A stretch of DNA of 34,690 nucleotides from Planctomycetota bacterium (GTDB lineage Bacteria > Planctomycetota > Planctomycetia > Gemmatales > Gemmataceae). Below are positions 1-34,690 of the stretch, piece after piece (the first letter of the stretch is position 1; each line of letters starts with the position of its first letter). The DNA lies in NCBI GenBank assembly GCA_016191165.1, contig JACPPF010000048.1, positions 1-34,690 on the forward strand. Direction: 5' to 3'. The notes beneath the pieces were generated by a model, which saw only the letters and a list, made by a program, of their open reading frames with translations, was not told the origin of the DNA and made no database searches. A program made the translations under genes and the position numbers.

Positions 1-126
1 TCGAGCCTGTGGACGCGATTGGTTCTGGATCTGAACTTGGCTGCCGAGGCAGTGGGCCAGACGATCGAAGCGATTCGCGAGACCGCGGCCGCGTTCCGGC
101 CTATTTTCTCCGCGGCGTGCACCTAA
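1..126 (+). CDS. Possible C-terminal end of an unidentified gene (partial)
   Basis: From the first base of the window an open frame of 41 codons runs to a TAA at 124-126. Most of its codons end in G or C, as expected for a real gene in this genome, and the peptide looks like an amphipathic helical C-terminus. I do not recognise it. It lies antisense to the last open part of the WD40 gene on the minus strand, so at most one of the two is likely to be real here. The low confidence reflects its short length and that conflict. Confidence 0.25.
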   Translation, partial: SSLWTRLVLDLNLAAEAVGQTIEAIRETAAAFRPIFSAACT

Positions 127-2622
127 AAACGGAAGAGCCAAACTGACACTACCAAAAGAATGCTGGGCGCCCAGCTCCCGCGCGCCGATTTCCTTGCGCG
201 TTGTCGTGCTCCAGCGCCGCCAGGTCGGTTCCGCGTTGCGGTGCTGGCTGCTGCTGGAGGAAAAGTCGCGGCCATTCGGAAGGAACTGAACCTGAACGAC
301 GGCGTTGACATGCCCCTTGAAGCCGTGCCTCTCTTTGCCTGTCGTCAAGTCCCAAAGGCGAATGATCTGATCGTTGCCTCCGGTCAGCGCCGACTTACGG
401 TCTGGCGCCAGGGCGACACACAAGACGGGGCCGGCATGTCCCTCAAGGACCGCGCGTTGCTTTCGACTGGCGACATGCCACCAGCGGGCCGTGCCATCGC
501 GGCTGCCGCTGAGCAGGTAGCCATCTTTACTGGACCAGACGACGCTGGTGATTGGTCCGGTGTGTCCCTCCAGGGTGAAGGTTTCCTCGCCATTGCCGAG
601 GTTCCAGATGCGCAGACTGCGGTCATCGCCGCCAGTGACGGCCCGTTTGCCGTCGGGGGAAAAGGCGACCGCGCGGATGCTGCCGGTATGCCCGCGCATG
701 GAGCGAATCGGCTTTTGCGTTTGCAAATCCCAGAGCCTGAGTAGACGATCGCTCCCGCCGCTGAGCAAGTATTTGCCGTCGGTGGAAAAGGCGACGGCAA
801 AGACCTCGGCGTTGTTCATGCCACCCAGGGTCGCCAGCAATCGGCCGGACGGCACGGCCCAGACGCGCACGGTGCCGTCGTCGCTGCCGCTGGCGGCCTT
901 GGTGCCGTCGCTGGAAAACGCGATCGCATTCACGGTCGCGGTATGCCCCTCGAACGTCGGTTCGATCTTCGGTCTGGCCTTGGCGATAAGCGTCGTCTGC
1001 CAGGCGAGGACGCGCCGCGCCAGTTCGGGAAAATGCTCCTGGAAGACGGTGCGCTGCGACGTGCCGCCCTTGACCAACAGGCTGCCGAAGATGCGAGCCT
1101 TGTCCGGCTCTTGCTTCAGGAATCGGGCGAATTCGCCCGACTCCAGTCCCAACTCCGCGGCAGCGCCTGGGCCGTCGAGCGTTCCTTCAAATCGTTGGGT
1201 GACGAGGTTGACCGGTTCGTGGTCCGGGTCGCGCACGCCGAACTTTTCGAGTGCCTTGAGATAGCGTGCGTTGTCTTCCTCAATCTGGGCCTGAAAGCGA
1301 GCCTTGCGCGGATGGGTCGCGCGCACGGCATCCACGATCGCCTTGCCGAACACCCGGGCGTTTTTCTCGACATGCCCGCGCAGCTGATCAGCCTTGAAGA
1401 GCAAGCCGCGAGCGTGGCATGACATGCACGAGATGCCGGTCTCGACGCGCTGATCGGGTCGGCGCGGGTCGGCAACGATTTCGGTCGGGCCCTTGTCGAT
1501 GCGCCGGCCCTTGGCGTCCACGAGCAGGTACGCCTGGAGGCCGTTGGGCAGATGAAAGATCATCTCGCCGCCCGCCGGTTGAAACGAGGTGGCGCCGGCA
1601 TTGGGGCCAACCGGGTTCTCGAACAGATTCTGCCGGCCCGCGTTGCCGGCGAAATCGTAGCTGCGCCAGAACACGCCATAGGCGGCGTCGTGTCGTTCGA
1701 GGAGCCGATTGTTTTTGGAGACGCCCGAGTCGTTGAAGCCCGCGCGCATCACGTTGTCGTCCTGTACGTCGGCGGCGACATCAACCTGGAGCAGGCGTTC
1801 CAGCGCGCGGTCCGTCACGGGCAATTGCAGGAGATCGTGATAGAACGGAGGCCGGGCGGCGGTGGCGACGAACCAGTCGGCACGCAGCGCGGGGAATTCA
1901 CTGCCGGTCAACTTCGCCAGCGTCTTGTTCTCGTCGCTGGTCTGCAGGCGGTACGGATAGGCGGATACGAGTTTTTCCCATTGGGCCGCACTCCATTTGT
2001 AGGCGCGCAGGTCGAGGCGCAGGATGGTCCCGTCGGGATTGACGAAATCGGGCTTGGTGATCCGGGCGTGCCAGGACAGGCTATTGATGAGTTTGGCCGC
2101 CGCTTCTTGAGTGCGTTGCAATTCGCCGCCAGGCCGGCCCGCCAGCGTCAGATGCCCAAGCGTCAGGTAACGGGTGAAGCGGCGGCGGCGCGGGTCGATG
2201 GTTTCCAGATCGGTCAGGATCGCCTGAATGGTTTCGGCTGGAGTGATCTTTCGGGCGGCCTTCGCGGTTTCTTCAAAAGCTGGGGCGCCGGCGTCAATCC
2301 ATTGTTTCAAGGTCTTCAACTCGGCGGGATTTAATCGAAGCTTCCTGGATTTGGGCGGCATCTCACCGTTCTGGATGCGAAGAAAGAGATCGGACTGGTT
2401 GGCGCGCCCCGGCGTGACCAGGAGCCGATTGACGAGCAGATCGCGGTCGAGCACAAAGGCGAACCCGCCCTTCGCCGCCTGGCCGCCGCCATGGCAGGAG
2501 GCACAGTGCGCAAACAGGATGGCTCGCGCCTGCGCACCCAGTTTCGGAGCCTCGCCGCCATGCGCCGACGACGCAACGAGTACGCACCAGGCTCCCAGCG
2601 CCAGACCGAGGCGTGTCGTCAT
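1..2622 (-). CDS. Secreted haem-motif (PSCyt1-like) and WD40-repeat fusion protein (3' end outside window or decayed)
   Basis: This frame is open from an ATG at 2622 to the left edge, about 874 codons. The protein begins with a signal peptide (residues 1-23). A CASCH haem motif follows at residues 40-44, in the setting of a planctomycete cytochrome (PSCyt1) domain, and a second CxxCH (CMSCH) lies near residue 398. From about residue 555 there are WD40 repeats with clear GH...WD spacing. It is probably a periplasmic or envelope redox protein with a propeller for protein contacts; substrate and partners are unknown. Clear blades end near base 240. The last recognisable piece reads WSTTTRKEIG, and after about base 130 the frame no longer resembles WD40. 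No stop is reached, so the gene either continues beyond the window or its end has been damaged. It is divergent from the SBP56 gene. Confidence 0.85.
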   Translation of the reverse strand, partial: MTTRLGLALGAWCVLVASSAHGGEAPKLGAQARAILFAHCASCHGGGQAAKGGFAFVLDRDLLVNRLLVTPGRANQSDLFLRIQNGEMPPKSRKLRLNPAELKTLKQWIDAGAPAFEETAKAARKITPAETIQAILTDLETIDPRRRRFTRYLTLGHLTLAGRPGGELQRTQEAAAKLINSLSWHARITKPDFVNPDGTILRLDLRAYKWSAAQWEKLVSAYPYRLQTSDENKTLAKLTGSEFPALRADWFVATAARPPFYHDLLQLPVTDRALERLLQVDVAADVQDDNVMRAGFNDSGVSKNNRLLERHDAAYGVFWRSYDFAGNAGRQNLFENPVGPNAGATSFQPAGGEMIFHLPNGLQAYLLVDAKGRRIDKGPTEIVADPRRPDQRVETGISCMSCHARGLLFKADQLRGHVEKNARVFGKAIVDAVRATHPRKARFQAQIEEDNARYLKALEKFGVRDPDHEPVNLVTQRFEGTLDGPGAAAELGLESGEFARFLKQEPDKARIFGSLLVKGGTSQRTVFQEHFPELARRVLAWQTTLIAKARPKIEPTFEGHTATVNAIAFSSDGTKAASGSDDGTVRVWAVPSGRLLATLGGMNNAEVFAVAFSTDGKYLLSGGSDRLLRLWDLQTQKPIRSMRGHTGSIRAVAFSPDGKRAVTGGDDRSLRIWNLGNGEETFTLEGHTGPITSVVWSSKDGYLLSGSRDGTARWWHVASRKQRAVLEGHAGPVLCVALAPDRKSALTGGNDQIIRLWDLTTGKERHGFKGHVNAVVQVQFLPNGRDFSSSSSQHRNAEPTWRRWSTTTRKEIGARELGAQHSFGSVSLALPFLGARRGENRPERGRGLANRFDRLAHCLGSQVQIQNQSRPQAR

Positions 2623-2742
2623 GGTGGGGTTCCGTTCGAATTATGAAATCGTCCTTCAATAAGACGAATGGCTCGCCGAAAAAGACGCAGGGCAGGCGAA
2701 GTTTGTCGATTTTTCGGCCTGGTTCAAGTGAAAGTCACAGCA

Positions 2743-2812
2743 AGCCGCCGGGCTTGTCCCGGCGGTGCGTCCTGATCCGCCTTGGTTCACCGCCGGGACA
2801 AGCCCGGCGGCT
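2743..2812. repeat. Perfect 25-bp inverted repeat (double-palindrome element)
   Basis: The arms at 2743-2767 and 2788-2812 are perfect reverse complements, separated by 20 bases. Each arm is itself a near palindrome (CCGCCGGG...CCCGGCGG), so the element can fold as one long hairpin or as two small ones. It lies in the 368-base gap between the divergent WD40-cytochrome and SBP56 genes. There is no T-run to suggest a simple terminator. Size and design match the elements at 9818, 10729 and 11873. The rest of the gap shows only a weak TACAAT near 2914 without a good -35. Confidence 0.8.
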
Positions 2813-2990
2813 CGCGGATTGTTTGTTACCCTAAATTCAATCGATTTGAACCAAGCCGATTTTTCGGGCCGCCGAGTGTTCCCCGGACCGGCCCGGCGAG
2901 GCTCGATGTCAATACAATCTAGGGGAAGCGGCTGTTACTTCCACCGTACGCTAGCCTTCCCCAGCGCCGCGATCAAAGAGGAGAATCCCC

Positions 2991-4421
2991 ATGCGAAAAC
3001 CATTCTTTGCCGTTGCCTTTGCTCTGTCCGTGTCGATCATCTTGCTTGCGGTCTCCAGCGCCCAAACCCCCGGCACGAAACCCCATCACGATCGCATCTT
3101 CGCCTCGCCCGCCGACGCCATCAAGTCGCCGCGGGAAAAGCTCGCCTATGTCGTCGCCACTTATTCTGGAACCAAGGTGAAAAAGCCCGATTACCTCGCG
3201 ACGATTGACGTCGATCCGCAATCGAAGTCCTACTCGAAAATCATCCATCGCCTGAAGATGCCCAACGTCGGCGATGAATTGCACCACTTCGGCTGGAACG
3301 CCTGCGCGAGCTGCGAAGGCCATTGCGAGCGACGCTACCTCATCCTCCCCGGCGTGCTGTCAAGCCGAATCCATGTTGTTGATACGATGAATCCGCGCGC
3401 TCCCAGGATGCACAAGGTGATCGAACCCGCGGAGGTGATCGGCAAATCCAAGCTCACCGCCCCACACACCGTTCACTGCCTGTCCGACGGCCACATCATG
3501 CTCTCGATGCTTGGCAACGACAAGGGCGAGGCGCCCGGCGGGTTCCTGCTGCTCAACGACAAATTCGAGGTGGTCGGTCCGTGGGAAAAAGACAAAACAG
3601 GCATGAAGTACAACTACGACTTCTGGTATCAACCGCGCCACAACGTCATGGTCTCCAGCGAATGGGCCGCGCCGAAAACCGTCATCCCAGGCTTCAAACT
3701 CGAGGACGTCAAGGCGGGCAAGTATGGCCAAAGTATCCATTTCTGGGACTGGAAGGAACGCAAGATCGCCAAGACTTTTGACCTCGGCGGCGCCGGCCTG
3801 ATCCCCCTCGAAGTTCGCTTTCACCACAACCCAAAAAGCACCCACGGCTTCGTCGGCGCGGCCTTGTCCAGCGTGATGTGGCACTGGCATAAAGCCGGCA
3901 ACGAATGGAAGATGGAAAAAATCATCGAGGTTCCAGCCGCCAAGAACGTCAAGGGCTGGCCCATCCCCGTCCCCGGGCTCATCACCGACCTCGTGCTGTC
4001 GATGGACGACAAGTACCTCTACTTCTCCAACTGGCTCCACGGCGATATCCGCCAGTACGATGTCAGCGATCCCTCAAAACCGAAGTTGGTCGGACAAATC
4101 TGGCTCGGCGGCGTGCTGGGCAAGGCGCCAACTTTCCGGGGCAAAAAACTCGACGGGGGGCCACAGATGCTCCAGATCAGCCTCGACGGCAAACGGCTAT
4201 ACGTCACCAACTCGCTCTTTTCGAGCTGGGACAACCAGTTCTATCCCAACATCGGCAAGCAAGGTTCCTATATGCTGCAAGTCGATTGCGACACCCAGAA
4301 GGGCGGCTTGACCCTCAACGAGCGTTTCTTCGTCGACTTCGGCAATGAGCCCGACGGCCCGGCCCGCGCTCACGAGATGCGCTTCCCGGCCGGCGATTCC
4401 ACGTCGGACATCTGGCGTTGA
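2991..4421 (+). CDS. Exported selenium-binding protein SBP56 / methanethiol oxidase family
   Basis: The 476-aa product matches the SBP56 family (PF05694), whose bacterial members include methanethiol oxidase, which converts methanethiol to formaldehyde, H2S and H2O2. Visible landmarks are the CASCEGH motif at residues 105-111 (the family's CxxC segment), several conserved His residues, and the C-terminal AHEMRFPAGDSTSDIW signature. Residues 1-24 form a signal peptide, so the protein should act outside the cytoplasm, as characterised bacterial methanethiol oxidases do. The start is supported by an AGAGGAG ribosome-binding site 8-14 bases upstream of the ATG. The neighbours are cytochrome-like proteins, but the SCO1 and MauG partners known next to some mtoX genes are not in the window. 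The family call is firm; methanethiol as substrate is inferred. Confidence 0.93.
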   Translation: MRKPFFAVAFALSVSIILLAVSSAQTPGTKPHHDRIFASPADAIKSPREKLAYVVATYSGTKVKKPDYLATIDVDPQSKSYSKIIHRLKMPNVGDELHHFGWNACASCEGHCERRYLILPGVLSSRIHVVDTMNPRAPRMHKVIEPAEVIGKSKLTAPHTVHCLSDGHIMLSMLGNDKGEAPGGFLLLNDKFEVVGPWEKDKTGMKYNYDFWYQPRHNVMVSSEWAAPKTVIPGFKLEDVKAGKYGQSIHFWDWKERKIAKTFDLGGAGLIPLEVRFHHNPKSTHGFVGAALSSVMWHWHKAGNEWKMEKIIEVPAAKNVKGWPIPVPGLITDLVLSMDDKYLYFSNWLHGDIRQYDVSDPSKPKLVGQIWLGGVLGKAPTFRGKKLDGGPQMLQISLDGKRLYVTNSLFSSWDNQFYPNIGKQGSYMLQVDCDTQKGGLTLNERFFVDFGNEPDGPARAHEMRFPAGDSTSDIWR

Positions 4422-4436
4422 CGGGACGCTAACCGT

Positions 4437-4550
4437 AATACCGTTCGTTGAAGAGCACTTGACCAGCCCCCAGCGCAAGCTGGGGGTTGGTTTTGAAGGG
4501 TCGCCCAGCCCCACGCTTGCGCGTAGGGCTGGTATGGCTCCGCTTGACAA
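4437..4550 (+). repeat. Interspersed double-hairpin repeat, copy 1
   Basis: The element contains two strong small hairpins: CCCCCAGC-gcaa-GCTGGGGG near 4470 and an AGCCC..ACGC-ttgc-GCGT..GGGCT hairpin near 4505-4532. The left end carries AATACCGTTCGT. A second copy in the opposite orientation lies at 15584-15698 and shares both hairpins and the flanking GAAGAGCACTTGACC and GCTCCGCTTGAC segments. It follows the SBP56 stop by 15 bases, so it may also act as a 3' transcript end, but no U-tract is seen. Confidence 0.8.
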
Positions 4551-5081
4551 CAGGCTCGCTGGTTCCAAGAATTCCCGAGACTCGCCCCGGCGCTGAATTC
4601 TTTCCGCTTTCTTACGGTACTTTTTCGACTCTCTCATTGGTTTCTCATCATCCTGCCAGCTGTGCGAAAATCGGACTGAACAAGGGGTTGTCCAGGCGAT
4701 TCAATACAACGCGCTGGCGGAATTAGGGCAAATTTCCCAATCTGAACGCCAGCAAAGGGCGTCAAGCGGCCATGTGTTAGCGCAAGCGCTCAGGCGGCGC
4801 AGGACCAGGGCGGGCAGCGTCTTGGCAATATTGAACACTTCCCCAGTCAACTTGTGCGATTTCGCCAATTAGTCACATTTCAGACCGGGCCATCCGACGG
4901 GAAACCTGAATCGGTTCTCACGTCCTCGCGCCAATTGCCGCTGGAATCCGGGGCGATTTTTAACCGCGATTTAATGCAACTTTTGAGGCTGTCAAGCGTT
5001 TCATATAGGAGAGTGTTTTGGTGCGGCGCGCGGGGAAATTTCCCTCATTGAAGCGCGTCGCCCGGGCGAAGGGATCATCGA
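4551..5081. other. Gene-free stretch before the DUF1592 gene
   Basis: I see no convincing gene here; the short open frames have no ribosome-binding site, motif or codon pattern. A weak promoter-like pair (TTGAGG near 4982 and TATAGG 15 bases on) lies about 80 bases before the next start, but both the spacing and the -10 are poor. Confidence 0.4.
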
Positions 5082-7079
5082 ATGCGAATGCCGCAACGAC
5101 CGCTGTTCTTGCTGATGGGCCTGAGTGCCATCTGCGTGCTGACTGGCGCGAGCGTGTACGGCCTTTATCAACGCGGTTGGCTGGTCGCGTCGAATCCTTC
5201 GGCAGTTCCCTCGTTGATTCACGCAAATCAAACCCCGGACAAGAACGCGATTGCCTTGATCCATGTCTATTGTGGCACGTGCCATCAAAGCGGGCGGTCC
5301 GGCGTCGATTTTGACGATACCACCCTTCCCCTGAACGTGATGCGCGGCGACCGTTCCACCTGGGAAATGGTTGTTGAAAAGCTGCGGGAAGGCAAGATGC
5401 CGCCCAAGAAATTTCCGCAGCCGTTGCCTGAAGAGCGAGCTTTTCTGATCCAATGGGTTGAAAATGTCGTGCTCAAGCAGGACATCAATTCACCCGCTGA
5501 CGGCCGACTGATGGCGCGCCGTCTGCAACAGACCGAATATGTCAACGCCATTCGCGACTTGCTCGGTTTTGCACCGGACGATCCTGGTGAATTGCCAAAC
5601 GACGAAAAGGCGTGGGGTCAGGTCAAGGGCGTGCCCGCGCTTCCGGCGGAGGAGTTGGCAACCTATCGTGCGGTTGCGCGTAAACTGTTGGACCAGGCCT
5701 TATCGACGGAATTCCTCGGGATTGACGCCGAAGCTGACGACGATTCCGAAGGGAATGCCGCCGCCGACCCGGAGAATCCAGGAACGCGGACCATGTTCTT
5801 CCGGGACTTCGGAGAGAAAACCAGCACCGAGGCGGCCCGCGAGGTCCTGGGTGATTTTGCCCGCCGCGCCTATCGCCGGCCGCTGGAGTCGAGTGAACTC
5901 GACCAGTTGATCGACGTTTTTGAAGCATCGGAAGCAGCCGGCGGCAGCTTTGACGAGGCCATCTACGATGCGCTCGAAGAAATCCTGACGTCTCCGAATT
6001 TCCTATATCGTGTCGAGGTTCGCCACGGCTCGGAAATGCCATTGGCGAATACCAAACGGGTCCAGCAACTGGAACTGGCGTCGCGCCTGTCGTTCTTCCT
6101 GTGGAAGAGCGTGCCCGACGAGCAGCTGCTTTCACTTGCCGAGCAAGGAACCCTGTCGGACAACCTCGAAAGCCAGGTCAAGAGGATGCTGCAAAGCCCA
6201 AAATCCCAGGCCATGGCCACGGACTTCACCGACGAATGGCTGAACCTGAAAAAACTGCCTGGCATGGCGGACCTCGACGATTCGCTTCGGACGGCGATGC
6301 GCCAGGAAACCCAGCTCTTGGTGAGCACCATTCTTCGCGAGAACCGCAGTCTGCTCGAATTCCTCGATGCTGACTACACGTTCCTCAATGAAAAGCTGGC
6401 AAACCACTATGGCATCAAGGATGTGGCCGGCGATGAGATGCGGAAGGTCTCGGTCAAGGGCACGCACCGCGGCGGGCTGGTGACGCACGGCAGCATCCAT
6501 GCGATCACCAGCAACGGCCTCGGCTCGTCGCCCGTGCAACGTGGGAAATGGGTGCTGGACAATCTGCTCGGCACCCCGCCCCCGCGCCCGCCCGCCGGCT
6601 TGCTGGAGGCCTTCAATAACGCACCCAAGGCCAACAACGGCGACACCAAACGCACCCAGATGGAAAAGCATCGCCAGGATCCGAACTGCGCCCAATGCCA
6701 CGTCAAGATGGACGCCATCGGTCTGGCCCTGGAAAATTTCGACGGCCTGGGCGCGTGGCGCACGGAGTGGAATACCCGCCCTGTCGATGCGTCCGGCATA
6801 CTGCCCGACGGCAAAACGATCCGGGGACCCGCGGAGCTCAAGACCTACCTTCGCGGACAACAGAGACTCTTTGCCAGGGCGCTCGCCCAGAAAATGCTCG
6901 GGTACGCTCTGGGTCGCAAATTGACGGCCGACGATCGCCCCGCCGTGGATCAGATCGCTCTACGGGTAACCCAGGGCGAATTCCAATCCTCCGCCCTGAT
7001 CCTGGAAGTCATCCGCAGCACGCCATTCCAAAACGGTTGGAACCTTGCCAGGGCCAGCTCCCCCAAGGTGGGCGGCTAA
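5082..7079 (+). CDS. Planctomycete-type cytochrome with DUF1587-DUF1595-DUF1592-DUF1588-DUF1585 domains
   Basis: The 665-aa protein starts with a hydrophobic N-terminal segment (residues 7-27) acting as signal or anchor. A PSCyt1-type CGTCH haem motif is at residues 64-68. The classical chain follows: DUF1587 (TEYVNAIRDLLG), DUF1595 (ARRAYRRPLE), DUF1592 (LASRLSFFLWKSVPDE), DUF1588 with a second haem motif CAQCH at 536-540, and DUF1585 at the C-terminus. This is a full-length member of a planctomycete and verrucomicrobial family thought to take part in periplasmic breakdown of complex organic matter; no enzymatic reaction is established. The family is usually paired with a DUF1552 gene, and none is adjacent here. 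An AAGGGATC stretch about 10 bases upstream supports the ATG. The stop lies 2 bases from the stop of the convergent kinase gene. Confidence 0.92.
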   Translation: MRMPQRPLFLLMGLSAICVLTGASVYGLYQRGWLVASNPSAVPSLIHANQTPDKNAIALIHVYCGTCHQSGRSGVDFDDTTLPLNVMRGDRSTWEMVVEKLREGKMPPKKFPQPLPEERAFLIQWVENVVLKQDINSPADGRLMARRLQQTEYVNAIRDLLGFAPDDPGELPNDEKAWGQVKGVPALPAEELATYRAVARKLLDQALSTEFLGIDAEADDDSEGNAAADPENPGTRTMFFRDFGEKTSTEAAREVLGDFARRAYRRPLESSELDQLIDVFEASEAAGGSFDEAIYDALEEILTSPNFLYRVEVRHGSEMPLANTKRVQQLELASRLSFFLWKSVPDEQLLSLAEQGTLSDNLESQVKRMLQSPKSQAMATDFTDEWLNLKKLPGMADLDDSLRTAMRQETQLLVSTILRENRSLLEFLDADYTFLNEKLANHYGIKDVAGDEMRKVSVKGTHRGGLVTHGSIHAITSNGLGSSPVQRGKWVLDNLLGTPPPRPPAGLLEAFNNAPKANNGDTKRTQMEKHRQDPNCAQCHVKMDAIGLALENFDGLGAWRTEWNTRPVDASGILPDGKTIRGPAELKTYLRGQQRLFARALAQKMLGYALGRKLTADDRPAVDQIALRVTQGEFQSSALILEVIRSTPFQNGWNLARASSPKVGG

Positions 7080-7081
7080 CC

Positions 7082-9658
7082 TCAATCCAGCGCCCTGCGA
7101 AGGGCTGCCATGTCGTGATTTGCCAGTCGCACTACGAATATCTGCCCATTCGCACCACCCGCCAAGATGTGTCGGCCGTCCGGCGCGAACGTGGCGCTGA
7201 AGGCGGCCCCGCGACCCAGGTTGATTGAACGTGTTGGCTGAAGAGTCCTCGCGTCCCGAACCACCAGCGCTGGCTCGACGCCGGCGGAAACGAACATTCG
7301 GCCATCCCTTGAGAATGCGAGGTCGTGTATCTGCTTTTGCGTTTGAAGCGTGGTTTTTTCTTTTAACGCCTTGCCATCCCAGGCGCAGACCTGCAAGGGG
7401 CCCTGCCACCCGCCAAGGATGACCAGGTTGCCCGAGGGTTGGCTTGCCAGCATGCGTTGACCAGGCGACCGGGTCGCGAACGTGCCGGCGGTGGCGTTGT
7501 TGACGCTTGCCCAGTGGAGAACGCGCGGCCATCCACCCCAGATAATCGCTGCGCCGTCGGGCGCGAACGCAAGCGTGGTGACGTTGGCAAACGGACTGCG
7601 GATGGCGCGCGACTCCAGTCCGGTCCTCGGGTCCCAGATGCGAATGAAGCCGTCGCGCCCCGCGGATGCCAGCAATTTGCCTTCCGGATGAAAGGCAAGC
7701 TGCGTGACTGGCCTTTGGTGTTTGTCGAACGACAGGATCCGGGTTCGGCGCTCGAGGTCCCAGACGCGCACGCTGCCGTCGTCGCTGGCACTGGCGAGCA
7801 GCCAGCCGTCAGGCGAGATGGCGACGCGGTTGACCCGCGCGCCGTGGGCCGGGATGTTGAACGGATGCAGCGGCGCCCCGAGATCGAAAACTCGCACGCC
7901 CGCTTCGTCCGGGCTTGCAAGCCAGCGCCCGCTTGAACTTACCGCGAGTGAAAGAACAGGCCGGGGCACGGACGGACGGGCGGGGTTAAACGCACCGATC
8001 ACCTCGGCGGGGGTCGGCGGCGCCAGCGCCTCGGCAAAGCTCTTGCGTTCCAGGCCATCCAGACGGGAGGGGATCCGCGCAAGCCATTCGTCGATCCCGC
8101 GGGTCCGGGCCGCGGTCGCAACGGCTGCGCGCTCGCGCATCACTTCTTCGCGGGCCTCCTCCCACGGAATCTGGTTTTGAATTGCCTTCCGGATGACCAG
8201 TTTCCAGTAGGGATCTTTGGCTGCCGGGTTTTGTGGCGCCGCCTCGGGTTCGCCAGGGGCAGCATGACTGCGACTCGAAAGGGCCAGGATCACGCCGAGC
8301 AGCGTGGCCAGCACCAGCACGGCCAATCCACCCAGGCAAGCCAGAAGCAGGGGCTGTTGGCCGGGGGAGTTCGTCGTTTTGCGGAATGGCCGATGCACCT
8401 GCGGCGCGATTGGTACGGTCGGCGGCGCCGCCAGCGTCACGGTCGTGGTCAGGGCGGCCGGGTCGGATTTCGACGCGCTTGCCGCCAGGTTTTGCAGGAT
8501 GTCTTGCAACGCGCCGGCCAATTCCATTGGCGTCTGAAAGCGGTCCGCCGGGTCCTTGGCCATTAGCTTCTGGAGCAACGACTCGACCGCCGGCGGAACA
8601 TGAACGCGTGCCTCGAATTCGCACGCATCGATTTTCCGCGCCGCCAGACTTGCCCGCCGAACTGCCTCAACCGGATCGGGCACGTCGAATTGATGTTGCA
8701 GCAGCTTGTCGGTGATGGTCCCGTCCGGAAAAGGAGGGCGCTCGGTCAACAAAAAATAGAGGGTGCAGCCCAGGCTGTAAAGATCGGCCCGGATGTCGCT
8801 GTTGTGCGAATCGCGCGCCTGTTCCGGAGCGATGTACTCTGGCGTGCCCATCAGGGTGTTGATCTTGGTCAGGTGGGTTGTCTCGCGGCCCGTGGCCGGA
8901 TCGCGCCAGCGCGCCAGGCCCATGTCGAGAATCTTGACGACTCCCCACGGGTATTGCTTCGCCAGGTCGCCGCGCGGGATCATGCCGCTGGACAGCCGGG
9001 GACGCGGAATCAAACCGCTCGAGCGGCGACGATCGCTGGCGATCGCCTGAGACATCAACAGGTTCGCCGGCTTGATGTCGCGATGAACCAGCCCGCGCTC
9101 GAACGCATGTTGCAGCCCCAGCGCCGCTTGCCGAATGTACTCGCACGCCTGATCGACCGCCAGCGGCCCTTTGTCCTTGACGAGCTTGGAAAGATCGACG
9201 CCATCGATGTACTCCATGGCGATGTAGTAGGCGCCGTTGACCTGATCGGCGTCATAAGCGCGGACAATGTGCGGATGGCTCAGCTGACCCGCGGCGCGGA
9301 TCTCGCGCTGAAAGCGCAGGATTACCTTGGGATTGCCGAGGCATTCCTTGCGCACCACCTTGAGGGCGACGATGCGTCCCAGGATTTTCTGCCGGGCCTT
9401 GAATATCTGCCCCATGCCGCCTTCACCTAAACGTTCGAGCACGACGTAGGGCCCGATCGTCAGGGCGTTGCCCTTGCCCTGAAAGGTCTGGTTGATCTGA
9501 TAGGCGGTAAGCCAGGCCCGGCGCAGCAGTTCCTGACCCAGCTCGCGCGCGTCGTGAACGCTCGTCTGGAGTCGGCGCACCTCTTCGCATTGCTCGGCAC
9601 TGAGGAGCTGGCTTTGAATCAGTCCATCCACGAATTTGGCGAGAGTCGCGGCCGCCAT
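7082..9658 (-). CDS. Membrane Ser/Thr protein kinase fused to an extracytoplasmic WD40 propeller
   Basis: An 858-aa Hanks-type kinase. A helical N-terminal segment (1-65) precedes the kinase domain (about 70-370): glycine loop GEGGMG 78-83, catalytic Lys100, HRD 192-194, DMG 245-247 in place of DFG, then GTPEYIAPE. A single membrane helix at about 415-440 leads to a linker and WD40 blades from about 565 to the end. This is a receptor-like layout with a cytoplasmic kinase and an outside sensor. Between HRDIKPANLL and DMG there is an extra segment of roughly 30 residues containing two related octads, RSSGLIPR and LSSGMIPR. I chose the ATG at 9658. The upstream in-frame TTG at 9709 overlaps a TATAGT at 9709-9714 that could be the -10, and neither start has a strong ribosome-binding site. 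Ligand and targets are unknown. Confidence 0.92.
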   Translation of the reverse strand: MAAATLAKFVDGLIQSQLLSAEQCEEVRRLQTSVHDARELGQELLRRAWLTAYQINQTFQGKGNALTIGPYVVLERLGEGGMGQIFKARQKILGRIVALKVVRKECLGNPKVILRFQREIRAAGQLSHPHIVRAYDADQVNGAYYIAMEYIDGVDLSKLVKDKGPLAVDQACEYIRQAALGLQHAFERGLVHRDIKPANLLMSQAIASDRRRSSGLIPRPRLSSGMIPRGDLAKQYPWGVVKILDMGLARWRDPATGRETTHLTKINTLMGTPEYIAPEQARDSHNSDIRADLYSLGCTLYFLLTERPPFPDGTITDKLLQHQFDVPDPVEAVRRASLAARKIDACEFEARVHVPPAVESLLQKLMAKDPADRFQTPMELAGALQDILQNLAASASKSDPAALTTTVTLAAPPTVPIAPQVHRPFRKTTNSPGQQPLLLACLGGLAVLVLATLLGVILALSSRSHAAPGEPEAAPQNPAAKDPYWKLVIRKAIQNQIPWEEAREEVMRERAAVATAARTRGIDEWLARIPSRLDGLERKSFAEALAPPTPAEVIGAFNPARPSVPRPVLSLAVSSSGRWLASPDEAGVRVFDLGAPLHPFNIPAHGARVNRVAISPDGWLLASASDDGSVRVWDLERRTRILSFDKHQRPVTQLAFHPEGKLLASAGRDGFIRIWDPRTGLESRAIRSPFANVTTLAFAPDGAAIIWGGWPRVLHWASVNNATAGTFATRSPGQRMLASQPSGNLVILGGWQGPLQVCAWDGKALKEKTTLQTQKQIHDLAFSRDGRMFVSAGVEPALVVRDARTLQPTRSINLGRGAAFSATFAPDGRHILAGGANGQIFVVRLANHDMAALRRALD

Positions 9659-9817
9659 GGTGGAACAAGCCCCGCAAGGGATAGTCGATGAAATTCCGGC
9701 TTGCTGCAACTATAGCTCACAATCCGCACAATCGGACTTTGAAACGTAATCGCTGATGTACATTTGAATCACTAGTGTTCTTGAACCGCGAAACTCATGG
9801 CGATTGAGTCAAGTTTG

Positions 9818-9889
9818 CATACGAGCCCGAAGCGTTAGCGAGGTTTGCCGTTGCAAGCGATCCCTCGCTTACGCTTCGGGCTGGTATGC
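9818..9889. repeat. Imperfect inverted repeat (double-palindrome element)
   Basis: Arms of about 27 bases at 9818-9843 and 9862-9889 pair with only two or three mismatches (core CCCGAAGCGTTAGCGAGG). It lies in the gap upstream of the kinase gene. Related but more degraded core sequences (CTCGCTTACGCTTCGGG type) occur near 19075 and 20880, so it belongs to a dispersed family. Confidence 0.75.
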
Positions 9890-10107
9890 GTGGGTTGCTT
9901 TGGTCTGAGGTGAAACAAGCGAACGCAAGACGAGGAGCACAAACTGAGAGGGGACAATTTCGGGTGATTCCCTCTCTTTGATTTCCTTTGCGTCCTTGGC
10001 GCCTTTGCGAGAACTCGAGTTCTGTGCACTCGGTTTCCCGGTTGCGGCTCGGCCGCGTTGGGAATTCTCGAAAAATAACTTCCCGATTCCCCACTTGCCT
10101 CTCTCGG
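9890..10107. other. Non-coding spacer with a CGCAAAGGCGCCAAGG-type repeat
   Basis: No gene is supported here. On the minus strand, 9990-10010 reads CTCGCAAAGGCGCCAAGGACG followed by a CAAAGGAAATCAAAGA run. This purine-rich periodic unit resembles the short CGCAAAGGCG-type repeats scattered through intergenic DNA of many bacteria. That comparison is from memory and untested. Confidence 0.4.
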
Positions 10108-10300
10108 GTTTGTCGGGCCTGAAAGGCTCGTACTGAAAGCCTAGGCCGAAGGCCTGGATCATGGTTGCCGAAGGCGGTCGGCCCTGAAAGGGCCCTTCCT
10201 TGAACGAGCCTTTCAGGCTCGATCCGTCGATCCGATGGAATTCCCAGGCCTTCTGCCTGGGCTGACAGAATCGGCCTTTCAGGCCGAAAGCCAGAAGTTA
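10108..10300. repeat. Cluster of CCTGAAAGG hairpins forming a large imperfect inverted repeat
   Basis: At least six short palindromes occur in under 200 bases, including GAGCCTTTCAGGCTC, CCCAGGCCTTCTGCCTGGG, CGGCCTTTCAGGCCG and GGCCCTGAAAGGGCC. Read from the right on the minus strand, the order (CCTGAAAGG unit, AGGCCGAAGGCCT-like unit, CCTGAAAGG unit) mirrors the order from the left. The whole region is therefore two arms of about 85 bases in inverted orientation. No coding frame is convincing. Confidence 0.7.
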
Positions 10301-10473
10301 TTTTTCAAGCATTGCTAAACAACCTGATCTGGGCCAGTCCCATAGCGAATTGGGCTTGGCGGTTTCGCGCGATCGAAAAGGTCGCTCGACAAAAAATATC
10401 CGGTTTACATTTCAAAACCCGCTCCCCTTGTGGCACAATGATCGAACCGCCCCACGAGACTCAGGAGCCAGCC

Positions 10474-10721
10474 ATGAGTCTTCCGCGCTGTTGTTTTTTG
10501 GCCTTGACCCTGGTGCTTTGGGCGTTGGTTGGCCCCATCGTGTTTGCGGGCATCGTCGTCACCGGGCTGAATCGCGATAAGAAAGACTACCAACGCAGCG
10601 ACGCCGGCGTCTGTGCGGTGGATATCAAGACCGGCAAGGTGCTCAGGCGCTTACCTCGAACGGCAACGACCGGGTGGTCACCCTGATGGATGGCGGCGTG
10701 CTGGCTTTTCGCGGCCAATAG
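10474..10721 (+). pseudogene. Remnant of a secreted PQQ-like beta-propeller gene, internally deleted and frameshifted
   Basis: An ATG at 10474 with CAGGAGCC upstream opens a protein with a clear signal peptide (residues 1-25). A propeller-like segment follows (GIVVTGLNRDKKDYQ, then AVDIKTGKVLRR). The frame then changes: the original frame runs to a stop near 10686, while another frame gives a plausible propeller C-terminus (TSNGNDRVVTLMDGGVLAF, then RGQ and a stop at 10719-10721). The simplest reading is one propeller gene that lost its middle in an out-of-frame deletion near 10650. It could instead be a small secreted protein of about 70 residues, but the good C-terminal segment in the other frame argues against that. 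Confidence 0.65.
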
Positions 10722-10728
10722 CTTTTGG

Positions 10729-10793
10729 TTAGCCGCTCGCCTCTGGCGAGCGGGTACTCCGAGAAACCGCTCGCCAAAGGCGAGCGGCTAAAC
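10729..10793. repeat. Double-palindrome repeat, copy upstream of aroB
   Basis: The arms at 10729-10753 and 10768-10793 are reverse complements with one mismatch. Each arm is itself CCGCTCGCC-NNN-GGCGAGCGG. The element ends directly before the aroB ATG at 10794, so it would be transcribed as leader if the promoter lies upstream, and it could mask the start. A second copy lies just after aroB at 11873-11938. Confidence 0.85.
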
Positions 10794-11876
10794 ATGAACG
10801 AATCGACTCTGCGCGTCAATTTGGGCGAACGCAGCTACGACATTGTGGTGACAGAAAACGCGCTGCATCAATGCGGTGCGTTTGCCCGCGCGCGGTCAGC
10901 GGGCAAACGAGCCCTCATGGTGACGGACACCAACGTCAACCCGCTTTCCGCTTTCGTACATGCCGGTCTGGATGCGGCGGGATTTCGCACCGCGTTTGCC
11001 CTGCGCCCGGCCGGCGAAGCCCAGAAATCCCTGGCGACGGCCGCCGAACTGTACGACGCGCTCGCCGACATGCCCGCCGACCGCAACACGCTGGTGGTCG
11101 CCGTGGGCGGCGGCGTGATCGGCGATCTCGCGGGCTTCGTCGCCGCCACCTATGCGCGCGGGATTCCCCTGCTCATGGTGCCGACAACGCTGCTGGCGAT
11201 GGTGGACAGCTCGGTCGGCGGCAAGGTGGGCATCAATCATCCGAAAGGCAAGAACCTGATCGGCGCCTTCCATCAGCCGCTCGGCGTGTTCATCGACATC
11301 GGTACGCTGGCGACGCTCCCCGATCGCGAGTTTCGCAGCGGGCTGGCCGAGGTCGTCAAATATGGCGTCATCCTCGATGCGGGCTTTTTCGAGTATTTGG
11401 AGCAATCGGTCGAGTCGATTCTGGACCGCGATCCAGAAACGCTCCGGCGCATCATCCTGCGTTCATGCGAATTGAAGGCGCGCATCGTCGAACAGGACGA
11501 ACGCGAACTGACCGACGTTCGCGCCAAGCTAAATTATGGGCACACCTTCGCTCACGCCTTCGAGACCGCGGGCGGCTACTCCTACTGGCTGCACGGCGAG
11601 GCCGTCGCCGCCGGCATGATCTGCGCGAGCCGACTGGCCGAGCGCCGCGGTCTGATCGCGCCTGAAATCACCGACCGGCAAATCGCTCTGCTCAACGCGT
11701 TCGGGTTGCCGATCGCCGCGGAAAAAACCTGGCCCGTTGACGCCCTGATCTTGACCATGCGGCGAGACAAAAAGTCGGTTGGCGGGAAGTTGCGCTTCGT
11801 TTTGCCAACGGCGCTGGGCGAGGTGGCGCTGTTCGGCGACGTGCCCGAGGCGGATGCGCGGGCGGTTCTCGATTAG
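10794..11876 (+). CDS. aroB: 3-dehydroquinate synthase
   Basis: A 360-aa enzyme that converts DAHP to 3-dehydroquinate, the second step of the shikimate pathway, in the cytoplasm with NAD+ and a divalent metal. Visible motifs are the NAD-binding GGGVIGDLAGF segment, VPTTLLAMVDSSVGGKVGIN, and metal ligands at E186, H250 (in NYGHTFAHAFE) and H267 (in WLHGEAVAAGM). The length is normal for the family. I chose the ATG at 10794; a longer reading from a TTG at 10725 would only translate the repeat. No good ribosome-binding site is seen because the repeat abuts the start. The stop codon lies inside the left arm of the second repeat copy. The next gene, dprA, is unrelated in function. Confidence 0.96.
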   Translation: MNESTLRVNLGERSYDIVVTENALHQCGAFARARSAGKRALMVTDTNVNPLSAFVHAGLDAAGFRTAFALRPAGEAQKSLATAAELYDALADMPADRNTLVVAVGGGVIGDLAGFVAATYARGIPLLMVPTTLLAMVDSSVGGKVGINHPKGKNLIGAFHQPLGVFIDIGTLATLPDREFRSGLAEVVKYGVILDAGFFEYLEQSVESILDRDPETLRRIILRSCELKARIVEQDERELTDVRAKLNYGHTFAHAFETAGGYSYWLHGEAVAAGMICASRLAERRGLIAPEITDRQIALLNAFGLPIAAEKTWPVDALILTMRRDKKSVGGKLRFVLPTALGEVALFGDVPEADARAVLD

Positions 11877-11938
11877 CCGCTCGCCTGTGGCGAGCGCATT
11901 TTCGGAATGCACGCGCTCGCCACAGGCGAGCGGCTAAA
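11873..11938. repeat. Double-palindrome repeat, copy between aroB and dprA
   Basis: Perfect 25-base inverted arms (11873-11897 and 11913-11938, with one extra base on the right) share their sequence with the copy at 10729-10793. The aroB stop codon (TAG, 11874-11876) is part of the left arm, and the dprA ribosome-binding site begins four bases after the right arm. The element may attenuate read-through or stabilise the aroB transcript end; this is inference. Confidence 0.85.
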
Positions 11939-11941
11939 CAT

Positions 11942-11948
11942 GAGAGGA
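11942..11948 (+). promoter_or_regulatory. Ribosome-binding site that fixes the GTG start of dprA
   Basis: GAGAGGA lies 5 bases before the GTG at 11954. The nearby ATG at 11940 is out of frame with DprA, so this site and the reading frame together settle the start. Confidence 0.7.
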
Positions 11949-11953
11949 TTTCC

Positions 11954-13051
11954 GTGGATTTGCCCGACGATGTTCGCGACCTGATCGCTTTACACCTCGT
12001 GACCGGCGTCGGTCCGCGCCTGACCTCGGCGTTGCTCGAACATTTCGGTTCCGCCGCCGCGGTGCTCAACGCTTCCCAGGCCGAACTCATGGAAATCCCG
12101 TACCTGGGGGCCAAGGTGGCCGAGTCGCTCACCCGGGCGCTCGCCAACCCGGACGTGCCGCGCGAATGCGCCGCCATTCAAGACAATGGCGTTCATCTGC
12201 GTCTGCTTGGCCGATCGGATTACCCCGCGAATCTCGCCACCATCGACGACGCGCCGCACTTGCTGTTCGTCAAGGGCGTGCTTGAAACGCGGGATGAAAA
12301 GGCGATCGCCCTCGTCGGCTCGCGCGCCTGCACTTCCTATGGCAAACGCCTGGCGGAGCGGATCGCCCAGGACCTGGCGCGCGCCGGCTGGACCATCGTC
12401 AGCGGCCTGGCGCGCGGCATCGATGGCTGCGCCCACCGGGGCGCCTTGCAAGCCAAGGGTCGAACTCTCGCCGTGCTCGCCGGCGGCCTGTCCAGGATTT
12501 ATCCGCCCGAGCACAAGGATTTGGCCCAGGAGGTGGCGGCATCCGGCGCTCTCGTCACCGAATCGTGCATGTCGATGGAGCCGATGGCCACGCTGTTTCC
12601 CGCGCGCAATCGCATCATCAGCGGCTTGAGCCGGGCGGTCGTCATCATCGAGGCGGCGGAAAAATCGGGCGCCCTCATCACCGCGCGGCTGGCCGCCGAG
12701 CAGGGGCGCGAGGTCTTCGCCGTCCCCGGCCCCGTGGACAGCCCCGCCAGCGCCGGCACGTTGCAACTATTGCGCAAAGGCGCGAAACTGGTTCGCGGCG
12801 CGGACGACATCCTCGAAGACTTGCAAGAAATGCCCGCTCTCGTCGAAGAAAAAAACGCCCAGCCGGTCTTGCCGCTCGATCTCGATCCGGTACAGCAAAA
12901 AATCTGGGAGGCGCTCGCCGAGAAACGCAACGTGGATGACCTGTGCGAATCCCTCGCCCTGTCCATCAGTGAATTGGCCCGGCAGCTGATGACGCTCGAG
13001 TTGAAAAAAATCGTCAGGCGTTTGCCTGGGAATTCCTATGAGCGCTTTTGA
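11954..13051 (+). CDS. dprA: DNA-processing protein DprA (Smf)
   Basis: A 365-aa cytoplasmic protein that binds incoming single-stranded DNA and loads RecA during natural transformation. The N-terminal helical SAM/HhH-like region (1-75) is followed by the Rossmann-type core: ALVGSRACTSYG, SGLARGIDGCAHRGAL, GLSRIYPPEH, FPARNRIISGLS, EKSGALITARLAAEQGREV and AVPG. A C-terminal winged-helix domain spans about 300-365. All core motifs are present and the length is normal, so it looks functional. It starts with GTG. It is separated from aroB by a double-palindrome repeat and followed 39 bases later by a small unknown gene that may be cotranscribed. No other competence gene is in the window. Confidence 0.95.
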   Translation: MDLPDDVRDLIALHLVTGVGPRLTSALLEHFGSAAAVLNASQAELMEIPYLGAKVAESLTRALANPDVPRECAAIQDNGVHLRLLGRSDYPANLATIDDAPHLLFVKGVLETRDEKAIALVGSRACTSYGKRLAERIAQDLARAGWTIVSGLARGIDGCAHRGALQAKGRTLAVLAGGLSRIYPPEHKDLAQEVAASGALVTESCMSMEPMATLFPARNRIISGLSRAVVIIEAAEKSGALITARLAAEQGREVFAVPGPVDSPASAGTLQLLRKGAKLVRGADDILEDLQEMPALVEEKNAQPVLPLDLDPVQQKIWEALAEKRNVDDLCESLALSISELARQLMTLELKKIVRRLPGNSYERF

Positions 13052-13090
13052 ATCCGCCGAGGGAAGCGCCGATTTTCACCCGAGGACAAC

Positions 13091-13420
13091 ATGGCACGAC
13101 GAAGACGACGAGACGACGAGGACGAGGACGACACCGGCGTCGAAATCAAGACCGAGTTTTTTCCGCTGGCGTTCATCCTCTTTCTGTTCACCCCGAAAAT
13201 CGAGATCGACGACGATGTGTACTCCGCGCAATGGGGGACGCGTTTCTTTCCGCTCGAGCCGGGGAAATATACGATCCGCATCTATTTCCCGTATATCTTC
13301 ATGCCGCGCTGCGGCGAGAACCGCATCAAGATTCGCGTGCGCGAAGGGGAAGTCGCTCGCATCAAGTATTATGCGCCGCTGATCATGTTCATGCCCGGCA
13401 CGATTAACGAGGTAGATTAG
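13091..13420 (+). CDS. Small conserved-looking protein of unknown function, probable beta-sandwich
   Basis: A 109-aa protein with a GAGGA ribosome-binding site just ahead of its ATG. A short Arg run and an acidic stretch at residues 2-17 are followed by a compact domain with alternating strands. This domain has WGTRFFPLEPGKYTIRIYFP, then a CGENRIKIRVREGE segment, and ends in YYAPLIMFMPGTI. The PGKYTI and REGEVARIKY pattern resembles small beta-sandwich modules with a PEGA-like strand order; this is a fold guess, not a family assignment. It has no signal peptide. It sits 39 bases after dprA in the same direction, so cotranscription is possible. I do not recognise a function. Confidence 0.7.
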   Translation: MARRRRRDDEDEDDTGVEIKTEFFPLAFILFLFTPKIEIDDDVYSAQWGTRFFPLEPGKYTIRIYFPYIFMPRCGENRIKIRVREGEVARIKYYAPLIMFMPGTINEVD

Positions 13421-13566
13421 GAGCGATGCCGACAAATCCAGACAAAACTTGCTTGCATCCTGCCGCCGCGGGTCTAAAATCGCGAAGATTGAAATTTTCG
13501 TAATCTCTCTCTGGTGCGTTGGGTTGATGTTCGCGCAAACGGCGTGCCGGTCGAATAAGGAAATTG

Positions 13567-15543
<1,977 letters not shown>

Positions 15544-15583
15544 CGCCACGGAAAGCGGCGTTGTTTTGCAGTGGGTCTACGAC

Positions 15584-15698
15584 AATACCGTTCGTCAAGC
15601 GGAGCGATACCAGCCCCACGCGCAAGCGTGGGGGTTTGGGCAGCCTCCCAAAACCCCCAGCTTGCGCTGGGGGCTGGTCAAGTGCTCTTCGACGAAAA
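15584..15698 (-). repeat. Interspersed double-hairpin repeat, copy 2 (inverted relative to copy 1)
   Basis: On the minus strand this reads GAAGAGCACTTGACCAGCC, followed by the same two hairpins found at 4437-4550 and ending in GCTCCGCTTGACGAACGGTA. The end sequence ACCGTTCGT occurs at the left plus-strand end of both copies although they are inverted, which suggests short terminal inverted repeats. It lies between the convergent lactate permease and BON-like genes. Confidence 0.8.
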
Positions 15699-15747
15699 GT
15701 AGGTCAGGCTTTCCAGCCTGACCGTCAGAGAGGAACGCCTGACCTAC
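15699..15747. repeat. GTAGGTCAGGC inverted repeat with inner hairpin
   Basis: GTAGGTCAGGC at 15699-15709 and GCCTGACCTAC at 15737-15747 are perfect inverted repeats. An inner hairpin, GGTCAGGCT-ttcc-AGCCTGACC, has a 9-bp stem. In this convergent gap it could end transcripts from either side, but there is no clear U-run; it more likely belongs to a dispersed repeat family. Confidence 0.65.
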
Positions 15748-15769
15748 GTTCATTTTTTTGTTGCCGCCT

Positions 15770-16534
15770 TTAGCGCGAGGGCGGCCGATCCTGGAGCACC
15801 ACGCTCTCCACGCTGGGCAAGCGCGAAATCGCACGGGCGGCCTCGTGCAGTGCGTCCACCTCGGTGGACTTGAGAAAGACGCGCCGACCTTCGATGGCGA
15901 ACTCCACGGGGCGATACGTGCTTTTGCTTTGCAACAAGTCGCGTATCTGTGCCTCGAGGTTCCGACTCGATTTGCCCGCGGGGAGCCTGCGCGGCAGCAC
16001 CGGCGCCGGGTCCAGCTTTTCCGGCGGCAGCACTTCGATTGTCGGAGGTTTTTCTGTCTTCGATGCCGGCCCCGCCTTTTTCGACGCCCCACGGTCCTGC
16101 CCCGTCAACTTTCCGGGAGCGCCGGGGGCGGTGCGTGGTCGCGCCGGCAGGCGCGGACGCGGCTCTTCCGGGAACGCCGCGGGGGGATTGTCGATCTTGA
16201 GCGGGACCCGCATCGGCTCGACGAGCGGGCTCACAAACAGGTCGTTGCGAATCTCCACGAGTTCAACCAAAATTCGCAGCCGCATCTCGGCCCGGTACGC
16301 CAGGTCGGCCGAGGGAACCGGCCCCCAGAGGACGCCCACGCGGTTGGTCACCGTTACGCCGATGTTCCAGACCGCCAGTTCTGGATCGTCCGCGAGCAAT
16401 TTTTGCGCCGCCAAGGTGTGGCGTACGTCGCGGGCCACCTCCGCGGACCCCCGCCGTTGTCCGGCATGATTCGGCGCGGCGACCAAGAGCACGCCAAACA
16501 AGATGAGCAGTTCAAAGCGAGCGACGCTAAACAT
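15770..16534 (-). CDS. Secreted protein with two BON-like segments
   Basis: A 254-aa protein with a hydrophobic N-terminus that looks like a signal peptide (residues 1-24, ending near NHAGQ). Residues 30-95 (ARDVRHTLAAQKLLADD, then NRVGVLWGPVP) and 195-250 (QIRDLLQSKSTYRPVEFAIE, then RRVFLKSTEVDALHEAARAI) both have the pattern of BON domains: a helix, then a strand with a [VF]xLxG-like element. They are joined by a Pro/Lys-rich linker at about 110-190. BON domains are linked to envelope and phospholipid contacts, so a structural role in the periplasm is likely. The assignment is from pattern only. The start is the ATG at 16534, with no strong ribosome-binding site. It is divergent from the ImmA-like gene. 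Confidence 0.7.
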   Translation of the reverse strand: MFSVARFELLILFGVLLVAAPNHAGQRRGSAEVARDVRHTLAAQKLLADDPELAVWNIGVTVTNRVGVLWGPVPSADLAYRAEMRLRILVELVEIRNDLFVSPLVEPMRVPLKIDNPPAAFPEEPRPRLPARPRTAPGAPGKLTGQDRGASKKAGPASKTEKPPTIEVLPPEKLDPAPVLPRRLPAGKSSRNLEAQIRDLLQSKSTYRPVEFAIEGRRVFLKSTEVDALHEAARAISRLPSVESVVLQDRPPSR

Positions 16535-16755
16535 GATGCACCCAGGGGCCAGGCGGGGCGATGACCTTCAACCTTCATTCATTGTTGCGAAGGTTCGGGT
16601 CAAATGAAATCTCGGTTGCAGATATTACAACGATTTCGCGCCGACCTGCCGTAAAATGTGCGCCTCGTAGTGAATGGCGCGACCTCGTTTCCAGGCAAAA
16701 AAATGTGCCGCAACAAAATGAATGAAGTTCGCGCCGGAGTGGACGCATTTACACT

Positions 16756-16761
16756 ATAATA
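16756..16761 (+). promoter_or_regulatory. Probable -10 element (TATAAT) of the ImmA/IrrE-like gene
   Basis: A perfect TATAAT lies 26 bases before the ATG at 16788. No good -35 is seen at 16-18 bases upstream. If used, transcription would start near 16768, giving a short leader with the AGGGAG ribosome-binding site. It also argues against the longer reading from 16722. Confidence 0.45.
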
Positions 16762-16787
16762 CCCCTGTCAATCCAGGGAGCCAATCG

Positions 16788-17501
16788 ATGCACGATGACC
16801 TGCCGCGCGAGGACATGATCGCCGCCATCGATCGCATGGTGGAGGAGTTGTTGCATTCTGCCGGCATCACGCAACCTCCGGTCGATGCGATCGCCCTGGC
16901 GCAGCGACATCTGGGCATGACGGTGATACTCGATCAGCGTCAACCGCAGCGCGGCCGAGCGCAGCGGATGATGGGCAAGAGGCAGATTTTTCTGAAGCCT
17001 GAGCCGCGCGAGGAACGGCATCAATGGACCGTCGCGCATGAAATTGGCGAGCATCTCAAGAGCGAATTGCTCGAGTGTCTGGAGATCCCCCCGCACGAGG
17101 CGCGGGCGATGATCGGCGAGTCGCTGGCGAATCTGTTCGCGTATCGCTTGCTCGTGCCGACCTGCTGGTTCGCGGAGGATGCGCGAACTTTGGACTACGA
17201 TCTCTTGGCGTTGAAGCAGCGCTATGCGACCTCGAGCCATGAGGTGATTGCCTGGCGCTGGCTGGACCTGACGGCGCCCTGTGTCGTGACGATTCTTGAT
17301 AAGGAGCGCATCACGCGCCGGCGCTCCAACGCCTGGGCGACGCGCCGGCAGCTTCTGCCCGTGGAGGAGCGCTGCTGGCGCATCGTCAACGAACATGGCA
17401 ACCCCGCCATGCTGCGCGACGACGAATGGACGGTTCAAGGTTGGCCTGTCCACGAACTGGATTGGAAGCGCGAGGTGCTGCGGAGCGTGCATGAAGGATG
17501 A
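16788..17501 (+). CDS. ImmA/IrrE-like metallopeptidase-family protein with a HEIGEH motif
   Basis: A 237-aa protein with the layout of the ImmA/IrrE family (PF06114, COG2856): an N-terminal helical part, a strand with KRQIFLKPEPREE, a motif helix VAHEIGEHL (H84, E85, H89), and a following helix ESLANLFAYRLLVP that carries the expected third-ligand Glu. The family cleaves repressors or regulators in mobile elements and stress responses. Here the motif is HExxxH instead of HExxH: residue 88 is Glu, and the next His is one place later. This may change or abolish zinc binding. The C-terminal 100 residues are not recognised. The ATG at 16788 has AGGGAG 8 bases upstream. No XRE-type repressor gene, the usual partner, is adjacent. 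Confidence 0.8.
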   Translation: MHDDLPREDMIAAIDRMVEELLHSAGITQPPVDAIALAQRHLGMTVILDQRQPQRGRAQRMMGKRQIFLKPEPREERHQWTVAHEIGEHLKSELLECLEIPPHEARAMIGESLANLFAYRLLVPTCWFAEDARTLDYDLLALKQRYATSSHEVIAWRWLDLTAPCVVTILDKERITRRRSNAWATRRQLLPVEERCWRIVNEHGNPAMLRDDEWTVQGWPVHELDWKREVLRSVHEG

Positions 17502-17687
17502 TTCCGGTGCCAGACCTTCCTGTTTCTGGCGCGGCCGTCCGGCGCGACGGGGTCCGTCACCGCTGCTTCCAGGTCGTCCGGGCGGCAGGAATTTCCCAAT
17601 CCATTTCATTGGCATAACTTCCCTTTTCGGAATCTTGTGTCATAATTGAGCGGCCCATGTCGTGCGCCCGATTCAGGAGTCGTGTTG

Positions 17688-19037
17688 ATGAAGTCGATCC
17701 CCATCTCGACGAAGTCACCTCCCCGGTCCGGCGAGGCCAAGTCGCACAGCAAGGTCGTCTGGCGAAATGAGCCCGATGACACGCCCACGACGCCCATTCG
17801 CGATCACATCCCCACGCCGGTCTTAACCGCCGAACAGCCGAGCGCGGCATTGCCTACGATCCCCGGTTATGATCTCATCGAGATTCTCGGCCAGGGCGGC
17901 ATGGGCATCGTCTACAAAGCGTTTGATAAGAGCCTCCAGCGTTATGTCGCCATCAAGATGCTGCACGGCGCCGCGCTTCCCGAGCAGGAAAAGGCGGACC
18001 GCTTTCTCGCGGAGGCACAGGCGATCGCCCAACTTCGGCACCCGAATGTCGTGCAGGTCCATGAAATCGGCGCCTGGGCCGGGCAACCGTATTTCGTCAT
18101 GGAATGGATCGACGGCGAAAACCTGGCGACTCACGCAGCCAGCCATCGGAAAACCTGTCGGCGGGCCGCTCAACTCGTGGGGGTGCTGGCGGAGGCGATG
18201 GAGGCGGTTCACCAGGCCGGGATTGTCCATCGCGATTTGAAACCGGCGAACGTGCTGATTGGGCGCGACGGAACGGTCAAGATCACGGACTTCGGGCTGG
18301 TCAAGCGGCTGGACCGGGTTGGCGGTGCCACGCACACGCAGGTCGTGATGGGGACGCCGTCGTACATGGCGCCGGAGTACATTGAGGGGCATCGCAAATC
18401 GGTGTCGCCCGCCCTTGACATCTACGCCCTGGGCGCGATCCTCTTTGAGTTGTTGACGGGCCAGCCGCCGTTCCACGCGGAAACGCCGATGGCGACGCTG
18501 TACCAGGCGGTGCATCATCCGGTGGCGGCGCCGTCGCGGCTGAACGTCATGGTGCCAGGGCCGCTCGAGGCGATTGTGCTGAAGTGTCTGCGTAAGGATC
18601 CGCGGGAGCGTTATCATTCGGCAGCCGATTTCGCTTCCGACCTGCGCGCGTTTCTCGACGGCGATCCCGTGGAGGCCGAGCAGGTTTCGGGGTGGCCAGG
18701 AATGAGCCCGGGCCGGCGCGCGGCTGCGTTGGTGGCTGCCGGGTTGGCGGTGGTGGCGCCCGCACTGATCCTGGTGACGGGCGTGGTTCTGTGGGCGGCG
18801 CCGTTCCCGTGGATGGCGGAAATCTGGAATGGGAACAACGCCGCCAATGCGAAAGCGCAGCCTGCGCCCCTGGAGAAGAAAGGCCCGCGGCCGGTGCCAA
18901 ATAATGGCCAGGACGATCGACCCTGGGATGGGGCGGACGGTCTGGAATTCGATGGCCCGCCGCCGAAATGGAAGCCGGGCCCGCCTCCGCCCAAGCACTT
19001 CGGTCCGTTCTACAAGAAGAAGAAAGGGCCGCCTTGA
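17688..19037 (+). CDS. Membrane-anchored Ser/Thr protein kinase (Hanks type)
   Basis: A 449-aa protein. After a disordered N-terminal region (1-55), the kinase domain has GQGGMG at 68-73, Lys90, HRDLKPAN from 181, DFG at 201-203, GTPSYMAPE and the usual C-lobe (about 60-325). All catalytic residues are present, so it should be active. A membrane helix at about 345-373 is followed by a short tail rich in Pro and Lys with PPPKWKPGPPPPK near the end, which would lie outside the cytoplasm and lacks a sensor domain. The chosen ATG follows CAGGAGT about 8 bases upstream; the in-frame TTG at 17646 is less likely. The upstream gap holds only a weak CATAAT at 17641. It is convergent with the PQQ-propeller gene. 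Confidence 0.93.
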   Translation: MKSIPISTKSPPRSGEAKSHSKVVWRNEPDDTPTTPIRDHIPTPVLTAEQPSAALPTIPGYDLIEILGQGGMGIVYKAFDKSLQRYVAIKMLHGAALPEQEKADRFLAEAQAIAQLRHPNVVQVHEIGAWAGQPYFVMEWIDGENLATHAASHRKTCRRAAQLVGVLAEAMEAVHQAGIVHRDLKPANVLIGRDGTVKITDFGLVKRLDRVGGATHTQVVMGTPSYMAPEYIEGHRKSVSPALDIYALGAILFELLTGQPPFHAETPMATLYQAVHHPVAAPSRLNVMVPGPLEAIVLKCLRKDPRERYHSAADFASDLRAFLDGDPVEAEQVSGWPGMSPGRRAAALVAAGLAVVAPALILVTGVVLWAAPFPWMAEIWNGNNAANAKAQPAPLEKKGPRPVPNNGQDDRPWDGADGLEFDGPPPKWKPGPPPPKHFGPFYKKKKGPP

Positions 19038-19120
19038 TGGCGACTTCCGCAGCTGAATCGCGAGCGAAAGCAATCGCGACTTCGCTCACGCTTCGGGGTC
19101 GGGATCAGCGCCACTCGATT

Positions 19121-20767
19121 TCAGCGCTGGGGGAGTTTCCAACAGGCGATCTCGCTCTGGTTGCGGACGAACAGTTGATCGCCGGCAAGGGCCGGCGTGT
19201 TCCATGTCTTCCATTTCTTTTGGCCCGTGCCCAGCATTTGCTGACGCGCCAGTTCGGTGTCGCTTGCCGAGTCCTTGTCTAGGAGCGTGACGACCCCTTT
19301 TTCGTGAACGACGAGCAGGGTGTCGCCGGCCAGCAACATCTGCCCGGGCCCGCAGCGTTCGCCGCGCCACACCACATCGCCGCTGATGGCGTCGAGACAG
19401 CGCAACTGCCCGGCCAGGCCGTGCAGGCCGAAGATGCGTTTGCCATCGCTGACGGGATTGGCGAAGCGGGCGGCCAGGTTCTTGTTTTTCCAGACCACGT
19501 CCACGCTCCATGCTGGTTGGGAATTTTTCTTATGAGCGATGCGGAGCATGGCGCAGCCGTTGGCGAGTTCCGAGGAAATGAAAACGCGGCCGTCGCTCAG
19601 AACGACGGGTTGGATGCTGTTCATGTCGAAGTCGGTCTTCCAGGGGAAACTCCAGAGTTCTTGCCGGGAGTCCGGATCGTAGCCGACCAGACCATCGCCG
19701 TCAAACAGAAGGATTTGTGTCACGCCAGCCAGCGTGGCGAGTTGCGGGGAGCTATAACCAGCGCGGCGATTGCCGATGGCCCAGGCTTTCTTGCCCGTTT
19801 TTTGTTCGAAGGCCACGAGGGCGGCGCCGGCGGGGTTTTCGGGATCCACGCCGGCATGGGCGATGACCAGATCCTTGAAGATCAACGGCGAACCGGTCAT
19901 GCCCCATTTGATGTTCTTGGCCTTGCTGTCTTCGAGGATGTTGACGCCCCATTTCTTTTTTCCCTCGACATCGAGGCAGAGGAATTCACCGGTTGCGCCG
20001 AGGGTAAAGATGCGCCCATCGTGAATGGTCGGCGTCGAGCGCGGTCCGTTACCCATGATGTCCCTGTGGAAGGCGTCGTAAGCGAACACCCAGCGTTCCG
20101 AGCCGGTTGTGCGGTCGTAGCACACCACGCCTTCTTGCTTGCCGCGCTGCTCGAGCGTGACGACGAGATTTCCAGCCACCGCGATGCCGCTGTACCCGTC
20201 GAAACACGGGCGTTGCCAAACTTGTTTGGGCGAATGCGTGGTCCAGTCGGTTTGCAGTTTGGCGTCGGGAAGAACGCCGTCGCGATTTGGGCCGCGATAG
20301 CCTGGGAAATCGTTCGGGCCCACGACGGCAACCACCACGTCGTTGACGCCTACCGGATGCTGGGCCTGATATTCGGCATAGCGATCTTGATCCGTGGTCT
20401 CCCAGACGAAATGAAAGATTGGCCTGAGCCCCGTCGGCGTGGACGTGAGTTCGACCTGGGTCAGCGACAAGGCGAACGCGCCAATTCCTACGGCCAACAG
20501 TCCCAAAGCCGCAAAGCGCGTCAGCCAGCTAAAGCCCGAGAAGAAAAGCCACCAGATCCCCAGGGCCAGTACGCCGAGGATCACGCCGGGCTGGAGGACC
20601 ATGAGAACTGGGATGGCGGCTTCGGTATCGAGTTCCATCGCTTCCATCACCGGGCCTGCCGCCGCGATGCATGTGATGACGACGAAAACGATGATCGGAA
20701 AAAGAAATCGTCTGAGAAGCGAACGCGCCGCCTGAGGCTGGGCGTTTGAATTCGATGCGTTGGACAT
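19121..20767 (-). CDS. Membrane-anchored PQQ-like beta-propeller protein
   Basis: A 548-aa protein. Three hydrophobic segments at about 20-38, 53-76 and 80-100 anchor it. From about residue 130 there is an outer-cell propeller of the PQQ type, with repeats such as RTTGSERWVFAYD, DVEGKKKWGV, QKTGKKAWAIG and AISGDVVWRG, and a start segment NDFPGYRGPNRDGV typical of planctomycete PQQ-repeat proteins. Dehydrogenase catalytic motifs were not seen, so it is probably a binding or scaffold propeller. The ATG at 20767 (MSNASNSN) has GGAG and AGGA upstream; a longer reading to 20860 would translate repeat DNA. It lies 287 bases after the 2418-aa gene on the same strand, so it may be the last gene of that block or have its own promoter. 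Confidence 0.88.
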   Translation of the reverse strand: MSNASNSNAQPQAARSLLRRFLFPIIVFVVITCIAAAGPVMEAMELDTEAAIPVLMVLQPGVILGVLALGIWWLFFSGFSWLTRFAALGLLAVGIGAFALSLTQVELTSTPTGLRPIFHFVWETTDQDRYAEYQAQHPVGVNDVVVAVVGPNDFPGYRGPNRDGVLPDAKLQTDWTTHSPKQVWQRPCFDGYSGIAVAGNLVVTLEQRGKQEGVVCYDRTTGSERWVFAYDAFHRDIMGNGPRSTPTIHDGRIFTLGATGEFLCLDVEGKKKWGVNILEDSKAKNIKWGMTGSPLIFKDLVIAHAGVDPENPAGAALVAFEQKTGKKAWAIGNRRAGYSSPQLATLAGVTQILLFDGDGLVGYDPDSRQELWSFPWKTDFDMNSIQPVVLSDGRVFISSELANGCAMLRIAHKKNSQPAWSVDVVWKNKNLAARFANPVSDGKRIFGLHGLAGQLRCLDAISGDVVWRGERCGPGQMLLAGDTLLVVHEKGVVTLLDKDSASDTELARQQMLGTGQKKWKTWNTPALAGDQLFVRNQSEIACWKLPQR

Positions 20768-20850
20768 GTCCTGATCTCCAAGTTTGAATGCCGGTAGGCG
20801 CATGGGACGGCGCAGGATTGACAGGCCCGACGCAATTCGCTTGCCGAGTC

Positions 20851-20901
20851 GGAAGCGCAAGCGGCGGGCAGGTAAAAACCCTCACTTACGCTTCCGGCGC
20901 G
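20851..20901. repeat. Degenerate palindromic repeat (CGGAAGCG-AAG family)
   Basis: CGGAAGCGCAAGCGGCGGG on the left and CCCTCACTTACGCTTCCG on the right form an imperfect inverted repeat. It looks like a decayed member of the group best seen at 9818-9889; another partial copy (CTTCGCTCACGCTTCGGG) lies at 19079-19097. It occupies the gap between the 2418-aa gene and the PQQ-propeller gene. Confidence 0.45.
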
Positions 20902-21054
20902 TCCCTTTTGCGGGGGGCGCGAAAAAAAATTCCGTCGCTGGCGCTTCCGGCTAACGAAAACAACGCGTGGCGTTCGACTTCTGTCATCGTATCGCCACGG
21001 CGGAAAAAAAGAATCGCGCCCGTCGCGGGTGGAATAAAAGGAAACGCGCCCCGA

Positions 21055-24000
21055 TCAGCGTTGGGATGGCTCCGGCGGATGGCTAGTGGTATCGTCGGAT
21101 CCGCCAGAAGCAACGCCTTTTGCGCGGCCCGCTGTTTGCCGCCTGACGAAGCGGGCGAACCCGATGCCGCGCAGCACCAGCAACGCGGTGGTCAGGAGAA
21201 TGCCGACCAGGCTCCAGTTGAAAAGGATCATGGCTGCCACGATTGAGCCAAGGGCGAGTTCGGGCGCGAGGGCGCGCAGGATCGGCCAACCGTGCCGGAA
21301 GTAAGAAAGGACGAGCACCGTGACCATGCCGAGCAATACCCATTCGGTCCAGGTGCGCCGGCTGGCGGCGACGCGCTCGGCGGCGAGATGCAATTTCGCA
21401 CTGGCCATGCCCTGGGGCAGATTCCAGGGTTCGGCGAGCGGTTCAGGTTCGCCGATCGAAAAGCCGGCGCGGCGCGGCGCGGCGAGTTTCAAGGCAGCCT
21501 GGCGCTCGGTGTCGAAGCGCAGCGCCTTCGCAGCCGTGGTGTTTTTTCGCTCCACGTCGTGAATGCGTTTTTCCCAATCCTCAAGGTCGATTCCAATCGG
21601 GTTCAGCCGTGCCAGGGCCAGGGCATACCGGGCATGTTGAACGCATGCGTTCAGCAGCCGCTGTCGATGGGCGAGCAGGATCGACAGCGCCGCCGGCCGC
21701 GGTGTCGCCTCGGCCAACGCCTTCGATATTTGCAGGTGAAGGTCGGCTTCTTGAAGCAGGCTGGCAAACCAGGTCGGTCTGCGCGCTGCGTCCGTCCTGG
21801 CGAGATAACTTCCAGGCGGAACCCAAAGCCAACGCTTGTGAGGCGTCACGCGCGCCTGGTCAATTGTCAACGGCATGAGATTCGGCAAATCCGCTCGTTC
21901 CGCCGCGCCGGCATAACGCCAGCGCAGGTGAAGACGCCGCGGCTCCGCCTGTCCGCCCGCCTTGAGTGTGACTTCCCGATTGTCCAGGGTCCACGCGGCG
22001 TAAGGGCGGCCATCGAGGAAGACGCTGATCGACTCGAGCGCGGCGGGGAACTTGACGCGCAGCTCCGCCGAATCCGGAGCGTGAAACCAGAGGACCGCCT
22101 CGCGCAACCACGGCGGCCCGCCAGCTACGCGAATCTCCTCCGAGGCGCCCAGAATCCGCACCAGCGCGCGCGGCGCCACCTTCAGAAACGCAACACTCAT
22201 CGGCGCCTCGATGCTCCGGGCCAGTTTCCACTGCGCGCGATCTGGATGCCATTGCGCGAATGAGCCCGGCAGGGACGCTTCGAGCGCCGGTTGGTCGAGC
22301 AGCTTTTCGCGCTGGTTCGCCTGGAATAGTTCCACGTTTTTCCACGCGATCCAGGAATCCTCCAGAATGGCGCCTTGCAAGCTCACGACCGGAAGCTGCA
22401 TGGAAGGAAGGTTGGCCGGACTGATTTGACCACGAAGGAACAGAAACACTTCCTCGGGCTGCCCGGGAGGAAACTGGAGCGACCAGACCCAGCCACTGCC
22501 GGTCTTATCGGAGAACTTCTGAATGGCAGCGCCCGGCGCCGCAAGCGTGGGAGCGTCGCCGACCCAGTGTTTGACACCAAGTTTGAGGGGAGGCAGGGCG
22601 CCGCGACGCGTCCTGAGGCGAATGGCGTGATGGATATCAAACCCACCCTCGATGCCTTGAACCTTGGTCAACATCGATCCTTTCGGCTGGCGCACCCGTG
22701 GAACCAGCCGGAGGATCACCTGGTGATTCGGTTCGATGACAGCGAAGCCAAGACGGTCGCCCACGCTGGCGCGCAGCCCGCGCGTCTTTTCAACCCGGGC
22801 TTCCACGTCCCCCGCGGTGCGGATTTCCAGCGTTGAATCTTGCAGGCGCGTGTCAAGGGGGTAAACGCCGGGGAGCGCAAAGACCTTGCCGAGCGGTTGT
22901 TTGGCCGCGGGGTTGCGCCAGCCCTTCAGGGTGATGACGGTTTGCCGTTGTGCTTGGCGGAGCCAGACCTGCAAGAGTCCATCCTGTCGTTGCCAGCGGT
23001 AAACATCCGGTCCGGTCACGTCGGCCAGGGTGAGCGCCGCGTCGAGCGCGAATTCCGCCAGGATCAGGTCCTCCTGGGCGCTGCGGAAAGTGAAGGCGCC
23101 GGTAAACTCGCAACAGCTCGAATCAACTCGCCAAAGAAGGTCGGCTTGCGCCTGGCGGGCGATCGGCACGACTTCGAGCCTCAGCCCCGCCTGCTGTCCC
23201 CGCCGTTCGAAGGCGTAACCGCGCGAAGCCGCCGGGATCGGCAGGCGCGTCGATTGGCTCCATTGCTTTTGAAACTCGGCCGCCGATAGAATGCGAATGA
23301 TCCCGAGGTTTGGCGCTGCCGGTGTGTCCTTCTCCGGGACGTCAAGCCGATAACCCAGCAGCCCCGCCACCGATTTTCCCTGCACCGGCGCCGGCAGCGA
23401 CAGCAGAAGCTGCGTTGCTTTGCCGAATCCGCGGGGCACGAATTCCAGGTGCAGAGAGATTTTTCCGGCGACGGGCTGGACAAAGTCCACCGCCAGCTGG
23501 CGTTGAGCGCCTTTTTCCAGAATGCTCCATTGCTTGATGAGGATCGGAGCTGACGGCGCCACGAGCGGCGGTGTCAAAGTGGCTTCAACCGATCGCACGC
23601 TCACGCCATCCGGCAACGTCACGCTCAGGCGCGACAGGGCGCTTTTGCCAAGGGTGTATTTCAGGGCACTGAAAAGAGCCACCGATCCTGGACGCAGGTC
23701 CCAAAAGTGAGCTTCCTGGACCTCAATGGAATTGCCGACCGTCGGAGCGCCCGGCCCAGCCCAGCGCAGGTTGAATGCGCCGACGTAGCCAAGGCGACCC
23801 CGCCAGCTCTTCGAGAGTTGTTTAGAGTCCAGGGAAAGACTCTCCTCTCCCAGGCATTTGTCGCAGTAGACGTTCTTGGCAGGGATTTTCCATTCCAGCG
23901 CAAACTCGGTTTGCGGCAATTTTGGAATCTTGAAGGCAAGTTCATTCAAGTCGCTCGCGGCGGCAACCCGGGCGGTGAACGACAGGCGAAGACGATGGAC

Positions 24001-27000
24001 CCCTGGTTTTCGAATGGGCAGGGCATAGCCAAACCTGTGCGGCACGGGAAACACCGGGGCGCCGTCCAGGAAGGCGTCGCCCTGAAGTTGCACCCCGCTC
24101 AAGGGAATCAGAAGTTTCGCCTGTTCCTTCAGGCAATATATCTCGTAATCAACGTCGAATTTCGCGAAGCCGTCGTGAATGACGCCGGCATACGAGGCGC
24201 CGATCAGGAAGGTTCCCTGGGTGATCGGGTTGGCCCGTGCCTCCAGGTCAGCCAATTTGGCGAGCAACTCCGGCGAGACCAGCACCGCCGGTTTTGGCCC
24301 GTTGATGACCAGGACGGTGTTGGGGCGCGGCGCCGCGGGCTGGCCAAGCACGTCCCAGCTGATGCCGAAAAAAAACGCCACGGCCACCGCGGCCGCGCCG
24401 ACCACGCGAATGATCGAGGAGTTAGCTTGATCGGCCTTTTCGCGCCGTTCCAGGAAAAGGCGCAGGACATTCCAGAGCAGGCTGCCAAGAGCCACGGCAT
24501 TACTCGGCCAAGCAAAAAAATCGCTCGCGGGTCCGGGAAGCCAGACCGCGACGAGAATCCCCCCGGCGATCAACACCAGATGGACGCGAAATGCCGACGT
24601 CACCGAGCAGGCCCGGTGGATTCTCCAGAACCCGAACCCCGCCAAAAAAGCCAGCGCCCAGCCCAGCGTGCGCGCTGACGTCGGGTCCACGACCAGGAAA
24701 CTCGGCGTTTTCGCCCCGACCGCCAGGGTGGCCCATTCGGTCCGCCCGCGAAAGCCGTCGAACATACCGAGGCCTGGCGTATCGTTCGACCCAATCAACT
24801 CGTCGCCGTTGCCGAATTCCGCCCACACGGGAACCAAACAAAAATCCGAAGCTGGGTCGCGCCCTTGACGAACCGCTTCCTGCACGGCCTGGCCCAGTTG
24901 TTCGGCGTCGGTTGCGTCGGTAATCCCCCAGCGCCGAAGTCGATCCGGCGAAGTCAACAGCGCGCCGCCCGGACAAGGAACATAAACCAGGCCAAGCCCT
25001 TCCCAGAATGGACGAGCGGTTTGAGGACCAAGCATGGCCCGGGGCAAAAGCGTTTCCGGTGCGAGCCCGAGGGCACGGAACGCCTGCGGATCAATCACCA
25101 CCGCGACGGTATCCTTCAGTTGCATGACGGCGAGGCGATCGAGCGCTTCGGAAAGCTTCAGCGGCTTCTCGGCCTTGTCGCGCAACTCTTTTTCCGCGGC
25201 AAGGACATTTTGTTTTTGTTCGTCCAACGCTTTCCGGAGCCGGGCGCGTTCGCCCAGGGGCCACCACTCTTGTCCCCAGTTCCAAACCTGCCGCACGCGC
25301 CGTAGGGCCGGGCTTTGACTGGCAAGTCGATACGGTTCGCCGACGGGCGCCACGACGTCATGAGCAAGCGGCGTGAGATGGCCCTCCAAAAACAGGCGAG
25401 CGCGCGGATCTTGCGGGGCAACTGGCCAAACGACCACGGGCGTCTCGATTCGCATCATCCCAGGCAAAAAGGTTGCCTGGGCCTTCGACTTGGCCAGGAC
25501 CTCATAACGAACGGACTTTTCATTTTGATCATACGGCAAGGCCAGGCGAACCTGCGCGCCAGCCGGCGTGGCGTCAAAACGTGGCAGCGTTTGGCCGTTC
25601 AAGCTGACGGAAACCACGCGAAGATGCGCTGGCAGGTGCAGGTCGCACGTCCGTTCGCGCCAGTTCCACAAGCGAAACTCAATGCGGTGAAATGTGACGC
25701 CGTCCCGGGCAACATGAGTTGAAATCCGAGCGGCGTCGCACCTCTCCAGCGCCGAGATCATGTTCTTCTCGGCGCGGGTGCTGACCAGAATCCTGGATCC
25801 CGGCTCGATAGCCCCATCGGCAAATTGAATGCTCTGACTCGGCCCCAACCCTGCCGCGGGCCTGATCTCAACTGGATTCAGCCAGGCGCGTCGCTCTTTC
25901 CGGGCGGCGACGATGGGCGCGGAAGTCGTGTCGACGACCATTTCCTGCCGGACGTTCTCACGCTGTACCGGAACCATGAGGGGAAGCAGCCAGGTCTTGT
26001 CGCCGGGGGAAACGGGCAACATGGGAGCTACCAACGCCGAGCCAACGCACTCCCAGGGAAACGCGCTCGGAAGCCGCACCGAGAGCCGGTGCAAGTCGCC
26101 GTCAACCAGGCCGGGTGGGGCCATGGCTTCGAGTGCGAGCGTTGTCTTGGCTTGCAGTGGCCGAGAAAAGTGAAACCGCCAGCACTCACCCTCGGGCAGC
26201 AACGAGTCGAGCGTCGCCGCTTCCCATGGGTTTTTGCAACCCAGGCGCATCAGGTGGGGAAGCGCCTCGTTGAGGAACAAACGTTCCCAGTGGTGAACCG
26301 GAGCCGTTTCCTCGCCGATGACCTTCCAGGACCTGGGGAAACCAGGAGCGAACTGAAAATCGACATGCTCCGGCGCGCCGAGCAGGGGTTTCACTTCCCA
26401 GCGAAATCGCATCAAGGCGCCCTGTTCCATGAGCGTTATCCGGTGTTTGCCCTGGAATTGCACCTGGACCGCCCGAGGAACCAGGCGAATGTTCGCGCTG
26501 AGCCGTTGATTGCAATAGCGGAACCGGAAGCTCGGCGGTTTGAGGGTGGACGATTTTCCACCAGCGTCTTCCGGGACAACCGGGAGCGATGATTTCAGGA
26601 GTCGCGCCTCGAGAATTGGATCGACGAATACCTCGACGGCGCCCTGGCGAGTCTTCGCATCGAGCCAATCCATCTCTGGAAACGCCAGGGTCCGAGGGCC
26701 CGACGCCATGCCCGGAAGATTCGAACGAAATTCGATCTTGACGACGGCGGAATTCAGCGGCGCCAGGGGCTTGCCGAGTTCGACGATCAAGAACCCGCCT
26801 TCAACGCGCCAATCGCGCAACATATCAGGCGGCTGCATGGCAAGAGATTCAATCTGATAACGGGGAACCACGGTGGGCAACTTGGCGCGCAGTTCAAAGA
26901 CGTTGCTGCGCGATGTCGTGCAGGCGATTTCCGCTTCCAGACGCATCCCACGCGGCGTCAGATGCCAGCGGACCAATTCGCGCGTGTGCAGGTCCGCTTT

Positions 27001-28311
27001 CTTGTCGAACAGGACGAGACCTGGCCGCCTCGTTGACGCGACGTCCGCGGCCGTGTCGGCAAGTGTCAGGCTTTGCATGCCCTTCACCATTTGGCTCATG
27101 GTGAACTGGAACGTTCCATGATCCCATCGGCCCAGAGCCAGGTCTGGATGAAGTTTCAACGCCAGTGTTTCGCCGCGCCGAATGGCGCCAACGACGTGAA
27201 GGCCCGGGCTGGTCCACATCCCGGATGCGGGTTTGGACGCCAGGCTGCTGATGTGCAGGCCGGTTAACTTCCCCTGGACAGGTCGATGAAAGCGAATGGT
27301 CAGCCGCCCCTGAGCCGGAGCGGCTGGCTTGCCCTTGGCCGTTTTTTTAACCGGGAGTTCCGTCCAGGTAAAGTTCTTGACCTCGCCGCTCTTCAAGACG
27401 ACGTCGAAGGGTTGCAGGGCGGCGTCGCCGATCAGGTTCAACTCGCGTACGCTGCCGTGGAGGATGCTGATATCGAATTCGTGTTCGACCTCAAGTCGAT
27501 CGGGCATCAGATGCTGTTCGCTGTGGGTGTGGGTGAACAAGGTGGGTGGGGCGCCTTTGCCGTCCACGATTTTTCGGACCACGAACTGAATGGGACTGGC
27601 GCCGACCGCTTGCAGCCGCCACTTGCGTTTTCCCGGCACGCCCTCGTCGTGCGGGCCCGTCACCAGCGCGGATTCCTTACTGAGGAGAAGCCAGACGTCA
27701 GCGGGTAGATCCAATTCGAATGTGTTGATCGTACAGGGCGGCACCAGCAGTTGAAACGCCATCCCATCATTGGTCGGCGTCCCGCGGGCGCTCCAATCGA
27801 ATCGGCACACCTTGTGGCCAGGTTTGACGAGCAGTCCAAGCGTTTGGCCATCCGGCTCGCCCAGGATCCCCGGCGTGCCTTGATCCCAGCGCAGTCCGCT
27901 CAGCGCCAGGCTGAGCGGCGCGATCGGGAGAACCGAATCCGTTTCGCCCGGGAAGTCGATGGTCCAGGACCCCTGTCCTCGCGCCAGGGAGCGGTCGATC
28001 AATTCAGCCTGATAATGAGCCCGGGTCAATCTGGGGCTTTTTTCAGTTCTTTGTGCGGCCTGGCGCGTTCGCTTGAGCCGGGCCTCGAAGTCCGCCAGCG
28101 GCGTCAGGATCAAGACGCCTTGCTGAACCTTCTCAAGTTCCATCGCCGCCCGTTCGGGTGGGATGATTCGCCATTGAATCGGCAGCGCGGCGCTCGGGCC
28201 CGCCGGTTGCGCCAGCAGCGCCGAGCCCGCCCAGGTCACGGACAGGACCAGAGCAATTCGCAGAACTGCCAGCGATCCCATGGACCAGACTCGGCCAACC
28301 GATGAAATCAC
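21055..28311 (-). CDS. Giant envelope protein, 2418 aa, two-module architecture with central and C-terminal membrane helices (unknown family)
   Basis: I do not recognise a family. From the GTG at 28311 (AAGGCGAGG upstream) the N-terminus holds a signal peptide, whose core begins at an alternative ATG, residue 11. Residues 40-1200 are an extracellular-type, beta-rich region. Four hydrophobic helices follow at about 1210-1322. Residues 1330-2300 are a second beta-rich region, and a helical hairpin plus membrane helices (about 2320-2390) precede a polar tail. Both halves begin with a similar strand (GVLILTP at 65-71, AVLVSP near 1340), then a domain of about 80 residues containing a KPGxH motif (residues 163-166 and near 1440). 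A CDKC pair lies near 1483-1486. The 1160-aa upstream gene has the same opening and ending, so this looks like a duplication or fusion of one such module. It is probably a large periplasmic or surface scaffold. Confidence 0.85.
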
Positions 28312-28426
28312 GCCTGCCTCGCCTTGATACGAAAAAAAAGCTTGGACCCATCACGATTTGCAAGGCAAGGGCGCGCGGCGCATTTGCCCATCCGTCGCTG
28401 CCGCCTCCGCCGGGGGGCGATCGAAT

Positions 28427-31400
28427 TCAGCCACCCGCTGGCGACTCGCTTGCCTTTTCACTCATGGCGCTCGCGGACTGATCGGGCTCATCCACGGTCG
28501 AGGCCTCGCGCGGCCGCTTCGCCGATTTGGTTCGCATCATCGTCGAACCCGGCTTGCCCCGGCTGAAGCCTGAATGGAATACCATTTGTCGACGCTCCCT
28601 TTCCTCAAGCAGCCAATGCCCGACCGCGAAGAGGGCAAACAACAGCACGCCAGGCTGGAGGCCATATAGCACCGGCGGCATGATGGTTGGCAACAGGACG
28701 CCCAGCGTCAAGACGGACAGAGCAAAAGTCAAGACGAGCAGCCAAAACGCCACGCGTGGCAAAGGCGAATAGTAGGCGCCCAGGGAAAAAACCAAAAACA
28801 GTCCGGAGCAAACCAGCAACCAGCCTTCGCGTGGCAAGTGGTAAATCGTCTCGGGGCGAAGACTGATTTCCGAGAACGCAAAGCCGGTTCCCGGCGCCGT
28901 TGGCCAGGGTTCCACGGCGCCAACCCAGGCCTCAAGTTCGCCGCTGGCCAGATGGGTTTCCGGCGTCAGCAGGCCGTTTTGCCAGTTCCATTGTGGATTC
29001 AGCCGGGCAGGGCGGCCGAATACCGCGGCGAGCATGACGTCGGGCGCCGTCCAATGCCAGCGCATCTCCAGAATCTCGACCTTGGACCGAAAGGTCGGCG
29101 CATGCATCGTCGTACGCCAGAATCGGTTCGTCTCCATGTTCTCGGCTGGAATCGTATACCGGATTTCCAGTACGGCCGGAAGCTTGATCAACTCCGGGTG
29201 TAGGCGAACGCGAACCACCTTTCCGGCAGCGTCGATTTTCTCGAACGGGTCCAGGCACTGCTTCCCAAGCCAAAACGTCGGTCCATCCCGCAACAGCGGC
29301 GCCGGCACGGGCAACTCGATGTCAACGTGCGAAGCGTGAATCTTGCTGAGCAAATAGAAAGCCCGGCACTGCTGACTTTGGTTCTCCAACATGCGGGCCT
29401 GAATCAAGGCGCGATCGGCGATAAAAACCGCGGGCGGTGCGATTGTGGTTTCCGTCAACTTCACGGAAAGCGACAGCACGGCGCCGAAGCCTTGCAGCAC
29501 CAGGGTGGGGAACTGTTCCTTGCCCGGGATCTTTTCAATGCTGCGTTCTTTCCACTCCCCTTGCTTGACGAGACCGTCGTCGAGGCTGACGGTGACGCCC
29601 GGCGCCGACCAGAGGCGAACCTTGACGTCGAGGCGCGATGCCGTGGCGGGCGCCACCGGAACCAAATGCAACCTGTTTTGAACAATCGCCAGGTCGAATC
29701 GGAGCCTCAATTCGATGAACTTGCCATCGATCTCGGGACGAACCCACAGGCGGTTGGCCACCGGATCGTGCTTGATCTTCGTCCCGCCGGAAACGACCTC
29801 GATGTTTGCAAGCCCCGCTGGCAGGTTCAGGAGCAGGTCGGGAACGCCGGCCTCGCCCTTGTCCCCAACGGCTTCGCGGGCAAGCCGAACCAACTGGCGG
29901 ACCTCGGCTGTATGCTTGTGCAACAGGATATCGACGGTCCCGTCGCTGATGACTCGCTGTCGATAAGGCCGCCAGGCCAGGTCCAGGGCGGCGGGTGTCT
30001 GTTCCCAGGCAAAATCAAAAACGTGGGGATCCGGCGTCGGCTCTTCCATGCCAAACGGGCCTTGCATCAACTCGATCTGCTTGCCCGTGTGGACCGCCGC
30101 CCTGGCGCCGCGGTCCAGCGTGTTCAGCGGGCGAGGCAACTCCAGGCGGACCCGCTGGTTATACGGCGGAACTCGGTAGGTAGTCTTCAGGATCAGCGTC
30201 ATTTGCTTGATCGGGCTGGACTGATCCCGATTGAGAAAAATGCGCGTCTTGCCCTTTGCGTCCGGATTGCCGACCTTGAGCGGGGTTCCTTGCTCCTCGA
30301 GGAACACAAACTCGTCTGGGCTCGCATGGGTCCAGGGCATGCCGTAGGTCGCCCAGACACTGGACCACGGTAGCGTGCCAGGGAATTCCAGCCCGGACGC
30401 TATGCTCCCGATCAGGGAAACCCCGCGCAACCGGGGTGTGGGCATCTGTAAGTCGATGAACTGGATTCCCGTGAAAAGCGTCTTGACCTGGATCTTACTG
30501 GTCGCTTCGATGTCCCAGCCGTGGCTGCCCGCTTGCAGACGCAGCGCGTGGCTAACCTTGGTTTCCAGCTGATTTTTTTCCGGGCGCCATTCCAGTTCCA
30601 AAGGCGCCTTCGCCACCTGAGGTGTCTTGAGGTTTTTCTCGGTAACCGGCGGCGCGACGAAGGTAAACGTCGCAGCCGATTCGGTGTTCGTTTCCTGGTA
30701 GACCTCGCCAAAGCGCGTGATGACCGGGCGCTGGCCGAAGCGCGTATTCACGGCAAACGATCCCCGATGCTGGAATGCTCCCAAAACGTGGAACGGCCCG
30801 ACCGGAACCTTGGCGCTCAAGTTGGCGCGCGGCACCTGCAACGAAAAGGAAACCTGAAGGCGCTTGGTTGTCGCCGGCGCGTTAAGGCTAAAATACGGCT
30901 TGCCCTTCTCGGGTGGCGTGAGCGCCACGGTGAGACCCCCGGGCGCCGTCACCTTCTCGATCTTCGTCTGCGCCGGCAGCGCCAGACGCCATTCGGTGGT
31001 TTGCCCGCGCACGTCCTCCAGAATGATTTCACCGCTGATGCCGACATGCGTGTCGTACACATCCGCGCGGATTTTGCTCTCCGCCTTGGGTAAAGGCGTG
31101 TTGCCCGAAAACGAAACCGGCTCGCTCCACAACAGCGTGACCGTTTTTGCCTGGCCCAGACCCAATTTCCAGCGCCCGGGCGTGCGCGATTTTTCCAGCG
31201 TATCGTTCCAGATCAATTCCTTGACATTGCCCGGCAAGTCAAGCGTCATCGGAGTTTCCGAGCCAGGCAAATCCAGCCTCGCAACCCGCTCGTAGGCGCC
31301 ACTCGAGGTCTTTCGCACCAACGCGGGGACACGAAACTTCAGCGTCAAATGGTGTTGAAGGCCCGGTTTCTCCACGCGGACGAACAAGCCTTCCTTCTCC

Positions 31401-31909
31401 CTTAAATCGAAAATCGGCGTCTCGCCGTCCAGTTTTCCCTCGTCCGTCAAGTAACAACCTTTCAAGCCGAGGTAGATGGCCGTGTTGGGCTCTTCCGTGA
31501 AGAAGTCGAAATCCGCGGTGAAGACGAGAAAGTCGCCGTCCAGCCGGCCAGCCAACCTGCACAGCCCAGGGATTTTCCGCTCGACCTTCTTGTCCAGAGC
31601 CTTGATACGCTCCTGTTGCGCCAGCCAGACCTGGAGGTCAACCAGGGCCGAACTCGGAAGCAACTCGCGCGCCTTAAGCAGGTCCTCGACAACGACGATG
31701 ATGGCATCAGGCGGCAGGTTCATCTTGTCGAGCGGGATGCGAATCCTGGGAGCATCTTTGCCGTTCTTGTCAGATGCTTTATTATTCGACTTGCCAGGCT
31801 CGCCTTTGCCCGCCTTCGCTTTCTTGTCGGGTTGAGCGGGACCTTGAGCAAGTGCGGTCAGCGCGAAGCAGCAAAGCGCAGCGGCGAGGAATGATAGGGT
31901 TCGCAGCAT
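28427..31909 (-). CDS. Large envelope protein, 1160 aa, single-module paralogue of the 2418-aa protein (unknown family)
   Basis: No named family is recognised. A signal peptide (1-21) is followed by a Lys-rich linker (27-53), a strand-helix motif (DAIIVVVEDLLKARELLP, 68-85) and a beta-rich domain at 118-198 with LDGETPIF and VEKPGLQHHL. A long run of probable beta-sandwich segments extends to about residue 1015. Three or four membrane helices at about 1022-1095 precede a basic, then Ser-rich cytoplasmic tail (about 60 residues). Order and spacing match each half of the 2418-aa protein encoded 115 bases downstream on the same strand, so the two are probably cotranscribed and act together in the envelope. 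The ATG at 31909 is the only start that keeps the signal peptide intact. No enzyme motif was found. Confidence 0.87.
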   Translation of the reverse strand: MLRTLSFLAAALCCFALTALAQGPAQPDKKAKAGKGEPGKSNNKASDKNGKDAPRIRIPLDKMNLPPDAIIVVVEDLLKARELLPSSALVDLQVWLAQQERIKALDKKVERKIPGLCRLAGRLDGDFLVFTADFDFFTEEPNTAIYLGLKGCYLTDEGKLDGETPIFDLREKEGLFVRVEKPGLQHHLTLKFRVPALVRKTSSGAYERVARLDLPGSETPMTLDLPGNVKELIWNDTLEKSRTPGRWKLGLGQAKTVTLLWSEPVSFSGNTPLPKAESKIRADVYDTHVGISGEIILEDVRGQTTEWRLALPAQTKIEKVTAPGGLTVALTPPEKGKPYFSLNAPATTKRLQVSFSLQVPRANLSAKVPVGPFHVLGAFQHRGSFAVNTRFGQRPVITRFGEVYQETNTESAATFTFVAPPVTEKNLKTPQVAKAPLELEWRPEKNQLETKVSHALRLQAGSHGWDIEATSKIQVKTLFTGIQFIDLQMPTPRLRGVSLIGSIASGLEFPGTLPWSSVWATYGMPWTHASPDEFVFLEEQGTPLKVGNPDAKGKTRIFLNRDQSSPIKQMTLILKTTYRVPPYNQRVRLELPRPLNTLDRGARAAVHTGKQIELMQGPFGMEEPTPDPHVFDFAWEQTPAALDLAWRPYRQRVISDGTVDILLHKHTAEVRQLVRLAREAVGDKGEAGVPDLLLNLPAGLANIEVVSGGTKIKHDPVANRLWVRPEIDGKFIELRLRFDLAIVQNRLHLVPVAPATASRLDVKVRLWSAPGVTVSLDDGLVKQGEWKERSIEKIPGKEQFPTLVLQGFGAVLSLSVKLTETTIAPPAVFIADRALIQARMLENQSQQCRAFYLLSKIHASHVDIELPVPAPLLRDGPTFWLGKQCLDPFEKIDAAGKVVRVRLHPELIKLPAVLEIRYTIPAENMETNRFWRTTMHAPTFRSKVEILEMRWHWTAPDVMLAAVFGRPARLNPQWNWQNGLLTPETHLASGELEAWVGAVEPWPTAPGTGFAFSEISLRPETIYHLPREGWLLVCSGLFLVFSLGAYYSPLPRVAFWLLVLTFALSVLTLGVLLPTIMPPVLYGLQPGVLLFALFAVGHWLLEERERRQMVFHSGFSRGKPGSTMMRTKSAKRPREASTVDEPDQSASAMSEKASESPAGG

Positions 31910-31982
31910 GGACCAGTTCCCTGGATTTCAGGCAGATCTCTTCCGGCGACGACTTGCAAAACGGGGCCACAAGCCCAGCCCC

Positions 31983-31988
31983 ATTATA
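31983..31988 (-). promoter_or_regulatory. Probable -10 element (TATAAT) of the giant-protein block
   Basis: On the minus strand a perfect TATAAT lies 73 bases before the ATG of the 1160-aa gene, in the 270-base divergent gap. The -35 region is poor: TTGGGG is 22 bases away, too far for a standard promoter. It may be an activator- or alternative-sigma-dependent promoter. No comparable element was seen for the divergent WD40 gene at 32180. Confidence 0.45.
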
Positions 31989-32179
31989 AACGCTTTTTTC
32001 CAAAAACGATCCCCAAGAATCCTTATTTGCCCAATTTAACCAGAAGGAGGAAACGAGAAAACCGGCGCGTCGGATTCTGCCGATCGAAACGCCTGTGGCG
32101 ATTTTTCCCTTGACATTGCCGCGCTTTCGCGAAACGCTGGGTAGACGAACCCGAATTCAAACTTTTTCAGGAAACCAGC

Positions 32180-34087
32180 ATGAATCGTCGCAGCAAGTAT
32201 ATCCTTTGGGCCCCCGTTATCCTTATCATTGCCGCCGCCGTGGGGCTTCCGCTTCACGGACCGTCGTCGGCGCAACCGGGCGCCAAGGCGGCGATCCCCG
32301 CCGCGGCCGAACAGGCCAAGGCGCTCAAGCTAGTTCTGGACGTGTTCGGCGACGACCTCGAAAACGCGACCACGAAGGAAGCGAAAGCCCGCCTGGCCGC
32401 CACGCTCTTTCAGCAGGGCAAGGAAGTCAAGGACGACAAGGCCGTGCGCTACGTCTGCTTCCGCGAGGCGCGCGATCTCGCCGCCAGGGCGAACGACACC
32501 AGCCTTGCGCTCGTCATCGTTGACGAAATGACGCGCCTTTACGACCTCGACGCTCTTTCCATGAAGGCCGACCTGCTCGGTCTGGCGGTCGCCTCCGCCA
32601 CCCAGAAGGAACAGGGGCTGGCCCTCGTCGAAGTCCTGCGCCCGCTTCTGAACGAGGCGGTCGATCTCGATCACTACAAGGCCGCCCATCAACTCGGCGA
32701 AGCCCTCATCGCCGCCGCCAAGAAAGCGCGCAGTCCAAGCCTCGTCCTCGAATTGCAAAAACGCATCGAAGAAATCAAGGGCATCGAAAAGAACTTCGCC
32801 AAGCTACAAGGCTACCTCGACCGCGTACAGAAAAACCCCAACGATGCCGAGGCCAACCTCGAACTCGGCCAATACTTCGCGTTCCAGAAGAAACGCTGGG
32901 AAAAATCGCTCAAATATTTCGCCGCCTGCCAGGACAAACCCCTCGCCGCGATGGCGGCCAAGGATTTGATCGGCCCCAAGGAAACCAGGGATCAACTCGC
33001 CGTCGCCGACGGCTGGTGGGCACTCGCCGATTCACGCAAGGGCCCAGAAAAGCTCGCGCTCCAGATGCGCGCCATGTCCTGGTACGACAAGGCGTTGCCC
33101 AACCTGGCGGGGCTCAATCGCACCAAGGCGCAAAAGCGCATCGACATCGTGCAAAGCCAACTCGTCGGCGCCCCCGTCGTTCCCGTCGCGGTCGGCCCGG
33201 TCGGCGAGGTCCGCAAGTTCGAGGGACACACCGACGAAGTCAAAGGCGTCGCCTTTTCCATCGATGGCCGGCATGTCGCCTCGTGTAGCCGCGATTTGAG
33301 TGTGCGCGTCTGGGATGTGCTCGGCAAATCGGCCAAGGAGACGCAGATCATCCGGGGCCACACCAAGGAAGTCTGGGCCGTCGCGTTTCATCCCAACAAC
33401 CGCTACCTCTTCTCGGTAAGCTGGGACACGACGGCGCGGATGTGGGACTTCAAGACCGGCAACGAACAGAAACGCTTCACCCACGCCAAGGACGTCAACG
33501 GCATCGCCCTGTCGCGCGACGCCAGCTCGATGCTCATCGCCTGCGACGACGAGAAGGTCTACCTGTGGAACGTCACGACCGGCGAGGAGATTCGCCGCTT
33601 CGTAGGGCATTCCAACTACGTCTATGCCGTCGCCTTCTCGCCCGATGGCCGCTACGTCGCCTCGGGCGGCGTGGACAAGACCGTGCGCGTCTTCGACCTC
33701 CGCACCGCCCAGCTCGTCAAGTCGTTCGAGGGCTCAAACGAATCCATCACCAACATCGCCTTCCTGGCTGACAGCAAGCACGTGATCTCCGCTGGCGATT
33801 CGGTCATCCACGTCTGGAGTCTACAGACCGGCAAGGAGGTCCGCCGCTTCGAGGGACACCAGGGCCGAATCCCCGCGATGGCGCTCTCGCCCGACGGCCG
33901 GCGCCTGCTCACCGGCGGCGACGATCGCACGATCAAGCTGTGGGACGCCCTGACGGGCAAGGTGCTGCACTCCTTCACCGGCCACACCGACACGGTGACG
34001 ACCGTCGCCTTCTCCCCCGATGGCCGCCGCGCCGTCAGCGGCAGCTACGACCGCACCGTGCGCGTGTGGAACCTGCCTGGGCGGTAG
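32180..34087 (+). CDS. Secreted helical-repeat and WD40 propeller protein
   Basis: A 635-aa protein with a signal peptide or N-terminal anchor (residues 7-31). A mostly helical region at 40-330 has TPR-like segments (NPNDAEANLELGQYFAFQ, then KKRWEKSLKYFAACQ). From about residue 342 there are seven WD40 blades with good GH...WD motifs (FEGHTDEVKGVAF, IRGHTKEVWAVAF and others), enough for a complete propeller. It probably acts as a scaffold on the outer side of the inner membrane. The start has AGGAAA 8 bases upstream of the ATG. It is divergent from the giant envelope gene pair. A similar helical-then-WD40 layout is frequent in planctomycetes, with no known specific function. Confidence 0.88.
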   Translation: MNRRSKYILWAPVILIIAAAVGLPLHGPSSAQPGAKAAIPAAAEQAKALKLVLDVFGDDLENATTKEAKARLAATLFQQGKEVKDDKAVRYVCFREARDLAARANDTSLALVIVDEMTRLYDLDALSMKADLLGLAVASATQKEQGLALVEVLRPLLNEAVDLDHYKAAHQLGEALIAAAKKARSPSLVLELQKRIEEIKGIEKNFAKLQGYLDRVQKNPNDAEANLELGQYFAFQKKRWEKSLKYFAACQDKPLAAMAAKDLIGPKETRDQLAVADGWWALADSRKGPEKLALQMRAMSWYDKALPNLAGLNRTKAQKRIDIVQSQLVGAPVVPVAVGPVGEVRKFEGHTDEVKGVAFSIDGRHVASCSRDLSVRVWDVLGKSAKETQIIRGHTKEVWAVAFHPNNRYLFSVSWDTTARMWDFKTGNEQKRFTHAKDVNGIALSRDASSMLIACDDEKVYLWNVTTGEEIRRFVGHSNYVYAVAFSPDGRYVASGGVDKTVRVFDLRTAQLVKSFEGSNESITNIAFLADSKHVISAGDSVIHVWSLQTGKEVRRFEGHQGRIPAMALSPDGRRLLTGGDDRTIKLWDALTGKVLHSFTGHTDTVTTVAFSPDGRRAVSGSYDRTVRVWNLPGR

Positions 34088-34194
34088 GCCAGGGCGGCTG
34101 CGAAGTGAGAAGTCCACCCCTCGTCGCAAGTCCTTGCCATGTATTTGCTTGCAGCAAGGTTTTCGAGGACTTCTCATGGGGCGCGGGGGTAGGC

Positions 34195-34500
34195 GGCAGC
34201 TTCACCCACTCCTGTTTCTTCCTCGGCGTGCCGTACTTGTCGTCAAACCAGCGCTCGTAGCGAGTCGTCATGAAGCCCGTCGAACCACCCGCGAAATCCA
34301 CTTCCACGCTGGCAAGCAGACGGCTTGCCTCAACGATCATGGCCTTCAGGATCGGTGTCAGCGCGGGTTTTTCGAGGAAGTTGATGACCGAATTGTAGCA
34401 AATCTCGGAGCGGATAAAGCCGTCTTCCTTGGCGAAAAAAAGAGCGGTCATGAACCGGCGCGGCGAGAAGCCGCTGTAGACCTTGTAAGAGTCTATCCGG
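34195..34500 (-). pseudogene. Transposase remnant (DDE type, IS4-like), truncated at both ends
   Basis: The minus strand encodes a fragment with the conserved middle of a DDE transposase: VYSGFSPRRFMTALF, then CYNSVINFLEKPALTPIL, then GFMTTRYERWFDDKYG and EWVKL. The usual HxMCGVKTN continuation after WVKL is missing, and the expected start of the protein is replaced by unrelated sequence at about 34500. The position where family members carry the first catalytic Asp (DSSGF/DSTGF) reads GGSTGF here, so the Asp is lost. The same frame stays open from 34544 to 34035, but its outer parts do not resemble a transposase. Confidence 0.8.
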
Positions 34501-34573
34501 GAAGTAGCAGATGTCATAAGCCATTCTAGGGCGAATTCTTCCACGAACTCTCTAGCTCAAGGACGGGCAGCTG

Positions 34574-34690
34574 ATGAACAAGGTCTACCCAACGGATGTC
34601 ACGGACGAACAGTGGGCGATTGTCGAACCGCTGATCCCGCCTGTCAAGCATGGCGGCGCGCCGCGTACGGTCAACATGCGTCTGGTCTTC
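34574..34690 (+). CDS. IS5-family transposase, N-terminal part (runs off the window)
   Basis: From the ATG at 34574 the frame reads MNKVYPTDVTDEQWAIVEPL followed by IPPVKHGGAPRTVNMR, the typical N-terminus (DUF4096-type) of IS5-family transposases. These cut and paste the insertion sequence with a DDE active site that would lie beyond the window. Only 39 codons are visible. The left end of the element must lie between about 34500 and 34573, next to the older transposase remnant, but no terminal inverted repeat can be confirmed without the other end. Confidence 0.85.
   Translation, partial: MNKVYPTDVTDEQWAIVEPLIPPVKHGGAPRTVNMRLVF

Follow-up and report, generated by a model that had tools for sequence, protein, structure and literature searches.

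Ost1 (ribophorin I, PF04597), part of the oligosaccharyltransferase of eukaryotes, TACK and Asgard archaea, is built from two tandem luminal domains that resemble the N-domain of M1 aminopeptidases (M1N), placed ahead of a single C-terminal transmembrane anchor. OST1 has been reported only in these three groups (PMC11417166), and a search for the non-catalytic OST subunits in prokaryotes yielded no convincing homologues (PMC4973528). The M1N domain itself, a saddle-like β fold of about 150–200 residues, is catalogued as PF17900 in M1 aminopeptidases and LTA4 hydrolase. Long tandem β-sandwich ectodomains likewise occur in integrin α chains and in α2-macroglobulin and complement proteins. Here we compare these systems with a pair of very large planctomycete genes whose domain fold is known and whose architecture and system are without description in the literature we searched; that search, covering mostly open-access papers, also returned no account of the protein family.

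The window is a stretch of 34,690 nucleotides, contig JACPPF010000048.1 of a Planctomycetota bacterium of the family Gemmataceae (assembly GCA_016191165.1). Two consecutive genes are encoded on its minus strand: P0002 (28427..31909), called as an open reading frame of 1160 residues with an ATG start, and P0001 (21055..28311), which encodes 2418 residues from a GTG start, with an ATG at codon 11. They are separated by 115 bp, in agreement with the initial annotation, which had taken the clean frames as a sign of selection. Stop-free full-length frames recur in relatives at identities from 54% down to below 20%, which places the pair of frames far beyond chance. The perfect TATAAT named upstream is also present (31983..31988, minus strand; read directly from the sequence), 74 bp ahead of the P0002 ATG within a 270-bp divergent intergenic region. 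A search for a −35/−10 pair on the minus strand found none, so that it is weak promoter evidence.

Beyond the intergenic region, a 635-residue protein with many WD40 repeats is encoded divergently from P0002 (32180–34087, plus strand). On the other side, 194 bp downstream of P0001 and on the same strand, lies a gene for a PQQ/BamB-like β-propeller protein (19121–20860, minus strand). Several members of the genus have an S9 peptidase in its place, so the propeller protein is not a conserved partner. Elsewhere the window encodes two Ser/Thr protein kinases, one with fused WD40 repeats (7082–9709, minus strand; 17646–19037, plus strand), and a planctomycete PSD/PSCyt (DUF1592/1588/1585) cytochrome-type protein (5082–7079, plus strand).

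Comparison of family alignments with hhalign revealed that the two genes encode three homologous modules: A, which is P0002, and B and C, the first and second halves of P0001. Pairwise alignments among the three span 768–817 columns (99.9%, E 1e-32 to 1e-35), and BLASTP relates P0002 to the second half of P0001 (C) at E 2e-5. Each module comprises about 1.1 kaa and consists of a signal sequence, five β repeats and a three-helix membrane bundle. The description of two giant proteins encoded by neighbouring genes is thus correct as regards their adjacency and conservation, but the proteins are related, since one module occurs in them three times. In two other families (genomes G117 and G069), B and C are encoded by separate neighbouring genes, and P0001 is accordingly best interpreted as two module genes that have fused. 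In a module tree, whose deep branches are long, each of A, B and C groups on its own within the window's class, and the triplication therefore predates the class.

The predicted topology is a signal peptide, periplasmic repeats, three transmembrane helices and a short cytoplasmic tail. Module A begins with a hydrophobic signal segment (residues 1–21, 31847..31909, minus strand; a helix over residues 2–21 in the model), and has a bundle of three transmembrane helices at residues 1027–1110 (28580..28831, minus strand). In the predicted cytoplasmic tail of A (28430..28579, minus strand) a basic stretch is followed by a motif that is conserved in the window's family as LPGFxR...SS...R...STVDAP and reads SGFSR...ASTVDEP here. 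Module C ends in its own transmembrane bundle (21142..21351, minus strand) with a conserved PE[QL] motif, here APEL. The signal-like N-termini and C-terminal membrane helices described earlier for both proteins are therefore present, and the predicted topology supports the envelope location. What had been overlooked is a membrane cluster in the middle of P0001 (residues ~1209–1320, 24352..24687, minus strand), which hydropathy reveals in addition to that at the end; here three helices close module B and one more follows, and this fourth helix looks like a retained signal sequence of C.

Giant size and tandem β domains are features of bacterial adhesins, and the proteins share both. They could in principle be surface adhesins or outer-layer proteins of the giant planctomycete exoprotein kind. 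Yet each module has a three-helix anchor with basic flanks, and the cytoplasmic tail is conserved, as expected of an inner-membrane protein. Moreover, within the genus the proteins hardly vary in length and each genome has a single orthologous locus, whereas adhesins are variable. We consider an adhesin very unlikely.

The repeats were defined by cutting the three family alignments into fifteen segments. Among the 105 possible pairs of repeat profiles, 60 match at E<1e-3, as against none of 105 in a reversed-profile control. AlphaFold2 models were built for the whole of A (mean pLDDT 77.8) and for residues 28–1227 of B (78.9), and each displays five β domains with long hairpins. Their pTM values of 0.36 and 0.37 are low, so that single domains are usable, whereas the models do not show how the domains are arranged or how long and far-reaching the arms are.

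At the level of single domains, VIA-align matched repeats A1, A4, A5, B1 and B2 to the N-domain of M1 aminopeptidases and LTA4 hydrolase (Z ~9.4–11.2, rmsd 3.1–4.3, 140–163 residues aligned), and all five show the saddle-like M1N fold. Repeat A1 (residues 109–264, 31118..31585) aligns with 1z1w (Z 11.1, rmsd 3.8, 142 residues), A4 (residues 651–822, 29444..29959) with the LTA4 hydrolase N-domain 3ftu (Z 10.7, rmsd 4.0, 156 residues) and A5 (residues 823–1026, 28832..29443; model range 825–1025) with 2xpz (Z 10.7, rmsd 3.3, 155 residues). Repeat A2 (residues 266–441, 30587..31114) is similar in profile to other repeats, and A3 spans residues 442–650 (29960..30586). Repeats B1–B5 are taken from the model (residues ~87–992, 25336..28053); B1 matches LTA4H 5ni2 (Z 11.2) and B2 matches ERAP1 3qnf (Z 9.7). 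They are followed by a modelled helical and α/β region specific to B (residues ~993–1205, 24697..25335), and C1–C5 (residues ~1359–2199, 21715..24237) are placed by profile similarity only. All these segments lie on the minus strand. A planctomycete M1N sequence profile hits repeat B3 at E 1e-5 and the other repeats weakly. In the models, then, the repeats of A and B have a recognisable M1N/Ost1-like fold, and the remaining repeats are linked to them by profile similarity only. The long β-rich regions of the initial annotation thus resolve into five β domains per module, with a fold that can be named after all. Structure prediction and profile comparison, proposed there as a check, revealed shared folds and repeats across the pair (A and B by model, C by profile). 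The architecture of 5+5+5 domains with three 3-TM bundles is well supported by computation.

The match to the M1 N-domain raises the idea that the proteins are inactive or divergent M1 peptidases. However, the HExxH zinc motif is absent from both P0001 and P0002 (no HE..H), the models contain no catalytic thermolysin-like domain, and none of 33 A and 28 B members matches a Pfam peptidase family, so this identity was rejected and we regard it as extremely improbable. Unlike M1 aminopeptidases, the modules carry their domains in a tandem array without a peptidase domain. PF17900 gave no match at the locus or in the window's genome (G000) at E<=1e-8, and none in A or B members. In the genomes of the genus (G000–G006) PF17900 is likewise without a match at this threshold, though several members of the family have one. 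The invariant columns of the family alignments are W, G and P only, which together with the missing HExxH argues against an enzyme.

The earlier view that the proteins belong to no recognised family is borne out by the searches: P0001 and P0002 have no convincing match in Pfam, NCBIfam or PADLOC and no meaningful sequence match in the PDB, and the clear homology to a characterised family that would speak against novelty did not appear in Pfam, NCBIfam or PDB. The PADLOC models for anti-phage defence matched 0 families. PDB sequence matches at E>=0.7 were discarded as noise, and the weak, mostly isolated Pfam hits of individual A proteins (TrpP, Hemotin and others) were put down to chance.

Ost1 is the described protein that comes closest. 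For both modelled modules it heads the Foldseek results (E 2.8e-9 and 4.4e-8), and VIA-align superimposes two adjacent repeats on its two luminal domains (Z 11.4 and 12.2) with an rmsd of ~19 that is consistent with hinge differences. For A3–A4 (Z 11.4) the rmsd of 19.7 over 300 residues reflects an altered inter-domain angle. By comparison, integrin α and α2-macroglobulin/complement chains are found by Foldseek at E 1e-5 to 1e-7, but TM-scores of 0.06–0.17 and rmsd above 20 indicate general β-array similarity only.

A bacterial counterpart of ribophorin I would place the arms at the translocon or at a membrane glycosyltransferase, where they would hold on to exported polypeptides as these are modified or fold. 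The structural matches suit this idea, the topology of luminal arms with a C-terminal membrane anchor is alike, and in one genome (G052) the gene immediately upstream of A encodes a PMT-type glycosyltransferase. That neighbour is a single isolated case, though, and the M1N fold is common to unrelated proteins. The modules also differ from Ost1 in build, with five domains and three transmembrane helices in each of three modules instead of two domains and one helix. Identity is 11–13%, and PF04597 has no match in the window's genome at E<=1, nor among the 33 A and 28 B members. By the tests made (PF04597, HExxH, PF17900), the proteins fall outside both Ribophorin_I and the M1 peptidases, and a ribophorin-like role seems quite unlikely to us.

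Of the six other genomes of the genus, five have both genes and the sixth is 74% complete. In a wider survey with family profiles, 201 of 248 genomes of the class (185 of 222 good ones) have module B, and 84 of 294 genomes sampled from the whole of Planctomycetota have module A, a count that is probably a lower bound given that few candidates per genome were scored. A search of plasmids gave no match. The pair is therefore present across the phylum and not absent from relatives, which the initial annotation had left to such a survey. Its proposal of one operon also gains from the comparison: in all 80 fetched loci with at least two module genes, A lies upstream of B-C on one strand, and 4-bp overlaps between module genes are frequent. 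Some genomes lack A or have shortened B-C genes (1.5–1.6 kaa), which indicates that some arms are dispensable.

No neighbour outside the module genes is kept throughout the fetched loci. As candidate partners, S9 peptidase (9 loci), inositol monophosphatase (9) and DUF488 (4) recur in subsets only and were set aside. In family f4, several genomes contain an additional A>B-C locus (L124, L126, L128, L130, L133, L134 and L136) with a longer B-C of about 2.6–2.7 kaa. The modules of the additional loci that were tested (L130 and L133) cluster with modules of genomes that lie outside the class, so that two versions of the system are found in one cell.

A link to gene regulation emerges in seven other families (f17, f23, f58, f63, f71, f73 and f90), where operons of an ECF sigma factor and an anti-sigma/vWA protein continue into (A) and B-C. 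In 12 loci of these families the anti-sigma/vWA gene is directly upstream of the module genes, often overlapping them, and a sigma factor gene precedes it wherever the contig extends that far. The vWA proteins carry vWF_A-VWA-YfbK_C domains, with an N-terminal zinc-finger anti-sigma domain (zf-HC2) detectable in several cases. Genome G229 has a 4-bp overlap at every junction of its sigma/vWA/module operon. Locus L184 (1–10569) runs from the ECF sigma factor through zf-HC2/vWA/YfbK_C and A to a B-C truncated by the end of the contig, and each of its junctions overlaps by 4 bp. In f63, f71 and G197, B-C directly follows the vWA gene and no A was recognised. In G086 a divergent sigma factor and a zf-HC2/VIT/vWA gene adjoin A; at L163 (1416–7539), an ECF sigma factor and a 1855-residue zf-HC2/VIT/vWA protein are encoded divergently from A.

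These operons allow the modules to be read as purely sensory ectodomains of an ECF sigma/anti-sigma pathway without a structural role, which in the window's class would act on an unlinked regulator. The recurrent, often overlapping linkage is what one would expect, as is B-C following the vWA gene where A was not recognised. Against it, sigma/vWA genes adjacent to modules are absent from the window and were not seen in its class, the large class that holds it, and the window's own genome has vWA matches that are generic and unlinked only. Fifteen large domains also seem extravagant for a sensor. A purely signalling role is thus unlikely, though less so than an Ost1-like one. The pattern suggests that the link either is ancestral or has recurred, and that it is missing at this locus, where a sensing role may therefore not apply.

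As a set, the modules probably form a non-enzymatic envelope scaffold or receptor, a function that we infer. The reading we favour, with chances we put at about even, is that of three membrane-anchored, non-enzymatic periplasmic arms acting as scaffold and receptor, coupled to an ECF sigma factor in some lineages. A signal sequence would direct the export of each arm, with its roughly five tandem M1N/Ost1-like domains, and a three-helix bundle would anchor it in the inner membrane, while B and C would be joined through the retained signal-anchor. While module identity, repeats, the fold of A and B, topology, synteny and operon context come directly from the computation, assembly, reach, partners and sensing are what we infer from it. 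The three arms may associate in the membrane as one complex and extend into or across the wide planctomycete periplasm, and their repeats may offer repeated binding surfaces for envelope partners. In the sigma-linked families the arms could engage the vWA domain, which the anti-sigma protein carries on its external side, and thereby couple the state of the envelope to release of the sigma factor.

A bolder version, possible but doubtful in our view, is a near-universal planctomycete machine of three Ost1-like arms, with fifteen M1N-like domains, that would span the periplasm, be of a type without description in other bacteria, and either keep the distinctive envelope of planctomycetes together or handle exported proteins in the manner of ribophorin I. 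The tie to an ECF sigma pathway in several families makes the role genetically testable. The arrays extend a ribophorin-I-like fold, in long tandem form, to bacteria, for which published searches had come up without Ost1. The 11-kb pair is retained by most genomes of the class, recurs across the phylum and has no entry in Pfam or NCBIfam, and is a strong candidate for a component of the unexplained planctomycete envelope.
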